The position numbers and the translations under genes are program-made. A stretch of DNA of 64,000 nucleotides from Daejeonella lutea (lineage in GTDB: Bacteria > Bacteroidota > Bacteroidia > Sphingobacteriales > Sphingobacteriaceae). The notes under the pieces are model-generated. The model made no database searches, was not told the DNA's origin, and saw only the letters and a list, made by a program, of their open reading frames with translations. The stretch spans positions 1,238,943 through 1,302,942 of the forward strand of contig NZ_FUYR01000001.1 in assembly GCF_900168015.1 (NCBI RefSeq). The letters are read 5' to 3'. This document shows positions 1-64,000 of the stretch, piece after piece (the stretch's first letter is position 1; every line of letters starts with the position of its first letter).

Positions 1-1160
1 GTAAATGCCACAATCGCCCATAGTTCCTCCTCGTTACCGAAAAAGGCCTCCTGAAATGCGAAGGCCAGGTAAAACACCGACCCCATTCCACGGATACCAA
101 AGAATGAGATCGCCAGCTTCTCCTTCACGTGTACATCCGATCCTGCCAGGCTCAGGAGAGCTGCACCTGGTCGGATGAGGAAAAGGAAAATAAAAGTAAA
201 CAGACACATCTGCCAGGTAAGCGGAGCGAGTATTCCGCCCACCAGTGCACCACCAAATAGAATCAGCAGCATAGCCACCAATAAGCGTTCAGTCTGATCA
301 GCAAAGGAATGAAGCTCATCGTGGTAATCATGTTTTTTATCAAAATGCCGTAAGGTGATTGAACTAATAAACACAGCGACAAACCCATACACATGAAGCA
401 ATTCAGACACACCATACACCATTAAGGTCAGTGAAATTGCCAGGAAACCATCCCTCGTTTTCAGAGCTGGGAATTTTGCAGAAACCTTAAATACCAGGTA
501 CCCTACCACCCTACCGAAAATATAGCCCACTGCGATGGCTGCTATAATTTTGTATATAAGGTGATACCCAAACCATGACAAAAGATTACCCTGTTCAATA
601 TCGCCCAGCCTGCTTACTGCAAATAAAATAGCTAGCCAGGTAAAGGGAAAAGCCATGCCATCATTCAGCCCCGCCTCCGCGGTCAGTGAAAACCTGGTTT
701 CAGATTTAATTCGCTCGTTCGGGGGACCGACCTGCACATCCGACGCTAAAACAGGATCAGTTGGTGCTAGTGCCGCTCCTAAAAGCAAAGCGGAACCAAT
801 GTTTAGGCTCAATAATGTGTAGCCGAGCAAAGCTGCAAAAGCAATGCAGATGATCATGGCAACAAAAATGAGCCGTAAGGGTGATGACCAGTTTTTCAAT
901 GAAAACGACCGGTCGATTTTAATGCCGGTGCCCATCAATGCAACTATTACAACTAATTCCGTCAGACGGATCGTGAGCTGACCATTAGTCATCACATCAG
1001 GTTTAGGAAGCAAGTTTGGAAAGAGTAAATAAATAATCACTCCGGCAGCCAGATAAATGATTGAGTAAGATATTCCTGTTATTCTGGAAATGGCAGGCAT
1101 CCATGCCATGCCGAATGCGGCCAGACCCACGAGGGATAATAACAGGAAATATTCATTCAT
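1..1160 (-). CDS. Cation:proton antiporter (CPA1/NhaP type), C-terminus cut by window edge
   Basis: The reading frame is open from ATG at 1158-1160 to the window edge, giving about 386 residues and no stop, so the gene is partial at its 3' end. The product is a very hydrophobic multi-span membrane protein. It contains the NhaP-like stretch ALAPTDPVLASDVQVGPP, whose TDP and SD positions match the ion-binding region of CPA1 exchangers, followed by LTAEAGLNDGMAFPF, where the ND pair is also typical. Known members exchange Na+ or K+ for H+ across the inner membrane for pH and salt homeostasis. Substrate specificity cannot be read from the sequence. A cytoplasmic C-terminal domain may lie beyond the window. 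Confidence 0.88.
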   Translation of the reverse strand, partial: MNEYFLLLSLVGLAAFGMAWMPAISRITGISYSIIYLAAGVIIYLLFPNLLPKPDVMTNGQLTIRLTELVVIVALMGTGIKIDRSFSLKNWSSPLRLIFVAMIICIAFAALLGYTLLSLNIGSALLLGAALAPTDPVLASDVQVGPPNERIKSETRFSLTAEAGLNDGMAFPFTWLAILFAVSRLGDIEQGNLLSWFGYHLIYKIIAAIAVGYIFGRVVGYLVFKVSAKFPALKTRDGFLAISLTLMVYGVSELLHVYGFVAVFISSITLRHFDKKHDYHDELHSFADQTERLLVAMLLILFGGALVGGILAPLTWQMCLFTFIFLFLIRPGAALLSLAGSDVHVKEKLAISFFGIRGMGSVFYLAFAFQEAFFGNEEELWAIVAF

Positions 1161-1300
1161 CGACCATCCATTGCAAGTACTATACCATAATAAATTCGCC
1201 TATTGAGAGAATAGTAAGTGATTAAGCGACAAGTTGCACAACCGTCGATCCTTTCACTGCCTGATGTACTGTTTCAAACCAGCCATCCAGTCATCCAAAC

Positions 1301-1333
1301 AAAAAAAGAGTGATCTTCCGACCACTCTTTTTC
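1301..1333 (-). terminator. Rho-independent terminator after the DUF3606 gene
   Basis: An inverted repeat with 8-bp arms (AAAGAGTG and CACTCTTT) and a 10-nt loop has a T-run on the minus-strand side. It lies about 28 bp downstream of the small gene ending at 1361. The plus-strand side is also T-rich, so it could act in both directions. Confidence 0.7.
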
Positions 1334-1360
1334 AGTTTGTTAACCACTAACAAATAAAAT

Positions 1361-1537
1361 TTACTTTTTCAGATAAGCTTCAACAGCCTCCCGGGTATTT
1401 CCTACTGCCTGTATTGCTTCTCTGATCTGCTCCCGCGAAACTCCATGCTTCTGAGCAACATAATCTAATTCATAATCTGAATTCCCGTCAATCTGTGCCC
1501 TATCGCGGCCATCCTGAACATTTTTATCGTCTGCCAT
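1361..1537 (-). CDS. DUF3606 domain small protein
   Basis: A 58-residue ORF runs from ATG at 1535-1537 to TAA at 1361-1363. It begins MADDKNVQDGRDRAQID and continues with an acidic helix and the segment VSREQIREAIQAVGNTREAVEAYL. This pattern matches the DUF3606 family of small acidic proteins found next to stress genes in many Bacteroidota and Proteobacteria. The molecular function is unknown; the C-terminal helices look like a small helix-turn-helix or UBA-like bundle. It stands alone and has its own terminator. The identification rests on recall of the family pattern. Confidence 0.75.
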   Translation of the reverse strand: MADDKNVQDGRDRAQIDGNSDYELDYVAQKHGVSREQIREAIQAVGNTREAVEAYLKK

Positions 1538-1690
1538 TTTTGTTTGGTTTTAGTTTAGTACATGTAATGGCAACATCGTTCAGGCGGGGATTGTTTGAAG
1601 AATTATTGTAAAGAGTTTTCCCTGGTTTGATCCCGGGTCCTCAGAGGGAACGAAGGTCGTGGAGGTCCTTCCTCACATGAAATCATAACC

Positions 1691-2767
1691 TCATTTCCCA
1701 ATCACCTTTTTCACCTCCTCACCAATAGCCTCCGCTAACCTCATAAATCCCACATCTGTTAAGTGAGTCCCATCAATCGTGGCCTCATGATCATTGCCAA
1801 TCAGGTCTTTTGAAAAAATATAATGGAGGTTCTTATCACTATCTCCCATGGCCCGCTGATAAGCATTCCGGAATTCCATATTTTGCTGCGTGGTTCGCGC
1901 TCCTATCTGCGAATCCCAGTTACCCGTCTCCCGGAAAATACTCTCAACCATAATTATCGGTGTATTGGGTCTCAGCGTACGTAGCTTCTTAACGAATCCG
2001 TATGCCCGGTCTTTGATCATTTGCGGCGAGGGGTTTGCTACGCAGTCCAGGATATAAACGTCAGCTGGAATCTTTGCCAAAACATCAACAATCTCTGTTT
2101 CCATGGTTCCGCTTCCGCTGAAACCCAGATTGATCACTTCAATATTCTGACTTCTGGCCATAATAGACGGGTAAGCCATTCCCGGGCGTGATGCAGATGC
2201 TCCCTGGGTAATGCTCGAGCCGTAGATGACTACCCGTTTCTGGTTGGCTGGAGGAGCAGACTTGTTAATAGTGGCATTAGTGGGCACTCCTACCCCCACC
2301 TCACTGATCTCAGTATACAAGGGTAGGTAGAGGCGGTAATCACGCATCTGACCATCGAGGTTTTTAACCAGCACGGCCGAGTTATTAAGTCCTGTAGGGC
2401 GGGCAGATGCTACGTACGACCATTTCCCATCTTTCAAGCCGTACAAGTCAAGACCATTTACAGCCAGTGGTGTCATGTTCCACTGATCAAGCCAGCGAGC
2501 CAGGCGCCACTGCAGGCTTATGGTCTTCGCATCAGTAGTAAAGGAGATACTCAGCCCAGCGGAATTCGTGGCAAGCTCTTTTACACGCGGGATGAGCAAC
2601 TTCCTGTCAGAGGAATCCAGCCTGTGGTAATTTTGATTCGAGTTAAAGGCTCTCCCACTCAGTTTAAGTTCGTGACCGTCAACGAATTTTAATGCGAGAG
2701 AATCCTGCGCAAAAGAAGCTGAAGCTGCTTGAAACATGAATAGCATCAGGCTGATATAATTTTTCAT
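1691..2767 (-). CDS. Secreted SGNH/GDSL-family hydrolase
   Basis: About 358 residues from the preferred ATG at 2765-2767. A start at 2833 would add 22 residues in front of an obvious signal peptide (MKNYISLMLFMFQAASASFAQ), so it is rejected. An N-terminal beta-rich region of about 150 residues precedes an SGNH fold. That fold has block I GSSITQG with the nucleophile serine, a GFSGSG block, and a C-terminal DGTHLTDVGF carrying the Asp-x-x-His dyad. Such proteins are exported esterases that often remove acyl groups from carbohydrates. It is the last gene of the minus-strand fecR-susC-susD-phosphodiesterase series, so it probably acts in the periplasm or at the surface on the SusCD substrate. 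Substrate unknown. Confidence 0.85.
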   Translation of the reverse strand: MKNYISLMLFMFQAASASFAQDSLALKFVDGHELKLSGRAFNSNQNYHRLDSSDRKLLIPRVKELATNSAGLSISFTTDAKTISLQWRLARWLDQWNMTPLAVNGLDLYGLKDGKWSYVASARPTGLNNSAVLVKNLDGQMRDYRLYLPLYTEISEVGVGVPTNATINKSAPPANQKRVVIYGSSITQGASASRPGMAYPSIMARSQNIEVINLGFSGSGTMETEIVDVLAKIPADVYILDCVANPSPQMIKDRAYGFVKKLRTLRPNTPIIMVESIFRETGNWDSQIGARTTQQNMEFRNAYQRAMGDSDKNLHYIFSKDLIGNDHEATIDGTHLTDVGFMRLAEAIGEEVKKVIGK

Positions 2768-2837
2768 AATGTATAAGGTTGAATGTATGTTGCGGGAAGC
2801 TCCATAACAGAGCCTCCCTGCCCAACATAACACAAAA

Positions 2838-3722
2838 TTATTTAGTAGAAAGTTCCATAAAGACCGGGTAATGGTCTGAATACTTGTCCGTAAAACTGTC
2901 CATTACCACCTTTGCAGAATGAACCTGGTTTTTCAAATCGCGACTCACAAAAATAAAGTCGATTCGCGAGGTGATATCTGTACCTGTTTTTGGCTCGAAG
3001 GCTTTCGGATGCACTGTTTTCACAAAGTCTTTCCGAATCAGACGCAAGCCATCTAAAAAGCCAGCAGCCAGAACATGGGAGATGACCTGATAATCGATCT
3101 GACCATTATCCAGCTTCTTTCTTGGCGGATAGTTCTTTTCATAGTTCTTCAGATTCTGAATGATCCGGCCATCTTTGTAGTTCAACGAATCCTGAGGGGA
3201 CAATGAATTGAAATCGCCCATCAGAATCCATTTGTTCGTTGCAGCACTACTTGCTACCTGAGCCAAAACAACCGCTATTTCTTCCCGCGCCTTCCTGTAA
3301 TCAAACGGTGTGAGGTGCAGAACACCAACAGAATATCCCCGGATGTTCGCCTGGATCATTCCCCTATCCATATTATCCGTCACCTTCTGCACATTTGTTA
3401 TCGGGAATTTCGAAGTCAGGGCAACAGGGTACTTCTCCCCTTCGATCAATAATACGGCATAGGGGTGGCCATAACCCCGGGCCAGCTCTTCAAGGCTGGC
3501 CTGGGTGAAATCAGTTACTTCCTGCATGGCAATAATATCCGGGTCGAGTTCTTTGATCCAGGCCGTGAATTTCGGCTTGCCGGCAGCTGAATCAAGTCGC
3601 ATACCCTGCAGAATATTATAGGTCAGCAGGCGTAAAGGGCGCTCCTGTGCGGACAAGCTACCCTGCAAACCAATCATTACGAACAATACCAAAAAGTATC
3701 TCTTCACTACGCTCCTTACCAT
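2838..3722 (-). CDS. Exported endonuclease/exonuclease/phosphatase (EEP) family enzyme
   Basis: 294 residues. A short basic start and hydrophobic stretch ending LQGSLSAQ form a signal peptide. The EEP metal and catalytic motifs are all present in order: TYNILQG (Asn), MQEV (Glu), GDFNSLSP (Asp/Asn) and a C-terminal SDHYPVF (Asp-His). The family hydrolyses phosphodiester or phosphomonoester bonds with Mg2+; members include DNases, sphingomyelinases and inositol phosphatases. Its start overlaps the end of susD by 7 bp, so the two are translationally coupled. Export plus coupling to SusCD suggests a role in nutrient breakdown rather than DNA repair. Substrate not decidable from sequence. Confidence 0.87.
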   Translation of the reverse strand: MVRSVVKRYFLVLFVMIGLQGSLSAQERPLRLLTYNILQGMRLDSAAGKPKFTAWIKELDPDIIAMQEVTDFTQASLEELARGYGHPYAVLLIEGEKYPVALTSKFPITNVQKVTDNMDRGMIQANIRGYSVGVLHLTPFDYRKAREEIAVVLAQVASSAATNKWILMGDFNSLSPQDSLNYKDGRIIQNLKNYEKNYPPRKKLDNGQIDYQVISHVLAAGFLDGLRLIRKDFVKTVHPKAFEPKTGTDITSRIDFIFVSRDLKNQVHSAKVVMDSFTDKYSDHYPVFMELSTK

Positions 3723-5455
3723 CCCGGATTTTGAACCAGGTTTTTATTCAGGGCTAGTTCCTGCACCGGAATCGGATAGTAATAGTCCTTAGTTTCGTTG
3801 AAAGTCCTTGGAGTGGTTACCAATGGGTTAAAATTACCTGATGTGGTATTAGTCAGCCGTTTTTGGTTAACGTTGATAATGCTGGACGTTCCGGCTGGCG
3901 CACCGGTTGCAACACCGGTATGCAGGAACACATCCGCCTTTCCATCATTATTAAAGTCGTGAGAACCCAGGCCCGAAAAGTAAATGCCGACCATTGGTTT
4001 TTCCAGCTTTTTACCTTCCTTCCAGCGCATCAGATCATCCCACCGCAATCCCTCATTAAACATTTCAATTCGTCGCTCGCGGCGGATCTCCAGGATCACT
4101 CCTTTGTTGGCTCCGGCATCTACATTCGGATAGAATGACGCCAGGAAAGCATCCGGCGCTGCATTCGCTGCCGTAAGAATCAGATTTGGCATACCCACCC
4201 GCTCACGAAGCTTATTGATGGATTTGTCCAGGTCTGCCTGTGTTAATGTCCCAAGTTCGGCTTTGGCCTCTGCAAATATCAGCAAGGCTTCTGCTAATCT
4301 GAATATGATCACATCATTATAAGAGCTTGTCGGCCCCCACTGATCACGGGTTGTTAGGCCTTTGATAATTCGATAACCCGTGGTGGTAATATTCAGATTT
4401 ACCGCCTCCCGCGCAGTTTCTCCGTACGGGGCATAATCTGGTCCCGGAGTAGTTTGGTAAAGGCGCGGATCACGGTTTTGCATCTCTTCGTAGAAACCTT
4501 TTGTCTGATAATTTGCCTGATTGGTAAATTTAGAACCATCCTTCATCAGATAACTATCAATCATGTCTTTGGGTATTCCATATACACCTGCAGTTGGCGC
4601 TGTCATCAGGTAACTTAGACCGTGCCGACCGAATGTTGGATTGTAATCGCGGGCAAGTATGGTTTCAGTAGGTTCCTGATCTGAGCGTGCAAACAGATCG
4701 CGGTAAGCCACATTAACTCCACCAGCAGTATATAATTTATATGCACCACTTGTAATAAGCTCTTCTGAAGCAGCCGCAGCTTCTTTCAGGAACGCATCGT
4801 GGTCACCAAGTTTATGGTACTTTCTAAAAGTTCCTTCAAAAAGGCAGATCCTGGCTTTCAGCAGCAATGCAGTATGCTTCGTGATCCGGTTAAGCTGTAC
4901 TTCTTTGGGGATGTTCGCAATCGCATAATTTATGTCTTCAAGCACCTGGGCCATTACAACCTTACGCGAATCCCTTGCCTTATACAGATCAGGATCTTCA
5001 GCTTCAAGCACTTTCGTATATAAAGGCACATCTCCAAAGGTCTTTACCCTATCATAATAGAAATAAGCCCGGAAGAATCGTGCAATGCCGCTGAACTTAG
5101 CTTTTGCAGCGGCATCCTTGCACTTTTCGTAATTCGCCAGAAAGTAGTTTATGGAACGCAGATCGTCCCAGATCCATTTTGTTCCAGTACGGGAGGCGGG
5201 CAGCACCCTCGTTCCCTTTACCCGGTCGGCCACGGTAAGAGCTATCGCATTATCGGTTGACGTATCATCAACATATAAATTGAAATCCGGCAGCATATCA
5301 TAGAACTTGTTCGTGTACACTTCCAGGTCTGTCGCGGTGTTAAAAAATACTGCAGCATCTATTTTATCAACTGGGGTGGTATCCAGCGCATCCTTCTGAC
5401 ATCCGGCAAAGGAAACCAGCAGGAGGATTATTAAGGATATATATCGGGTTTTCAT
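3716..5455 (-). CDS. RagB/SusD family nutrient-uptake outer-membrane lipoprotein
   Basis: 579 residues. The N-terminus MKTRYISLIILLLVSFAGC has a lipobox with Cys19, so the protein is lipid-anchored, by family at the outer-membrane surface. The SusD pattern is clear: DKIDAAVFFNTATDLEVY near the start, the TPR-like core with FFRAYFYYDRVKTFGDVPLY, and the C-terminal ILEIRRERRIEMFNEGLRWDDLMRWK. SusD proteins form the lid over the SusC channel and capture oligomers. It lies 20 bp downstream of susC and overlaps the phosphodiesterase gene. The ligand cannot be read from sequence, but the neighbouring enzymes point to a phosphodiester- or ester-containing polymer. Confidence 0.95.
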   Translation of the reverse strand: MKTRYISLIILLLVSFAGCQKDALDTTPVDKIDAAVFFNTATDLEVYTNKFYDMLPDFNLYVDDTSTDNAIALTVADRVKGTRVLPASRTGTKWIWDDLRSINYFLANYEKCKDAAAKAKFSGIARFFRAYFYYDRVKTFGDVPLYTKVLEAEDPDLYKARDSRKVVMAQVLEDINYAIANIPKEVQLNRITKHTALLLKARICLFEGTFRKYHKLGDHDAFLKEAAAASEELITSGAYKLYTAGGVNVAYRDLFARSDQEPTETILARDYNPTFGRHGLSYLMTAPTAGVYGIPKDMIDSYLMKDGSKFTNQANYQTKGFYEEMQNRDPRLYQTTPGPDYAPYGETAREAVNLNITTTGYRIIKGLTTRDQWGPTSSYNDVIIFRLAEALLIFAEAKAELGTLTQADLDKSINKLRERVGMPNLILTAANAAPDAFLASFYPNVDAGANKGVILEIRRERRIEMFNEGLRWDDLMRWKEGKKLEKPMVGIYFSGLGSHDFNNDGKADVFLHTGVATGAPAGTSSIINVNQKRLTNTTSGNFNPLVTTPRTFNETKDYYYPIPVQELALNKNLVQNPGW

Positions 5456-5475
5456 TGTATCTAATTTTGAATGAA

Positions 5476-8400
5476 TTATAAAGTCAGGTTAATTCCCAGT
5501 GAGTAAGATTTTCCAATCGGATAATCTTCTGCGCGTGCTCTTGAAACCTGGTTACCCGGATTTGAATAGTTTATCCCTGCACCAGCCATCTCCGGATCGA
5601 TGTATTTGGTCAGTCCGCCGAAACTCCAGGTGAAGATATTTTCACCGCTGAAATAAACTCTCAGACGATTGATCTTTGCCCGTTGAGTCAGCTTTTCAGG
5701 GAATGTATAACCGAAGGTCAGATTCTTCACCCTCATAAAGCCTACATTCATTAGGTAGTAATCATTTACCTCGCCCAGCGATCGTAAAGCCCCAAGGGCA
5801 GCATAGCCCCTGGCGATTTGAGGATAAGGTGCCGATGGATTTTCCGGCGTCCAGGCATTGGTCACCAGGTCTTTCCGGATAAAGGATAAATAAGGCCTTT
5901 CATAAGGACCCCAGAATATATCTCCTGTCGCATACCAATCTTGTTTTGCAACGCCGGTCCCTGCTACCGAAAAATCGAACGATTTCCAGTCGGCATTCAG
6001 GTTAAATCCGAAAGGGAACTTCGGCATGGCATTTCCAATCTCCGCCAGGTCGCCATGATCTGCAAGGGTATTCTTGCCCTTGTTAATTGCACCATCGCCG
6101 TTAAGATCCAGGTATTTGATGTCTCCTGCACGCAACCCTTTCCACTGACTGTTTTGAACGATGTTAAGCTCATAGTTATAGACCTGTCCGAGGGAAGCAC
6201 TTGGATTAGTGAACTTGTTTTGGTAAGCCATGGCCTCGGCATCCGACTTAAATTGGCCATCAATTTTATATCCGTAAATTGTTCCAAGCTTCTGCCCTTC
6301 CCAATACGTACTCATCAGGCCATTCGGGTTCGGGTATTTTGTAATCACGCCTTCAAAGTTGTACACACTTGCCGAAGCACGCATACGTAGCGGCTTGCCT
6401 CCCAGCATGATCCTGCTGTTAACGCCAAGACTAAATTCGAAGCCACGATTACGAAGACTGGCAATATTCTCCTTTGGCTCAGACGCGCCGAATACTCCCG
6501 GTAAAGGCTCGCCCGGCAGGTACATATTTTCGATGTTCTTCTCAAACCAATCGAAAGAAGCCGTGATCTTATCGTCCAGGAAACCCAGGTCAGCACCAAT
6601 GTCAAGTGTTTTGGAATTTTCCCAGCTTACTACTTTCGGTAATGGTAAGGGTGCCCCAACAAAGTTTGTTTTATTAGAATTGTTCAGCCAAACAGTCTGC
6701 CCGGTAGCCAGGATTTGCGAGAAGGTATTATCAGCAATATTCTGGTTACCCAACTTCCCGTAGGATGCCCGTAATTTTAATGAGCTGACATATTTCTCAA
6801 GTGGTTTATAAAAGTTTTCCTTACTAACTACCCAGCCTGCAGAAACAGAAGGGAAAAATCCCCAGCGGCTGATCTCAGGAAATTTAGAGGAGCCGTCATA
6901 ACGGGCATTCACTTCCAGTAAATATTTATTCTTGAAATCGTAATTAAACCTGCTGAAATAGCCCTGAATTGCCCATAAGGCGCCGGAACCGGTAGCTCTC
7001 AGCAGCTGTGTTCCCAAATTCAAGCTCGAGAGGTTATTAACCAGCAATTCTCCCTGCTCCGCGAGAAGGTTATTCGATTTAAAATCTTCCTGGTTATAAC
7101 CAGCCAAAAATTTAATGTTATGGTTCTGGTTAAACAGACTTTTCGAATAGGTGCCGTAAACATTCAACGCGTTATAATTACTCTTATCCCGGCGTTCGGT
7201 AAGGCGGTTCAATCCACCTACCAAAGGAGTGATGCGTTCTGTACTCAGGTAATCGTATTGATTAAGTCGTGTAGTCAGATTATTATAATTAAACGTATTG
7301 CTGTACTCAATATTAAATTGGAGTCCGGTAAGCGGATTGATACGGGCACTAAGGGTATTAATTAATTGCTCCGACGAACCACTGACATAATTAGAGGCAT
7401 CTCTCAAAGCACCCTGTGCACCGCTTCCAAAGAAATCGAACGATTTGCCGTCAATTTCAGCGGGATAAAATGGAAACAGGAAATACCATGTTGTATTACT
7501 GAAAATGCCGCCATAACCTGTACGACCGCCACCATATTCTATATTATCATCTGTGCTCACCTGGATATTATCAGAGATTTGCAGCCAGTCGGTAGCTTTA
7601 AAGTTCAGATTTCCTTTCAGGTTATACTTGGTAAGATCGGCATCAACAATGTTTTGTATCGACGTGCTTTTATAAGCTCTTCCGGATAGATACCCTTGAA
7701 TCTTGTCATTACCACCGGAGATGGAAAGGTTATGTGTCTGCGTAGGCTGCCATTTTCTAAAAAGATAGCTGTACCAGTCGGTTTTGTCGTAGAACTTATA
7801 TGTCCCGTTAGGCTGCAGCTCGCGGTAGGGTGCTATCTCGCCGGCACTAACCTTGCGGATCTGCTCGTAGTCAGCGTCATTATATCCTGTATAGGTCGTT
7901 GCATTATATCCGTATAAAGCAGCATCTACGGTTTTGCCGTACAGGTAGGGGTCCGAAATGTAATCGGTACGGTTTGTTGGCGTTGTCTGTCCAAAATTAT
8001 TGATATAGTTAACCGTAAGCTTGCCCTCTTTTCCCTTTTTGGTGGTAACCAGGATAACCCCAAAGGCTCCACGTGCGCCATAAATGGCGGATGAGGCTGC
8101 ATCTTTAAGGATGGTCACCGATTCGACATCCAGCGGGTTGACCCGGTCTATATTTCCCTGAATCCCGTCGATCAGTACCAGGGGTGAACCACCGTTTATC
8201 GAGTTAAAACCACGAATGTTAATCTCAGGTGCATCACCCGGGTTACCGTTATTCGATTGAATGTTCAGACCAGGAAGAGCGCCCTGCAGGGAAGTGATGA
8301 TATTCGGTGTCGGCCTTACCTGCAGGTCATCACCGCTAATCTGGGAAACCGCACCGGTAAGATTTTCTTTCTTCTGGGTACCATAACCCACAACCACCAC

Positions 8401-9090
8401 AGCACTCAATTCAAGCAGGTCTTCCTTTAATACGACATTGATATAAGTACTTCGCGAAACTGGCAGCTCCTGACTTACGAAACCAGTATAACTAATCACC
8501 AGAATAGCGTCCGTGGGCACGTCTTTTAAATTAAACTCCCCATTAACATCAGTGCTCATGGCCTGGGTAGTGCCCTTAACCTTTACTGCAGCGCCCGGAA
8601 GTGGCAGCCCCTTCTCGTCAGTAACCTTCCCTTTGATGTCAGCCAACTTCTCAACCTCATTTGCAAACACCAGATCAACACTCCTGCTAACCACTACCGA
8701 ATTATTTCTGGTGGAGAAGCTAAAGTTATTACCGGGATAGAACTTTTGAAAAACCTCGGCCATCGTCGCATTCCGGAAGTTGACATCCAGCGAAGGTGCT
8801 TTAGTTATTAGTTCACCATCACAAAGCACATTCATCCCTGTTTGCTGCGTTACCGCTGTGAGAACATCCTCGAGTGATGTGTTTTTCTCTCTTATCGTTA
8901 CCCGTTGCGCAAAGCCATTGGCATTAACCTGCAGCAGGAGAAAAGTTGAGAAAATGATTATCAGATTGATCCGCATAATGACCTGTCTTTTGTTAGTCTT
9001 TAAAGACTGTATTAATGTGTTTCCGGAGAACAGCAAAAAGCGTTGCAGACCAGCAGCATGCTGCCCCGCCCGGGAAGTATAAAATTTCAT
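5476..9090 (-). CDS. SusC/RagA-type TonB-linked outer-membrane transporter with STN domain
   Basis: 1204 residues from ATG at 9090; a second plausible start is ATG at 8974-8976 (residue 39), just before the hydrophobic export signal MRINLIIIFSTFLLLQ. Order: signal, STN domain (about 62-135), carboxypeptidase-D regulatory-like domain (about 152-236), SusC signature VVVGYGTQKKENLTGAV, plug, then a 22-strand barrel ending in LGINLTL. The STN domain is the part that signals through FecR to an ECF sigma factor, and both partners are encoded immediately upstream. It imports oligomers using TonB energy together with the adjacent SusD. Confidence 0.95.
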   Translation of the reverse strand: MKFYTSRAGQHAAGLQRFLLFSGNTLIQSLKTNKRQVIMRINLIIIFSTFLLLQVNANGFAQRVTIREKNTSLEDVLTAVTQQTGMNVLCDGELITKAPSLDVNFRNATMAEVFQKFYPGNNFSFSTRNNSVVVSRSVDLVFANEVEKLADIKGKVTDEKGLPLPGAAVKVKGTTQAMSTDVNGEFNLKDVPTDAILVISYTGFVSQELPVSRSTYINVVLKEDLLELSAVVVVGYGTQKKENLTGAVSQISGDDLQVRPTPNIITSLQGALPGLNIQSNNGNPGDAPEINIRGFNSINGGSPLVLIDGIQGNIDRVNPLDVESVTILKDAASSAIYGARGAFGVILVTTKKGKEGKLTVNYINNFGQTTPTNRTDYISDPYLYGKTVDAALYGYNATTYTGYNDADYEQIRKVSAGEIAPYRELQPNGTYKFYDKTDWYSYLFRKWQPTQTHNLSISGGNDKIQGYLSGRAYKSTSIQNIVDADLTKYNLKGNLNFKATDWLQISDNIQVSTDDNIEYGGGRTGYGGIFSNTTWYFLFPFYPAEIDGKSFDFFGSGAQGALRDASNYVSGSSEQLINTLSARINPLTGLQFNIEYSNTFNYNNLTTRLNQYDYLSTERITPLVGGLNRLTERRDKSNYNALNVYGTYSKSLFNQNHNIKFLAGYNQEDFKSNNLLAEQGELLVNNLSSLNLGTQLLRATGSGALWAIQGYFSRFNYDFKNKYLLEVNARYDGSSKFPEISRWGFFPSVSAGWVVSKENFYKPLEKYVSSLKLRASYGKLGNQNIADNTFSQILATGQTVWLNNSNKTNFVGAPLPLPKVVSWENSKTLDIGADLGFLDDKITASFDWFEKNIENMYLPGEPLPGVFGASEPKENIASLRNRGFEFSLGVNSRIMLGGKPLRMRASASVYNFEGVITKYPNPNGLMSTYWEGQKLGTIYGYKIDGQFKSDAEAMAYQNKFTNPSASLGQVYNYELNIVQNSQWKGLRAGDIKYLDLNGDGAINKGKNTLADHGDLAEIGNAMPKFPFGFNLNADWKSFDFSVAGTGVAKQDWYATGDIFWGPYERPYLSFIRKDLVTNAWTPENPSAPYPQIARGYAALGALRSLGEVNDYYLMNVGFMRVKNLTFGYTFPEKLTQRAKINRLRVYFSGENIFTWSFGGLTKYIDPEMAGAGINYSNPGNQVSRARAEDYPIGKSYSLGINLTL

Positions 9091-9136
9091 ACCTTTGATT
9101 GGTTTGGGTTATTACTTATGTTAGAGCATCAAGTTT

Positions 9137-9152
9137 TTCCGCTTCGGCGGAA
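9137..9152. promoter_or_regulatory. Hairpin in the susC leader
   Basis: A perfect 6-bp stem (TTCCGC / GCGGAA) closes a 4-nt loop, TTCG on the plus strand and CGAA on the minus strand. A second weaker inverted repeat (CCAGG / CCTGG) lies just 5' in the minus-strand leader. Both sit in the 131-bp gap between fecR and susC. No T-run follows on the minus strand, so it does not look like a terminator; it may stabilise or tune the susC transcript. Function inferred. Confidence 0.35.
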
Positions 9153-9221
9153 GCAGATCCAAATTTTGCCAGGGGTGGTCGAAACACTCCTGGTATTTTT
9201 TTTGGATTAGATTATGTAGAA

Positions 9222-10361
9222 TTAATTCATAACCATAATCCTCCTTCCCTTACCGTCTCCCTGCTGAACTTTAAAGCGGGCAACTTTTGATAGTTCGATC
9301 AGTTCCAAAATGTCCGTCACGTTGTCAAACCTGGAGACATTCCCCCATACTGTTTTATTTGGCACTCCCTTTTCATAGACCACATCCACATTATACCATC
9401 GTGCCAGCTTCCGCATAACGCTCGGCAGCGGCTCGTTCCTGAATATGAATTTCCCCTCTTTCCAGGCGACTGCATAAGAGGTATTAACCTGTGATATATT
9501 TAGCTTGCCGCCTGCAGAAAGTTCAGACTGCTCGCCGGGTTTCATGGTTCTTGATAATCCTTCGGTGGTAAGAATTTTTACAGAACCTTCAAGAAGGGTA
9601 GTAAATATTGATTTCTCTTCCTCATATGCGCTGATATTGAAATGTGTTCCAAGCACTTCGACGGTTTGATTATTGCTTCTAACTCTGAATGGCCTTTCCC
9701 GGTCCTTCGCAATCTCGAAATACCCTTCCCCCTGAAGGTCAACCTTGCGCTCATCCTTGCTAAATTGAACAGGATATTTAAGTGACGAAGCTGCATTCAG
9801 CCAGACTTTGCTGCCGTCGGGAAGTACGATCTGGAACTGCCCGCCGCGCGGGGTCTCTATGGTATTAAACTTATTTTGATCTGCTGAAGAAACTGATAAG
9901 ACCTCGTATATCAGCTGTCCATCGGCTGTTTTGATGATCTGAATGCCGGCCTGCTGAGCTAGGGCACCATTCGCTGCATCTGTCAAAGATATCTTTGAAC
10001 CATCGGCAAGCGTTAGGTAGGCTTTGTTCCCGCCCGGTTTAATGGAATCTATTTTCGCCTGACTAACAGGAATTGTAGGTGGCTGTTCCCTGAAGAACCA
10101 CAATCCTGCAGAGATAATGATCATTGCCGCGGCTGCCGACGAATACACAGCTATTCTCCGAAGCAGGCTCCGTGAAGGTTTCGGCGCTATCCTTTGCTGG
10201 AAATCAGCAAATAACTCATCCTCCTGATCAACCCATTGCTGAAAGCTTTGGTCGCGAAAATTCAGGCTGTGATACCAGTTGTTCAGTTCCTCGAATTCCT
10301 CAGGTGTATAGCTGTTGGAATGATACTTTTCTAAAAGATAATTGAGCCTTTCGTCCTTCAT
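9222..10361 (-). CDS. FecR-family anti-sigma factor
   Basis: 379 residues. The cytoplasmic N-terminus has the ZAS-like EEFEELNNWY pattern. One membrane span (about 68-88, VYSSAAAAMIIISAGLWFF) follows a basic RR pair. The periplasmic FecR domain (about 165-265) contains FNTIETPRGGQFQIVLPDGSKV, and the C-terminal DUF4974 domain contains RKLARWYNVDV. The protein passes the signal from the STN domain of the SusC transporter to the ECF sigma factor. It is upstream of susC on the same strand and divergent from the sigma gene, which differs from the usual co-linear sigma-fecR-susC order. Confidence 0.94.
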   Translation of the reverse strand: MKDERLNYLLEKYHSNSYTPEEFEELNNWYHSLNFRDQSFQQWVDQEDELFADFQQRIAPKPSRSLLRRIAVYSSAAAAMIIISAGLWFFREQPPTIPVSQAKIDSIKPGGNKAYLTLADGSKISLTDAANGALAQQAGIQIIKTADGQLIYEVLSVSSADQNKFNTIETPRGGQFQIVLPDGSKVWLNAASSLKYPVQFSKDERKVDLQGEGYFEIAKDRERPFRVRSNNQTVEVLGTHFNISAYEEEKSIFTTLLEGSVKILTTEGLSRTMKPGEQSELSAGGKLNISQVNTSYAVAWKEGKFIFRNEPLPSVMRKLARWYNVDVVYEKGVPNKTVWGNVSRFDNVTDILELIELSKVARFKVQQGDGKGRRIMVMN

Positions 10362-10484
10362 TTACAAGCGTTAAACAATGATGTTGTAGGTAAGACACGC
10401 AGCTCGCAGCCAACCGTTAGTCGGGACAAAAAAATATATTTTTACTTGTTTGTACGGTTTATTAATGATTAAATTACACTAAGT

Positions 10485-10492
10485 TAAATTTG
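10485..10492 (+). promoter_or_regulatory. Bacteroidota-type -7 promoter element upstream of the sigma gene
   Basis: TAAATTTG matches the Bacteroidota -7 consensus TAnnTTTG exactly. A weak -33 candidate (TTTA, 10458-10461) is 23 bp upstream. It ends 29 bp before the proposed ATC start at 10522 and lies just after the in-frame stop at 10480-10482. The promoter role is inferred. Confidence 0.45.
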
Positions 10493-10521
10493 GCTGTCCA
10501 CTCAATTACTACTTTAGCACC

Positions 10522-11106
10522 ATCGAAACTCTTAAAGCACATAGCGATTCTGAGCTTATACTTCTTTGGTATAACGGAAATGAGCAGGCATTTGAGATCC
10601 TCTATAAAAGGCATCTAAGCCTGCTATTGTCACTTGCTGTACAGAAGACCGGCGACAGAGAGACAGCCAAAGAGCTGGTGCAGGATACCTTTGTAAATTT
10701 GTATAGCCAGAAAGCTTCAATGCTGGAAATACGCTCAGTTCGGGCATATCTCTACGTCATTTTAAAAAACAAGGTCCTTAATTACTACAGGAAGGAATCT
10801 GCACGGCGTAGATACCAGGAGTATTTAGCCAGCACCTTCGGGGAACAGGACAACTCAACGGAACTTGGAATACAGTCGCGCGAGATTGAACGCCAGCTTG
10901 ACCATGAAATTGAAAACCTGCCTCCAAAGTGCCGGGCAGTTTTTAAACTGAGCAGGAAAGAACACCTCAGCAACAAGGATATCGCTTCCCGGCTGGGTAT
11001 ATCTGAAAATACCGTTGAACAGCATATGAGAAAGGCCCTTAGAGATTTGAGAAGCTCTATGGGCGCAGCCGGACTCGCAGCATTGCTCTATCTTCTCGAA
11101 AGATAA
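10522..11106 (+). CDS. ECF sigma-70 family RNA polymerase sigma factor, apparent non-standard start
   Basis: Sigma region 2 is visible as SELILLWYNGNEQAFEILYKRH plus AKELVQDTFVNLY, and region 4 as LPPKCRAVFKLSRKEHLSNKDIA followed by GISENTVEQHMRKALRDLR. The first part of region 2 lies upstream of the only standard in-frame start codon (TTG at 10627). Between the in-frame stop at 10480 and position 10627 there is no ATG, GTG or TTG. The family-like start would be ATC at 10522 (ETLKAHSDSEL follows), giving 194 residues, the usual ECF length. Either an ATC start is used or a base has changed in the start codon. It pairs with the divergent FecR. Confidence 0.85.
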   Translation: METLKAHSDSELILLWYNGNEQAFEILYKRHLSLLLSLAVQKTGDRETAKELVQDTFVNLYSQKASMLEIRSVRAYLYVILKNKVLNYYRKESARRRYQEYLASTFGEQDNSTELGIQSREIERQLDHEIENLPPKCRAVFKLSRKEHLSNKDIASRLGISENTVEQHMRKALRDLRSSMGAAGLAALLYLLER

Positions 11107-11109
11107 TTG

Positions 11110-11205
11110 CCACGTTGCCCACCCTCAATTCTCAACTCTCAATTTTCTACTCTCCACTCTCCACTTATCCAAGCGTTTAGTAACTGTCAATTGTAAACTG
11201 TCAAC
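11110..11205. repeat. Degenerate heptamer tandem repeats
   Basis: Units of 7 bp such as CAATTCT, CAACTCT and CCACTCT, then CTGTCAA-type units, fill the gap between the sigma gene and the NHL gene. Same class as the tracts at 14131, 31335, 38415, 39688, 41841 and 46003. Confidence 0.6.
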
Positions 11206-11266
11206 TAACGGGTAACCGGATCTACGGTGTCTTTAATCAAAAGCATTCTAAACCCTTTAACCCGCT

Positions 11267-13351
11267 ATGAAAAGAAACATCCTTATCCTTCTTGCCCTGG
11301 GCATCGTTCTGCACTCCTGCAGAAAAACAGAGCTGCCTAAAGAATCCCCGGAGATTGTTGACGGATCAAAAGTTCAGAAAATTGATGTCAGCGGCCTGGT
11401 GGCCAGCAACGATTCCGCATTTACTATCCAGACTTACGCCGGATCTGGTACCGCCGGCAACGCAAACGGCACTGCTGGTAACCCGCAGACAGCACAATTC
11501 CAGACTCCGGAGGGACTGGTATTTGACACCAACGGCAACATGTTCGTGGCCGACTGTAATAACCATGTGATCCGGAAAATCACTCCCTCAGGTACGGTAA
11601 GCACTTTCGCAGGTCTGGCCGGAACATCGGGTGCAGCAAATGGAGCTGCTACCATCGCCCGATTTTACAATCCGATCCGTTTGGCAATTGATGCAGCTAA
11701 CAATCTATATGTAGCCGATCGCGGCAATGCCCGGATTCGGAAAGTTACACCCGCCGGCGTGGTATCCACTATCGCAGGAAGCAGCCCCGGAACCGGCAGC
11801 GCGCAGTTCACCTGGCCAACCGATGTGGCCGTGTCGTCCGATGGAACCAAAGTGTATGTAGCCGACTCGCAAAATCACCGCATACAGAAAGTGCTGTACA
11901 ACGGAACATCATGGGCTACTTCTACCCTGGCGGGATCAACCACCCCAGGCCATACTGATGCAACCGGGAGCTCGGCTAAATTCAAAAACCCTTCAGGTGT
12001 AGCTCTCGACAATTCAGGGAATATTATTGTTGCCGATCGATTGAACAAGTGTGTTCGAAAAGTTACAACCTCAGGGGTTACTACCACTATTGCCGGAAAA
12101 CCATTAGAGGCGGAGTATAGCCTTGATGCACCTGTTTCACACGCACGCTTTGGCGAGCCTTTCGGAGTTACTGTAGCAAACGATGGCTGCATTTACGTTG
12201 CGGACATTAACTTCCATACGATTCGCCGCATTAGCAAAGGCTTCGTGGCAACCGTCGCAGGCACCGGAACAGCTGGTGCTGCTGACGGCATTTCAGCAAC
12301 ATTTGACACGCCCACATCGGTTGCCATCGATAATTCAGGAAACTTCTATGTGGCTGATGCCGGAAACAATAAGATACGGAAAATGGTCCCCGAATTACGA
12401 ACACTTCAATACACACACGGATGGAGCATAACAACTCCCTTTCCAGGGGTTACCCGGTATCGTTTCACCGGCAACCGCTTCTTCCTCCCCTCGGCGGGAG
12501 TGAATAAGAGCCAGAATGTAAATGTGCTTGATATTGACCTTTCAATAAATCACGTTGAGTTCATTGCTACGGGGACAGACGACGTCGTAACAGGGCTTGT
12601 CGGCGCTGGTACTCCTGCCCTTGCAGCTATCAGCGGAACGTATGCAACCACCCAATATGGCCCTCCCGGAGCGCCTCAGAGAAATCCAACAGGATACGTC
12701 CGAAACAATAACGTCACTTTATGGTCAGCAAACATCTTTAAGAGCGGAACTAATTACTGGGTGTATCACGAAGGATATTATTACATGGATGATAACGGCA
12801 CACAGGGAATGGTATTCAGTGACATGAATCAGGATCCATTTAATCCCGGCGTACACAAGAACATAACCACAGGAGCTCCTATCCTCATCCACAATAGCGT
12901 CCCTGTCGAGATTACACGGGTTTCGACACATCCATGGAACCCCGGCGTAAGCACCGTACCGCAAAATATCCGCACAGCTATCGCAGCGAGAACGGCAATT
13001 ACTATACCTACCACAAATAATCACCTTTTACTGATTAATGTCGACGGCCTAGCAAATGGCACGGAAACCTGTTATTCGAATCCAACCTGGTGGGGCATGA
13101 CTACCCCGGACTTTGCCCAGTTCATCCAGCAGTATTTCCATGCACCATATGCGCTGAATCTTGATGGTGGCGGGTCATCAACCATGTTGTTAAAGGGCGG
13201 AGCAAATAACGGTGGTATCACCGGGGGCCTTGGAGTAATTAATTATCCGAATTATAAGGCAAGCGTTGAAGGGTCATGTCCCGGTACGGACAATCCCTAC
13301 TATCATCAGCGAACTAATATGCGAAGCGCGATCTCGGTAATGCCAAATTAA
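11267..13351 (+). CDS. Lipoprotein with NHL-repeat propeller fused to NAGPA-type phosphodiester glycosidase domain
   Basis: 694 residues. The start MKRNILILLALGIVLHSC gives a lipobox with Cys18. Residues about 50-380 hold five or six NHL blades, each with a variant of GLVFDTNGNMFVADCNNHVIRKI. Residues about 390-690 resemble the phosphodiester glycosidase (NAGPA, DUF2233) domain, with GTYATTQYGPP, an ART motif, and the signature NLDGGGSSTMLLKGG. Known NAGPA removes GlcNAc from a phosphodiester-linked mannose phosphate; bacterial members are thought to cleave similar sugar-1-phosphodiesters. It is codirectional with sigma and probably co-regulated with the SusCD locus. The propeller may bind substrate. 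A hairpin terminator follows. Confidence 0.87.
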   Translation: MKRNILILLALGIVLHSCRKTELPKESPEIVDGSKVQKIDVSGLVASNDSAFTIQTYAGSGTAGNANGTAGNPQTAQFQTPEGLVFDTNGNMFVADCNNHVIRKITPSGTVSTFAGLAGTSGAANGAATIARFYNPIRLAIDAANNLYVADRGNARIRKVTPAGVVSTIAGSSPGTGSAQFTWPTDVAVSSDGTKVYVADSQNHRIQKVLYNGTSWATSTLAGSTTPGHTDATGSSAKFKNPSGVALDNSGNIIVADRLNKCVRKVTTSGVTTTIAGKPLEAEYSLDAPVSHARFGEPFGVTVANDGCIYVADINFHTIRRISKGFVATVAGTGTAGAADGISATFDTPTSVAIDNSGNFYVADAGNNKIRKMVPELRTLQYTHGWSITTPFPGVTRYRFTGNRFFLPSAGVNKSQNVNVLDIDLSINHVEFIATGTDDVVTGLVGAGTPALAAISGTYATTQYGPPGAPQRNPTGYVRNNNVTLWSANIFKSGTNYWVYHEGYYYMDDNGTQGMVFSDMNQDPFNPGVHKNITTGAPILIHNSVPVEITRVSTHPWNPGVSTVPQNIRTAIAARTAITIPTTNNHLLLINVDGLANGTETCYSNPTWWGMTTPDFAQFIQQYFHAPYALNLDGGGSSTMLLKGGANNGGITGGLGVINYPNYKASVEGSCPGTDNPYYHQRTNMRSAISVMPN

Positions 13352-13403
13352 TAACGAATTCCTGGCGAATGCACATAACGACAGTTTTCTATTTGTAAAG
13401 AAT

Positions 13404-13443
13404 AATGAATGGAGGTCAGAAATTGGCCTCCATTCGTCATTTT
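13404..13443 (+). terminator. Terminator after the NHL/NAGPA gene
   Basis: Long inverted repeat with arms GAATGGAGG and CCTCCATTC, extended by ATGA/TCAT, about 11-nt loop, followed by a short TTTT. It lies 50 bp past the stop codon. The remainder of the 413-bp gap up to 13764 shows no gene that I can support. Confidence 0.65.
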
Positions 13444-13764
13444 GAGCTTAAATTGAACAAACTAATTATGCATGGAGGGGCAAACAAATAATGGTTTTAG
13501 TCTAACATAAAAATCGCTAACAAGACGCCGGAAGACGCCGAAAAACCATCATCCAATCAACTTCCTCGCCGGATTAAACCTGACAGCTCTATCAATTTGC
13601 AGGCAGAATGTAAATCCGATGCCGCTACTGAATGATCAGATCCACTATGGCATTTTGTTCATGGTCCATTAGAAGTTCGAATTAAAAACCAAGTCCCCCT
13701 TTAATTGTTATACTGACATTACAAAAAGGAAGATAAAACTCACATTCTTTAACCAGGCTATTAC

Positions 13765-14130
13765 ATGACCGGCACAAACAATAAAAGAATACTAATCGTC
13801 GACGATAATGAGGATATATCTCAGGTTGTCGGCATGGTTCTGAGTGACAAAGGGTACGATGTTCACTCCCATTCTACCGGCGCTGATATCATTTCTACGG
13901 TGCTGAATGTAAATCCAGATCTGATCCTGATGGATATCATGCTCGGTGAATATGACGGGCGTGAGCTTTGCACGATGCTGAAGGACAATGAAGAAACCTC
14001 GGAAATTCCGATCCTGCTGGTGTCCGGTGCACACGATCTGCATCCGAAGCAAAATCGGGCAGATGGTTTTATCTCAAAGCCATTTGATATTGATTATTTG
14101 CTGCTGAGGGTTGCGAGAACGATTAATTAG
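13765..14130 (+). CDS. Stand-alone response regulator receiver domain
   Basis: 121 residues covering only a CheY-like fold. Acidic pocket Asp13-Asp14, phospho-acceptor Asp57 in DLILMDIML, switch Ser87 in LLVSG and Lys105 in ISKPF are all present. No output domain. Such single-domain receivers relay phosphate or act on partner kinases. No kinase is adjacent; the nearest are the GAF kinase at 21945 and the closely similar receiver at 24243. A heptamer repeat tract begins directly after its stop codon. Confidence 0.92.
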   Translation: MTGTNNKRILIVDDNEDISQVVGMVLSDKGYDVHSHSTGADIISTVLNVNPDLILMDIMLGEYDGRELCTMLKDNEETSEIPILLVSGAHDLHPKQNRADGFISKPFDIDYLLLRVARTIN

Positions 14131-14196
14131 GTTGAGGGTTGACGGTTGACAGTGGACAGTTGAGGGTTGAGAGTTGAGAGTGGACAGTTGATAGTG
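14131..14196. repeat. Heptamer tandem repeat tract (GTTGACA / GTTGAGA type)
   Basis: About nine degenerate 7-bp units such as GGTTGAC, AGTGGAC, AGTTGAG and AGTTGAT, starting immediately after the receiver stop codon. Same family as the other heptamer tracts in the window. Confidence 0.75.
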
Positions 14197-14319
14197 CCAG
14201 GGACACCCGGTGTTTGAAAGGAACTCACAGCCCATAGCTCACAACCCATTGCTTCAGAAATCCATCATTTTTGGCGTCATGTTTCGTATACATCTAGTCT
14301 AACCAAATAAATTATCTAA

Positions 14320-14811
14320 ATGAAAAAGATACTTCTTTCAGCAGCGATAGCATTATTTGCGGTCTCTGCATTTGCACAATCAAATAGTGCATCTAAAAAA
14401 CAAAAAGATCCCAATAGCCAGTCTACTGACAAAGCAGCAAAAGATAAAGACTGGAAATTTGATGGTGATCAATACGATGTGAATCAGGACGGTGACTTCT
14501 CACCCGAAGAACGTGAAGCACGCCGGGCGGCGAAAATGGCCTGGAAAGAAAACCGCAAAGCTGATCGCAACGACGATGGTATCCTGAATGGCTCAGCAGG
14601 GCATCCTGATAATCATGGCAGTGATGTGAGTAGTATAGCGCGTGGAACAACGCTTGAAGGCCGCGAAAAAGGCGAAAGAGTAAGGGATGTTGCACGCTCT
14701 AACGGAAAGTCAAGAGAAAGAATGCAAGGCGCAAGCACAGCAAACAAACCCGCTAAAGTTGGCAGAACTGCCGGTGCTGGCAGGACAACTGGAGCAGGAC
14801 GTAAGAATTAA
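14320..14811 (+). CDS. Secreted EF-hand-like protein with basic C-terminal tail
   Basis: 163 residues. Signal peptide MKKILLSAAIALFAVSAFAQ, then a Ser/Lys-rich segment, then two calcium-binding-like loops: DVNQDGDFSPEE (a good EF-hand loop) and DRNDDGILNGS. The tail is basic and Gly/Arg-rich with two imperfect copies of GRTAGAGRTTGAGR-like sequence. Function unknown; the loops suggest Ca2+ binding in the periplasm and the tail suggests binding to an anionic surface. Single gene, followed by a strong terminator. Confidence 0.75.
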   Translation: MKKILLSAAIALFAVSAFAQSNSASKKQKDPNSQSTDKAAKDKDWKFDGDQYDVNQDGDFSPEEREARRAAKMAWKENRKADRNDDGILNGSAGHPDNHGSDVSSIARGTTLEGREKGERVRDVARSNGKSRERMQGASTANKPAKVGRTAGAGRTTGAGRKN

Positions 14812-14828
14812 TATTTAATTCAAGAAGA

Positions 14829-14861
14829 GAAGGTTGCCTATAAGAAGGCAACCTTTTTTTT
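14829..14861 (+). terminator. Strong Rho-independent terminator
   Basis: Perfect 10-bp stem AAGGTTGCCT / AGGCAACCTT with a 5-nt loop, followed by eight T residues, 18 bp after the EF-hand gene stop. Confidence 0.9.
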
Positions 14862-14906
14862 GCCTGGCAGGTAATTCCGCCATGAATTCCATCATATCAA
14901 ATCCGA

Positions 14907-17372
14907 TTAAAATTCTTTATCTCCGAATTCACTGGCCGGTAATTTTGCTTTGGCGGCCGACTTATTCAAATTGAAGCTGAAGTTCAGCATAAACACATCA
15001 GTCTCGTAAATGTAGTTTGTTGTGGTGTAAAAGTCTAAGCCGGTAGTTGTAATCCTTTGCCTATTGGATTTTTCAGTCCCCAGATCCATATTCAACCATT
15101 GGAGAGTTGTGGAGAACCGGCCGTTCATAAATGATTTTTTAACAGATGTATTCGGCGTAATAAATCTCGAGTCCTCACCCTGAGCAGTAGGCCTTGCTGA
15201 TAAGTAATTTATATTCCCCTGAACGAATAAGGTATTGCTAAGCCTAAAAGTATGATTAGTGTTTATTGAATGTACCAGAGCATTATTAGATACATTCGTT
15301 GTCATTCCCAAAACGTTTAGATCTCCTCTTATTTTATAGTTGTACAAATTCCCTCCCAGGTATAGTGTCCACCATTTAAATGGCTGTAAATTAAGACCTG
15401 CTTCCACTCCAAGAGAACGCGCAAATTCAGCATTAGTAAACACCCGGTTCAGAATAGTATCAGCATAAACACTGTTTACTCGCTGGATGGGATTCTTAAT
15501 TCCCTGATAGTAAAGTGTTGCAAATAGCGACCCCGATTTTAAAGTCTTGTTCAATCCGATTTCTGCGAGATCTATAAACCCCGGCAGGAGATCCGGATCA
15601 CCTTGTTCCAGCGTTTCGGAATGCTCACGTTCAGGGATAGGATTCAGCTCGTAATTGTTTGTCCTTTGCACCCGTTTACTGTAGCCGGCTTTAAGATTCA
15701 ATTGTGAATTGACATGATAGAGCAAGTTGGCGGAAGGGAAGAGATTTGAAAGGTTTAAGATATGCGGATTGGGGTCGTAAGACAATCGAACAGTTCTCCG
15801 GGCAAGCTCATACCTTAATCCTGCGATATAATCCAGTTTCTTTGTCTTCCCTGCATACTGTGAATAAATTGAATTGATTTGGTTTTTTGCCTTAGCAGTT
15901 CCGCGAAAGCGATTTGCGTCGGGCTGGGAAGTTGCCGGACTAACGAAGTAATCGAACTTGCCGTCCTGGGTATCATACCTGAATTGGTAGCCGCTCTCCA
16001 GCTTTCCTTTCCCAATGCCGATCGAATAATCGAGTTTGAAACGATAACCATCAATAGGATTTTCATACGGATTAACTACTGTCTGAATTACCGTCGCCGT
16101 GTTAGGAAAATTAACGTTCGTATTAGTTGTGTTCCCATATAGTCGGGCACGCTCGTACAAAACGGATGCATTCAACGCAGACTTGTCTTTAAAATTATGC
16201 GTATAGTCAAAATTCCCCAGCGTAAAATTTCCGTTCTTGGTTTGATGATTAGAATTGAAGTATCTCAAGCTTCGAATTAAATTATTCGTTGTTAAATCTG
16301 AAGTCGTATTGTTGTACAGAATATCGGCTACACGGACCTGATGTCTGCGTCCGCTGAAGAATCCCGCCGAAAATGTATTAGAAGCATCGGGCGAAAATAT
16401 TACGGAAGCGCGACCAGCATAATTTTCTTTCACGAAACTTCGTTCACCCTCAGATGGGAAACGTGTGATGGTATTGTTCTGAAAGTTTTTTGTAAAAACC
16501 TCTCCTTCCCGGTAACCTGTATTATCATTTCGGTTGTAATTACCCCCGGCTGAAATATCCCATTTATCTTGCTTGAAATTCAGGGTAATATCCCCTCCAA
16601 ATCGTACAGGCTTTTTCGCATTATTATAAGTGGTTGTACTCGGCAGGCCGCCCATTGCATTAGCAGCCAGTGTGAAGCCGTTGGTAGCACCCCTTCGCGT
16701 TGTAATATTTATTATGCCGCCCTTTCCGTCGGGGTCGTATTTTGCAGACGGTGAAGTTACCAGTTCGATATTCTCGATACTATTTGCCGGCAGCTGGCTT
16801 AAGGCTGTTTGAGCGTCAGTAAGGACTGGCTTTCCATTAATTAACACCAGAAAATTTGCAGATCCCCGCACATTTATTTCTCCCTGTCCGGTCACTGATA
16901 CAGAAGGCAGGTTCTTCATAACATCAATCGCACTACCCCCCTTTGCCGACTCAAACTGGGCAGCTTTATAGGTTTGTTTGTCAATTTTATTGCTTGATGT
17001 AACCTGCTGACCGCTCACAGTTATTTCTGCAAGTGACTTAGCGCCCCGCTCTAAAGTTATGGCACCCAAATCTTTTGTTTCGCCAGCAGAGATACTGAAT
17101 CCAGGGATCATTTTGCTCGCATAACCGATAAATGCGACCCGCAGATAATAAGTGCCGGCACGCAGTTTCGATATCATGAAGGAACCATCAGCTGTGCTGA
17201 CCTGCCCTGCTGTTAAAGTCGAATCAGCTGCATTAAAAGCTGAGACACTTGCATATTCAATTACTGATTTATCCAGGCCGTCAACGATCCGCCCCTTTAC
17301 AGAGCCGGTTTGCGCGAAAAGAGTTGTTGAAAAAGCAATAGAAAGAAAAGTTAGCAGCAGCCTGGTAGTCAT
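14907..17372 (-). CDS. TonB-dependent receptor, outer-membrane beta-barrel family
   Basis: 821 residues. Signal peptide MTTRLLLTFLSIAFSTTLFAQ. Carboxypeptidase-D regulatory-like domain at about 24-110 (GSVKGRIVDGLDKSVIEYASV), plug at about 125-235 (SVSVTGQGEINVRGSANFLVLINGKPV), then the OMP_b-brl_3 type barrel. No STN domain and no SusD partner, so it is not a SusC. Such receptors import small ligands such as siderophores or peptides. No specific ligand can be inferred. It faces the glycosyltransferase gene upstream with a 269-bp gap in which no further gene is visible. Confidence 0.9.
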   Translation of the reverse strand: MTTRLLLTFLSIAFSTTLFAQTGSVKGRIVDGLDKSVIEYASVSAFNAADSTLTAGQVSTADGSFMISKLRAGTYYLRVAFIGYASKMIPGFSISAGETKDLGAITLERGAKSLAEITVSGQQVTSSNKIDKQTYKAAQFESAKGGSAIDVMKNLPSVSVTGQGEINVRGSANFLVLINGKPVLTDAQTALSQLPANSIENIELVTSPSAKYDPDGKGGIINITTRRGATNGFTLAANAMGGLPSTTTYNNAKKPVRFGGDITLNFKQDKWDISAGGNYNRNDNTGYREGEVFTKNFQNNTITRFPSEGERSFVKENYAGRASVIFSPDASNTFSAGFFSGRRHQVRVADILYNNTTSDLTTNNLIRSLRYFNSNHQTKNGNFTLGNFDYTHNFKDKSALNASVLYERARLYGNTTNTNVNFPNTATVIQTVVNPYENPIDGYRFKLDYSIGIGKGKLESGYQFRYDTQDGKFDYFVSPATSQPDANRFRGTAKAKNQINSIYSQYAGKTKKLDYIAGLRYELARRTVRLSYDPNPHILNLSNLFPSANLLYHVNSQLNLKAGYSKRVQRTNNYELNPIPEREHSETLEQGDPDLLPGFIDLAEIGLNKTLKSGSLFATLYYQGIKNPIQRVNSVYADTILNRVFTNAEFARSLGVEAGLNLQPFKWWTLYLGGNLYNYKIRGDLNVLGMTTNVSNNALVHSINTNHTFRLSNTLFVQGNINYLSARPTAQGEDSRFITPNTSVKKSFMNGRFSTTLQWLNMDLGTEKSNRQRITTTGLDFYTTTNYIYETDVFMLNFSFNLNKSAAKAKLPASEFGDKEF

Positions 17373-17641
17373 CTGGAAAATTTTGACAATGATATCTAAT
17401 TCAGGACAGTTTTATGGTAATATTCTTGATAATCACCTTTACAGACTTTAATTATCCTAATTTCTTCTAACCAACGATTTCCGCAGGACGAAAAAGCGAC
17501 AGCACTCATGTTTCATACCGGAAGTACTAGAAAACAAACGGAACGCCTAAAAGAGTGGTGTGGACTAAATAATTGATTGAATTCGTGGGTAGACTATTTA
17601 ACTGACCCAACAAACCCATCTAATTCCGAATTCCCTAACAC

Positions 17642-18883
17642 CTACGCTGATCGCTTTGCGAAATGAGAATTCATAATATCTTCGATCAGCTCTACGGCAG
17701 ATTTGACACCATCCTCGCCTGCGAGTTTTGCAGCCAGTCGCTTGCTGTTTTGATACAGCCTCTCATCGCTGATTAACTCCTTTACCCCTTTTATAAACTT
17801 TTTCCCATTTAACTGTGAGAGCGGAACTGGTTTGACGGCTACCCCCTGCTTACAGGCCAGCTCACCCCAGAAAAACTGATCGCCGAAGGGATAGACAGGC
17901 GGACAAATAAACATCGGCTTGCCAGAGCGCAGGCATTCGGCCGTTGTGCCAATACCACCATGATGAATGATTGCCTTCATCCTCGGGAATAATGCATCGA
18001 AGTTGGCGGTGCTCAGCACCATCAGCTTTTCTGACTCTTCAACCTCCCACTCTGCCCAGCCTTTGATAACGATAAAGCGCTCGTCGATCTTCTCCATGCC
18101 ACGTAATAACATGTCACCCAATCCCTTTTCAACCGGCATACTCCCAAAGGTGATAAGCAATGGTGCTTTCCCGCGGCTGATAAATCGCTCCACTCGCGGC
18201 TCAATATATTCCTTCTTTGGCGGAAACCAGAAGCCGGTTAAATGCTGGTTCAGCGACCAATCATCAGGGCGGTCTAGAAAATGAGGGCTAATTCCATAAA
18301 TGCCGGGAATGTCACCGGAAGAACTGCCCACGTCTACCAGGCCATGCTCTACCCGGAACTGATCCAGAGGCTTTTTAAAAAAGCGAAACCTCAGTTCATT
18401 GAAACGAAAGCTCATTTTATTCAGGAATGAAGGTATTTTGAGTCCGCTCATGATAGGATTGAGAAACGCACTCGTCTCTTCCATGGCAGGCACAACAGCT
18501 GCCCGGATAGCCACACAGTCCAGCTGATCCAAAAACACGTCCGCCAAGGTTTTTGTCCTGTATATAATCACATCACTTGTCTTGGCCAGTTTATAGAATT
18601 CACTTAGTGAGGTTTTAATGATCGGGTAAACCACTTCATTCAAGTTTTTCTTGAGATTGTAGAGGTCCACTTTCATGATCTGCTGCCCTTGCTCTGAGTT
18701 TATCATAGTTTCAGAGTCGATTCCCACCGGATGAAAACTGATATTATAACCTTCAACCAGTTCACGGAAATTTTCAGCCGTGCATAAGGTTACCGTATAG
18801 CCCCGGTCGGCCAGTGCAGCTCCAAGTACTGCAAATGGCTGTACGTCGCCGCGGGTACCTAATGTGAATAATGTGACCTTCAT
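17642..18883 (-). CDS. Glycosyltransferase, UGT/MGT-like (GT1 family)
   Basis: 413 residues with the two-domain GT-B layout. The N-terminus MKVTLFTLGTRGDVQPFAVLGAAL is typical of Glycos_transf_28/UGT enzymes that glycosylate lipids or hydrophobic natural products. The C-terminal donor-binding half has IHHGGIGTTAECLRSGKPM and PFGDQFFWGELA. No signal peptide, so cytoplasmic. The acceptor may be a sterol-like lipid, carotenoid or small metabolite; context does not decide. Single gene. Confidence 0.9.
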   Translation of the reverse strand: MKVTLFTLGTRGDVQPFAVLGAALADRGYTVTLCTAENFRELVEGYNISFHPVGIDSETMINSEQGQQIMKVDLYNLKKNLNEVVYPIIKTSLSEFYKLAKTSDVIIYRTKTLADVFLDQLDCVAIRAAVVPAMEETSAFLNPIMSGLKIPSFLNKMSFRFNELRFRFFKKPLDQFRVEHGLVDVGSSSGDIPGIYGISPHFLDRPDDWSLNQHLTGFWFPPKKEYIEPRVERFISRGKAPLLITFGSMPVEKGLGDMLLRGMEKIDERFIVIKGWAEWEVEESEKLMVLSTANFDALFPRMKAIIHHGGIGTTAECLRSGKPMFICPPVYPFGDQFFWGELACKQGVAVKPVPLSQLNGKKFIKGVKELISDERLYQNSKRLAAKLAGEDGVKSAVELIEDIMNSHFAKRSA

Positions 18884-19131
18884 AGATTTAGATTATATTG
18901 GGATAACAGATTATGCGCCAAACTGTGAGGCATAAAAACAAAAAAAGAAATGATCCCCTCGATCACTCTTTATAAATGAACCATAAAGAATACCGGCCGC
19001 TCTCCACTGCTTCTATTGTTTACCCCGCGTCATAATGCTCCAGGAGGCACAAACCTGCATTCCATTTCTGAAAATCTTAGCTACTTTTGCGGCCGGGATG
19101 GCTGCGGTCAAACTGCTGGATTTTGTGAGAA

Positions 19132-19821
19132 ATGCCCTTTAAAATTATATCTTATTCACTGCGGGGCGACACCATTCAAAATTGGATTATTCGCTACACA
19201 TTCTTCCTGTTGGGAGTAATGCTTATCGCCTTCGGAACGGCCATAACCATTAAAATGAAGCATCTTGGGCTGGCCCCCTGGGACGTTATCAGCGTTGCTC
19301 TTTATCAGAAACTGGGTTTAAGCATCGGCACGTGGACCGTGCTGATGGGAATTTTTCTGATTATTCTGACGCTGATCATGCGTGGAAAACATATTAATAT
19401 CGGCACCTTTCTGAACACATTGTTGCTTGGCCCCATGCTTGATTTTTTCCTCTGGATAGACATATTACCAAATGCAGCATTCTCCTGGACCGATTATTTG
19501 TGGCTATGTGCTGCTATTGCAATTATGGGTACGGGAGGCGGCTTATACGTATCAGGTGGTATCGGTGCCGGGCCCAGGGATGGTTTTATGCTCACTATTT
19601 CAGATCATACTCACCATTCGGTAAGTAAGACCCGCATAATTGTTGAATCATTAGCTGTGGGTATTGGTTATATCCTCGGGGGACCGGTGTTCATCGTTAC
19701 CTTCCTCTATACCTTTATTCAAAGCCCAATTTTTCAGCTATCCTTAAAGGTATTCACCAGGTTTCAGCAAGGCCGATATCCAGGGGCCGGTGGCAAGATT
19801 ATTGGGGTTGAGAACAGCTAG
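19132..19821 (+). CDS. YczE/YitT-like integral membrane protein
   Basis: 229 residues with about five to six hydrophobic spans. The pattern LGLAPWDVISVALYQKLGLSIGTWTVLMG and the later GTGGGLYVSGGIGAGPRDGFML is that of the YczE family, where the glycine-rich GxGPRDG motif recurs. Function of the family is not established. A possible -7 element TACTTTTG lies at 19082-19089. It is followed by a patch of gene fragments. Confidence 0.82.
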   Translation: MPFKIISYSLRGDTIQNWIIRYTFFLLGVMLIAFGTAITIKMKHLGLAPWDVISVALYQKLGLSIGTWTVLMGIFLIILTLIMRGKHINIGTFLNTLLLGPMLDFFLWIDILPNAAFSWTDYLWLCAAIAIMGTGGGLYVSGGIGAGPRDGFMLTISDHTHHSVSKTRIIVESLAVGIGYILGGPVFIVTFLYTFIQSPIFQLSLKVFTRFQQGRYPGAGGKIIGVENS

Positions 19822-19894
19822 CGTGTGGAACGTTGTGCTGAAAGAAAATAAACTGTAAACCATACATGGCCTATTAGCCAAAAAAAGAAAAATT

Positions 19895-19996
19895 ATGGAA
19901 TCGTTAAAAGGAAAGATCGCATTGGTAACAGGGGCTGGAAAAGGTATCGGACGTGCAATAGCATTAGGCCTTGCCCATGAGGGTGCGAGCGTCGGG
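19895..19996 (+). pseudogene. 5' fragment of an SDR oxidoreductase gene
   Basis: MESLKGKIALVTGAGKGIGR plus AIALGLAHEGASVG is the N-terminal Rossmann segment of a short-chain dehydrogenase/reductase (NAD(P)-binding TGAGKGIG motif). Similarity stops at 19996 and the rest of the gene is absent; the next bases encode a thioredoxin-like sequence on the opposite strand. Only 34 of about 240 expected residues remain, so it is non-functional. Cause may be recombination or a join in the assembly. Confidence 0.8.
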
Positions 19997-20263
19997 TCCA
20001 TCGTGCTTCATCACGACTTGGCCCTTTCTGTTAATAATGAGAGTGGTCGGCAAGGTTCCGTTGTACATACTTTCAGGGAGGGTACTCGCCTGCTGATAAA
20101 CCTCAAACGGGTAGTTCTTCTTCTGCATAAACGCTACCGCTTTTGGCAGATCGGCATCGGCATCAACCATGGCAAAGATCACATCCTCTTTATTTTTCAG
20201 CTTGTTCTGTAAGGCCTGAATTGAGGGCTTCTCGGCGATGCAGAGCGGGCACCAGGTCGCCAC
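19997..20263 (-). pseudogene. Internal fragment of a thioredoxin-fold thiol-disulfide protein
   Basis: The minus strand encodes ATWCPLCIAEKPSIQAL, then VIFAMVDADADLPKA and GTLPTTLIINRKGQVVMKHDG. These are the CxxC active site, core and cis-Pro loop (LPTT) of a TlpA/ScsD-like reductase. The signal peptide and first strands are missing upstream of 20263, and the end is cut exactly where the SDR fragment begins (19996/19997). The residues past KHDG come from the antisense of the SDR fragment. Without an export signal it is probably inactive. Positions 20264-20350 hold further unidentified sequence that might be the 3' end of another plus-strand gene (ends HLIQLLKSA, stop at 20350). Confidence 0.75.
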
Positions 20264-20381
20264 TGCTTCCCGCTCCCACTAGTGCGAAAGATGGCGTTGG
20301 ATACTATTAATGAACAGATTCCTCATCTCATTCAATTACTTAAAAGCGCTTAGCCGAAGCTTAAACCCTTGGGAAGTGGTG

Positions 20382-21551
20382 TTATTTTGCCCTCTTAAAA
20401 AACACTCGTAAAAGGGTGTAGCCAATAACACCCGCACATACCGAGGCCAGCAGGATAGAAAACTTTGCTTCCGTTTGCAATTCAGCCTGGCTGTACGATA
20501 GCATAGCCATGAAAATAGACATCGTGAAACCAATACCCGCAATTACCCCAAGCGCAGCAATCTGAATCCACAGGGTATTTTTAGGAAGTGTACTCAAACC
20601 TGTTTTGACCGACACCCATGACATGATTACGATCCCAATGGGTTTACCAAGTAAAAGGCCAAAAATGATACCCAAGCCCATATTGCTGGTCAAACCATCT
20701 ACCATACCACTTTCAAACCGGATATTCGTGTTAGCAAGTGCAAAAAGTGGCATGATTATAAAATTAACAGGTCGGGTTAATGCATGCTCTAATTTTTCGA
20801 GTGGTGATTCCGTTTCGTCGGGTGTGGTGGGAATAGTAAGGGCCGTAAGTACTCCGGCAATGGTAGCATGGACGCCAGAATGGTGGATAAAATACCACAT
20901 GAATAATCCCGGAATGAGATAGAACCCGTAATTCATTACCTTCATTCGATTCATCACTAGCAATAAAGCAAAAACGGCACCTGCATAGGCCAGGTAATCC
21001 AGATGGATTTCTGAGGAATAGAATATTGCTATAACCAGAATCGCCCCCAGGTCGTCGACAATTGCCAGGGCTGTTAAGAAGATCTTCAGGGCCAGCGGTA
21101 CCCGGTCGCCCAGCAGCGATAAAATTGCAATTGCAAATGCAATATCGGTGGCCATTGGGATCCCCCATCCGCCGGAAGTTGGCGTATTGTTATTGAATAA
21201 ACCAAATATCAGTGCCGGCACAAGCATACCGCCAAGGGCAGCAAATACTGGAAGTGCTGCCTGCTTTGCAGTTGACAGCTCACCCTCAACGAGCTCTCTT
21301 TTAATCTCCAGACCCACAAGGAGGAAAAAGATCGCCATCAGACCGTCATTAATCCACAATAACACAGGATAACGCAGGGTCACATTCCCAAATTCACGCC
21401 CCAGTTCCATTGCTAACAGGTCCTCAAACCCTTTACCGGCACCAGTATTGGCAATGATCAAACTAATTACGACACACACCAACAGTATGATCCCACCCGC
21501 TGATTTTGAAGAAAAGAAATCCTTGAAAGGAGTTATATTAATTTTGACCAT
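20382..21551 (-). CDS. nhaA: Na+/H+ antiporter NhaA
   Basis: 389 residues from ATG at 21549-21551 (the frame extends two codons to a TTG). About 11-12 membrane spans. The NhaA core is clear: GGWGIPMATDIAFAIAILSLLG, and ALAIVDDLGAILVIA with the paired Asp residues that bind Na+ and H+. The length is the family norm (about 390). It exports Na+ in exchange for H+ at the inner membrane, supporting salt and alkaline tolerance. A second antiporter of a different family lies at the left window edge. Confidence 0.96.
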   Translation of the reverse strand: MVKINITPFKDFFSSKSAGGIILLVCVVISLIIANTGAGKGFEDLLAMELGREFGNVTLRYPVLLWINDGLMAIFFLLVGLEIKRELVEGELSTAKQAALPVFAALGGMLVPALIFGLFNNNTPTSGGWGIPMATDIAFAIAILSLLGDRVPLALKIFLTALAIVDDLGAILVIAIFYSSEIHLDYLAYAGAVFALLLVMNRMKVMNYGFYLIPGLFMWYFIHHSGVHATIAGVLTALTIPTTPDETESPLEKLEHALTRPVNFIIMPLFALANTNIRFESGMVDGLTSNMGLGIIFGLLLGKPIGIVIMSWVSVKTGLSTLPKNTLWIQIAALGVIAGIGFTMSIFMAMLSYSQAELQTEAKFSILLASVCAGVIGYTLLRVFFKRAK

Positions 21552-21599
21552 ATACAAAATTAGAAACAGCGAAAATACAAATTTCGAACTGACAGCGTT

Positions 21600-21723
21600 T
21601 CCATTTTACCTTTCACCCCTCCAGTACTGTTGGTTATTGTAAAATTTCCTGAACCAACTGTACAATCTCCGGCAATCCCGATTGTGCCTGCTTGGGAAAA
21701 CGTCCTGTTGCCGCCTGTACCGT
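21600..21723 (-). pseudogene. Possible remnant of a repeat-rich surface protein
   Basis: The minus-strand frame after a stop reads GNRTFSQAGTIGIAGDCTVG followed by GSGNFTITNSTGG. This Gly/Thr/Ser-rich pattern resembles the beta-repeat modules of Bacteroidota adhesin-like proteins. It has no start codon and ends in a stop a few residues later. The rest of the 393-bp gap between nhaA and the kinase gene shows no other gene. Weak evidence; chance translation is possible. Confidence 0.3.
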
Positions 21724-21944
21724 ATCAAGCTTTCGCAGCCCTCGACCGGGTTCGCAGAATGCAAAAAAGTTCTGGCCCTAACTTTTATAAACAGCTTAGA
21801 TGTAACTGCCGATTGTTAATAAGCCATTGCTTGTTTCTGCAACTCATATTTGTGTGGTAATCCTCTGCAACTTAGCAGTATCCACCGCCCAGGCACTTTT
21901 CGAAGTAAAGCTCCGAACATGGATTATGAATCGAAATTATTATT

Positions 21945-23153
21945 CTACACCATCCCGAGTGGCTGGGGTAATTCAACAATAAACTTAGCACCTTCTTTAT
22001 CGGATTTAATGTTAAGTATACCTCCCAGGCCATTAATGAGATGTTTTACGAGTGCAAGGCCAAAGCCATATCCTGGTTCACCGTTTGTACCCTTGGTACT
22101 GGCTGACGTACCAGTAAGTATATCATCAATCTGAGCTTGCGTCAATCCAGCTCCGGTGTCACTTATTATGATCTTGAGAGTGCTCCTGGCACCCGTAATT
22201 AAGGCAAGGCTTGCTCCCACCTTACCATGCATCGGTGTAAACTTTATTGCGTTAGAAATAAGGTTACCAATAATCTGCAGCAATTTATTCTTAGAAAATG
22301 GTATATCTGCTGTTGCAGGGCTAATGCTTACAGTGAATGAAACACCTTTAGCCGTGGCTTGAGGAAGATAAAGTTTTTCCAGTTTCTCTTTTAAGATCAT
22401 CAGGTTTAACTCATCTCCTTTAATTTTAATTTTCGGCTGTTTCTTTTCCGAACTTAAAATTTCATCTGCCAGTTCCAGAATGGATTTACCGCTTTTATAA
22501 ATGAGATTGATAAATTGTAAAACCTCATCCATCTTATTTTCTTTGCCCTGCTCACTTATAATTTGGGCAAGACCGATTATCCCTCCTATAGGTCCCCGGA
22601 TGTCATGTACTACTTTATTCTTAGTGTCAGTAGCCTCCCTGACCTGGTTTCTGAGAGAGTCAATAATCTTAAAAGTATTAAGCCTGTTTATGATCTCATC
22701 AGCTATTATTTCGAGTAATTCGGCTTTTTCGGGGTCCAATATCTTTGGACTTCTGTCCATAACACATAAAGCACCTAAATTGTGCCCATTCGACTTCAGC
22801 GGTATCCCATAATAATATCTCAGCTGCAAGTGATTGGTTACATAGAATTTGTTTTTGAAACGCTCATCTTCGTTAAGGTTAACTATCTCAAAATGCTTGT
22901 CCTTAGAGATGGTATACTGGCACACGGACTCCTCACGGGGCATCTGATCTACATCCAAACCATGACTCGAAATTGTCCATTGGGTATAAGAATCAATCAG
23001 GTTTACAAGGGATATTTCCGTGCCAGCAACGCTTGCAGCTAATTTCGCAAGGTCGTTAAACTGATCATTAAAGTTGGAGTAATCGAGATTGAAATCCGAC
23101 AGATCTAAAATTCGTTGCAATTCATTTGCCGGAATTGGATTTAAGTTATTCAT
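21945..23153 (-). CDS. GAF-domain sensor histidine kinase
   Basis: 402 residues from ATG at 23151-23153; the frame extends nine codons further, but MNNLNPIPANELQRI fits the family better. GAF domain at about 30-165 (typical EISLVNLIDSYTQW, VCQYTI and YYGIPLKS). His-containing dimerisation segment with His183 in VVHDIRGPIGGIIGLA. HATPase domain at about 285-400 with N-box NLISNAIKFTP and G-box DTGAGL. No membrane span, so cytoplasmic. It is divergent from the PAS-AraC gene, and the two likely share a regulatory region. Confidence 0.92.
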   Translation of the reverse strand: MNNLNPIPANELQRILDLSDFNLDYSNFNDQFNDLAKLAASVAGTEISLVNLIDSYTQWTISSHGLDVDQMPREESVCQYTISKDKHFEIVNLNEDERFKNKFYVTNHLQLRYYYGIPLKSNGHNLGALCVMDRSPKILDPEKAELLEIIADEIINRLNTFKIIDSLRNQVREATDTKNKVVHDIRGPIGGIIGLAQIISEQGKENKMDEVLQFINLIYKSGKSILELADEILSSEKKQPKIKIKGDELNLMILKEKLEKLYLPQATAKGVSFTVSISPATADIPFSKNKLLQIIGNLISNAIKFTPMHGKVGASLALITGARSTLKIIISDTGAGLTQAQIDDILTGTSASTKGTNGEPGYGFGLALVKHLINGLGGILNIKSDKEGAKFIVELPQPLGMV

Positions 23154-23207
23154 AATGATCAGATATGGTAAATTGTGCAAATAAATAGTCGGCCAAGCTA
23201 AATAAAT

Positions 23208-23243
23208 AAATTAGGCAAGAAGAAGCACAGAACTGCCTAATTT
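23208..23243. promoter_or_regulatory. Perfect inverted repeat between divergent signalling genes
   Basis: AAATTAGGCA (23208-23217) and TGCCTAATTT (23234-23243) form 10-bp perfect arms with a 16-nt spacer. The site is centred in the gap between the GAF kinase (starts 23153, minus) and the PAS-AraC gene (plus). It could be an operator for the AraC-type regulator or a hairpin; no T-run follows. Confidence 0.45.
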
Positions 23244-23328
23244 GTTCGCAAACTTGACATAATCCGGTACGACTTAATCAAGTAAAAACAATTTAGATCA
23301 AATTTGTATTGCAGGTGTGATTAGTTCA

Positions 23329-24201
23329 ATGGTTTGTAACTTCCGATCACACGATTCTCCAAAAATGGTAAAAGTAAACTCTGATATGGTTTTTGATTTG
23401 GAATTCTTCTTTGAGATATCACCGGATTTGCTGTGTATTTACGGATTTGACGGATATTTCAAAAAAATTAACCCGGCGGTGTCTAAAACATTGGGTTACG
23501 ATAACACTGAATTGTTCTCAAGCCAGGTAAGCTCATTTGTGCACCCTGAAGACCTGCTTTTAAGCAATCATAAGATGGAGACACTTATCGACGGGCACTC
23601 GCTGTTAAATTTCGAAAACCGTTATCTTCATAAAGATGGTTCGGTGGTCTGGCTCTCCTGGACATCTGTACCCATTAAGAAGGACGAGGTGATTTTTGGC
23701 ATTGCTAAAGACATTACCTATAAGAAACAACTCGAAGAATATGATCGGATATCTTCAGTTTTGGGTATGATTAATGACGATCATCACAAGCGATTTAAAA
23801 AAATCGTTAAAAACGATATCCCCAAAAATCTAAGCATAAACGGAATAGGGAATATTAAACGTGTAAAAGACGAACCAACATACTCTGATCAATTTTGGCT
23901 AAACCAGTTTGAAGCTGCAGTTCGCAAACACGCCGGAAAAATAGATCTGAACCTGGAATTAATAAGTGGTGAACTCGCTTTGAGCCAGCGACAGCTGTTC
24001 CGCCGGGTTAACCTGATACTGGGCATTACGCCCAACAAATTAGTTAGGGTCATCCGTTTGCAACTTGCCTGGGAAGCTATTGCTTCCGGGAAATACCGTA
24101 CCATTAAAGAGATCGCCAACATTGCTGGTTATAGTTCCAGGACTCACTTCAGTAAGCTTTTCCGCGAGGTTTATGGCATTAATGTTTCGGACTTACTTTA
24201 G
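23329..24201 (+). CDS. PAS-domain AraC-family transcriptional regulator
   Basis: About 290 residues. The start is uncertain: GTG 23317, ATG 23329 and ATG 23365 are in frame; all lie before the PAS domain. PAS fold at about 20-130 (FDLEFFFEISPDLLCIYGFD and ENRYLHKDGSVVWLSW, plus the PAC-like FGIAKDITYKK). C-terminal AraC HTH pair at about 200-290 with LSQRQLFRRVNLILGITPNKL and the second helix set IKEIANIAGYSSRTHFSKLFRE. Joining PAS directly to an AraC domain lets a small ligand or redox signal act on DNA binding. Neighbours are a kinase and a receiver, so this is a signalling cluster. Confidence 0.88.
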   Translation: MVCNFRSHDSPKMVKVNSDMVFDLEFFFEISPDLLCIYGFDGYFKKINPAVSKTLGYDNTELFSSQVSSFVHPEDLLLSNHKMETLIDGHSLLNFENRYLHKDGSVVWLSWTSVPIKKDEVIFGIAKDITYKKQLEEYDRISSVLGMINDDHHKRFKKIVKNDIPKNLSINGIGNIKRVKDEPTYSDQFWLNQFEAAVRKHAGKIDLNLELISGELALSQRQLFRRVNLILGITPNKLVRVIRLQLAWEAIASGKYRTIKEIANIAGYSSRTHFSKLFREVYGINVSDLL

Positions 24202-24242
24202 GCATTAAAACCCAAGAAATAGCAGGACTGGAAATTAAAAAC

Positions 24243-24605
24243 ATGGGGAAGAGGATACTTATAATTGACGACGACGAGGATATCCTTACGATCTTAAATT
24301 TTATTTTTCAAGAAGACGGTTTTGATACTATAGTGTTTAACGGAGGCATCACCGTCGAGCAAATAAAAAATCTGAATCCGGATCTGATCATTCTTGACAT
24401 CAGGATTGCCGGGTACGAGAAGTCCGGCCCGGAGATCTGTGTGGAAATAAAAAAACAGCAAGATTTAACTAACATCCCGGTACTACTGCTTTCTGCGGAG
24501 CTCAATATAGCTTCACTTGCTGATAAATGCGGAGCTGACGGATACATCCCAAAACCCTTCAATATTGACAAGCTGGTTTCAAGAGTGAAAGAATTTATAT
24601 TTTAG
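24243..24605 (+). CDS. Stand-alone response regulator receiver domain
   Basis: 120 residues; CheY-like only. Acidic residues Asp9-Asp11, phospho-acceptor Asp52 in DLIILDIRI, Ser84 (LLLS) and Lys104 (IPKPF) are present. It is 41 bp after the PAS-AraC gene and 16 bp before the YciF-like gene, so the three probably form one operon. It is similar in shape to the lone receiver at 13765. Confidence 0.92.
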   Translation: MGKRILIIDDDEDILTILNFIFQEDGFDTIVFNGGITVEQIKNLNPDLIILDIRIAGYEKSGPEICVEIKKQQDLTNIPVLLLSAELNIASLADKCGADGYIPKPFNIDKLVSRVKEFIF

Positions 24606-24621
24606 GTGAATATTTGCGGCC

Positions 24622-25149
24622 ATGAGTAATAAACCGGAAAAATCCAGTTCATGGGAAAAGATTAATTTAGGATCAGAAAGACTTAAATTCTTTTTCGTTA
24701 GACATTTAGATCGCATTTATGGTGCTAAACAGCACCTGGTAGCAAGGCTGCCCAGCCTTCAGGAAGAGGCTGAATTTTCTGATCTGAAACAGGCTATCTC
24801 CGAAACAGTGGCAGATGTGGAAAAACAGATAGCCAGAATGGAGGTCATTTACACCTTGTTAGACGCTGAAGTATCAAAGGGGAGCATACATGGTCTGACA
24901 GGCCTGGTCGATGATGCATTCGAAGCTATTAATGAGCAAAATGGAGAACCCGAACTCCGTGACCTTAGTATCATCTTTTACCTGCAAAATATAGAAAGTC
25001 TTGAAATGGCTTCCTTCCAAATTCTGCAAATGGCAGCTATCAAATTAAAAAACAAACAGGTAAGCCAATTGCTTAAAGAGAATTATGATGAAGCAAAGGC
25101 TGACCGGACTTTGTTATTATTAATCTCGTCAAAATATATCACCACGTGA
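24622..25149 (+). CDS. Ferritin-like DUF892 (YciF-type) protein
   Basis: 175 residues, nearly all helical. The YciF/YciE pattern is visible: FFVRHLDRIYGAKQHLVARL, then a helix with SETVADVEKQIARMEVIYTLL, a GSIHGL turn, and a last helix pair with QNIESLEMASFQIL. DUF892 proteins adopt a ferritin-like four-helix fold and are linked to stress responses; activity is not established. Some metal-ligand Glu/His positions are less clear here than in canonical members. Third gene of the PAS-AraC/receiver operon. Confidence 0.8.
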   Translation: MSNKPEKSSSWEKINLGSERLKFFFVRHLDRIYGAKQHLVARLPSLQEEAEFSDLKQAISETVADVEKQIARMEVIYTLLDAEVSKGSIHGLTGLVDDAFEAINEQNGEPELRDLSIIFYLQNIESLEMASFQILQMAAIKLKNKQVSQLLKENYDEAKADRTLLLLISSKYITT

Positions 25150-25215
25150 ACTCAGGTTAAGCTTCCTGAAGATTAAAATCCCATACCTGGGTCGCCCTTC
25201 ATGGCGCTGGGCTGT

Positions 25216-25380
25216 TTATTCTGGGATTTGGCCTCTGAATTCCGTTTTGTTCAATGAAAGCCCTCCCTCAGCTGCAGCCTTGTCTTTGAGCATCTGGAAA
25301 GAAAAATAGCAAAGCCGCGAATAATACTTCGTGAAAATTTGATCAAATGACTCAGTAGCCTGTTTAGATTTTATTTCCAT
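25216..25380 (-). pseudogene. Truncated 5' fragment of an ECF sigma factor gene
   Basis: The minus-strand 54-codon ORF begins MEIKSKQATESFDQIFTKYY and continues SRLCYFSFQMLKDKAAAE, which is the start of sigma region 2 in Bacteroidota ECF sigma factors (usually followed by a DAVQEAF-like stretch). After AAAE the similarity ends and unrelated codons run to a stop. Regions 2.3 to 4 are missing, so the fragment cannot be a sigma factor. It sits between the YciF-like gene and the kinase gene. Confidence 0.7.
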
Positions 25381-25441
25381 GGGGTCAAATTCAATTCAAT
25401 ATAGTAAAAGTTCTTCCTATTCTTATCGAAAAGTAAACTGT

Positions 25442-26680
25442 TTAGAAAAACACCTTAAATACGTGCATTTTATCAGCGTAGTGGTATTTCACCTCCCAAC
25501 CATTTGCCAGGCAAATCTGCTTAACTATCGACAGGCCCAATCCATTCCCCTTATTGCTATCGGTACCCTTACCAAAGCGGGCAAATAGTTGTCCCTCAGG
25601 AAAAGTAAGGGCTTCGCCACCATTTTCGAAAGTCATAGCTGCGTCGGTCAGTGAGATTTTTACCTGTGTTCCCTGACCAGCATGGGCCACGATGTTTGAG
25701 AGCAGGTTCGAGATCAGAACTTCCAGGAGAAACAGGCTCGAATAAACCTCTTTGTAAGTTATTTGCCGTTCCAGCTGCAGTCCCTTAAACGAAAACAGGT
25801 CTTCCGCACGGTCAATCTGCTCATTCAGAAGCGCACTCAGATCAACCTTTTTCTTGTCCGGAAAGTCGTTGTTCTCCAGCTTGGCCAGTAACAGCAAACT
25901 TTTATTGACTTTACTAAGCCTGCTTGTTGCTTCCTTGGCGTTCACCACGTAGCCCGCAATTTCTGGCTGCAGCTCAAACTGACTGATCGACTCCAGTCCC
26001 GACTGAATAATGCTTAGGGGCGTCTGTATTTCATGCGATGCATTGGCAGTGAACTCTTTTAATGCGATGTATTCAGCACGGGCTTTTTCTGCCAGCTCAA
26101 TCAGCACCGTATTCATCTCTTCAAACTCATGGATATTTGAACGGTCGAGTGTCAGCTGCTCAGTGGACGAGACGGAATACGATTTCAGTCGCTGGAGGTT
26201 GGTTAAAAATGGCTGCCAGATCTTACGGTTGACAAAATAGTTCATCACAGAACCGCAGATAATTAGGAGCAGCGCCATAATGATAAAAATGTAGATAATG
26301 GCTTTTGAATATCCATCGATGCCGATATGGCTTGTCATCACACGGATCCGGTATTCCTGGCCTTTAATGATATAATTATCGGTCAGGTAATAATATCCTT
26401 CTGTTTTCTGCTGCAGCTGATCGAAAATCAGTGTGTCTCTGAAGATCCTGGGCTGGTCCAACATCGGACTGTCATCGCTGATAATCTGAATCATCGGGGA
26501 ATTTACCGGCCTACCTGCTTCAATCTCGTGCACAATCGCCGCAGCCTGCATTTCCAGCTGCTCCTCAATCTCTACCGAAACCTCCCGCTGCAGGAGGAAC
26601 AAGAGCATAATGCCCGTGATGACGATGATAATGATACTGAGCCAGAATTGATTCAGGCTGGTTTTTGTTAGCAGCTTCAT
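25442..26680 (-). CDS. Membrane sensor histidine kinase of an OmpR-type pair
   Basis: 412 residues. Two spans (about 10-30 and 127-149) enclose a periplasmic sensor loop of about 95 residues. HisKA with His216 in FTANASHEIQTPLSII; HATPase with LISNLLSNIVAHAGQG and GNGLGLSIVKQI. The start overlaps the end of the response regulator gene by 4 bp (ATGA), so translation is coupled. The pair is downstream of a PAP2 phosphatase and a TonB receptor gene on the same strand, suggesting an envelope stimulus. Confidence 0.94.
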   Translation of the reverse strand: MKLLTKTSLNQFWLSIIIIVITGIMLLFLLQREVSVEIEEQLEMQAAAIVHEIEAGRPVNSPMIQIISDDSPMLDQPRIFRDTLIFDQLQQKTEGYYYLTDNYIIKGQEYRIRVMTSHIGIDGYSKAIIYIFIIMALLLIICGSVMNYFVNRKIWQPFLTNLQRLKSYSVSSTEQLTLDRSNIHEFEEMNTVLIELAEKARAEYIALKEFTANASHEIQTPLSIIQSGLESISQFELQPEIAGYVVNAKEATSRLSKVNKSLLLLAKLENNDFPDKKKVDLSALLNEQIDRAEDLFSFKGLQLERQITYKEVYSSLFLLEVLISNLLSNIVAHAGQGTQVKISLTDAAMTFENGGEALTFPEGQLFARFGKGTDSNKGNGLGLSIVKQICLANGWEVKYHYADKMHVFKVFF

Positions 26681-27357
26681 TCCAGGGCAAATTTATAACC
26701 CATCCCATAAACGGATTTGACATAATCTTTCCCGGATACGTTAATAAGCTTTTTGCGAAGATTCTTTATATGTGCGTAGAGGGTATCAAAATTGTCAAAC
26801 TGGTCGACATGATCGCCCCAGAGGTGTTCGGCGATGGAGGATTTACTGAGAACACGATTCTTATTGACCACGAAATAAACCAGCAGTTCAAACTCCTTGC
26901 GCGTCAGCGGCAGCGCCTTTTGATCAAAAAACAATTGCTTCGATTCAGGATCGATCGTAAAATCGTCAAACACCACCTTGCTGGATCCCTTTAGCACCTT
27001 TCTGCGGTATAGGGCATTGATCCTCGCATTCAGCTCCTCGACATAAAAAGGTTTGGTCAGGTAGTCATCTGCCCCCATGTTTAAGCCGTTAAGTTTATCC
27101 TGTAGCGAATCCCTCGCCGAGAGGATCAGTATGCCGGTTTCCAGATGCTGGGTGCGTATATCCCGTATCAGGTCAATCCCATTACCATCCGGCAGGGTAA
27201 TGTCCAGCACCACGATATCATAGACGTAACTATTTACTTTTTCAGCAGCGTCCGCGAAATTCGCTGCATGCTCGCAGGTGTAATTGAGCGACCTGAAATA
27301 CAATTGCATCTCCTGCAGCAGAACGGGTTCATCTTCAACGAAAAGTAACTTCATCAT
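26677..27357 (-). CDS. OmpR/PhoB-family response regulator
   Basis: 226 residues. Receiver with Asp52 in DIVVLDITLPDG, Thr/Ser in ILILSAR and Lys102 in LTKPF; winged-helix output domain at about 125-225 with LTRKEFELLVYFVVNKNRVL and the recognition region HIKNLRKKL. Forms a pair with the kinase at 25442 and probably controls the PAP2/HD/TonB receptor genes upstream on the same strand. No operator could be assigned. Confidence 0.95.
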   Translation of the reverse strand: MMKLLFVEDEPVLLQEMQLYFRSLNYTCEHAANFADAAEKVNSYVYDIVVLDITLPDGNGIDLIRDIRTQHLETGILILSARDSLQDKLNGLNMGADDYLTKPFYVEELNARINALYRRKVLKGSSKVVFDDFTIDPESKQLFFDQKALPLTRKEFELLVYFVVNKNRVLSKSSIAEHLWGDHVDQFDNFDTLYAHIKNLRKKLINVSGKDYVKSVYGMGYKFALE

Positions 27358-27383
27358 TTTTTACACCTGCCCAAAGATATTAC

Positions 27384-28151
27384 CTAAAGCGGGATCAATG
27401 CGGCGATACCCAAATTACCATTTTGAAAGGTAGGAGTTGCTACAAAATTCAAGCCTTTGGTTTTTATGATCTTATTCTTAATATATGGATAGGCAAAATA
27501 GGTAAATCTCGAGCTCAGAATCCCTACTCCTGCACCAGCAAGCACGTCGCTGAACCAATGCTTGTTATTCATCATCCGCAAGGCGCCGGTTGTTCCCGCC
27601 ATGGTATAACCCGCCACGCCGTACCAGGGAGACACATCTTTAAATTCCTGCCGCATAAATTCCGCTGCAACGAATGCGGTCGCAGTATGCCCGGAAGGAA
27701 ATGATCGCCGGTCGTCTCCCGACGGACGTAGTTTCGCGGTGTGTTCCTTGAGGAAATTTACCGAAAGGCCCATTAAGGTGTTCGAAATAAAGTAAATAGC
27801 GGTTCGGTCTACCAGGTTGTGCCGGCTTTTAACGCCTACCATGTTTAGGGCGTACACCGCTGCTACCGGTGCATACTGCAGTTTATCATCGAAATGGGTT
27901 GAAAAATGGGGCATTTCCTCCAGGAGTTCATGCCGGATGTGCTTATCGGCTTGCTTTGTTAGTCCCTGGTCCAGCGACGTAAAACCATAACTCACCAATA
28001 CCGCCGGAGCAAGTATCCGGCCCCAGGCGCGGAACTTAGCATGCGACTTTTGCCGGACCAGGCTAGAATCCTTTGTTTCAATAGAATCGATTTCTGCGGA
28101 TAGACCGCGCAGGCTGCTCAGTAATAGCAGCACCAGCAAAACCCTGTTCAT
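27384..28151 (-). CDS. PAP2-family membrane phosphatase
   Basis: 255 residues with an export signal (MNRVLLVLLLLSSLRGLSA). All three PAP2 motifs are present: KEHTAKLRP, RSFPSGHTATAF, and RMMNNKHWFSDVLAG (Arg, His, Asp). These enzymes remove phosphate from lipid phosphates at the outer face of the inner membrane; substrates include undecaprenyl diphosphate, phosphatidate and lipid A. Adjacent to an OmpR-type two-component pair, which resembles arrangements controlling lipid A modification; this is inference only. A second, broken PAP2 gene lies at 31526. Confidence 0.92.
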   Translation of the reverse strand: MNRVLLVLLLLSSLRGLSAEIDSIETKDSSLVRQKSHAKFRAWGRILAPAVLVSYGFTSLDQGLTKQADKHIRHELLEEMPHFSTHFDDKLQYAPVAAVYALNMVGVKSRHNLVDRTAIYFISNTLMGLSVNFLKEHTAKLRPSGDDRRSFPSGHTATAFVAAEFMRQEFKDVSPWYGVAGYTMAGTTGALRMMNNKHWFSDVLAGAGVGILSSRFTYFAYPYIKNKIIKTKGLNFVATPTFQNGNLGIAALIPL

Positions 28152-28214
28152 AGCACTCAGTTAAAGAACTGAAACTATCACACGATTTTGAAGAAATTCT
28201 GAATTCAGAAAATT

Positions 28215-28829
28215 TTACTTTTTAGCCCGGTTATCGACTGCCAGGCAGCGCATACGCTCCATATTAATGGCTTTGAACTGTTGCAATATATCCTTCCCGT
28301 AATCGGTAAAGTACTCGTGGTGCTCGAGCATGGAACAGTTAATACGCGCCCACTGCGGATCAGTGTATTTATTTTTAAAATAGATCTCTAACTCCGAACG
28401 AAGGGCAATTTCATAGCAGTGGTAATCCGGTTTGGTAAAATGATAGAGGTCCGCATCACACAATATGCGCGCTTCCATGGTATGTGGTTTCTGCGGGTAT
28501 CGGGTAGCTTCGATACAATCCTGGACCTGTTTTATGAAACTCTCCCCGTAATCCTGCTCAGTTAAAAACTCAGCGGCAATTTCTTTACTAAAGTTTTCAT
28601 GTCCGGTATAAGCCCTGGCATAGCCGCAATCATGGAACCAGGCAGCAACCTGAATAATACGAAGCTGCTCTTCGCTCAGCTCCACCTGCCCAGATATTTC
28701 CTTGGCTGCATGAACAACTTCAAGGGTATGATTCACATTGTGGAACGATAGATTTTCAGGCAAATTTTCCGTCAGGAATTTGAGCACAAAACTCTGAACT
28801 GCTGGTATTAATTTTTCCGTTGCTAGCAT
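28215..28829 (-). CDS. HD-domain phosphohydrolase-like protein
   Basis: 204 residues, no signal peptide. HD superfamily pattern: LSFHNVNHTLEVV (first His), AAWFHDCGYARAYTGHE (HD pair) and a later ARILCDADLYHF (Asp). These bind metals and hydrolyse nucleotides or phosphate esters. Substrate unknown. Lies 14 bp downstream of the TonB receptor and 63 bp upstream of the PAP2 gene, so it belongs to the same minus-strand operon. Confidence 0.86.
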   Translation of the reverse strand: MLATEKLIPAVQSFVLKFLTENLPENLSFHNVNHTLEVVHAAKEISGQVELSEEQLRIIQVAAWFHDCGYARAYTGHENFSKEIAAEFLTEQDYGESFIKQVQDCIEATRYPQKPHTMEARILCDADLYHFTKPDYHCYEIALRSELEIYFKNKYTDPQWARINCSMLEHHEYFTDYGKDILQQFKAINMERMRCLAVDNRAKK

Positions 28830-28843
28830 AAAATTGCCTCTGT

Positions 28844-31255
28844 TTAAAATTTGTAACTGTATCCCAGGCGGATCACCTGGGTTTCATAATAGTCGGTACT
28901 ATTGAAATTGAATCCGTTACCCACAATCTTTCTTTTTATCCGGAGCGTATTAAAAAGATCGCTCCCATTGGCAAACAACTCCCCCTTGCCTTGCTGGATC
29001 TGTTTCTTTATACCCGCATCAACCGAGAAACGGGACTCGATCCTGCCCTGCGGAATGATATCCGGGGCGAGATAAACCATTGCAATTTGCAGATCAGCCT
29101 GGCCGGGAAGTTTGAACATATTGTTCAGCTTTATGTTGCCCGATGTGATCTGCTGCTCAGCCATGGTATAGGTAGTCGGAACCGGGTAACGGTTTTCAAT
29201 GGTAAATGCATCAATTTTATTGCGATACAGGGCAGCGCTGGTATTGAAGTTCCACCAGGAATTGAGTTGCTGCTGTAGCGACAGTTCCCCCCCTGTATTG
29301 GCGCTACTGCCCGCATTTTGGAAAATATTATAGATAATAGTATTTCCGGGAACGATTGTACCGATACGGGTTATCGTAGCTTCAGTTGCTGTATGGTAGA
29401 GCGCGGTATACAGGCTCCCGCCGCTCCAGCTCCGTTTATTTCCAAGCTCAAAGCGGTCGGTAAACTGAGGCCGCAGAGTGGGGTTCCCAACCTTCAGCAC
29501 TTCAGGTTCATCATATTTAGGAAAGATCCGGATGTCCACTTCGTTCGGACGATCGACCCGCCGGTTATAGAATACTGATAGCTTATTATTATCGCTCAGC
29601 TTGTATCCAAATCGCAGGTTCGGAAATGGCTGCGCATAATCATAGCCATCACTTTTATAGGTGTTATGATTCGGGTTAACGTCATAGTCAACCTTTACAT
29701 ATTCCAGTCGGATCCCCGCCTCAATTTCTACCTTCCTGCTTTCAAAAATATAATTGCCGTACAAGGCAGGTATAGTTTCCTTATAATCTGCCCAGCCGCC
29801 CGCATTCGCGTCAAGGGGTGAGTTCAGTCCCCGAAAGAACTGCATATTGGTCGGAATGGTCCTGCGCCTGAACTTCAGTCCGGTTTCAAACCGGCCATGC
29901 TTCATGGGTTTGATATAATCCAGGTTGAGGTCGGCAACATGCTCATCAGAGAGGAGCTTAAACGAATCATTCCCGGTGAACGAAGGCATGATATTGGTGA
30001 AGAAATATTTCTCGTCTTCACGGTGGAAAGTGTAGTTGAATCCGGCATTGAGCAAGTGCCCGGGCTGTGTAAACTTATGCTGGAACAGAGCAGAGCCGGT
30101 TGCTGTATATTTCACCTCATCCTCCAGGAATTGCCATAGGCGCATACGCTGACTCAGGTCCCCATTAAAATAAGGCGTGTCACCTTTGTCGATGATCTTC
30201 TCCCGGTTAAAAAACCCGGATAGGGTGAAACTGTTATGTTCATCCGGATTCCAGTCCACACCGGTCTTAATCGTCGAAAACGTGGTCGTGCGATTCCGTT
30301 TAACCTGCTGCCTGATAAGCTCCCCGCTGCTGTATCTGCGTTCCCCAAACTCATTCCGGTTCAGTGTCTGCGTGTATAGCCAGTCGGCCTGCATAAAGGT
30401 GTTCAGCTTGTTTTTCCGGTAGTTAAGGGAAAGAGAAGGGTTCAGCTTGGGCGTCGACTGGAATTGGGGGCGTATGCCCGGTAAATTCTCCTGCCTCACC
30501 CAAAGTGCGCCCAGGCCCGAAGTAAGTCCTAGTTTACCATTCCAACCTTCCTGCCGGTTCTTTTTATAGATGATGTTGATGATGCCTGCATTACCGTTCG
30601 CATCGAACTTCGCGGAAGGATTGTTGATGATCTCTATCCGCTCGATAGCAGAAGCCGGAATATTATCCAGGCCCGTCTGACTCCCGAAGCCCGTGATAGC
30701 ATTTTGCTTGCCGTCAATCAGTACAGCGACCTTATCATTGCCGCGTAACTGCACCTTGCCGTCCTGCAGGGTCACGCCAGGAAGATTCTGCATGGCCTGC
30801 AAAACAGAGCCGCCCGACTGGCTGACATTATTTTCAAGGGTAAAAACCTTTTTATCCATCTTATCTGATACCCCGTCTTCAACACTCGCAGTCACCACGA
30901 CCTCGCCCAGCACCCGTGTATCCTGCTGCAGCTCGATAGTCCCCAGGTCCAGAAAAGGACTCAGGCTGCCAACAAGTTGCTCGGTACGATACAGGCGGTA
31001 ACCTATATAACTCACTTCGAGCAGATATCTTCCAGGCTTAATTCCCGAAAAGGTAAATCGTCCATCTTCATTGCTGATGGTACCCTGAGCCAGACTGCTG
31101 TCGCCAGGATTTTTAAGCAGCAGATTAACGTAGGGCAGGCTGCTTTTGTCCTTCGCATCTTTTACCTGCCCGGAGATAGTCACCAAACTACTCTGGCCAA
31201 ACGAAACGGATACCGAGAATAGAAGGAGCAAAAATGGTAGAACAATGTTTTTCAT
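28844..31255 (-). CDS. TonB-dependent receptor, outer-membrane beta-barrel family
   Basis: 803 residues. Signal MKNIVLPFLLLLFSVSVSFGQ; carboxypeptidase regulatory-like domain at about 27-115 (TISGQVKDAKDKSSLPYVNLLL); plug with GEVVVTASVEDG and LQDGKVQLRGNDKVAVLIDGKQ; OMP_b-brl barrel to the C-terminal Phe (LGYSYKF). No SusD. First gene of an apparent operon with HD, PAP2 and a two-component pair, so its ligand or regulation may relate to envelope phosphate or lipid metabolism. Confidence 0.9.
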   Translation of the reverse strand: MKNIVLPFLLLLFSVSVSFGQSSLVTISGQVKDAKDKSSLPYVNLLLKNPGDSSLAQGTISNEDGRFTFSGIKPGRYLLEVSYIGYRLYRTEQLVGSLSPFLDLGTIELQQDTRVLGEVVVTASVEDGVSDKMDKKVFTLENNVSQSGGSVLQAMQNLPGVTLQDGKVQLRGNDKVAVLIDGKQNAITGFGSQTGLDNIPASAIERIEIINNPSAKFDANGNAGIINIIYKKNRQEGWNGKLGLTSGLGALWVRQENLPGIRPQFQSTPKLNPSLSLNYRKNKLNTFMQADWLYTQTLNRNEFGERRYSSGELIRQQVKRNRTTTFSTIKTGVDWNPDEHNSFTLSGFFNREKIIDKGDTPYFNGDLSQRMRLWQFLEDEVKYTATGSALFQHKFTQPGHLLNAGFNYTFHREDEKYFFTNIMPSFTGNDSFKLLSDEHVADLNLDYIKPMKHGRFETGLKFRRRTIPTNMQFFRGLNSPLDANAGGWADYKETIPALYGNYIFESRKVEIEAGIRLEYVKVDYDVNPNHNTYKSDGYDYAQPFPNLRFGYKLSDNNKLSVFYNRRVDRPNEVDIRIFPKYDEPEVLKVGNPTLRPQFTDRFELGNKRSWSGGSLYTALYHTATEATITRIGTIVPGNTIIYNIFQNAGSSANTGGELSLQQQLNSWWNFNTSAALYRNKIDAFTIENRYPVPTTYTMAEQQITSGNIKLNNMFKLPGQADLQIAMVYLAPDIIPQGRIESRFSVDAGIKKQIQQGKGELFANGSDLFNTLRIKRKIVGNGFNFNSTDYYETQVIRLGYSYKF

Positions 31256-31334
31256 AGCAAACCAATTCTTTTGTTGACAGGTGACAGTATTGAAAGCTCA
31301 AAACTGAAAGTATCTAAACGCTGTGTTATCCGTC

Positions 31335-31460
31335 CAGACTTAAAACTTAATATAGTTGAAAGTTGAAAGTTGAAAGCTCCTAAACGCTGTGCTATACGTC
31401 CAGACAAAAAACTTAATACCTAAAACCTACGACTTACAACGTAAAACCTACAACGTAAAG
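31335..31460. repeat. Heptamer and related short repeats upstream of the TonB receptor
   Basis: GTTGAAA units, then two near-identical copies of CTAAACGCTGTG (31314 and 31380 areas) and AACCTAC/ACAACGT-type units. Lies in the 270-bp gap before the receptor gene; no gene seen there. Confidence 0.6.
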
Positions 31461-31525
31461 GTCCGGCCTGATTCCGAAGAAATTCTGAAGATTAAGAAAG
31501 AGCACACCTTCAGCAAAGAGATATA

Positions 31526-32175
31526 CTAGTTTGCCTCATGCCGCGTGACTGATGCCTGGAGATAAAAATAGCTTAGTATAAATAGGAAAATGATTCCCAA
31601 AAACACGCTTGCCAGCACATCTGTAAACCAGTGGGCGCCAAGATAAATCCTCGAGAATGGTATCGCGAGGATCATCACGGAACAAAAGCTGATCAGTGCG
31701 ATTCGTATACGCCGACTAAATAATTTCAAATGGTACAGTAATACGATCATGAAACCAAAAAATATGATGTAAAACAGCACGTGCCCGCTCGGAAAACTCT
31801 GATGCCTTGCGTTCTCTATGATCCTGACCAGATCTTTTGTGGGCCGCGGCCGGTTGATCAGGATCTTTAAGAAGTGGCTAACTACCCCTGAAAACAGAGT
31901 TAATACCGTAAATACACCTCCCTTTTAAGCCCGGTGAGTGTTAATATAAGTGCAATAGCCAGGACCATCACAATTGACTCAGGCAATGAACCCGGCCAGC
32001 TTATTCCCTTCATGATAAAATCCAGGACGGGGTACTGATGTTCCTGCACTTCCTCCGAGAATTTAAGGTCGATAAAGGATACGGGGAAAAACGCTATGAT
32101 TATACTCAGGCAAATGAAGCCCAATAATATTCCCCCAAGTACATAAAACAGGATCCGTTTTTTCCTTAATTCCAT
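31526..32175 (-). pseudogene. PAP2-family phosphatase gene broken by a frameshift
   Basis: The first part (ATG at 32173-32175, MELRKKRILFYVLGGILLG) reads to ALILTLTGLKRE and then hits a stop at 31900. The second part continues in the -1 frame from about 31915 as VFTVLTLFSGVVSHFLKIL, then carries NRPRPTKDL, SFPSGH and SRIYLGAHWFTDVLAS, i.e. all three PAP2 motifs. Restoring one base near 31905-31920 rejoins the two halves into a normal-length PAP2 protein of about 215 residues. A -1 ribosomal shift would also join them, but no classic slippery heptamer is seen. Mutation or sequencing error is the simpler reading. Confidence 0.85.
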
Positions 32176-32263
32176 CAAAGCACAATTTGCATCGGGCAAA
32201 GTATTGGGAGATTCTGAATAATTTCTGAAGCCGCTCGACTGTCGGATCGCTGCGATTCGATCG

Positions 32264-32398
32264 CTATGCCAAATCCCGCTTAAAGGATTCCAGATAGTCA
32301 ATAATGAATTTCGCAACCTGTTCCTTTTCGGCGATGGTAAGAATAACCCCGTCCTACATCCAGTAACCCTGCGTATCAATTAAGATCCGGCCAAGTAA
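32264..32398 (-). pseudogene. Degraded C-terminal remnant of an unidentified gene
   Basis: The minus-strand frame reads GRILIDTQGYWM, an internal TAG, then DGVILTIAEKEQVAKFIIDY and LESFKRDLA before a stop. It looks like the end of a real protein with one in-frame stop and no start. Family not recognised. Confidence 0.35.
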
Positions 32399-32411
32399 TC
32401 GGGCTTGTTAG

Positions 32412-32478
32412 TGCTACCCTTCCTTCAAGGGGAGCTGTCCGCCCGAGGCGGAGCCGATAGTTATCGGCTGAGGGGTCA
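32412..32478. repeat. REP-like palindromic element
   Basis: A cluster of nested palindromes: CCTT-CAAGG, CCGCCCGAGGCGG, and GCCGATA/TATCGGC (32453-32459 with 32462-32468), bounded by CCTTCC and GAGGGGTC. Located between the PVC-type cytochrome gene and the remnant at 32264. The form resembles dispersed extragenic palindromes. Confidence 0.55.
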
Positions 32479-32540
32479 AAAAACCTTAAGCTGCGAAGTA
32501 GCAGATAAATATTAGATTGCCCGGGTAATCGAAACCCCTC

Positions 32541-35189
32541 CTACTTCTGTTGCGATAAATAAGTCACCAAAGAAGCAAATTCTTCCAACGACAATGAATT
32601 CGCCAAACCGGCCGGCATCATCGAATTTTCCATCTCCTTACGACTGACTATTTCACTTGCTGGAATGGTTCGTACTCCCCCGGCGATATCTCTCAATGTT
32701 AAGGACTGCACCGACTGGGCAGTCACAAATCCCATGAAATTCCTTCCGGCTTTGGTAGTGATCATAACCGTCGCAAATCCCTGAGATATTGAAGCATTAG
32801 GCTTTAAAATCGACTCGGCAATCTGTTCGGGATTCATGATCGAGCCGATCTGCCCCATGAACGGACCCTTAAGCGGTTCGGAAGCACTTGTGCTGTGACA
32901 TGCCTGGCAGCCTTGTCTCAGAAAAACTGCCTTGCCCAGATCCACATTGCCCTTGATTTTAGGTAAGGCCAGCATCACATCTTCAATCGATGTACTTCCA
33001 ATCTGGCCTTTCTTCATTTTGATGGCTTCCAGGTCAATGCTTTGTTCCGATGTGACTGTGGTTTCCTGGCTGCCGAACTCGCTGATCCCCATTTGATGCT
33101 TATCATTAAGACGGGTAAAAAACAGCTTGTCTGCGGCGCTCGAACTATTCCATGCTGTCACGAGCGTCTGCCGTATTAAGGGCGAGGATTCCCACTCAAC
33201 AGGATTATAATACGGTCCGTGACCATCCGGCCGGGTGCTCCACCAATATTCTCCGGCATAAGGTGCTTCCTTCTTATAGAGCCTTGACAGGGTACTCAAG
33301 ATCTCTTTCTTTAAAGCCGGATCGGCAGATTTTCGGTAAGCCTCGATTAAACCCTGCACCGCTTTTGGATGATGCATGTAGCGGAGCGCCCACAGTGCCA
33401 AAACAGAGTTCTTTGTGCCTATGGCATCGATCGCTTCATCGAAAGCATTTAAGCCGACCAGCGCACGTACGGCTAAATGCGCATTAATTAATGCAGAATT
33501 TGGTGTTGCGTGCGGTCCTTCTGCAGCGCCGTCGGGTGCACGAAATGATGGTGGTACCCTTACGTCAAGCAAAGCCTTACTTAATTCCGGCCGACCAAGA
33601 CGACCGATCGCGACTATCGCTGCCGACTGAACACGCGGAGACTTACTGCGTAAAGCAGACAAAAACAGTTCCGCTGGAACCTTGCTGACATTACCTTTCC
33701 GGTCGGCCAGCGCACGCAGCGCAAACTCTCCTAACTTTTCGTCGGCAACGAGGCTAAGCAGCTTTTGTGTTGAGTTCTTACCCGCAGCCTGTGCATAGGT
33801 AAATATTCCCGCTACCCGCACATCCAGAGGCAGGTTTTTGTCGGCAGCAATTTTCCATGCAGCAGCAGCGGCTTTTGCAGGAGAACGCTTTAGCATTTCA
33901 TGTTGAGCATTCAATCGCCCAACGGCACTTTGCGATTTTAACAGAGCCGTTAAAACCTCGAAAGAAGCTTTCCTGAGATCCGGAAAGGGCTTGTAGGTCC
34001 AGTCTTTCGGCACGGCCCGAACAATAAATCCTTTGTCAGGGCTACCGGAATAACCCGCACCGTCCCAAGCTGAAAGATACAAGCGCCCTGAGCCATCAAC
34101 ATCCAGGTCGGTAATCTGGGCTAACTTGATGAAATCCTCGTTCTCCTGCCGGAAGCTCGGACCGTCCGCTGTGACGCGGTGTATGTATAAGGTGCTCGTG
34201 CCCCAATCAGCCATTAAAGGAACTTTATTGTATTTTTCAGGCCAGCTTGCCTCGTCCATAAATAAGGAGCCCGTTCCCGAACCCCCGCCCAGATCGGCGA
34301 GTGCTGGTACAATCTCCTCAGTAAAATGCTTAAACAACAACGGGTAGCCGTACTCGGCGGTTTGTATATGGTGACTGAAGCGAATATTCCATCCCCCGCC
34401 ATCATTGGTATTGTCGCGCGTAAAGATGTTCATGAAGGGATCGATCGCTACGTCGTATATGTTGCGTAATCCATGAGTATAAACCTCCATTTCGGTCCCG
34501 TCCGGCCGCACTCTTACAATACCTCCGCCCAGCATGGTTAACTTCTTCCCCGACCGATCAACAGCATCATGAAAGCCAAAATCGCCAACAGCGATGTAGA
34601 TCCAGCCATCGATACCCATCCGAATTCCATTGGTTGCATGATCGGTCCCGCGGCTTTGCAGGAATTTAGGCGAACTGAGTCCGCGTATCAGCGCCTCGGC
34701 CTTTCCATCGGCTATCCCATCCCCGTTCTTATCCGTAAAGACGGCCAGATCCATGCCTGTAGCCAGTTTTGTTTCTTCCGAAAAGGTAGTGTACAGCACA
34801 AAAACCTGGTTGCCCAGGGCTAGGATTCCCCGTGGATTATCAACGGCGGCAAATTCTGTGTGGCTGTCCACTTTCCCGTCATTATTGCTGTCCACCAGTT
34901 TAATGATACTTCCCTTCCCCGGTGTTTTACCCAGAGATCCGATCTTGTCGACACCCACGAATACCGCGCCGTTTGCATGTACTGCCAGGCAGGCCGGACT
35001 CGGAGTCAGATCAGAACCGGCAAAGTGGCTAACCGTTATATCGGACGGCCATTTAGACGCATTGCGCAGGGAATCGGCTGCGGCTTCACCCTTTCTGCTA
35101 TTGAAATTCTTCCCATTGAAATTATCATAAACCTGATAACCCAACAGCATGAAAAATGAAAAAGAAAGGCTTAATATGAGTTTTAACAT
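32541..35189 (-). CDS. PVC-type heme-binding dehydrogenase/cytochrome c protein
   Basis: 882 residues with an N-terminal hydrophobic export signal. Residues about 45-400 form a propeller like the membrane-bound dehydrogenase (PVC-type) family (GIRMGIDGWIYIAVGDFGFH; YTHGLRNIYDVAIDPF). A helical HEAT-like middle follows (about 420-640). The C-terminal cytochrome c domain has the heme motif CQACH and the Met-containing segment SMMPAGLANSLS. Periplasmic oxidation of a sugar-like substrate with electron transfer to heme is the family expectation; the actual substrate is unknown. Confidence 0.9.
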   Translation of the reverse strand: MLKLILSLSFSFFMLLGYQVYDNFNGKNFNSRKGEAAADSLRNASKWPSDITVSHFAGSDLTPSPACLAVHANGAVFVGVDKIGSLGKTPGKGSIIKLVDSNNDGKVDSHTEFAAVDNPRGILALGNQVFVLYTTFSEETKLATGMDLAVFTDKNGDGIADGKAEALIRGLSSPKFLQSRGTDHATNGIRMGIDGWIYIAVGDFGFHDAVDRSGKKLTMLGGGIVRVRPDGTEMEVYTHGLRNIYDVAIDPFMNIFTRDNTNDGGGWNIRFSHHIQTAEYGYPLLFKHFTEEIVPALADLGGGSGTGSLFMDEASWPEKYNKVPLMADWGTSTLYIHRVTADGPSFRQENEDFIKLAQITDLDVDGSGRLYLSAWDGAGYSGSPDKGFIVRAVPKDWTYKPFPDLRKASFEVLTALLKSQSAVGRLNAQHEMLKRSPAKAAAAAWKIAADKNLPLDVRVAGIFTYAQAAGKNSTQKLLSLVADEKLGEFALRALADRKGNVSKVPAELFLSALRSKSPRVQSAAIVAIGRLGRPELSKALLDVRVPPSFRAPDGAAEGPHATPNSALINAHLAVRALVGLNAFDEAIDAIGTKNSVLALWALRYMHHPKAVQGLIEAYRKSADPALKKEILSTLSRLYKKEAPYAGEYWWSTRPDGHGPYYNPVEWESSPLIRQTLVTAWNSSSAADKLFFTRLNDKHQMGISEFGSQETTVTSEQSIDLEAIKMKKGQIGSTSIEDVMLALPKIKGNVDLGKAVFLRQGCQACHSTSASEPLKGPFMGQIGSIMNPEQIAESILKPNASISQGFATVMITTKAGRNFMGFVTAQSVQSLTLRDIAGGVRTIPASEIVSRKEMENSMMPAGLANSLSLEEFASLVTYLSQQK

Positions 35190-35273
35190 AGGATAAATTT
35201 ATCTATTTAGATCGGAGTGTAGGAAATGTTTTTATTATCCAATTCGGCTTGCGGGCACTCGTCTAAAAACCCA

Positions 35274-35789
35274 TCACTTCAATATCCGCAGATAACGCTC
35301 AAAACTCCCCACATAATCCTTATTCTGTTTGGCTATGATCCTGGCGATCTGGGAAATGTGGGTCATATCGTGTGCCACCCAAGTTGCGAGGATCTGGCGG
35401 AGGGTGACCGCTCCCATTACGGGGTGCAGGGCTGTTTTGGATAGATCTTCTTCACGCAGCTTGCAATCTTTTAGATACCGGATTGAGTACGAGCGAAGGT
35501 CATTGAACTGTTCGAGCAGGTGACGCACCGGGTTGTTTTCAGCCAGCTGAAAATGAGCCTCCATGTTTATGGGGGTGAATACCTGCTGTTCGTCGCCGGC
35601 AAGAATGATCTTTGCCCGGGGCAGCCAGTTCGTTTCTTCGCAGACAATAAGGTGTGCAAGGACTTCTTTGGCGTTCCATGTGTTTTCGCCTTCATTTGCA
35701 TTTATCCATTCGTCACTCAGATTGTGGAAAAGGGACGAAAGTGTTTTGGGTGTGTTGGTCAGGACTTCTGCCCATTTCTTAAAATCCAT
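35274..35789 (-). CDS. DinB-family protein
   Basis: 171 residues forming a four-helix DinB-like bundle. Metal-ligand type histidines occur in WNAKEVLAHLIVCEET and in the C-terminal WVAHDMTHISQIARI (H-x3-H). DinB-like proteins bind a metal and often act as thiol transferases or have unknown function. Followed on the same strand, 47 bp upstream, by another DinB-like gene; the two and the thioesterase gene may be one transcript. Confidence 0.85.
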   Translation of the reverse strand: MDFKKWAEVLTNTPKTLSSLFHNLSDEWINANEGENTWNAKEVLAHLIVCEETNWLPRAKIILAGDEQQVFTPINMEAHFQLAENNPVRHLLEQFNDLRSYSIRYLKDCKLREEDLSKTALHPVMGAVTLRQILATWVAHDMTHISQIARIIAKQNKDYVGSFERYLRILK

Positions 35790-35836
35790 ATATATCGTCT
35801 TGGTTTAATTATCACTGAGCGAAGAGAATTCCCTCC

Positions 35837-36376
35837 CTATTCTTTTTCCGGCTCATCAGTCTTTGAGAACATTTTGGCGTTGTAGTCCCGTGAACCACCC
35901 CGGGGAACGGTCAGGCTTGTCCAGTTCTCGGCCGACATCTTGCCGATAAAGACAAGCTGACCAACGTGATAGGCACTGTGAGCCAGTGATCGGTTGATGG
36001 CCTCAACTACCGTGTGGGCTTCGTTCCGGATGTAGACGGTCTTCTCCAGGTCATCCTCGTGGAGGGAATTTATTGTCTCCAGCATTAAGGTCCAACCCTC
36101 ATTCCATTTGTCCAGCACTTCCCTTTTGGTAGTAAGATCATTATCGAACTCCGCATCCCTGTTCCGCCATTCCTTCTCCCCGTCGGAATTCAGAAAGCTC
36201 GTCCACCGGCTCAGCATATTTCCCCAGAGATGCTTTACAATCGTAGCCATACTATTGCATTCTGCATTGTACTGCCAGAATAATTTATCCTCCGTAACTT
36301 GATCAAATGTTCTTTCCCCCAGACTCTTATAGTTCTCCAGCTGGCTAATTACGCTTTTTAAATAGTTCAATTTCAT
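35837..36376 (-). CDS. DUF1572/DinB-like protein
   Basis: 179 residues, starting MKLNYLKSVISQLENYKSLG. Helical bundle with histidines in ATIVKHLWGNMLSRW and in LAHSAYHVGQLVFIGK, the DUF1572 pattern within the DinB superfamily. Function not known. Lies between DinB at 35274 and the thioesterase at 36413 on the same strand (36-bp gap), so may share the TetR-controlled promoter upstream. Confidence 0.83.
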   Translation of the reverse strand: MKLNYLKSVISQLENYKSLGERTFDQVTEDKLFWQYNAECNSMATIVKHLWGNMLSRWTSFLNSDGEKEWRNRDAEFDNDLTTKREVLDKWNEGWTLMLETINSLHEDDLEKTVYIRNEAHTVVEAINRSLAHSAYHVGQLVFIGKMSAENWTSLTVPRGGSRDYNAKMFSKTDEPEKE

Positions 36377-36412
36377 CGTCTATCGAGTTAAAATAATATC
36401 CTAATAAATCCT

Positions 36413-36904
36413 TTACCCGGCCGCTGCCACTCGTCTGAGGCCGCCTACCCGCTCGTCAAAGTTCCCGTATTCCACCGGATCATGTATTTCCTGAAACAGG
36501 TTCATCAAATCTGCCGAATGCCTGAAGCTTCTTTGCGTTTCCAGGTTAAAGTGTACCAGCTTGGCCCACATAACTGCTTTCAGTTTACTTTTGTGCTCGT
36601 CCCACATCAAGCCTTCAAACAACAGGCTCGATTCCGAAAACTGGATCAGCCGGGTTTCTATGGTTACCAGTTCCATCCAGCTAGCCGGGTAAAAGTAAGA
36701 AACCTGCGTCTGCGCCGACACCCATCCAATATTCTTACCGTAGGCATATTCGGAGGTGTTGAAGTGATAGTGCTCCACAAGCTGTTCCGTCCGGGCAGCC
36801 ATTATATAATCGATGTACCTGGAGTTGTTCAAGTGATTAAATGGGTCGCAGTCCTGGTACTGGATCCTGACTTTGCTCTCCAGTGTTTTGGCTAAGGGTC
36901 TCAT
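36413..36904 (-). CDS. Hot-dog fold acyl-CoA thioesterase (YbgC/4HBT-like)
   Basis: 163 residues. The start of the fold shows KVRIQYQDCDPFNHLNNSRY, where the Asp and His-Leu-Asn positions match 4-hydroxybenzoyl-CoA thioesterase-like active sites, followed by the long helix IDYIMAARTEQLVEHY. Hydrolyses acyl-CoA thioesters in the cytoplasm; chain specificity unknown. A 16-bp palindrome (36945-36960) 40 bp upstream is nearly identical to one in front of the adjacent tetR gene, so it is very likely a target of that repressor. Confidence 0.88.
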   Translation of the reverse strand: MRPLAKTLESKVRIQYQDCDPFNHLNNSRYIDYIMAARTEQLVEHYHFNTSEYAYGKNIGWVSAQTQVSYFYPASWMELVTIETRLIQFSESSLLFEGLMWDEHKSKLKAVMWAKLVHFNLETQRSFRHSADLMNLFQEIHDPVEYGNFDERVGGLRRVAAAG

Positions 36905-36944
36905 ATGATTGGATTATTTTCTAAACAAAAAATGTCACCTAATT

Positions 36945-36960
36945 TATACCGTACGGTATA
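36945..36960. promoter_or_regulatory. TetR operator upstream of the thioesterase gene
   Basis: Perfect palindrome TATACCGTACGGTATA. Arms TATACC/GGTATA are identical to those at 37605-37620; only the central four bases differ (GTAC against GATC). Location between tetR and its divergent-free neighbour supports repression of the thioesterase transcript. Confidence 0.8.
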
Positions 36961-36980
36961 TTCCTATTCAAAAAAAAAAA

Positions 36981-37583
36981 CTATACCCTCAGGCTAATGA
37001 TCAGCTTTTCGAGGTACGACATGGCTATCCGTAACTCAACCGGACTTCCGCTTGCCTTGGCCTGCATGATTGCCCCTTCTATCAGCGACATTAAGATCAC
37101 TGAAACTTCCGTGGCGTTGGTATCGGCCTTAATTTCTCCGCGCGCTATCCCCCTCTTAATTTGATTTTCCAATGCCTTTTTCCAGAAGTCCAGTGCCCTC
37201 GCTGCCCGCTCCCTTAATTGAGGATGCGTATCATCCGCTTCCGTCGCGGTGTTTAAAATCGGGCAGCCCGCTTTAAGCAGGGGTATGGTCAGAAAATCAC
37301 GGTAAACTTCGGGGTAGACTAGTAAACGTTCTATTGAGTTTTCCTTTGCGAGTATTCTTACCTTAACGTAATCCGTGATTCGCTCGAAATTATAGTCGAA
37401 GGCCGCCAACGCTACTTCATCCTTGTTTTCGAAGTTGCCATAGATGCTCCCTTTGGTCAGGCCGGTAATCCTGGTCAGGTCCGTCAGCGTAGTGCCCACG
37501 TAACCTTTTTCATTGAAGACGGGGGCTGTGCGCTCGACGATAAATTGCCTGGTACGGTCGGATTTGGAGGTGTCTTTCGTCAT
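36981..37583 (-). CDS. TetR/AcrR-family transcriptional regulator
   Basis: 200 residues from ATG at 37581-37583; the longer frame start at 37676 is rejected because its first 31 residues do not fit the family. The N-terminal HTH is complete: RQFIVERTAPVFNEKGYVGT then LTRITGLTKGSIYGNFENKDE. The C-terminal ligand domain resembles TetR_C_11/16 types. A TATCTTTG -7-like element (37591-37598) and a palindromic operator (37605-37620) lie directly in front of the gene, so it should repress itself. The effector may be an acyl-CoA or aromatic compound given the thioesterase target; inferred. Confidence 0.93.
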   Translation of the reverse strand: MTKDTSKSDRTRQFIVERTAPVFNEKGYVGTTLTDLTRITGLTKGSIYGNFENKDEVALAAFDYNFERITDYVKVRILAKENSIERLLVYPEVYRDFLTIPLLKAGCPILNTATEADDTHPQLRERAARALDFWKKALENQIKRGIARGEIKADTNATEVSVILMSLIEGAIMQAKASGSPVELRIAMSYLEKLIISLRV

Positions 37584-37604
37584 TGTAAGACAAAGATATA
37601 AAAA

Positions 37605-37620
37605 TATACCGATCGGTATA
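37605..37620. promoter_or_regulatory. TetR auto-operator overlapping the tetR promoter
   Basis: Perfect palindrome TATACCGATCGGTATA, 21 bp upstream of the tetR start. On the minus strand it lies just upstream of the -7-like TATCTTTG, i.e. in the promoter spacer, where bound repressor would block polymerase. The transcript leader would be only a few bases long. Confidence 0.82.
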
Positions 37621-37638
37621 AAAAAAAGAATATTATCA

Positions 37639-38154
37639 TCACCACTGCCGGGACCCTTGGCGTTGTCTCCACCCAAGGCAAATTACTATGCAAATGATCA
37701 CTACCGCGAGAACGATCAATACAACAGAGCTACGTGTTGTTATTTCCTTCGAAACCACCCGTGTATTGTTCTTTGATGTTTCTGATGAGGATTGGCTGCT
37801 ATCTAACGTAGTGTTCTCAGAATCAATCTGGTAATACTTACCATCTACAACGCGGGCAGCAGACCCGGATATTTCAACCCTATGCGCCGTCCCCCTAAAC
37901 CCATCCTGAAAAATATAGGAAAAGCTATCACGCGGGAAGATAATCACACGATAATCATGCTGACTTGAATCGCTAAAAAGGATTCCTCGCTCGGCAAATG
38001 AAGCTTCATCTTTACTAACATGGCTTGACATTTCTACTTCCCTTCGTTCGGTATTCCGGGTGGAGTTCTTTGTCAGGAACTTCCCAACCCCGCACGCTGA
38101 AAGCCCGATCGCCACGACCATGAATTCGACTATACGTTTCTTTAGATTTTTCAT
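37639..38154 (-). CDS. Unknown lipoprotein with C-terminal membrane span
   Basis: 171 residues from ATG at 38152-38154. Begins MKNLKKRIVEFMVVAIGLSACG, a lipobox with Cys at about 21. A soluble part (HDYRVIIFPRDSFSYIFQDG) follows, then a Ser-rich linker and one strong C-terminal span (SSVVLIVLAVVIICIVICLGW) with a basic tail. The combination of a lipid anchor and a C-terminal span is unusual and may tie two envelope layers together. It lies 11 bp after the CHAP-like gene and is probably co-transcribed. Family not recognised. Confidence 0.7.
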   Translation of the reverse strand: MKNLKKRIVEFMVVAIGLSACGVGKFLTKNSTRNTERREVEMSSHVSKDEASFAERGILFSDSSQHDYRVIIFPRDSFSYIFQDGFRGTAHRVEISGSAARVVDGKYYQIDSENTTLDSSQSSSETSKNNTRVVSKEITTRSSVVLIVLAVVIICIVICLGWRQRQGSRQW

Positions 38155-38165
38155 GATTTTGAGTC

Positions 38166-39032
38166 TTAATCGTTGATATATCGCGCCACCTGATACACCG
38201 ATTTGACCAGCCGGCGCTTTCGGTAAACCCCATCTCCTTCCCTGCTGCCAGCGATATTGGTATTGCCTTCCACAGAGATCATCCAGGTGCCGTCCCATTG
38301 GTCGATGAAGCCGGTGTGGGATATCCTTCCTTTTTCGGGGAAATAGAGACCGAAGATGTCTCCGGTGGTTGGGGTTGAGGGATTGGGTGGGGGTCTTTTA
38401 TTTGAAAAGGGGGTGGTTGTCAGTTGCCAGTTATCAGTTGCCAGTCTGGGCGGATATGCACGCGAAGACGTCTGAAATTGGAACTCGGAGCTTGGAGAGG
38501 GAAGGTTAAAAGAACGAAATCCACCCCGACCCCCCGCCAGCGGGGGACATGCACAACGCACGGCAGTCGGAATCCAATCGACAGTATTCAGAGAAAGTTC
38601 ACCCAGTTTAACACCCCCGAGTCTTGATTCTTGATTCTTGATACTTGATACTGGCAAAGAACTCGAAGCCCAGATTACTCTCTTACCGGCAAAAAGATCT
38701 GGAGACCAGCCGCTTCGAGGATTATACACACCAGCTTTGCCGAGGCTCCAGCACACAAACGCCGCACACCAGGGATTGCCTTTGCCTAAGCCAACATACT
38801 TTAGATACTTCTCAACCTGCGGCCCGGAGTTGGATGGCTTTTCGCGGATGCCGATCTGGGAGGTGTAGATCTGGCGGACACGTTCAACAAGGGGATTGAC
38901 TTTCATAACTGGAGGGACAGCCGACGAACGAACATTCATCCCGATCATTAGAAAAACAATTGCCGGAAACAGAGCCGGAAGAATGGAGACGTGGTTCCTT
39001 ACGCCTCCATTTAATGTGCTGTTAATTTTCAT
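38166..39032 (-). CDS. CHAP-like cell-wall peptidase carrying an in-frame repeat insertion
   Basis: 288 residues with an N-terminal hydrophobic segment (about 17-38). The catalytic Cys is in KGNPWCAAFVCWSLGKAG (Cys89), and the catalytic His in EKGRISHTGFIDQWDG (His239), with Glu/Asn in SVEGNTN. Between them, residues about 124-205 are low-complexity sequence encoded by 7-bp repeats and linker DNA like that found between genes here; related proteins would pass straight from the strand after the Cys half to GDIFGLYFPEKG. The frame is kept open. Overlaps the DUF6266 gene end by 11 bp. Whether the enzyme still folds is unknown. Confidence 0.83.
   Translation of the reverse strand: MKINSTLNGGVRNHVSILPALFPAIVFLMIGMNVRSSAVPPVMKVNPLVERVRQIYTSQIGIREKPSNSGPQVEKYLKYVGLGKGNPWCAAFVCWSLGKAGVYNPRSGWSPDLFAGKRVIWASSSLPVSSIKNQESRLGGVKLGELSLNTVDWIPTAVRCACPPLAGGRGGFRSFNLPSPSSEFQFQTSSRAYPPRLATDNWQLTTTPFSNKRPPPNPSTPTTGDIFGLYFPEKGRISHTGFIDQWDGTWMISVEGNTNIAGSREGDGVYRKRRLVKSVYQVARYIND
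38415..38663. repeat. Repeat module inserted in the CHAP-like coding sequence
   Basis: The left edge carries CAGTTGC/CAGTTAT units (38415-38443), followed by CTGGGCGGATATGCAC, a string also found next to the heptamer tract at 39688-39770 (as CTGGGCGGAGATGCAC). The right edge carries CTTGATT/CTTGATA units (38621-38655) next to CCCCCGAGT, a pairing also found at 40466-40506. So both ends are intergenic-type repeats, and the module disrupts or extends the gene in frame. Confidence 0.7.
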
Positions 39033-39678
39033 AGTTCAGTGATTTATCAGTAATTACTTCTCCGAGGTACTCGCTGTTAGAGTAGCTGCTGCGATCCGGA
39101 GAGCGGAATACTATCCAGACCTGCACCATCCCGTGGTCGACTGGTGCTTCTATGCGAATGGTGCAGCCGCCTTGTGCGCGTTGGGCAACCTTTTCAGCAA
39201 TGAACCAGTTTCCTGTCGTACAGCAACGGATCAGTACCATTAGCTCATCCTCCAAATAGATTGGGTTGGAAGCAACTTCCCAGGTGATATCCAGATTGCA
39301 CGTTCCCGCTTGATGCTGGAGTGAGCCCATAGCCCAGGGCAAAGTTCCGCGGACCAGGCTTACCTTGGGGTAATCGATAAAGAAGTGCGGGTATTTACCC
39401 ATCATCGCATTTTTCAAGATCTCCCGGATAAGGAAGTTTGTCCCGATCTGGCGGCGATTGAACAGCTTGTAGCTTTCATTTATAAGTTTCGAGATCGGTG
39501 AAATGAAACGCATCGCCTCACCAAACTTTGCCCGTTGAGCCAGTTGCTTAGTTGTCGGTTTCTTTTTGCTTTTGCCGGGTGCCCGGCGAACTAAATTTTT
39601 TCCTTTAGTTATGTAATAGACCAGGTTTCCAATCTTACCGGAAACGGGTCCCATGATGCCTGAGTGTAAATGTGCCAT
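39022..39678 (-). CDS. DUF6266 family protein
   Basis: 218 residues from ATG at 39676-39678 (the longer start would translate heptamer repeats as QLSTVNCQLSTVN and is rejected). Starts MAHLHSGIMGPVSGKIGNLVYY, the DUF6266 hallmark, with a basic region RRAPGKSKKKPTTKQLAQRAKF, then a beta-rich remainder. Family function unknown; no signal peptide. Paralogue of the protein at 40541. It precedes the CHAP-like gene with an 11-bp overlap. Confidence 0.82.
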   Translation of the reverse strand: MAHLHSGIMGPVSGKIGNLVYYITKGKNLVRRAPGKSKKKPTTKQLAQRAKFGEAMRFISPISKLINESYKLFNRRQIGTNFLIREILKNAMMGKYPHFFIDYPKVSLVRGTLPWAMGSLQHQAGTCNLDITWEVASNPIYLEDELMVLIRCCTTGNWFIAEKVAQRAQGGCTIRIEAPVDHGMVQVWIVFRSPDRSSYSNSEYLGEVITDKSLNYEN

Positions 39679-39687
39679 ATTATTTAA

Positions 39688-39751
39688 GTTGAAAGTTGAT
39701 AGTGGACGGTTGACAGTTGACAGTTGACAGTTGACAGTTGACAGTTGACAG
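39688..39751. repeat. Heptamer tandem repeat tract (GTTGACA)
   Basis: At least five consecutive perfect GTTGACA units plus several degenerate ones (GTTGAAA, GTTGATA, GTGGACG), directly upstream of the DUF6266 start. Followed by CTGGGCGGAGATGCAC. Confidence 0.9.
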
Positions 39752-39857
39752 ACTGGGCGGAGATGCACAGCGAGCTGAGCGTGCTTTCATCTACGAGATA
39801 GTTGTAACATTCGCCTGATTTTGGCGTCCCTTTGTCTTGCTTCCCTGCCTGCTGGCG

Positions 39858-39930
39858 GCTGGTTGGCTCTTGATTCTTGATTCTCGACGGTCCTTGTTCT
39901 TTGCTCTTTGTTCTTTGCTCCTGTTCAGAA
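39858..39930. repeat. Two heptamer tracts (CTTGATT and TTGTTCT/TTGCTCT)
   Basis: CTTGATT units, then TTGTTCT-TTGCTCT-TTGTTCT-TTGCTCC, all with 7-bp period, between the small membrane protein and DUF6266 genes. Confidence 0.75.
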
Positions 39931-39931
39931 A

Positions 39932-40300
39932 CTATATAAAAGCCCCCAGTACCTCAATAAACCCGTAAAGAATTACTAAATAAAATCCCAGGTAAACAAG
40001 CACCTTCTGCCCGGGTGCGAGGCTCTTAAAATTCCCTTCGAAATGATAATCCGAATAGGTCGCAAACACCGGCCAGATATTTTTAATGATCCACCAGGTT
40101 GCAGCTTTGAAGATCAGGATTGCTGAGACTGCAAGAATGATCGCGCTGTAAACCCCGGGGTCTATCGCGGCTGCAGTCATGTCAATCTCCCGAATGAAGT
40201 ATGGGTAGGATAAGAAGATGATGATGATCACCAGTATGCCTGCGAATTCCTTTCTAAAAGGAAAGTGTGCAGGGAGGAAGTATTTTTGAGTTAGATGCAT
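39932..40300 (-). CDS. Small membrane protein, unknown
   Basis: 122 residues with three clear hydrophobic spans: EFAGILVIIIIFLSYPYFI, VYSAIILAVSAILIFKAATWW and VLVYLGFYLVILYGFIEVLG. No recognised family. It lies with two DUF6266 genes and a CHAP-like peptidase; a holin-like or anchoring role with the peptidase can be imagined, but nothing in the sequence proves it. Confidence 0.65.
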   Translation of the reverse strand: MHLTQKYFLPAHFPFRKEFAGILVIIIIFLSYPYFIREIDMTAAAIDPGVYSAIILAVSAILIFKAATWWIIKNIWPVFATYSDYHFEGNFKSLAPGQKVLVYLGFYLVILYGFIEVLGAFI

Positions 40301-40465
40301 TTTGTTAAGTTGTAAATTGTACGATATAAGTTGTAGGTATTAGGTTATAAGTCAGGGAAGGCTCTTGGGTGATAAGGGCGCAGCACGAAACCCGTTTTGT
40401 CTTTGCGAGCGCAGCGCGGCAATCTCTCTCATCGTCCATTTTAATTGGACAGAAACCCGTCGTTT

Positions 40466-40506
40466 ATTTCCCCCGAGTCTTGATTCTTGATACTTGATTC
40501 TTGATA
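40466..40506. repeat. CCCCCGAGT plus CTTGATT/CTTGATA heptamer tract
   Basis: Four 7-bp units preceded by CCCCCGAGT; this combination is nearly identical to the right edge of the module inside the CHAP-like gene (38613-38655). Confidence 0.7.
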
Positions 40507-40540
40507 CACAAGGCGGGGTTCTTCACCCCGCCGCTGTTAA

Positions 40541-41185
40541 TTACGCCACCACTATCTGCCCCGCATGAATGCTGGTAGAGAAGGTTTTCTTGTCAGGGGT
40601 CATAAACCCGATCCAGACCTGAACTTCGTCGCCGGAGAATTCAGCAGGAAGGATGATTGTATCCGTTGCTGCTGATCTCAAAGCTCCGTTGTCGAGGTTG
40701 TAGACAAAGACTGATTTGGCCGGGTTGTAAATTAAAACCACTGCTTTATCAGTTGCCTTCGCGGTTCCTGAATCGGAATTGTCTGCCCAGGTGATATCAA
40801 TCTCACCGGCGGTAGTTGATGCGGCAAGCACACCATACACACCGGTAAGGCTCCCCTTACTGAAGAAGATTTTCGTGTAGTCGATCTCAAAGTCAGGGTA
40901 TATGCCGGTAATGGCATCAGACATCATTTCGGCAATGGCCACGTTGTAGCCAGTCTTTTTCGTGGCCAGGCTCTTATAGCCGATGTTCACAAGACTGCTA
41001 ACAGGGCCGAGAAAGCCGTTGACGAGTCCGAATTTCGCCCTGTGGATCAACTGCGCATCTGACGGTGCCTTGCTTGAAGGCCGCGGCAAACTCCGCATAT
41101 AATCGATCCCGTTCCAGGAGCTTCCAATTACAGTCCCGACCTTGCCGGAAAAGGCTCCTAGTATTCCTTTATTGTATTTTCCCAT
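40541..41185 (-). CDS. DUF6266 family protein (second copy)
   Basis: 214 residues, starting MGKYNKGILGAFSGKVGTVI, followed by GSSWNGIDYMRSLPRPSS and the DAQLIHRAKFGLVNGFLGP helix; this is the standard DUF6266 N-terminus. The C-terminal half is beta-rich (DITWADNSDSGTAKATDKAV). About as long as the paralogue at 39022 but more typical of the family. Function unknown. A GTACATGTAC palindrome lies 37 bp upstream of its start. Confidence 0.88.
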   Translation of the reverse strand: MGKYNKGILGAFSGKVGTVIGSSWNGIDYMRSLPRPSSKAPSDAQLIHRAKFGLVNGFLGPVSSLVNIGYKSLATKKTGYNVAIAEMMSDAITGIYPDFEIDYTKIFFSKGSLTGVYGVLAASTTAGEIDITWADNSDSGTAKATDKAVVLIYNPAKSVFVYNLDNGALRSAATDTIILPAEFSGDEVQVWIGFMTPDKKTFSTSIHAGQIVVA

Positions 41186-41222
41186 TGTTTCTAATTTTTA
41201 AGGTTTAAAAAAATATGCTGTT

Positions 41223-41232
41223 GTACATGTAC
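41223..41232. promoter_or_regulatory. Palindromic site upstream of the second DUF6266 gene
   Basis: GTACATGTAC, perfect 10-bp palindrome with partial extension (TGT/ACA-like flanks), 37 bp upstream of the start at 41185. Candidate operator; no matching regulator could be assigned. Confidence 0.35.
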
Positions 41233-41315
41233 AGCACAAACGTGGGGAGAAATAGACTGGACCTGAAATTTTGAAACGATTTGACACGAATTGACGCGGA
41301 ATGAAACGGAATGCG

Positions 41316-41545
41316 ACATCTGAAGTCGGAGGTCGGAGGTCTGAGGTCAGAGCGGGGGGTTGGAAATTGGAGAGGTTTTTTTTTGTGGGAATAGGGAAAC
41401 TAGACTGGAAATGGAGTGCCAAGTACGGGTTGTTTTCGAACGGTGTTGGATACTTGAAAGAATACATAGGAAACAGAAGGAGCGATTTCCTGATTAACTG
41501 GCTTTCTCAGACTTCCGACTTCAGACCTCCGACTACAACCTCATG
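41316..41545. repeat. Inverted heptamer tracts framing about 150 bp
   Basis: Left tract AAGTCGG-AGGTCGG-AGGTCTG-AGGTCAG (about 41322-41350) and right tract of the complementary type CTTCCGA-CTTCAGA-CCTCCGA (about 41512-41540). The two arms face each other, so the segment can fold back. The 753-bp gap 41186-41938 holds this, another heptamer tract (41841-41883), and no gene that I can support. Confidence 0.6.
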
Positions 41546-41840
41546 TCAAAATGAAAATTTAACAGCCCTTAAAGCTAGTTTTTGAACCGAAGGGGCATCC
41601 CAGACCAAAAAATACCTTTTGTTTGTACCTTCTTCGTCTTTTCTTCGTCTCCAACCGCATTTTAACTAGCGCCAGGGCAATAATAGACAAACAAGGTACG
41701 AAGGAGAACACTAGAAGGCGGTTTGGAGAGATCAGCTATGAGAAGCAAGACATGAGCTGCGAGAGTCGAGTTCCAGATCCAATTTACGGCGGACCTTCAA
41801 TTCAATTGGAGATCACCCTCTTACTTACCTGCATTCCCAA

Positions 41841-41883
41841 CTGTCAACTCTCAACTTTCAACAGTCAACTGTCAACCGTCAAC
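41841..41883. repeat. Heptamer tract (CTGTCAA/CTCTCAA/CTTTCAA)
   Basis: Six 7-bp units in inverse orientation to the GTTGACA tract at 39688, about 55 bp before the end of the HTH gene at 41939. Confidence 0.75.
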
Positions 41884-41938
41884 CTCGTCTCTATATTTAA
41901 GGTTTCAGCACACCAACGCTGCAAACGACGTACTTAGC

Positions 41939-42208
41939 TTATTTGAGATACGCGTTGACCTTCGGAAAAATACTCGGTAAGTAGTAATACGTGCGTTTCC
42001 CGCGCTGCTCATATATAAATTCCTCGGGATCGCGGATTCTTAAAAGGGTTGATTTGCTAACGCCTAAGATCTTCTGCGCTACAAGGTTGTCTTTCCACAT
42101 GTCTGGATCAAATTGCAGGGCGAGGTTGTGCTCACGCAAAAGACTTATGATGACCTGCTGGTTGGCCTCCATCTTTTCTAAAACTTGTATGATGCGTTCG
42201 TCTTCCAC
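41939..42208 (-). CDS. Small helix-turn-helix DNA-binding protein
   Basis: 89 residues. N-terminal helix (MEDERIIQVLEKMEANQQ) then DNLVAQKILGVSKSTLLRIRDP and a YYYLPSIFPKVNAYL tail; this is the HTH_17/excisionase-like pattern common in accessory Bacteroidota regions. It probably regulates nearby genes. Three 21-bp direct repeats lie about 60 bp upstream of its start. Confidence 0.78.
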   Translation of the reverse strand: MEDERIIQVLEKMEANQQVIISLLREHNLALQFDPDMWKDNLVAQKILGVSKSTLLRIRDPEEFIYEQRGKRTYYYLPSIFPKVNAYLK

Positions 42209-42265
42209 CGTGGAATGATTGAATGCACAAATGTGTTAGAACAGGATAAAAATCTCTAGTTTTTT

Positions 42266-42328
42266 AGTGACTAAACTAGTCAGATGAGTGACTAAATTAG
42301 TTAGGTGCGTGACTGAAATTGATTAAGA
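42266..42328. repeat. Three 21-bp tandem repeats upstream of the HTH gene
   Basis: Units start at 42266, 42287 and 42308 with GTGACTAAACTAGT-, GTGACTAAATTAGT- and GTGACTGAAATTG-like cores. 21 bp is two helix turns, so bound proteins would line up on one face. The inner GACTA-N3-TAGTC is palindromic. Candidate binding array for the adjacent HTH protein. Confidence 0.65.
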
Positions 42329-42471
42329 TTTAACTATCAAATACTTAACATGGATGTTTGCCTCAGGAATTGGAATGAGGACCGGGCCTTCGCTGGAATG
42401 ATATAGGTTGTTGTGGAAATGGGAGGAATGAGCTGTGGGCCTTAGACCCATCTTTCAGTTCTGATAGTTAC

Positions 42472-43722
42472 TCATCGAAAGCTGTATCCAATTGACGCTC
42501 CTAACCAAATATACTGGATCGATCCCGAGTCAAGGTGCGGAGCCCATGTTGCACGGAATAAAAGCCCGTCTTTCAAAGGTTGATACCTGTAACCTAAGTT
42601 GAAAAAACCCAAAGGCTTGATCTGATCCGATGTGCCGCTATTCGACAAAGCTATTTGAGGTGTAATTCCTACTCCAGTCTCAATGCCGTGGCGTTGGGCG
42701 CCGAAAATGTAGTTAATTGTTACCGGTACTGCGATAAAACGATTAAAATCACTGAATGAATTATCAAACTGCTGACCCAGCCCTAATCCAGCTCTTATGC
42801 CCAATCCATCGTTTTTGAAGCGCTGTAATCGCATATCGTAATTTAATGAGAGGAGGCTGTTTCCAAGCGCTTCAGCAAATATTGCTTTCCTGAAACCTTG
42901 TTTGTCAGACGGTAGAGGTTCTGCACGTGAATATTTGATTTCTGGCTTTTTTGTTGCATACCGAAGCTGGAGGTCGAGGCCAATATAATTTGAACGGGTT
43001 GCAAAGCCCCCATTGTATACCTGGTCATACATCTGAACAAGAAGTGTACCGTCCGAAATCGGCTTTAGGCCCCAGTTTTTCCGTATTCCCAGAACAAGTT
43101 GCATCTGGTCGGAAACTCGCCGTTCTATCCCTAAAGCTAAACTTAAATTTGTGTGTAATTGAGGGCTAACCGGGGGCAGACTAAGCCGAAAGTCAGGAGG
43201 ACCCGCATTGGGATCATTGGGGTTCCATGGTGTTGCGCGGTTGATTGCATATGTTGTTATATCGCTCTCTCGCCCGTTGTTGTATGCTCGTATATTTGGC
43301 CTACCGGATAAACGAAATGTATTTTCGCCCCAGCTAAAACGATATATCGCCTGAAATGAAAGGCCGTAGTAGAAATAGTTTTCTCCGTTTGAATTATCAG
43401 AAATTATACCAGTACCTTTTTTCGTTCCGAAAGCGTTTGCCGGCGCTTCAAAATAATGATTCCAGTCGACAATACCTAAGTCAATTCCCCCACTAATTCC
43501 CCAGTTCTTTTTGAATTGGTGGTTATAGTCAAACCCGGCGTCAAATGAAAAGGTCCGTTCTCCATATATCCGTGCTGGTGATGGATTAACAACTTTAGGA
43601 TTGGAAATGATATTGGGAGTAAAACGGAGACCTATGGTGTTCTGCGCCGTTCCTGTACCGATCATAACAACAAAATGAATTGCGGACAGAAGTCCGCATC
43701 GCATTTGCAAAGAATAGTTCAT
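42472..43722 (-). CDS. Outer-membrane beta-barrel-like protein (paralogue A)
   Basis: 416 residues from ATG at 43720-43722. Export signal, then a repeating pattern of alternating polar and aromatic/hydrophobic strands ending in aromatic-Phe-Arg (IGYSFR). It shares with the protein at 43945 the segments KVVNPSPARIYGERTFSFDA, DYNHQFKKNWGISGG and PLKDGLLFRATWAPH. No recognised family; a small outer-membrane barrel is the best structural guess. Confidence 0.7.
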   Translation of the reverse strand: MNYSLQMRCGLLSAIHFVVMIGTGTAQNTIGLRFTPNIISNPKVVNPSPARIYGERTFSFDAGFDYNHQFKKNWGISGGIDLGIVDWNHYFEAPANAFGTKKGTGIISDNSNGENYFYYGLSFQAIYRFSWGENTFRLSGRPNIRAYNNGRESDITTYAINRATPWNPNDPNAGPPDFRLSLPPVSPQLHTNLSLALGIERRVSDQMQLVLGIRKNWGLKPISDGTLLVQMYDQVYNGGFATRSNYIGLDLQLRYATKKPEIKYSRAEPLPSDKQGFRKAIFAEALGNSLLSLNYDMRLQRFKNDGLGIRAGLGLGQQFDNSFSDFNRFIAVPVTINYIFGAQRHGIETGVGITPQIALSNSGTSDQIKPLGFFNLGYRYQPLKDGLLFRATWAPHLDSGSIQYIWLGASIGYSFR

Positions 43723-43944
43723 TTTTATACAGTGTAAATACTCGTACAAAGTCTCCATCTAGAGTACAAGTTGCACCACAAAACTAATGGCGAAGAGAAT
43801 TCTAGAAATCTCTTTCGCTGAAAGTAATACTGGAGGTCGTTGGCATGATATCTTCCTCACTCTGAATATTCCTGCAAAAACCTGAACATCGGAACTGTTT
43901 GCAATGGCGCCTGCATTAAGGAAAATGCCTCAACTGCTCTTAAA

Positions 43945-45237
43945 CTATCTAAAACTAAACCCGATCGAAGCACCAGCCCATTGAGTGTGAAAATTTGCAT
44001 CGCCCGGCTGGTCATAATAAAAATCATTGTTTTTAAATGTCGGTGTCCAATATAGCCTAAATAACAGGCCATCCTTCAGAGGCTGAAAACGATAACCAAT
44101 ATTGAGATTTGCAAAGGAAGAATTGTTTTCCACATCTGGTGGAGTAGTAGTAGTTAAAAACTGAGCAGTGTAACCTATCCCAGCTTCAAGCCCATGCCGT
44201 TTTGGTCCGACGACATAGCTGACTCCAATTGGAAGTGAATAGTACCTGGACGTTTTGGTATAATCAGATTGCACGAAACTCCCGAGGCCAAAACCTGCCC
44301 GAAATCCAAGTCCATCGTTATGATGACGCTTTAACCTCATATCGTAATTTATAGATCCAAGCGGGCTACTACCTAACACGTCGATGTAAATTGCCCGCCT
44401 AAAGTCCTGATTATCGGACGCAATAGGAGCCAATCTATCATACCCGCTGTTAGGAGCTTTTGTTAAATATCTAAGTTGGAGGTCTAATCCTATGTAACTT
44501 GACCGGATGTCGAAACGGCCATCAAATCTCTGCCCATACATGTTGACATACATAGTTCCCTCGGAAATTGGTTTGAAACCCAAATTGTATCGGATTCCGA
44601 AAAGGATGTTGGTTCGCTCAGAAACTCTACGTTCTATTGTTAAAGAAGTAGTTAAGTCCACCCTTAATTTACCCTTAGCGGACGGGATACTGACTTCGAA
44701 ATCGGCAGGATCAATGACTGGATTCCATGGAGCAGTTCTATTAAAAGCATAGTTGGAAACATCGGGTGCCTCATTGCCATAGTATGCTCTAATATTTGGT
44801 CCAGATGATAAATGCAAGGTTGAGCGATGTATTTTGAAACGGTAATCGGGAGTTAGAATTAACCCGGTATAAACAAAATTATCGTTAGTGGAGTTGATAT
44901 AGATCTTCCCAGAACCTGTTCCACTTCCGAAAGCATCTACTGGTGCTATCATTACATGATTGAAGTCGATAAGTCCAATATTCAGCCCAGTGCCAATTGA
45001 AAAATTCTTAGTGAGCTCGTGCCTATAATCAACTGCGGCATCAAAAGCAAGTCGTCTCTCGCCATAAATAAGCGCACTCGACGTGTTAGTTACCTTTGGA
45101 GAAACGATTTGGCTGGGGGTGATCCGAACACCAAATGAATTCTGACCTTTCGATGTAATAGAAAAACACAAAAGTATTATGGCTGTGAACCAACCATAAT
45201 ACTTGAAGCCATAATACTTAAAATTAAATATAGGCAT
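43945..45237 (-). CDS. Outer-membrane beta-barrel-like protein (paralogue B)
   Basis: 430 residues. N-terminal export signal with a repeated KYYGFKYYGW stretch. Same fold signature as paralogue A: KVTNTSSALIYGERRLAFDA, DYRHELTKNFSIGTG, NDGLGFRAGFGLG and PLKDGLLFRLYWTP, ending IGFSFR. The pair arose by tandem duplication and has diverged widely. Function unknown. The 222-bp gap between the two genes shows nothing else. Confidence 0.7.
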   Translation of the reverse strand: MPIFNFKYYGFKYYGWFTAIILLCFSITSKGQNSFGVRITPSQIVSPKVTNTSSALIYGERRLAFDAAVDYRHELTKNFSIGTGLNIGLIDFNHVMIAPVDAFGSGTGSGKIYINSTNDNFVYTGLILTPDYRFKIHRSTLHLSSGPNIRAYYGNEAPDVSNYAFNRTAPWNPVIDPADFEVSIPSAKGKLRVDLTTSLTIERRVSERTNILFGIRYNLGFKPISEGTMYVNMYGQRFDGRFDIRSSYIGLDLQLRYLTKAPNSGYDRLAPIASDNQDFRRAIYIDVLGSSPLGSINYDMRLKRHHNDGLGFRAGFGLGSFVQSDYTKTSRYYSLPIGVSYVVGPKRHGLEAGIGYTAQFLTTTTPPDVENNSSFANLNIGYRFQPLKDGLLFRLYWTPTFKNNDFYYDQPGDANFHTQWAGASIGFSFR

Positions 45238-45564
45238 TGTTAAATATCGACAAAAATGATGTGCATTTATCGGGCAGGGACCTTCATTTTCTGAGGTGAA
45301 TTGTAAAGGGACAATAGCCGTTGACAGTAAAGGTCGCGTAGGTCTCAGAAGGATTTTTGTTCTGTTTTCATAGTTAGTTGTTTAGGTTTTGAATTAAAGT
45401 TACCTATACAATCAAGATGAAAAAGTTACAAACTATGAACTTCCTCTAATTTCAGCACATTGTGTAGACGATCGTCGACTTGCTGTAGATACAAAGCAGG
45501 ATTATGTTATAAACCACCGGGATAAGGTTCAAAACGACCAAAATGACTTGATGGATGGAAACCC
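45238..45564. other. Gap without a gene
   Basis: 327 bp upstream of paralogue B and downstream of the XRE gene. I see a GACGATCGTC palindrome (about 45470) and no ORF with family support. Confidence 0.5.
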
Positions 45565-45990
45565 CTACTCTTCATCAATGGTGTACTCCGTATAATACCA
45601 AAACACCAAAGCCGCGAATCCAATTAAACAAGCTAGCACCAACTTCGTCACGATAGATGAGATTTGTGCTCCGTCCCAGAACCCCCGTGTCACGTCCCAT
45701 GCAGCTACAATCAGCAGAATGCGATAAGCTATCACGCCGGGATACGTTAATGAGGAAACGAGCTTAATTTTTTTAGAATGATCCCATCCTTTTGGTTTCA
45801 GGGTGCTTTCCGGAATTCCGAGAAATTCCGCTAATTGCGCAATAAACTGATCATCCGGCAAAAATCTGCCCCTTTCGATCCGGGAATATTTGGATTGTGA
45901 AATATTCATTTTAAAAGCGACTGCTTCCTGGCTGATACCGGCGAGGATGCGCTTGCGGCGGAGGTTGGCTCCGAAGTTGAAGATTTCCAT
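45565..45990 (-). CDS. XRE-family HTH protein with two membrane spans
   Basis: 141 residues. HTH at about 8-65 (GANLRRKRILAGISQEAVAFKMNISQSKYSRIERG) followed by two hydrophobic segments (IAYRILLIVAAWDV and LVLACLIGFAALVFWYY). The membrane anchor on a DNA-binding domain suggests a membrane-tethered sensor regulator, or that DNA binding is lost. Context gives no clear target. Confidence 0.8.
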   Translation of the reverse strand: MEIFNFGANLRRKRILAGISQEAVAFKMNISQSKYSRIERGRFLPDDQFIAQLAEFLGIPESTLKPKGWDHSKKIKLVSSLTYPGVIAYRILLIVAAWDVTRGFWDGAQISSIVTKLVLACLIGFAALVFWYYTEYTIDEE

Positions 45991-46002
45991 AATTATTAAG
46001 TG

Positions 46003-46095
46003 GACAGTTGACGGTGGACGGTTGACGGTGCTTTTCTAGCGTACCAAACTTTTCAGTTGAAAGTTAAAAGTGGAAAGTTGAAAGTTGAAAGTGTC
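46003..46095. repeat. Heptamer tracts (GTGGACA/GTTGACG, then GTTGAAA)
   Basis: Degenerate 7-bp units interrupted by TCTAGCGTACCAAAC; directly upstream of the XRE-membrane gene. Confidence 0.7.
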
Positions 46096-46191
46096 TGGCT
46101 AAGGTACCATACGTCTACAAGGGAACCGCTAAAATACCGTGGTGAAGTACCTGAGAAGATAGTATGGTGAATACAAAAAGTTAGACTGGAA

Positions 46192-46458
46192 CTACTGAAG
46201 TTTTGGCACTGTGACGTTCACCAGGTAGGACTCGTCGATGACGTATTTGGCCATCGGTGATGGTTCGTCGATGTACTGGTAAATGTCACGGTCTTCCAGG
46301 GAGATCATTCCAATTGTAAGATTCTGAACTTTACCGGGAACGAGCTCTACCCTTGCCTCCGTTGGCTCATCGGGCTGGAGCAGGTTCATCTCGCAGGATG
46401 TAAATCCAAGAGATTTTAACCTGAGAATTATTTCGGGAGTTACTGCTATGTAGGCCAT
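46192..46458 (-). CDS. Small protein of unknown function
   Basis: 88 residues, mostly beta-strand-like, with acidic segments (MAYIAVTPEIILRLKSLGFT; LEDRDIYQYIDEPSP). No signal peptide, no recognised family. Reasonable codon use and clear ATG. Possibly part of the accessory region. Confidence 0.5.
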   Translation of the reverse strand: MAYIAVTPEIILRLKSLGFTSCEMNLLQPDEPTEARVELVPGKVQNLTIGMISLEDRDIYQYIDEPSPMAKYVIDESYLVNVTVPKLQ

Positions 46459-46486
46459 GTGGTTTCGAATTTAAAGATAAAAATAA

Positions 46487-46645
46487 TTATGGAATTGGAT
46501 CGGTGATATCCCAGCCTTCCATGCACTTTCTGCACTCGATTATTTCTTGTTTAGCATTTGGGTTTGCAGGGGTGATTTCGTCTTTCTCACAGGATGTGCC
46601 CAGTGTGATGATGAACAGTAAAAGGGGTATGGTTAGTTTTTTCAT
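46487..46645 (-). CDS. Small lipoprotein with a CxxC motif
   Basis: 52 residues from ATG at 46643-46645. Export signal MKKLTIPLLLFIITLGTSC with lipobox Cys, then a short polar mature part ending EIIECRKCMEGWDI. The CRKC pair could bind metal or form a disulfide. Family unknown. The longer start at 46696 is rejected. Confidence 0.6.
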   Translation of the reverse strand: MKKLTIPLLLFIITLGTSCEKDEITPANPNAKQEIIECRKCMEGWDITDPIP

Positions 46646-46944
46646 GATTGGTAAATTTAGATTTAAGGGAAAAGCTTCCTTGCGGAAGCTTTCCAATGTG
46701 AGCGTTAAGAATTACGTGGTAAGGCAAAGGTTACTGTGGTAGTGATGACAATTGTTGAATCTGAAAAAGGAGCGGTGTGACTTTTTGATTTACCGAACGT
46801 AAAGCAACCAGACTTTTTCAATAGGGCGAATTTTGCTTTCTGTGTTTTCATAAATTTCTATATTTATGATAAAGAAGCGCCCTCTACTTTTTTCTACCTA
46901 ATCTTTTACATTAACACCAGAACCTACTTGATAAAAGCGGCTCG

Positions 46945-48021
46945 ATGCGTGATTTAGTTTTAAAAAATATCCCTGAGAAGCGTTATACAATATACTACCA
47001 TGTAGTTGCCTGGGTAGTATTTATCTGTTATGAAGTGACTTTGTCGGCCGCCATAAGAGGGTCATACAATCATTACTCTGATTACCTATTTCATTACCCG
47101 CTTTATATTATTCTATTTTACGTACACTGTTTTATAATTTTGGCAGATTTATCTGTTAAGACGGTAATTGATTTCGTCAAGTTGTCTCTTTTTCTCGGCC
47201 TAGAACTTGCAGTTTATTATGGGTTGAATGTCTTAATAAATAACTATCTGGCCGCGAGCGGTTGGGAAGTAAATGTTATTGATCCGTCGTCACGATTATT
47301 TCATTTAGGAACGTTCTACCGGTTTTTGTACATCGCTGGTTTAAGCACTGGATTTCGTATAGCGTTAAACTTGTTAGCAAGTCAAAGACGAAACATCGAA
47401 TACTTGACTGAGACTTTAACTCATCAGAAAGAGAAAGAGTCGCTAAAAGCTGAATTGCTTAACTCCGAATTATCGTTCCTCCGATCCCAAATCAACCCTC
47501 ACTTCCTTTTCAATTCACTGAACTCTGTGTACAACCGCATTCGTAAAAATGATCCAAATAGTGCTGAATATGTGATGGCATTAGCGGATCTGATGCAATA
47601 TGCGCTGAAGCCACAGGCTGCCACAGAGGAGGTTCCGGTGGAAGATGAGTTGGACCATATTAGCAATTACTTCAAACTGCAGCAAATGCGATACTCGGCG
47701 CATATTGATTTAAAGATCTTTAATGAGGATCGGGAGCTGAAGATTATTCCTTTGTTATTGATCAGCTTGGTGGAAAATGTTTTTCAACATGGTGATCTGA
47801 ATCGAGCAGATATTCCCCCGATTATTGAGATTAGCGTTTTGGATGGGCAACTCAACCTGCAAACCAGCAACTACACCAGAACGGATCCGAGACGAGGCAA
47901 TGGAGTTGGTTTGACCAATACACGTAAGCGGCTGGAATTGCATTATCCAGGCAGGTATAGCCTTGAATATGGAGCTGATAAGAATATTTTCAAACTCAAA
48001 TTACATCTTAACCTAAAATGA
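46945..48021 (+). CDS. LytS-type membrane histidine kinase
   Basis: 358 residues. Four membrane spans at about 18-150, then a His_kinase (PF06580-like) domain with His186 in RSQINPHFLFNSLNSV and a catalytic ATPase region ending GNGVGLTNTRKRLELHY. Paired with the LytTR regulator 1 bp downstream. Signal unknown. Confidence 0.93.
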   Translation: MRDLVLKNIPEKRYTIYYHVVAWVVFICYEVTLSAAIRGSYNHYSDYLFHYPLYIILFYVHCFIILADLSVKTVIDFVKLSLFLGLELAVYYGLNVLINNYLAASGWEVNVIDPSSRLFHLGTFYRFLYIAGLSTGFRIALNLLASQRRNIEYLTETLTHQKEKESLKAELLNSELSFLRSQINPHFLFNSLNSVYNRIRKNDPNSAEYVMALADLMQYALKPQAATEEVPVEDELDHISNYFKLQQMRYSAHIDLKIFNEDRELKIIPLLLISLVENVFQHGDLNRADIPPIIEISVLDGQLNLQTSNYTRTDPRRGNGVGLTNTRKRLELHYPGRYSLEYGADKNIFKLKLHLNLK

Positions 48022-48022
48022 T

Positions 48023-48766
48023 ATGTCAGATTATAGCTGTTACATTGTAGATGATGAAGCTGATTCACTTGAGATCCTGCAAGATTATGTAGCGCAGACA
48101 CCCAGTCTTTCACTTACTTATTCCACTAACAATCCACGGGACATTTTCTCGGTTATACCCAAGGATGGCAAACCTAAAATCACTTTCCTGGATATAGAGA
48201 TGCCTGGTATTACAGGCTTGGAACTCGCCGGATTGATCAATTCTCATACAGCGGTGATCTTTGTTACCTCGCATTCCGAACATGCATTAGAAGCATTTGA
48301 AAAAGATGCTTATGATTTCCTGGTCAAACCTGTTTCTTACCCGAGGTTCCTGAAAGCAGTTGCTAAAGTGCAGAGCCGGATACAAAGCGAAGTCAATTCT
48401 GCCCCACAAGAAGAAACTTACTTCTATATCCGGGGAAACCGACAGGGTGAACTCATAAAAATTCATTTTAATGAAATCCTGTACCTCGAATCACTGCAAA
48501 ATTATGTCAAGCTGCATACGGAAAAAGGTACTCACATTACCTATTTAACGCTTAAGGAATTTGAGTTTAAGCTCAACCGGAATAATTTCCTAAAAGTCCA
48601 CAAGAGCTATGTTGTAAATCTCGACAGTATTGCACGCCATATCGATAACAAGCTCTACATGAAAAATGAATTCGCAGTACCCATTGGGGCAAGCTACCGG
48701 CAGGAACTGCTGATCAGATTAAAAAATAGAATTTTTTCTACGGACCGCCGAAAAACCGGCGATTAG
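48023..48766 (+). CDS. LytTR-family response regulator
   Basis: 247 residues. Receiver with Asp57 in ITFLDIEMPG and Lys102 in FLVKPVSY; LytTR DNA-binding domain at about 140-245 (EILYLESLQNYVKLHTE; NNFLKVHKSYVVNLD). Expected to bind DNA repeats near its targets. Partner of the kinase at 46945. Confidence 0.94.
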   Translation: MSDYSCYIVDDEADSLEILQDYVAQTPSLSLTYSTNNPRDIFSVIPKDGKPKITFLDIEMPGITGLELAGLINSHTAVIFVTSHSEHALEAFEKDAYDFLVKPVSYPRFLKAVAKVQSRIQSEVNSAPQEETYFYIRGNRQGELIKIHFNEILYLESLQNYVKLHTEKGTHITYLTLKEFEFKLNRNNFLKVHKSYVVNLDSIARHIDNKLYMKNEFAVPIGASYRQELLIRLKNRIFSTDRRKTGD

Positions 48767-48861
48767 CCTTACGTTTATACGAGGGATTCACAGCATTCAA
48801 CCTTCTATCGTCACCGTATAAAAACCGATGACTTCATTCAATGTGCTGCCAAACGAATCTG

Positions 48862-49854
48862 TTATTTCCTCAAATCTGCTATGATATGATTTTGAATTCG
48901 AGTCGTTAGGGGCGTAATTTGATTTTGGTATTCAACAGGGAGGCTTAAGTTGGATATATCAGCAATCGTTTTGGTAAACTCATATCGTCGGGCTTGCATA
49001 GCACTGTCAGCCTTCCACTCCATAAGTTTGAACTCAGCGTCTATTTGCTCATCTGTAAATCCCTGCTCCTTTTTAGCAGCCCTCATCTGCGGCATCTGCG
49101 CTCGACGTTGTTCTCTCATCTGAACATGTTGCTGCATTAAATTGTCGTTCGAGATCTGCGGTAAAAGGCTTTCATTTAAATACTTCATTACCACAATATC
49201 CCGTGCAAGTGCATTTGCAACAAGACTGTTGTTCATACTATAGGTATCATCCCAAAACACCCCGGCAAAAATATTAGCGCCTTCCACTGGCACGGTTCTA
49301 AAATTGCAGTACTTTCTATCTGTGAATGTGAAATATGAATTGTTTTGATTTTGAGCTGTGAGCCAATTAGATAGTGGAATAGACTGATTGGGGTTGGTAG
49401 GCAGGTCTATAACCATCGTATCGGTAAATGTTTTGCCGTTCACAATTCTCTTCTGAAGTATGGCCGCTGCTACATGAAAACCCCAATAGATGCTGTCATT
49501 TTTCGTGAGGTGATTTGGGTCAGGCATCTTTAACTGCACACCAAACCCGTTCGGATAAATCATGTTTTTAGCAAAATTCCAAACCTTAAAAGTCTCCATA
49601 TTGAACTTAGCCTTGAGCCACAAACTAATATAATGTGATTTGAAATTACACCCGGAGTTTATGTAACGATAATCAAAATATTCACTTGTCTTAACGCTCT
49701 GAATTGCGGCCTGTACTTCCGCAGCCGAATATGCCGGATAATTTTTAAGATTTACAGCATATTCGTTAACACTGAAATGCGACTGGCCACTTCCCTTGGA
49801 ATAGCTTGCTATGATAATAAATGCGACAAGAAAACTTTTAACGATCGCTTGCAT
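48862..49854 (-). CDS. Exported protein-glutaminase/papain-like enzyme
   Basis: 330 residues with a signal (MQAIVKSFLVAFIIIASYSKGSGQ). It resembles protein glutaminase: Cys69 in NSGCNFKSHYISLWLK, then KVW (90-92), His127 in YWGFHVAAAIL and Asp150 in TMVIDLP, matching a Cys-His-Asp triad in order and spacing. Known relatives deamidate protein glutamine side chains or act as papain-fold hydrolases. A helical C-terminal part (QMREQRRAQMPQMRAAKKEQ) follows. Third gene after the LanB-like gene and the 49878 gene, 23 bp from the latter; a processing or modifying role is possible but unproven. Confidence 0.72.
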   Translation of the reverse strand: MQAIVKSFLVAFIIIASYSKGSGQSHFSVNEYAVNLKNYPAYSAAEVQAAIQSVKTSEYFDYRYINSGCNFKSHYISLWLKAKFNMETFKVWNFAKNMIYPNGFGVQLKMPDPNHLTKNDSIYWGFHVAAAILQKRIVNGKTFTDTMVIDLPTNPNQSIPLSNWLTAQNQNNSYFTFTDRKYCNFRTVPVEGANIFAGVFWDDTYSMNNSLVANALARDIVVMKYLNESLLPQISNDNLMQQHVQMREQRRAQMPQMRAAKKEQGFTDEQIDAEFKLMEWKADSAMQARRYEFTKTIADISNLSLPVEYQNQITPLTTRIQNHIIADLRK

Positions 49855-49877
49855 ATAGTTGTTATTAAATTTGAGGT

Positions 49878-50669
49878 TTAGTTAATTATATCCTTAAAGA
49901 GTTTTCCGCTTATTGCACCGCCGATAGTTACCTGTCCATTAGTCAAACCCTTAATTTTTGCCCCACCTATTACAGGTAATGCAAAAAAGAAATGTGTATC
50001 GTTAAACCATAAGTCAACATTTAATTCTCCCCCCCAAAAGCCTGTCTTGGTTGTTCCAAATATTTTCTGCTTAAAGTCATCTTCCGTTGAGGCGTCGCCC
50101 TTAAATCCCCGGTAGGACAAGCCCAGATCAGCTGTTGCTGAAATCGTTGATTTTGGCCCTTCATGGTTAAAAAGAAAACGCGTAAGCTGGGCTTTTAGAC
50201 TTAATGGAGTTGCCTTATACGTCACCGCGTCTTGTCTCCAGTCAACAGAGGCAGCAATAAACGAAGTATTATAACCCCATTTGTTACCGGGTTTAAAAAC
50301 TGATCGCAAATCAAATTGGAAAGAGTGTCCACCATTTCCAGGCAATAACAAAGATCCCCCGTTAGACTTATCTCCAGTAAAGTCTATAGTCGAATTATTT
50401 TGCAGGGAGAAAATGAGATTTCCCTGAAGACGTCCTTCTTTATAAAACGAAACACCGGTTGATCCTTTCCCGAGACTCTTATCAGATTCACCGTTCAGTC
50501 CGTCGAAAAGACCGGCTGCTCCGATTATGTCGAATTTTAGATCGGTATCGGTTATTGTGCTATCCAGGAAATTAGGTTTCTGGGACTTGTTAATGTAGTT
50601 CGGCCCCATTTGCGCCAAGGCTGTTAAAAATAAAAGCTGCGCAAAAATAAATGTGAAAGTTGTTTTCAT
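49878..50669 (-). CDS. Exported beta-rich protein, possibly outer membrane
   Basis: 263 residues. Signal MKTTFTFIFAQLLFLTALAQ, then a strand-rich region with alternating hydrophobic residues (GNLIFSLQNNSTIDF; LNVDLWFNDTHFFFALP). No recognised family. It lies between LanB (71-bp gap) and the glutaminase-like gene on the same strand, so the three look like one operon. Confidence 0.6.
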   Translation of the reverse strand: MKTTFTFIFAQLLFLTALAQMGPNYINKSQKPNFLDSTITDTDLKFDIIGAAGLFDGLNGESDKSLGKGSTGVSFYKEGRLQGNLIFSLQNNSTIDFTGDKSNGGSLLLPGNGGHSFQFDLRSVFKPGNKWGYNTSFIAASVDWRQDAVTYKATPLSLKAQLTRFLFNHEGPKSTISATADLGLSYRGFKGDASTEDDFKQKIFGTTKTGFWGGELNVDLWFNDTHFFFALPVIGGAKIKGLTNGQVTIGGAISGKLFKDIIN

Positions 50670-50740
50670 AAGCTTAGTTTATCGAATTTAATTATATATA
50701 TATAACTGTAACTGGTGGATTTCCACCATTTTAACTTTCA

Positions 50741-53533
50741 TTATTCCCGATCGAACACGGATTGAGATGCAAGGGCTCTGGCGATTTTTGCCGCGAAATA
50801 ATATGAGCGAACTTCGTTGTCACGTTGATCATGAAGAAAAAGCCTGTTAAGATGCATATGATTTATATCTATGATCATCTGCGGCTTTGTCCACGACGGG
50901 AGAGCCATAACAGCTATCCGGACATATTCCAAATATTGCTTCTCTAATGAGGTGCCGACATGTCGACCAACATGTTGCAGCAGTTCGCGCCGATAAGATC
51001 TGAATTGGGTATCGAAGTCAATTCTCTTACTCTTCCCCAGATTTCCTGTAACACCTTCGCAAAGCTCGTGTAAGTCTGATAAAGAGAAATTCAGTGCATT
51101 AAAGAGGATAAGCAAATGATTAACTGCAGAGAAAATCAGCTTTTCTTCACTTCCTGGCCCAGCATCGCTCAGCTCTGATAAAACAATTTCGCTGCTCATC
51201 TCAAAAATCCGCTCTGCTTTTTCAATGCCTATAGGTGCATACCTCTCCGTCTCCTTGAAATAAGTCGACAATTCGATCTTTCTTATGTTGGGTAATAGGC
51301 GCAGCTTGCTTTCCAATTCCTGATATCGCTCCAAGAGAATCGCGTACCGGATGTTCACCTGTTTCACCCGAAGCCGTAAATGAAAGTCATCATCATAGTA
51401 GCTGATAAAAAACCAGGAAACGATATTGCCACTATCCAGATTTTCTTTGATAAAGGGCTGAATGAAGTTTAGCAGCAAATCGGGATAACCTGCAGGATGC
51501 AGGTAAATCTTAAGGTACAGCCACTCATCAAAAGGCAGCAACTTGCTCTTCGATTCATGCATGAGTATTTCGCGCCCGACGAGGTTCGGATAGCTTATCT
51601 CCCTATTGGTCAGAAAAGCGATACACTCGTGTGTATATCCATTATCCTGTTCATCTTTCACCATGGTTTCCTGACTTTTAAAGTATTCCCGCAGTATGAC
51701 CTTGCCGGCTACAGGGATAGTTTGCAGCAACAGTGCAACATCCTCTCCAAGGGAGCGATTAATGTGGAGCAAATGATCGTGAACTTCGTAATAGAATTCT
51801 TCGGGGAGATTTATCCGGGAGGCAAATTCGTTGAAGGCGGAGAATTGCGTTGTAGGATACTCTCCGGCAGCTGGAAAGAGTTCCTTAGCGTTCATTCGCC
51901 AGGAGGCCGCTTCAAGTATTACGTCTTTATAGACTACTCTTGGATAAAAAGCTAGTCCGGGGAAAAGCCCGGCCATACTGAAGTTTAAATTTGAATCAAG
52001 TCCCTCGTGCTGCAGATCACAAAGAAAACGAAATACTGGCAGCGTACTCCGATGGAAGTTATAGGCATTACTATACCGGGGGATTACCTGTTTGTTCAAC
52101 CGGGCAGAGCGTAGAATAAGTCGATTGTTTACCAGGGATACATACAAATCGCCCAGATCTAAAACAAATTCGTCCTGAACATCCGGTGCTTCAAAAAAAG
52201 GAATCTGGTATTGGTAAACTGTGGCCCTGGTGTTCACACTAGCTACATCCGGGCCATCTACATGCAAGATCTCAGCAAACACTACTTCCGGGTTATGGTT
52301 GATCTCCACTGAAGCAAGCTCCTTCGCGACATCCAGGATAACTGAGTCAAGAGCGGTGAAACGACCGATCATATTCAGGCTGCTAGCTCCTCCAGCAGCT
52401 TTAACATGGAGCTTGTCGCCCAGGGAGCTGAACATGACTGCCATGCCGGGAGGATAGACTCTCTCACTGGTTTTCAGGCCGGCGAGGTCGCTATCAGATA
52501 TCTCCAGTTCGGGAATTGAACCTTTATGGCTCGTCCATTTAGAAAGCAGCAGCTCATGCAGTGGCGACCATGGGATGCCCGCAGCTCCTGCCTGTCTTTC
52601 GGCCGAGCTATTACCAGTCAATCCGTCGTAGTCTATTCCGAGCTCCGGGTCCAGCGCTTGCAGCAAGGGTACTGTTCTCCTGTCGAAAAGCTTCTCAAAT
52701 CGTGTTTTAAATTGAGTTAATGCTGCAGACTCATGCCTGATACTGATCTTCTCCAGGCAATGAATACCCTGTCGGATCTTCCGCTCTATGCCCGTAGGTA
52801 AAGAACCATCCACACGCACAGTACAATAAGAATCGTATTTTGATCCCGGAGCCTTCCTGGGTTTCGCCGCCAATAAAACGGGGTACTCTTGCAGGCTTTT
52901 ATGAGCCGGCAGGATGATCTGCAAGTTTTTTAGCTGATCAGCAAACTCATTAAGCTCAGCGTTATTGATGCCGTGTTCCCGAATTAAATTCTCCAGATAT
53001 TTATTGCTAAAGGAACCGTGTTTTGAGATAAGCTTTCCTATTAAACCGGAACCGAAAACCTCGGAAATTGAAAATGTAGATTGAGAACCATTTTCCGTTT
53101 TCGTAAGAACTCGAAAATCCTCGCCGTAAGGGTAAAGAAATGGATTGACGCGATAGGAGGAACACTGACTTATATCAGATGTTTTATGCTTTTCTTTTAC
53201 AAGCGCTCTAAACGAATCAGTTTTAACAATTATCCCGGATTCTCCGACGATTGGAACAAGCGCCACTCCAGCAAAAGTTCCGAAAGGTGTTGGCCTGTAG
53301 CACATTCGCTTCTGGTATTTTGCCAGGGAATGCCTTACTTTCTTACTGCAAGCATTCAACTCAAAATCGTTTTTCTCCAACTCCTTGTAAAGTGAATCAC
53401 TCGCCAGGTAAAGGGCCTCTCTGAACACCGGATCCTTGAGCATTTCATCCATCCCAGCCCCTGCCCTATTTACAGGAAATCGTGGTACACGCAGAATGAT
53501 CCGGGGATGGAGATCGTAGTTCATCATAGGCAA
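50741..53533 (-). CDS. LanB-type lantibiotic dehydratase, full length
   Basis: 930 residues; the true start may be any of three Met codons within the first four. The N-terminal glutamylation domain shows KRMCYRPTPFGTFAGVALVP (about 75-95), a hallmark of LanB. The C-terminal elimination (SpaB_C-like) domain begins at about 655 with WLYLKIYLHPAGYPDLLLNF and contains VSWFFISYYDDDFHLRLRVK. LanB enzymes use glutamyl-tRNA to dehydrate Ser/Thr in a precursor peptide. No LanC cyclase and no clear precursor are in the window, so the locus may be a different RiPP type, a stand-alone dehydratase, or one whose precursor is elsewhere. Confidence 0.92.
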   Translation of the reverse strand: MPMMNYDLHPRIILRVPRFPVNRAGAGMDEMLKDPVFREALYLASDSLYKELEKNDFELNACSKKVRHSLAKYQKRMCYRPTPFGTFAGVALVPIVGESGIIVKTDSFRALVKEKHKTSDISQCSSYRVNPFLYPYGEDFRVLTKTENGSQSTFSISEVFGSGLIGKLISKHGSFSNKYLENLIREHGINNAELNEFADQLKNLQIILPAHKSLQEYPVLLAAKPRKAPGSKYDSYCTVRVDGSLPTGIERKIRQGIHCLEKISIRHESAALTQFKTRFEKLFDRRTVPLLQALDPELGIDYDGLTGNSSAERQAGAAGIPWSPLHELLLSKWTSHKGSIPELEISDSDLAGLKTSERVYPPGMAVMFSSLGDKLHVKAAGGASSLNMIGRFTALDSVILDVAKELASVEINHNPEVVFAEILHVDGPDVASVNTRATVYQYQIPFFEAPDVQDEFVLDLGDLYVSLVNNRLILRSARLNKQVIPRYSNAYNFHRSTLPVFRFLCDLQHEGLDSNLNFSMAGLFPGLAFYPRVVYKDVILEAASWRMNAKELFPAAGEYPTTQFSAFNEFASRINLPEEFYYEVHDHLLHINRSLGEDVALLLQTIPVAGKVILREYFKSQETMVKDEQDNGYTHECIAFLTNREISYPNLVGREILMHESKSKLLPFDEWLYLKIYLHPAGYPDLLLNFIQPFIKENLDSGNIVSWFFISYYDDDFHLRLRVKQVNIRYAILLERYQELESKLRLLPNIRKIELSTYFKETERYAPIGIEKAERIFEMSSEIVLSELSDAGPGSEEKLIFSAVNHLLILFNALNFSLSDLHELCEGVTGNLGKSKRIDFDTQFRSYRRELLQHVGRHVGTSLEKQYLEYVRIAVMALPSWTKPQMIIDINHMHLNRLFLHDQRDNEVRSYYFAAKIARALASQSVFDRE

Positions 53534-53613
53534 TCGAAATTACCCCGAGACTCTACGCCTTCGACATGATGTAGCCTGCTATTAAACCGTGTTCATCAAG
53601 CGAGTTGCGACGA

Positions 53614-53637
53614 TGGTGTAAATAAATTCTTACACCA
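53614..53637. promoter_or_regulatory. Inverted repeat upstream of LanB
   Basis: TGGTGTAA (53614-53621) and TTACACCA (53630-53637) with an 8-nt spacer, 80 bp upstream of the LanB start and about 90 bp upstream of the divergent HTH gene. Candidate operator for the HTH protein. Confidence 0.45.
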
Positions 53638-53729
53638 GCAGATATCGTCCAAATTCATCTGAAAATAGAGGTAAGCGTGCCCAACCAAAGTACGGCTTAA
53701 CCCTTAAGCGGAATTTTAATAGCCGGAAT

Positions 53730-53948
53730 ATGAATTCCTATCGTTCCCACGGACAACATCTGAAGGTGATGCTGGAAATGCTTGAAAAAGGCCGCTTCAT
53801 TTCCCGCCAACAGGCTGCACGATATTTCGATTGCAGTGAGGATACAATCACAAATTGGCTTAACGAGCTTCGGGACGAAGGCCATGAGATACACTTTTCC
53901 CGCTCCCTCCAGCGATACGTTTTGAAAAAAAACGACGACAAAAAGTAA
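53730..53948 (+). CDS. Small HTH protein (HTH_11-like)
   Basis: 72 residues: MNSYRSHGQHLKVMLEMLEK, then GRFISRQQAARYFDCSEDTI followed by TNWLNELRDEGHEIHFSR. A single winged-helix-like HTH with the DTITNWLNELRDEG recognition region. Divergent from the LanB gene and upstream of MauE-like and DUF6520 genes; likely local regulator. Confidence 0.75.
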   Translation: MNSYRSHGQHLKVMLEMLEKGRFISRQQAARYFDCSEDTITNWLNELRDEGHEIHFSRSLQRYVLKKNDDKK

Positions 53949-54003
53949 AGCTGAATTTTTTTCCGTTTTGGTCTTTTTTCTTTACATGCATAAATCAATT
54001 ACT

Positions 54004-54420
54004 ATGAAATGCCCGCTCATTGTTACAATCACTTCTGGACTGCTCATCCTTCTGTGGTCCTATGCAGCAGTCAGTAAGCTTGCAGTATTCTCATACTTTA
54101 AAAGTCAAATGAGCAAGCAAGTTTTTACGGCAGAGGTGGCGGATATTTTGGTATACCTGGTCCCCTTTACTGAATTAGTACTGGCGGGCTTGCTTTGCTT
54201 CACCCTGACCCGGATCTACGGATTTGTGCTGTCGGCAGTCTTATTAGCTTGGTTTAGTATTTATATCGTCCTGATCCTGGCAGGCGTATTTGGCAAAATA
54301 CCCTGCTCTTGCGGCGGCGTATTATCGCAGCTTGGATGGTCCGAGCATCTTGCATTCAATCTTGTCTTTTTAGCATTGGCGCTTATAGGATTTGTTTCAT
54401 TAAAAAAGGAGGTCGCATAA
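54004..54420 (+). CDS. MauE/DoxX-like redox membrane protein
   Basis: 138 residues from ATG 54004 (two earlier in-frame Met codons exist at 53968 and 53986). Four membrane spans. Conserved AAVSKL after span 1 and the loop KIPCSCGGVLSQLGWS, with a Cys-x-Cys pair typical of MauE-like redox membrane proteins. It may feed disulfides to exported proteins. Followed by the DUF6520 peptide gene; a TlpA-like gene lies in the same region at 59463. Confidence 0.83.
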   Translation: MKCPLIVTITSGLLILLWSYAAVSKLAVFSYFKSQMSKQVFTAEVADILVYLVPFTELVLAGLLCFTLTRIYGFVLSAVLLAWFSIYIVLILAGVFGKIPCSCGGVLSQLGWSEHLAFNLVFLALALIGFVSLKKEVA

Positions 54421-54540
54421 GAAAATAATAATGGGAAATGGGCTGAAACTTTAAGAAAGTGAGAGGCCAGTGTGTTGATTAACAAAAATATAAACCAAAG
54501 TTTTTCGCTTGCTTTTTGATCTAAAAAAGCATTCCTAATT

Positions 54541-54837
54541 ATGAAAAATTTCAAAATCAATTTCGGTCTAATTGCTTTAATACTGGGTTCATTTGTTGCT
54601 TTCGCATTCAAAGCACCAGAAGCAAAACAAAATATTGGAAGTTCAATCCAATGGTTTTCTTATAATCCGCTCGCAGGTGATCCGGATGATCCCCAAGCTT
54701 ACAGCGAATTACCTGGCGAGCCTGAATGTAATGGTGATGCAGATCTTTGTGCTATACAGGCAGAAGAAGATGGCATTAGTGGAAAACCAACACAAGCCGG
54801 AGTAGATTCTCCTGTGGCGGTTAGAGAGGAGCTTTAA
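54541..54837 (+). CDS. DUF6520 small exported protein
   Basis: 98 residues. Signal MKNFKINFGLIALILGSFVAFAFK, then a short mature part with a WFSYNPLAGDPDDPQAYSEL stretch and a Cys-x6-Cys pair in ECNGDADLCAIQ. This is the DUF6520 pattern, often next to MauE-like genes. The Cys pair could be oxidised by the neighbouring redox system. Not lanthipeptide-like (few Cys, no Ser/Thr-rich core). Function unknown. Confidence 0.75.
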   Translation: MKNFKINFGLIALILGSFVAFAFKAPEAKQNIGSSIQWFSYNPLAGDPDDPQAYSELPGEPECNGDADLCAIQAEEDGISGKPTQAGVDSPVAVREEL

Positions 54838-54850
54838 ACTATAAAAAAAG

Positions 54851-54873
54851 GTAAGACCCGGGCAGGGTCTTAC
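54851..54873. terminator. Bidirectional terminator between DUF6520 and susD
   Basis: Perfect 9-bp stem GTAAGACCC / GGGTCTTAC with a 5-nt loop (GGGCA). An A-run on the left and T-rich bases on the right let it serve both converging genes. Confidence 0.8.
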
Positions 54874-54886
54874 TTTAACATTCGTT

Positions 54887-56242
54887 TTAATTTTGTGCCA
54901 TCCCACTAGCTTCAATAACTTTTCGCGGAATTAAAAACACATAGTTCTTTTCCGCTGGAAGCACGTAAACCACACCTTTCGACACTTTAGTTATAGTAGT
55001 ACGATAGCGCGCCTCGGCTTTCAGCCGGTTTATATCTCCCCATCGGAGGTTTCTAAAAAGCAGCTCCTTTCTACGCTCTTTCAAGATCAGGTCGAGAGCC
55101 TCCTGATCTGTACCAGCCTGAAAATTTACAAAACCGGGCTGCTTATATCTTTTGGCAGCGAGCTTATTCAAATAATCCAACGCTTTTGCACGATTTCCTA
55201 TTCTTGACGCGCACTCGGCTGCGATAAGATAAAGCTCATCACTTGCCATCCCGCCGAAGTTAGTCAGTGAACCCACATAGCTTCCCCGGAACTGGATGTC
55301 TGCCGGACCGTTGCGCCTGAAAAATAAACTTTTTCGCAGGTCGTCTGCTCTGTATTCGTTGTATAAAATTTCGTCCGCGCAGGCATATGGGTAAGCGAGA
55401 GCCCTGTCTTGAACTAGTGAAGCATGAAAGATCACTTCCTCATTGTAGCGCTTAAACGGAAAGGTAGCAGCTGCGCTTAATGAGTTATAGTCCATTAGAG
55501 TTGGGAATAACTGCAGTGCTTTCTCAGCATTGATCAAAGATTGACTGTAATCATTCATGCTAAGATAGACACGCGCCAGGAGAGCATATCCCGCTGCCGT
55601 CGTCGGTTCTGTCCTGAACGTTACATTTTCAGGAAGCAGTTTCACAGCTTCGGTCAGGTCGCTTACAATTTTATCGTAGCATTGCCTGACACTAGACCTT
55701 TTCGAAACCTCGTTGATATCGGAATTCAATTTAAGGACAATGCCAGGATCCTGTGAAGCAGTAGTAACATTATAGGGTCTGGCAAATTCCTGGAGGAGCG
55801 TATAAAAGGCGAAAGACCGAAATAATAGTGCCGAGCCTTTAACAGTATTCCATAACTGCTGTTCTGAAGCTCTGGGCTGAATCTTATCCGTTCCCTCAAG
55901 CACAAGGTTTGTGTTAATTATAACAGCATAAGGCAAGGCCCAATCATTCCTCGCCTTATCGTTAAAGACATCACTTTGCCATAAATAAGAATTTACGGAT
56001 GTTATCGATACCTGCGCGACCGGATCGAACTGTGTATCCCGTATAAAAATATTATCAGAGGCTGCTTCACCCAATGCCGGCACCTGCTGGTTCATTGTAT
56101 TCGTATCATCGAGCAAGAGCTTCAAATTGCTTAGATTGTCAGAAGGCACCGCAAGCTTTTTATCAGGTTTCACTTCCAGATATTTCTCGCAGGATATGCT
56201 GAGACAGCTCAATAATATGATCAGGCTATATTTTATTTTCAT
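54887..56242 (-). CDS. RagB/SusD-family outer-membrane lipoprotein (second locus)
   Basis: 451 residues, shorter than usual. Begins MKIKYSLIILLSCLSISC with lipobox Cys, then EKYLEVKPDKKLAVPSDNLS. SusD core pattern: LLFRSFAFYTLLQEFARPYN, then ILKERRKELLFRNLRWGDINR near the C-terminus. Downstream partner of susC at 56273 (30-bp gap). No carbohydrate enzymes are adjacent, so the ligand may be a peptide or other molecule. Confidence 0.92.
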   Translation of the reverse strand: MKIKYSLIILLSCLSISCEKYLEVKPDKKLAVPSDNLSNLKLLLDDTNTMNQQVPALGEAASDNIFIRDTQFDPVAQVSITSVNSYLWQSDVFNDKARNDWALPYAVIINTNLVLEGTDKIQPRASEQQLWNTVKGSALLFRSFAFYTLLQEFARPYNVTTASQDPGIVLKLNSDINEVSKRSSVRQCYDKIVSDLTEAVKLLPENVTFRTEPTTAAGYALLARVYLSMNDYSQSLINAEKALQLFPTLMDYNSLSAAATFPFKRYNEEVIFHASLVQDRALAYPYACADEILYNEYRADDLRKSLFFRRNGPADIQFRGSYVGSLTNFGGMASDELYLIAAECASRIGNRAKALDYLNKLAAKRYKQPGFVNFQAGTDQEALDLILKERRKELLFRNLRWGDINRLKAEARYRTTITKVSKGVVYVLPAEKNYVFLIPRKVIEASGMAQN

Positions 56243-56272
56243 GATTCTTTGGTTTAATGACTTGAGATTAAA

Positions 56273-59200
56273 TTAAAAACTCGTACGTAGTCCGAACGAT
56301 AAGCTATAAGACGGGGTCAGCGGAGAGCCCGGATAATCGGGGTCGAGGCCTGATTGATTAGATCTCCAGAGAAAGCCAGGGTTTCTGACGTTAGCAAACA
56401 GGATCATACCTTTTAGCGGCACCTTAACACGTTCTCCCTGGAACTGGTAAGAGAAATTCACGTCCTGCAGCCGGATATGGTCGCCCTTTTCGACGAGAAC
56501 GGCCGAGTTTAGATAGAAATTATCTCTGGCCGCAACCGCGGGATAAACCCTTGAGGGCACAATAGTATGCTGTTCGTCACCGGGCTTTTGCCACCTCTGC
56601 GAATAGTCGCCATGGCCCCCGCCCCTGCTATATAATTGCGAATAGGAAATGGATTGGCGTCGGAAGTAATATCCAAATTTGTAGGTAAGGTTGAAGTAGG
56701 CAGAAAAGCCCTTATAAGAAACTGTATTCCCCAATGCACCAAAGACAGGCGGCAGAGCAGGACCGTGAAAGACAAGGTTATCTACAGTAGTGGTGGAGGC
56801 TATAGCCTGATAATTCGATACCGCCTGGCCATTCACGTATCCCATGGGATCGCCGGTATTCGGATTCAGACCAGCCCAGGGATAACTATAAAGACTATAA
56901 ACAGGCTTTCCTTTAAGTGGGACAACACCCCGGCCGCTATTTATATAGGATTCCGCTGAAAACGCGCCTTCATTATAATATGATTTAAGCTCGTTGGCAT
57001 TGTAGCTAAATATGAAATTAGAATTCCATTTAACCTTTCTGTCAATGTTTAATGAATTGATCTGTAAATCTACACCGCGTGTTACCATATCCGCTACATT
57101 GCGGCGGATAGTTCCTGACACTAAACCGTTGGTTGGATCGATTGGCTGATCCCCAATAAGATTATTCCCGTTTTTGATATAGTATTCTATGCTGCCGTTT
57201 ACCCTGCTGTTTTTGATTCCAAAATCGACCCCCGCATTGAGCACACCCACGGTTTCCCAGCTAAGTTCCGGATTGGGATAGGAGCGGATCTGGGCATATG
57301 GGCTGCTGTTGAAATTCCCGCTGAACTGGGTAATAGTGGCTATTGCTGAAAGATTTCTATCAAGGTTACCGTTATAACCATAGGTCAGTCGTAATTTCAA
57401 ATGGTCCAGGGAATTGAAGTGATAGAAATCTTCGTTGTGCAAATTCCAGGCAAAACCGGCAGACCATAATGGCACTCCTTTCTGGTTGCTTTTAACGCCA
57501 AACAAATTAGAAGCATCTCTCCTTCCGCTGGCTGAAATGATATAGCGATTATCATAAGTCCAGGCCGCATTCGCGAACCAGGCTGTATACCGGTTAAGCT
57601 GGTCTGTAAAATCATTCCCTTTAGGTATAGCCTGATTGCTCAGGGGATTTTGGTACATCGGGAACTGATCAATCAAATTCACGGGGACATTTGAGAGCCC
57701 ATCATCTGAATAACCATACGTGAGGTAGGCATTTCCTTTGACGCCCACATCACGGATTTCCGCTCCACCAAGTACATCTACACGGTGTTTAGCCCATGCC
57801 TTTTGATATTCTAGTTGCCCTCGCCCGGTATGACTGGCAATTGCGGTTGAGTTCAGATTCAGGATATCGCCGCGTGGGACCTCGAACCTTAAGGCGCCAG
57901 CACTATTAGCTTGCGTAAAGCGGTTTATGAGATCGCGGGCAAAATAGCTCTCCACTCCTTTCCAGTCCCGGTAATCAGTCCTGCTATTCTCAAACTGGTA
58001 CTGAACCTTTGCAGTCAGGCCTGAAAGAATCTGATAATCCACCCCCATATTTAAAATCAGTGATTTTTGGTCCGTCCTTAATTCCTGGTATTTATAGTCT
58101 TCCAGGGGCCTGTACTGCCAGTTGAGTAGGCCTTTATCTTCAATGTTGGTTACAAAGGAAGTGCGGTAATCCTTGGTTAATATCGCTGGATTACCCTGGT
58201 CATCAGCCAGGCGCGCATAAGGATATAGGGTTGTGTTCTGCCCGGGAAAAATCTCTCCTATACCCGGCATTCCAGCTATCTCTTTTCCGCTGCTGTAGGC
58301 GATATTCGGCCTGATCTTCACTTTTTTGCCTAGTGAAATCACCTCATCCGCGCGCAGTGTAAGCCGATCGTACTGCCCTGAAGTAAAGTTAGTGTTCTTA
58401 TCAAAACCGGCTGATACGTAATAGCTATTCCATTCAGACCCGCCATGGACATTGACCGCATACTGCTGGTTAAAGCTGTTCTTATAGATGTATTTCTCAA
58501 AATCATCCATGACATTATTGGATGCTAGTCTTGCCAACTGTTCATCGGCAGCCGCGGGAGACAACTTACCATCACGACGCGCTATCAGGATTTCCACTAC
58601 TGGCGACAATCCTGGTCGTGAAGGATCTTTTTCTAATGCGCTATAAAAACCTTTATCAAACAGAGTTTTTTCTTCATTGATTAATTCGGCTGATGAAATC
58701 GTGCGGTTATAGCCAAGGTCTGGTTGGTTCCCTATACTGAAGGTCGAATTGAATCCAACTTCGGGCTTTTTATTTGCGCGGCCCTTTTTTGTGGTAATCA
58801 CAATTACACCATTTGCGGCTCGTACGCCCCAGATAGATGCCGCAGCGGCATCTTTTAAAATGGAAATACTCTCCACGTCATTGGGATTGATATCCTTTAT
58901 ATTTCCCTCATATGGAAAGTTGTTCAATACAACCAGCGGTGCCTGGCCAGCGAAGATTGTGCTAAGCCCCCTGACGCTTACCTTCGGCTCCCCCTGATTT
59001 CTCTCATCAAAAAGAACGCTGTTCGTTACACCCTTTAGGCGGCCAAGAATATCGGTTGTGTTAGTACGGTTAATGGTGTTCTGATCAATGAACACGAATG
59101 AACCCGTGCTCCGTTCCGCTGGAACCTGATAGTAGCCTGTACTCACACTAACCTCTTCAAGCTGCCGGCTTATCGGGAGCAGCACTGCCACGATTTTTTC

Positions 59201-59461
59201 CGACCGTAATGAGGTAACGGCCAAGGTTAGCGGCTTATAACCAACAAAAGTTATGTATAGCGAGTCTGATGCATAAGTGGAACGCAAGATAAAATCACCA
59301 TTAGCATCGGCGGAAGTACTTGTCCCAGCTTTTTTCAGTATTACAGAAGCTCCCGGCAGAGGCTCTCCCGATTGCGTAAGTACCCTGCCTTTTATATCTT
59401 CCTGCCCTAAACAATAGAGCGCGGAGAGTATCAAAACCATTATGATAGCTATTGTCTTCAT
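56273..59461 (-). CDS. SusC-family TonB-linked outer-membrane transporter (second locus)
   Basis: 1062 residues. Signal MKTIAIIMVLILSALYCLGQ, then carboxypeptidase regulatory-like domain at about 22-105, plug with RLKGVTNSVLFDERNQGEPK and VSVRGLSTIFAGQAPLVVL, barrel, and end YSLSFGLRTSF. No STN domain, and no FecI/FecR pair nearby, so it is not regulated like the first locus. Stop of the TlpA-like gene is 1 bp upstream of its start. Confidence 0.94.
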   Translation of the reverse strand: MKTIAIIMVLILSALYCLGQEDIKGRVLTQSGEPLPGASVILKKAGTSTSADANGDFILRSTYASDSLYITFVGYKPLTLAVTSLRSEKIVAVLLPISRQLEEVSVSTGYYQVPAERSTGSFVFIDQNTINRTNTTDILGRLKGVTNSVLFDERNQGEPKVSVRGLSTIFAGQAPLVVLNNFPYEGNIKDINPNDVESISILKDAAAASIWGVRAANGVIVITTKKGRANKKPEVGFNSTFSIGNQPDLGYNRTISSAELINEEKTLFDKGFYSALEKDPSRPGLSPVVEILIARRDGKLSPAAADEQLARLASNNVMDDFEKYIYKNSFNQQYAVNVHGGSEWNSYYVSAGFDKNTNFTSGQYDRLTLRADEVISLGKKVKIRPNIAYSSGKEIAGMPGIGEIFPGQNTTLYPYARLADDQGNPAILTKDYRTSFVTNIEDKGLLNWQYRPLEDYKYQELRTDQKSLILNMGVDYQILSGLTAKVQYQFENSRTDYRDWKGVESYFARDLINRFTQANSAGALRFEVPRGDILNLNSTAIASHTGRGQLEYQKAWAKHRVDVLGGAEIRDVGVKGNAYLTYGYSDDGLSNVPVNLIDQFPMYQNPLSNQAIPKGNDFTDQLNRYTAWFANAAWTYDNRYIISASGRRDASNLFGVKSNQKGVPLWSAGFAWNLHNEDFYHFNSLDHLKLRLTYGYNGNLDRNLSAIATITQFSGNFNSSPYAQIRSYPNPELSWETVGVLNAGVDFGIKNSRVNGSIEYYIKNGNNLIGDQPIDPTNGLVSGTIRRNVADMVTRGVDLQINSLNIDRKVKWNSNFIFSYNANELKSYYNEGAFSAESYINSGRGVVPLKGKPVYSLYSYPWAGLNPNTGDPMGYVNGQAVSNYQAIASTTTVDNLVFHGPALPPVFGALGNTVSYKGFSAYFNLTYKFGYYFRRQSISYSQLYSRGGGHGDYSQRWQKPGDEQHTIVPSRVYPAVAARDNFYLNSAVLVEKGDHIRLQDVNFSYQFQGERVKVPLKGMILFANVRNPGFLWRSNQSGLDPDYPGSPLTPSYSLSFGLRTSF

Positions 59462-59462
59462 A

Positions 59463-60761
59463 TTAATTGTGGTTTATGAGGTGAGAACGAGATGAATGTT
59501 GGTTGTCTGTAGAGTAAAAGACCAGTATATCGATCGGCCGGTCAGCCTGCTCGATCATTAGTCCATATTTAGCGAGCTCAGCATTTAAGCCAGCGACACT
59601 ATTAATATCTCCTCTGAAGGATATATCTGCCCTGCCTGAAAAATTCGTTTCATCAAGAACGGGCAGGCCACCAGCAAGATCTGCTATATAGTCGGTCAAT
59701 ACATTGAGAGTGGAATTCACCATCGCCTTTTTATCCTGGCCATTTTTTTTCAGGTTACTAGAAGCCAGTGCTCCGCCTGTCTCGAGTTTCACCTTTCCCG
59801 GTATCGTGCGCAGGACATAACAGGTTGATATTCTATTTTCCACGCGTGCAGATCTACCGAATAGCTTTTCGAGATCGTCCAGCATAAAGTTGTGGATCCG
59901 ATCGCCCAAGGACGCTGGCAGGCTTAGCTCATAGCAGTACTTATTTGCCCCTTTGTCAATAGCGATTGTTCGATCAATGGTCATTGGGGGAACAGCATTT
60001 TGGTAGGCGATCCGGTTCATAGGCCATCTGTACCCTGGCAGCTTCAGGGCTAAAAAGAACAAATTCAATTCTCCCTGGTTTATAGCTTTCATCTGCACTA
60101 CACTGCTATCCTTGCGGATCGACATCCCTCCGGGTACACCTTCTGAATAGCCAGATAGCACCGAATAATATAAGCTGCTGGTGTGAGCTGCACTCGACAC
60201 TGAAAAAAGAGGCTCCCTAGAGTTATATTGCATATTATCCGATTTTGGGGAGCTGAATACATATGGCTTGCCTTCCATTATCCGGCTAATGACGTTTACA
60301 TTAACATCCTCAGAGCTCGTAATCCCCAGGATTCTCTGATCCCGACCGATCCATACCATGTGCGGATATAGGTAATGGGGGAATATTTTGTTTAATGTAA
60401 GGTCTTCGGAAATCAATGTCTGATTGGATAATCCCCTTTCAAGAGCAATAGCTTTCATTCGATCTAAAGAGCCCTTTCCAACAGAAATTATCTTCAGATT
60501 GCCATCAAAGCTTTTTTCCAGTTTGGCTGTTTCTGAAAGAAACTCGGTACTGGCCCGACAATTCGTACTCCAAAAACTGAGTATTAGCAACTTTCCTTCA
60601 TAATCTGTTGTCTTAAATTCATGCTGGGTCGGGCTCATAATGTTCTTAAGGAAAGTTTCAGGGAGTTTATCCCCTATTCTGAGCGCTATTTGTGCCAGGG
60701 CGGGCTTTGCCCAAAAAAAGCAAAGCATAGCCACAGCGATATATTTTATCGTTTTTTTCAT
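59463..60761 (-). CDS. TlpA-like thioredoxin-fold protein with DUF3738-like C-terminus
   Basis: 432 residues. Signal MKKTIKYIAVAMLCFFWAKPALAQ. Thioredoxin fold at about 28-165 with the active-site region LSFWSTNCRAST: Cys68 is kept but the second Cys is Ser71 (CxxS), so it is a monothiol variant. The C-terminal part (about 300-420; LPVLDETNFSGRADISFRGD) resembles DUF3738 seen in soil Bacteroidota proteins. First gene of the susC-susD series. Periplasmic. Role unknown; a sensor, isomerase or chaperone role is possible. Confidence 0.8.
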   Translation of the reverse strand: MKKTIKYIAVAMLCFFWAKPALAQIALRIGDKLPETFLKNIMSPTQHEFKTTDYEGKLLILSFWSTNCRASTEFLSETAKLEKSFDGNLKIISVGKGSLDRMKAIALERGLSNQTLISEDLTLNKIFPHYLYPHMVWIGRDQRILGITSSEDVNVNVISRIMEGKPYVFSSPKSDNMQYNSREPLFSVSSAAHTSSLYYSVLSGYSEGVPGGMSIRKDSSVVQMKAINQGELNLFFLALKLPGYRWPMNRIAYQNAVPPMTIDRTIAIDKGANKYCYELSLPASLGDRIHNFMLDDLEKLFGRSARVENRISTCYVLRTIPGKVKLETGGALASSNLKKNGQDKKAMVNSTLNVLTDYIADLAGGLPVLDETNFSGRADISFRGDINSVAGLNAELAKYGLMIEQADRPIDILVFYSTDNQHSSRSHLINHN

Positions 60762-60822
60762 ATATAAAAATTTGATGATGAAGAAAAATTAAGAAAGAAC
60801 GGCAGCCCTAAACTGATCTAAC

Positions 60823-60842
60823 CCTGCCTGCCGGCAGGCAGG
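60823..60842. repeat. 20-bp perfect palindrome
   Basis: CCTGCCTGCC with its inverse GGCAGGCAGG; no T-run. Lies between the TlpA-like gene and the unknown gene at 60888. May be an extragenic palindrome or a weak terminator. Confidence 0.55.
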
Positions 60843-60887
60843 CAATTAACCAAGTAAAAATTTGGCTGCCGTCTAAAGGCACATGGA

Positions 60888-61211
60888 TTATTCCGGGTGG
60901 CGTTTCAGCGAAGCATAGAGGCGATTGCTGGAATCGACCTGAGAGGTTTCTTCCGCCTGACTTTTGACCCCTTCGGAGATAAGTTGTTCTTCCAGCTCAT
61001 GTAACACGCCAATAATTTCTTCTAGGATTGTGAAGTAATTTGTGACTTTGAGTTCTTCAGCACTTTCCAGACTGACTGGCTCGTCCGTAAGAAAACAGTC
61101 AAACGAATCGCGAAGGTCCTCACTGCTTTTTAAGCGGAATTGAGAGGAAAAGAAACCACCGAGCTTCCTGATCGCAGCTTCAAGATTAGAATGATTTGGT
61201 TTTGCACTCAT
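60888..61211 (-). CDS. Small helical protein of unknown function
   Basis: 107 residues, acidic and helical: MSAKPNHSNLEAAIRKLGGF, then SLESAEELKVTNYFTILEEI. No recognised domain. Its start faces the candidate structured RNA at 61254-61420 and an XRE gene beyond; the RNA would be its 5' leader if transcribed on the minus strand. Unknown role. Confidence 0.6.
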   Translation of the reverse strand: MSAKPNHSNLEAAIRKLGGFFSSQFRLKSSEDLRDSFDCFLTDEPVSLESAEELKVTNYFTILEEIIGVLHELEEQLISEGVKSQAEETSQVDSSNRLYASLKRHPE

Positions 61212-61253
61212 AGTTTATCAATTAGTACTATGAGTCTTAAGAGGGCACCAAAA

Positions 61254-61420
61254 ATAAGGCGTGGAACCCACCTACTGTCTAGAGGTACTGGTATACCCGG
61301 GAACAAATAAGTGAGCCCACGCCTATAGCGTGAGCATTTCACCTATCCTCTCGTTCCCATTGAAATTACCAGTTTCCTAGACGAGACTCTAAGTGCGAAT
61401 GCTTCAATATTTATGAAGTC
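61254..61420. ncRNA. Candidate structured RNA between a small gene and an XRE gene
   Basis: Several complementary pairs occur: AGGCGTGG (61257-61264) with CCACGCCT (61317-61324); CGGGAAC-type GGGAAC with GTTCCC about 50 nt later; TCTCGT (about 61350) with ACGAGA (about 61381); CTTCA with TGAAG closing a 7-nt loop near 61402-61418; and inner ACCT/AGGT. These nest with possible crossing pairs (pseudoknot). No protein frame fits. Strand is uncertain; on the minus strand it would lead the 60888 gene. Confidence 0.5.
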
Positions 61421-61545
61421 CGCTAAAATAATTTATATCATGCTCATTAATTATTTTTTCCAATCCGAAGATAAGAATAAAAAATAATATGTCACAATAG
61501 TGTGTCCAAAATAAATGCATTTCTTCCCTTACTTAGGTGAAGAAA

Positions 61546-61788
61546 ATGGAGGCGCAAAAAGGAATATCTCTAATCGATCAATATGTGATTGATTTCGTAA
61601 GAAAGCTACGAGATACAAGTAATTTGAGCCAAGAAGAGATTGCAAACATTATTGGAGTAACAAGAACGTATATAACAAACGTCGAAAGCACAAAGCATCC
61701 AGCCAAATACAATCTAAGCCATGTCAACTTGCTGGCTGATTACTTCAACTTGTCTCCTAAAGATTTCCTCCCCACTAAACCACTATAA
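61546..61788 (+). CDS. XRE-family transcriptional regulator
   Basis: 80 residues from ATG 61546 (GTG at 61537 is also possible; AGGTGAAG lies upstream). HTH: IDQYVIDFVRKLRDTSNLSQ, then EEIANIIGVTRTYITNVEST, and a C-terminal FNLSPKDFLP. Common compact XRE type in Sphingobacteriaceae, often in several copies per genome. It lies just past the RNA candidate. Confidence 0.85.
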   Translation: MEAQKGISLIDQYVIDFVRKLRDTSNLSQEEIANIIGVTRTYITNVESTKHPAKYNLSHVNLLADYFNLSPKDFLPTKPL

Positions 61789-61806
61789 AGAATCAGTGGC
61801 CTGATA

Positions 61807-62034
61807 TTAATCTCGCTCGCTTTTTTGACCACCTGTTGGGGTATAAATACAGGGGATTAACTCCTCCAATGCTTCTAGAAAATCCAGCATCCCTTCTGCC
61901 TTACCGTCCACCTGGTCAGCATTTATTGAGTTATTAACTTGGTCGAATACCTGGTTTAACAATTCTGTACTTTCCTGAATATTATAGGAAGATAGAAAAT
62001 TGTTTAAGTTGAGTTCGGCTTGATCTGTTGTCAT
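61807..62034 (-). CDS. Small acidic protein of unknown function
   Basis: 75 residues: MTTDQAELNLNNFLSSYNIQ, then ESTELLNQVFDQVNNSINAD and a Cys near the C-terminus. No recognised family. ATG start, plausible codon use; converges with the XRE gene. Confidence 0.5.
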   Translation of the reverse strand: MTTDQAELNLNNFLSSYNIQESTELLNQVFDQVNNSINADQVDGKAEGMLDFLEALEELIPCIYTPTGGQKSERD

Positions 62035-62136
62035 GGTGAGTTGAGTTATAATTTTTTTTCAATTATAAGGATTGGGGTGGGAAAAGGGAGAAAGGGATGA
62101 GGGAACGGTACGGAAGAAGTTGTTTGGAGGTTCAGG

Positions 62137-62345
62137 ATTAAGCTGGGAAAGCGAATTGCGCTATTGCGAAAGCGACAAAATCTTGATCAAACTGAACTTG
62201 CTGCAATTCTTAACGGAAAAGACAAACCGTTTATTAACCGTATGAAAAGCAAGGAGCAAATCCTACAGCTTTTCTGCTAATTCAAATTGCTGAGGCTTTA
62301 TCTGTTTCGCTAGATGAACTTATCGATTTTTCAGAGTTAGATTGA
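62137..62345 (+). pseudogene. XRE-family regulator gene with a frameshift
   Basis: Frame 1 reads IKLGKRIALLRKRQNLDQTE, then LAAILNGKDKPFINRMKS; around 62251-62256 the frame shifts, after which ANPTAFLLIQIAEALSVSLD and ELIDFSELD continue to a stop at 62343-62345. One indel restores a normal XRE fold. There is no clear start codon either. Non-functional as read. Confidence 0.75.
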
Positions 62346-62455
62346 AACCTGAAAAAATGCGCCCCTAGTTCTAATTCGGTAATAACTCACTGTACGTCAA
62401 CGAAGATAATGAGTAACGAAACCAACCTTGAACACGCGTAGTATCACTTTTCTAT

Positions 62456-62641
62456 TTATAACTCTGCTTTCAATCGCTGTACCTTTGCTAAAACGGATTC
62501 AATACGCTGTATCTGAGCATTTTTAAAGGCATAGTCTGGATAGCCGCTTACATCACCAATAGGAGTATCTACAACTTTCCTCTTTAATTGAATTAAAGCA
62601 TCTATAATTAACGGTAAATCGCCAACTTCCAGTTCTTCCAT
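62456..62641 (-). CDS. Small protein downstream of the AAA ATPase gene
   Basis: 61 residues, helical: MEELEVGDLPLIIDALIQLK, then RKVVDTPIGDVSGYPDYAFK. Its start overlaps the last base of the ATPase gene stop, so it is translated with it. No recognised family. Probably a partner or accessory of the ATPase. Confidence 0.6.
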   Translation of the reverse strand: MEELEVGDLPLIIDALIQLKRKVVDTPIGDVSGYPDYAFKNAQIQRIESVLAKVQRLKAEL

Positions 62642-63837
62642 TAGTGCCTTTTGTAGTTAAAAAAGGATGGCCGTACTGCTGCTTTATTCTCTATTTGCGA
62701 AACACCGACAGAATTCATAGAAACTTCATAAATCGAAAAATCTGTTGTCGAGCGTAAGTAAGGGCTATGGGTAGTAAATATTACCTGATCAACAACTTTG
62801 CTGCCTATTAGCCGTCGGAATATCTGTAATAATTCTCTTTGTGATTGAGGAGATAAATTTAATTCTAACTCTTCAATCAATAGTATTTTGGCCTTGGTCT
62901 CAAAAATTAGAGTTAATAAAAACAGTATTTGATGTATGCCAGTACCGAAGCTGCTAATAGGCAATCGATCCGACCCATTACTTAAATTTAATTCGATTTC
63001 ACCATTTACGTTAGAGTATGTAGGGTCGAAGTCTTTAAAAATTCTACCGGCTACTCCACGGAAGCTTTGATCTCGGACGAACTTCTTGAATTTTTCGTAT
63101 TTCTTGTAATTGATCGGATCCAACGACAACTTATAAAGCCAGTTTTTGAAGTTTTTCGTAGTGAGTATTAAGCTGTTTGTGTCAATCTCTTTGGAATAAT
63201 AGCGATCGTTGTCTAAAAACAGAACTTTATTATTGAGAATACTTATTAAGCTTTCAAAAGAGACAGAATCCTCATAAAGAGCATGGCCAGTAGCTCCATT
63301 ATTGAAATATCTTTTTTTGCTTCCGGTTATGTCAGCATATATTTCCAGACCATTAAGTTTCGCTTCTTTTAGTTCAAAAAGAGAAGTGTACGGATCTTTG
63401 AAATTTTTGATTTCCGCTTTGAATTCTATAGTTGAGACGTTTGAACCTGTAGGAAATTCTTTCAACAAAACTTCTAATTTCTCAAATCCCGAGTCTTCAA
63501 TTTCGTCATTCAATATCTCCACTTTAAAAAATATCTCTATTACTCGTGTCCTCTCATTTTTATGATAAATGAACGGTTGATCCATGATGACACCTTGCCA
63601 GAACCCACCAATAAACTGATCTCTTTGGGTAAGCGCCCCCTCCACAATAACAGGAGCCTCGCGGGATATTTTTCCGCTAAATACAATATCTATAAACTTA
63701 AGAATGTTAGACTTTCCACTATTATTTTCGCCATAAATCATGTTTATGGTTCTCAGGCCACTGGCAACGCCTGTAGGTGGGGCTTGATAGTTGCTAAAAC
63801 TTTTGAAATTAGCGATAGAAAATTCTGTTACTTTCAT
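62641..63837 (-). CDS. OLD/AAA_15-type ATPase
   Basis: 398 residues from ATG at 63835-63837. Begins MKVTEFSIANFKSFSNYQAP, a typical SMC-like/OLD start. Walker A GENNSGKSNILKF, Walker B-like KILLIEELELNLSPQS, then the DQVIFTTHSPYLRS H-loop. No TOPRIM nuclease domain follows, so it is an ATPase-only member. Such ATPases often pair with a second protein in phage defence; the truncated gene at 63842 is only 4 bp upstream and the small gene at 62456 overlaps. Confidence 0.88.
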   Translation of the reverse strand: MKVTEFSIANFKSFSNYQAPPTGVASGLRTINMIYGENNSGKSNILKFIDIVFSGKISREAPVIVEGALTQRDQFIGGFWQGVIMDQPFIYHKNERTRVIEIFFKVEILNDEIEDSGFEKLEVLLKEFPTGSNVSTIEFKAEIKNFKDPYTSLFELKEAKLNGLEIYADITGSKKRYFNNGATGHALYEDSVSFESLISILNNKVLFLDNDRYYSKEIDTNSLILTTKNFKNWLYKLSLDPINYKKYEKFKKFVRDQSFRGVAGRIFKDFDPTYSNVNGEIELNLSNGSDRLPISSFGTGIHQILFLLTLIFETKAKILLIEELELNLSPQSQRELLQIFRRLIGSKVVDQVIFTTHSPYLRSTTDFSIYEVSMNSVGVSQIENKAAVRPSFFNYKRH

Positions 63838-63841
63838 AGGT

Positions 63842-64000
63842 TTATTTATAGTCAGAATAATACTCCAAGATCTCATTTATTAATAAAAGATACACATCTT
63901 CTGTAATTTTATTTTCCCGATGGTTAAACAACAGCATTAAATGCATCTTCACGAAGACATCAGTGAATTTTTTACTTGTAAACAAAGGATATGATGAGTT
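63842..64000 (-). CDS. C-terminal part of an unknown gene, cut by window edge
   Basis: The open frame (52 residues) enters from beyond 64000 and stops at 63842-63844, 4 bp before the ATPase start. It ends YLLLINEILEYYSDYK. The tight spacing implies one operon with the ATPase. Family not identifiable from this part. Confidence 0.6.
   Translation of the reverse strand, partial: NSSYPLFTSKKFTDVFVKMHLMLLFNHRENKITEDVYLLLINEILEYYSDYK

Follow-up and report, generated by a model that had tools for sequence, protein, structure and literature searches.

A Thr-rich candidate precursor peptide and a kinase/LytTR regulator pair accompany the LanB dehydratase at a locus of Daejeonella lutea

The LanB locus of Daejeonella lutea appears to be one copy of a compact module, in which a precursor peptide, a membrane kinase, a LytTR regulator and the LanB would together give rise to a dehydrated, non-lanthionine peptide acting through the kinase. 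This is the reading that we favour, with reasonable though by no means full confidence. The genes of the locus and their neighbours are as follows; positions are those of the window, i.e., the whole stretch of 64,000 nucleotides that was analysed.

46705-46851, minus strand: candidate LanB precursor peptide, 48 aa, MKTQKAKFALLKKSGCFTFGKSKSHTAPFSDSTIVITTTVTFALPRNS (profile match; divergent from the kinase)
46852-46944, no strand: promoter region shared by the divergent peptide and kinase genes (contains a TTACAT box, 46906-46911)
46945-48021, plus strand: membrane sensor histidine kinase, 358 aa (PF06580, E 5.8e-25)
48023-48766, plus strand: LytTR response regulator, 247 aa (LytTR, E 1.3e-20; Response_reg, E 1.8e-15)
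48862-49854, minus strand: glutaminase-like protein with a signal-like N terminus (PF18626, E 1.7e-11)
49878-50669, minus strand: protein without a family, with a hydrophobic, signal-like N terminus; local insertion
50741-53533, minus strand: LanB dehydratase, 930 aa counted from a TTG (profile matches)
53730-53948, plus strand: helix-turn-helix protein, 72 aa, of the neighbour cassette (weak HTH matches)
53968-54420, plus strand: MauE-family membrane protein of the neighbour cassette (E 9.3e-27)
54541-54837, plus strand: small protein with a signal-like N terminus (sub-threshold DUF6520 match, 19.3 bits; cut-off 25.4)
54887-56242, minus strand: SusD-like protein of the neighbour cassette (SusD-like_3, E 2.2e-33)
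56273-59461, minus strand: SusC-like (TonB-dependent) receptor of the neighbour cassette (Plug, E 8.5e-13)
59463-60761, minus strand: protein similar to TlpA-like proteins (BLASTP, 26-32% to LanB neighbours in loci L042 and L043)

The initial annotation had reported no clear precursor for the LanB. This was not borne out, since a precursor-like gene is present 3.9 kb from LanB; it was overlooked because it lies outside the interval 48862-54837 to which that annotation applied. When a profile of 36 training peptides, picked by their position upstream of the kinase and with several starts trimmed by eye, was built without the window and run over its 670 ORFs, the ORF at 46705-46851 ranked first (E 9e-6), and the runner-up had an E value of 1.1. 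The profile was also built without the own-genome and three same-genus peptides (32 remaining) and applied to 1656 ORFs from seven loci. The window peptide was then found at E 3.6e-5, the E values of six other left-out peptides lay between 1.9e-8 and 2.2e-5, and the ORF ranked after these had 0.99. For a control profile made from reversed peptides the best E value was 0.037, with nothing lower. In the relatives, too, a short Thr-rich ORF lies on the opposite strand immediately upstream of the kinase; the gap between peptide gene and kinase in the window is 93 bp. The region 53534-53729, put forward earlier as a place for a short precursor ORF, was searched as well. Only one chance-like ORF of 30 aa, starting with TTG and having no Thr-rich tail, was seen there on the LanB strand, and none of the ORFs in the region scored with the peptide profile. 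A precursor at that position was consequently rejected.

Ten of the peptides were tested against family models; no NCBIfam model was reached and no Pfam cut-off was passed. The composition of the family was examined for 86 unique peptides. Lys makes up 22% of the N-terminal half, and the C-terminal half consists of 23% Thr and 9% Ser, the Thr content of window ORFs of at least 150 aa being 6%. The motif DPT is present in 64 of the 86. Ten have a Cys within the C-terminal half and GG occurs in 10. The window peptide has no Cys in its C-terminal half, and its sole Gln, at position 4, belongs to the half with the leader. Over 256 peptide pairs, which have sequences in common and for which pS is often close to saturation, pooled pN was 0.125 and pS was 0.627. 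The peptides evolve as coding sequence.

Peptide and kinase occur together in 62 of the loci compared (the kinase by definition). All 62 have the regulator and 58 have LanB; every other gene family is limited to 13 of them at most. In four loci LanB is not next to the peptide and kinase, which was weighed against the module reading, and all four genomes have a LanB elsewhere. The peptide match was divergent from the kinase in 88 of 89 cases, a count that is partly circular as the training peptides were picked by position; the exception is L080, whose kinase is in two pieces. A fairer test was provided by 15 loci coming from a genome-wide peptide search (L106-L119 and L122; L120 and L121, which had been chosen for their LanC, were excluded). 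Kinase and regulator were beside the peptide in all 15, and LanB in 11, including L119 with a 92-aa LanB piece at the contig end. The peptide profile gave no match in 6 of 69 loci (L043, L062, L085, L088, L092, and L093). The contig of L062 starts at the kinase, L085 and L088 are without a full kinase beside LanB, and the LanBs of L092 and L093 are LanC-linked. In L043 (genome G109), LanB stands without kinase, regulator and peptide, and those three are found on another contig (L106); this, too, was weighed against the module reading.

The window kinase has four hydrophobic segments in its N-terminal half, as judged by simple hydropathy. The kinase/regulator pair (46945-48766, plus strand) points at LanB, and in L042 and L044 kinase and LytTR regulator run toward LanB in the same manner. 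LanB adjoins the regulator in the closest relatives having the pair. The inserted genes for the glutaminase-like and outer-membrane-like proteins put 2.7 kb between LanB and the kinase of the window; the corresponding distance is 2.0 kb in L072, and all other loci with both genes have them within 2 kb.

When the peptide-kinase intergenic regions were compared, 46 of 62 proved to contain a TTACA[CT] box, the figure for shuffled regions being 10.9 +- 3.4. Direct repeats spaced exactly 21 bp were present in 16 of 56 regions where 2.5 were expected (8.3 s.d.), in a test covering 35 spacings with a lenient filter for related loci, some of the 16 being related. A spacing of 28 was also raised in the same test (3.8 s.d.). 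It may be noted that four of the strongest 21-bp regions (L107, L108, L111, and L113) share a similar repeat. The sites of LytTR regulators are spaced about two helical turns apart. The window promoter has the box and no clear 21-bp repeat (best 6/10), and we counted the latter against the module reading.

Since the peptide stays with its kinase and regulator also where LanB is elsewhere in the genome (four loci), we infer that the kinase is the most probable receptor and that the divergent promoter is the most probable target. We place the sensing of the peptide by the kinase only slightly above an even chance, and autoinduction via the divergent promoter at an even chance. The mature peptide would most likely act via the adjacent kinase. 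The LytTR regulator would in turn act on the divergent promoter that peptide and kinase share, which amounts to autoinduction, and its targets may extend to the variable genes nearby. Alternatively, the dehydrated peptide could be an effector, such as an antimicrobial or another secreted compound, with the kinase and regulator merely switching on its production upon another cue. LanB products are typically effectors, and two-component systems commonly regulate bacteriocin clusters, LanK/LanR being an example in the accessible part of PMC3091789. Against this, no exporter, protease or immunity gene recurs with the module over the 62 loci, and the absence of the first two we counted against the module reading also; peptide, kinase and regulator remain together in the four loci without an adjacent LanB; and seven loci carry tandem arrays of 3-6 similar peptides between kinase and regulator. 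We regard the effector explanation as unlikely, at roughly one chance in four. The one C39 protein of the genome is not favoured as exporter of the module because the gene for this sole C39 match adjoins its own GG-leader peptide.

To follow the peptide beyond the individual loci, a peptide alignment (A1) of 35 rows, window peptide included, served as the query against 399 family genomes. Matches were obtained in 168 genomes at E<=0.1 and in 131 at E<=1e-3, with a profile that is tuned to the family and may miss more distant peptides. At E<=1e-3 the peptide gene is confined to genomes with LanB in this sample: LanB is present in all 131 peptide genomes, compared with 219 of the 399 overall (Fisher p 3e-46), and none of the 180 genomes without LanB has the peptide. 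At E<=0.1, LanB is lacking in 15 of the 168, whose E values are 0.0065 or weaker. Conversely, 88 of the 219 LanB genomes are without the peptide at E<=1e-3, and this was counted against the module reading. A sample of the order gave 83 matches in 201 genomes, all in the same family among the matches listed, and a sample of the phylum gave five in 196, all in the same family.

From this linkage, modification of the candidate peptide by LanB is quite likely. It could be argued that the kinase has the unmodified peptide for its ligand or regulator and that LanB works on another substrate: 4 of the 62 loci combine peptide, kinase and regulator with no LanB close by, and one of the essential Asp residues could not be located in the window LanB (see below). 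We consider this improbable in view of the 131 peptide genomes without a single one lacking LanB, the adjacency of LanB in 58 loci with a copy elsewhere in the remaining four genomes, and the Thr-rich tail, which is what is expected of a LanB substrate.

The LanB itself was described earlier as full-length with both domains, and the profile searches agree. Pfam gave Lant_dehydr_N at E 6e-72 and Lant_dehydr_C at E 5e-43, TIGR03891 of NCBIfam matched at E 5e-33, and PF04738 and PF14028 span most of the protein, so that the glutamylation and elimination domains are in one protein. In the alignment, ATG codons 2 and 3 codons inside the TTG agree better with the relatives as the start. A list of residues that are essential in NisB and retained in MadB was taken from the accessible part of PMC12241602. 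MadB R89, R93, T95, R483, R822, and R864 align with R76, R80, T82, R391, R722, and R764 of the window LanB. D295 and H892 are present in 52 of 52 LanBs and probably correspond to MadB D308 and H1005, a pairing made without direct alignment. For MadB D128, no Asp counterpart is identifiable in the subgroup of the window LanB, which is shorter in that part; this was counted against the module reading. Judged from these residues, the window LanB is likely, although not certainly, active in catalysis. An AlphaFold model of the protein from a four-row alignment had a mean pLDDT of 47 and was unusable.

The three closest LanBs are 51, 53, and 39% identical to that of the window and belong to genomes G119, G109, and G021 of the same genus. 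When contigs were scanned with the LanB sequence alone no relative was detected; with the LanB alignment as query, Daejeonella sp. JGW-45, a Daejeonella MAG and Flavihumibacter soli were obtained. In a FastTree tree of 64 LanBs, whose rows were selected largely for similarity to the window LanB and which gave long-branch warnings, a branch with a support of 100 divides 59 from 5. The window LanB is among the 59, of which 54 lie within 6 kb of a peptide, and the side of five includes three LanC-linked LanBs.

The own genome (4.03 Mb, 10 contigs) is listed as 99.98% complete, and no match to LanC (PF05147) was found anywhere in it. A LanC elsewhere in the genome, one of the two possibilities raised at the outset, was thereby rejected. 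The genome has two LanBs and exactly two peptide matches, one for each LanB locus. Eight genomes of the window genus have a LanB. Six of them carry the peptide and lack LanC; in the two that remain (G042 and G056), LanC adjoins LanB and the peptide search gave no match. Over the family sample, 74 of the 131 peptide genomes (E<=1e-3) are without LanC, and 57 have it somewhere in the genome, a number counted against the module reading. The other early suggestion, a non-lanthionine dehydropeptide, fits both the absence of LanC from the genome and the candidate precursor, which is Thr-rich and has no Cys in its C-terminal half. In the mechanism that we propose, LanB would bind the Lys-rich, aromatic leader of the peptide and glutamylate Thr and Ser of the C-terminal tail using Glu-tRNA. 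Elimination of glutamate would then leave dehydrobutyrine and dehydroalanine in the tail, and the product would be expected to stay dehydrated and non-lanthionine, since the genome has no LanC and the tail of the window peptide no Cys.

More tentatively, and with somewhat less than even confidence, the module may represent a widespread, undescribed signalling class of the Sphingobacteriaceae. LanB would here serve to mature a signal instead of making a lanthipeptide: from a Thr-rich peptide it would produce a pheromone rich in dehydrobutyrine and free of lanthionine, which the kinase/LytTR pair would read and which would control exchangeable genes nearby. If so, the LanBs of genomes without LanC (74 of the 399 sampled have LanB and peptide and no LanC) would have a substrate, a non-lanthionine LanB product would be predicted, and Bacteroidota would have a ribosomal, enzyme-modified candidate signal. 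LanC-based mining would miss the locus, as the genome has no LanC.

The systems agr, ComCDE and plantaricin are peptide-pheromone systems with LytTR regulators. The module resembles them in that the gene for a small peptide adjoins those of a membrane kinase and a LytTR regulator, and the 21-bp-spaced direct repeats in some of its divergent promoters may be a further resemblance. It differs in the addition of LanB, in the PF06580 type of the kinase, for which sensing is inferred, and in that no AgrB-like or C39 processing exporter recurs over the 62 loci. In thiopeptide biosynthesis the LanB-like proteins are split and work together with azole enzymes; linaridins depend on other enzymes. Both peptide classes have dehydrated Ser/Thr without lanthionine rings, as would be expected of the module product, whereas in the module a full-length LanB is the sole recurring modifying enzyme. 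With class I lanthipeptide systems (nisin, NisA/NisB/NisC/NisRK; Bacteroidota clusters of class I, among them those of the pinensins and of Pedobacter lusitanus), the module shares the full-length LanB and a short Ser/Thr precursor with a leader, and with nisin also a nearby two-component system. Unlike them, the window has no LanC in its genome and a Cys-poor, Thr-rich tail, and the module has no exporter or protease. According to the accessible part of Walker 2020 (PMC7268733), class I systems are numerous in Bacteroidetes, and leaders of the LxLxKx5L/GG kind occur there together with C39 proteases; the module leaders differ in that most have no GG (present in 10/86). Marsh 2010 (PMC3091789), in its accessible part, reports LanBs of Spirosoma and Microscilla, with just one of each near LanC, and in the accessible part of a Bacteroidales survey (PMC10352776) that order is without LanB. 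No description of LanB with a kinase, a LytTR regulator and a Cys-poor precursor was recognised in the open full-text papers searched, a coverage that leaves out the Pedobacter lusitanus studies (Caetano 2020; Bothwell 2021).

The gaps between the three minus-strand genes from LanB to the glutaminase-like gene are 71 and 23 bp, compatible with the single operon that had been proposed for them. The relation of the last product to protein glutaminase stands on its PF18626 match; the NCBIfam protein-glutaminase model gave 14 bits, far under the cut-off of 250, and a PDB sequence search gave no relevant match. Homologues occur in 5 of the 399 family genomes, own genome included, and are absent from G119, G109, and G021. 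The gene is a local insertion and not a member of the module. The idea that this Cys enzyme is the leader protease or a Gln modifier of the LanB product found no support and is very improbable: it has the same strand as LanB, two genes downstream, and the PF18626 match in its favour, but it is this rare, no precursor-peptide match lies beside the other four copies, the sole Gln of the window peptide belongs to the leader half, and from its signal-like N terminus the enzyme probably acts outside the cytoplasm, which is the workplace of LanB. It was rejected as a LanB partner. The protein between the two (49878-50669) had been called outer-membrane-like; it has a hydrophobic, signal-like N terminus, and the label is a guess, there being no Pfam or NCBIfam match and no BLASTP relative in the other loci compared.

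Of the genes noted on the opposite strand, those for the HTH and MauE-family proteins were confirmed, and the DUF6520 assignment is weak, its score being below the cut-off. A genome search with the DUF6520 family gave no match at E<=0.01, and the controls were equally empty. The DUF6520-like protein was also considered as a general LanB substrate and rejected, in view of its signal-like N terminus and of MauE together with SusD accompanying LanB in just 11 of 52 loci. The cassette of HTH, MauE, SusD and SusC genes seems to be a neighbour that can be exchanged for others. The TlpA-like name of the 59463-60761 product was assigned by eye. Counterparts of the HTH protein occur in L042 and L043, where they are 65% and 74% identical, respectively.

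A second LanB was found in the Daejeonella lutea genome, about 70 kb from that of the window (locus L003). It was accompanied by a kinase, a LytTR regulator and a precursor-like peptide of its own, and the glutaminase was absent at this locus.

L003 9503-9643, minus strand: precursor-like peptide
L003 11534-14638, minus strand: second LanB

At seven loci (L107, L108, L109, L110, L111, L113 and L114), three to six similar precursor peptides were arranged in tandem, with the kinase on one side and the regulator on the other. LanB was in two pieces at L048 (2142-5174) and L062 (1200-4303), as was the kinase at L080 (2947-5242), reflecting either decay of the module or assembly errors.

The neighbours of the module varied. 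A family of proteins of 331-417 aa occurred nearby in 13 of the 62 loci with peptide and kinase; no Pfam match was obtained for the three members tested:

L050 5260-6255: family member
L049 5233-6339: family member
L118 8068-9093: family member

The window itself carries a cassette (53730-60761) of HTH, MauE, DUF6520-like, SusD, SusC and TlpA-like genes. Since MauE is present along with a TlpA-like protein, the cassette suggests thiol chemistry acting on its small exported protein. MauE and SusD occurred together at 11 of the 52 LanB loci.

At locus L120 (33-13778), a module of peptide, kinase, regulator and LanB is immediately adjoined by a LanC-type cluster (LanB, C39 ABC exporter and LanC), which it might regulate. 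Elsewhere in the Daejeonella lutea genome (L138 6763-10122, minus strand), a C39-type ABC exporter gene adjoins a bacteriocin-like 86-aa peptide with a GG leader and Cys.
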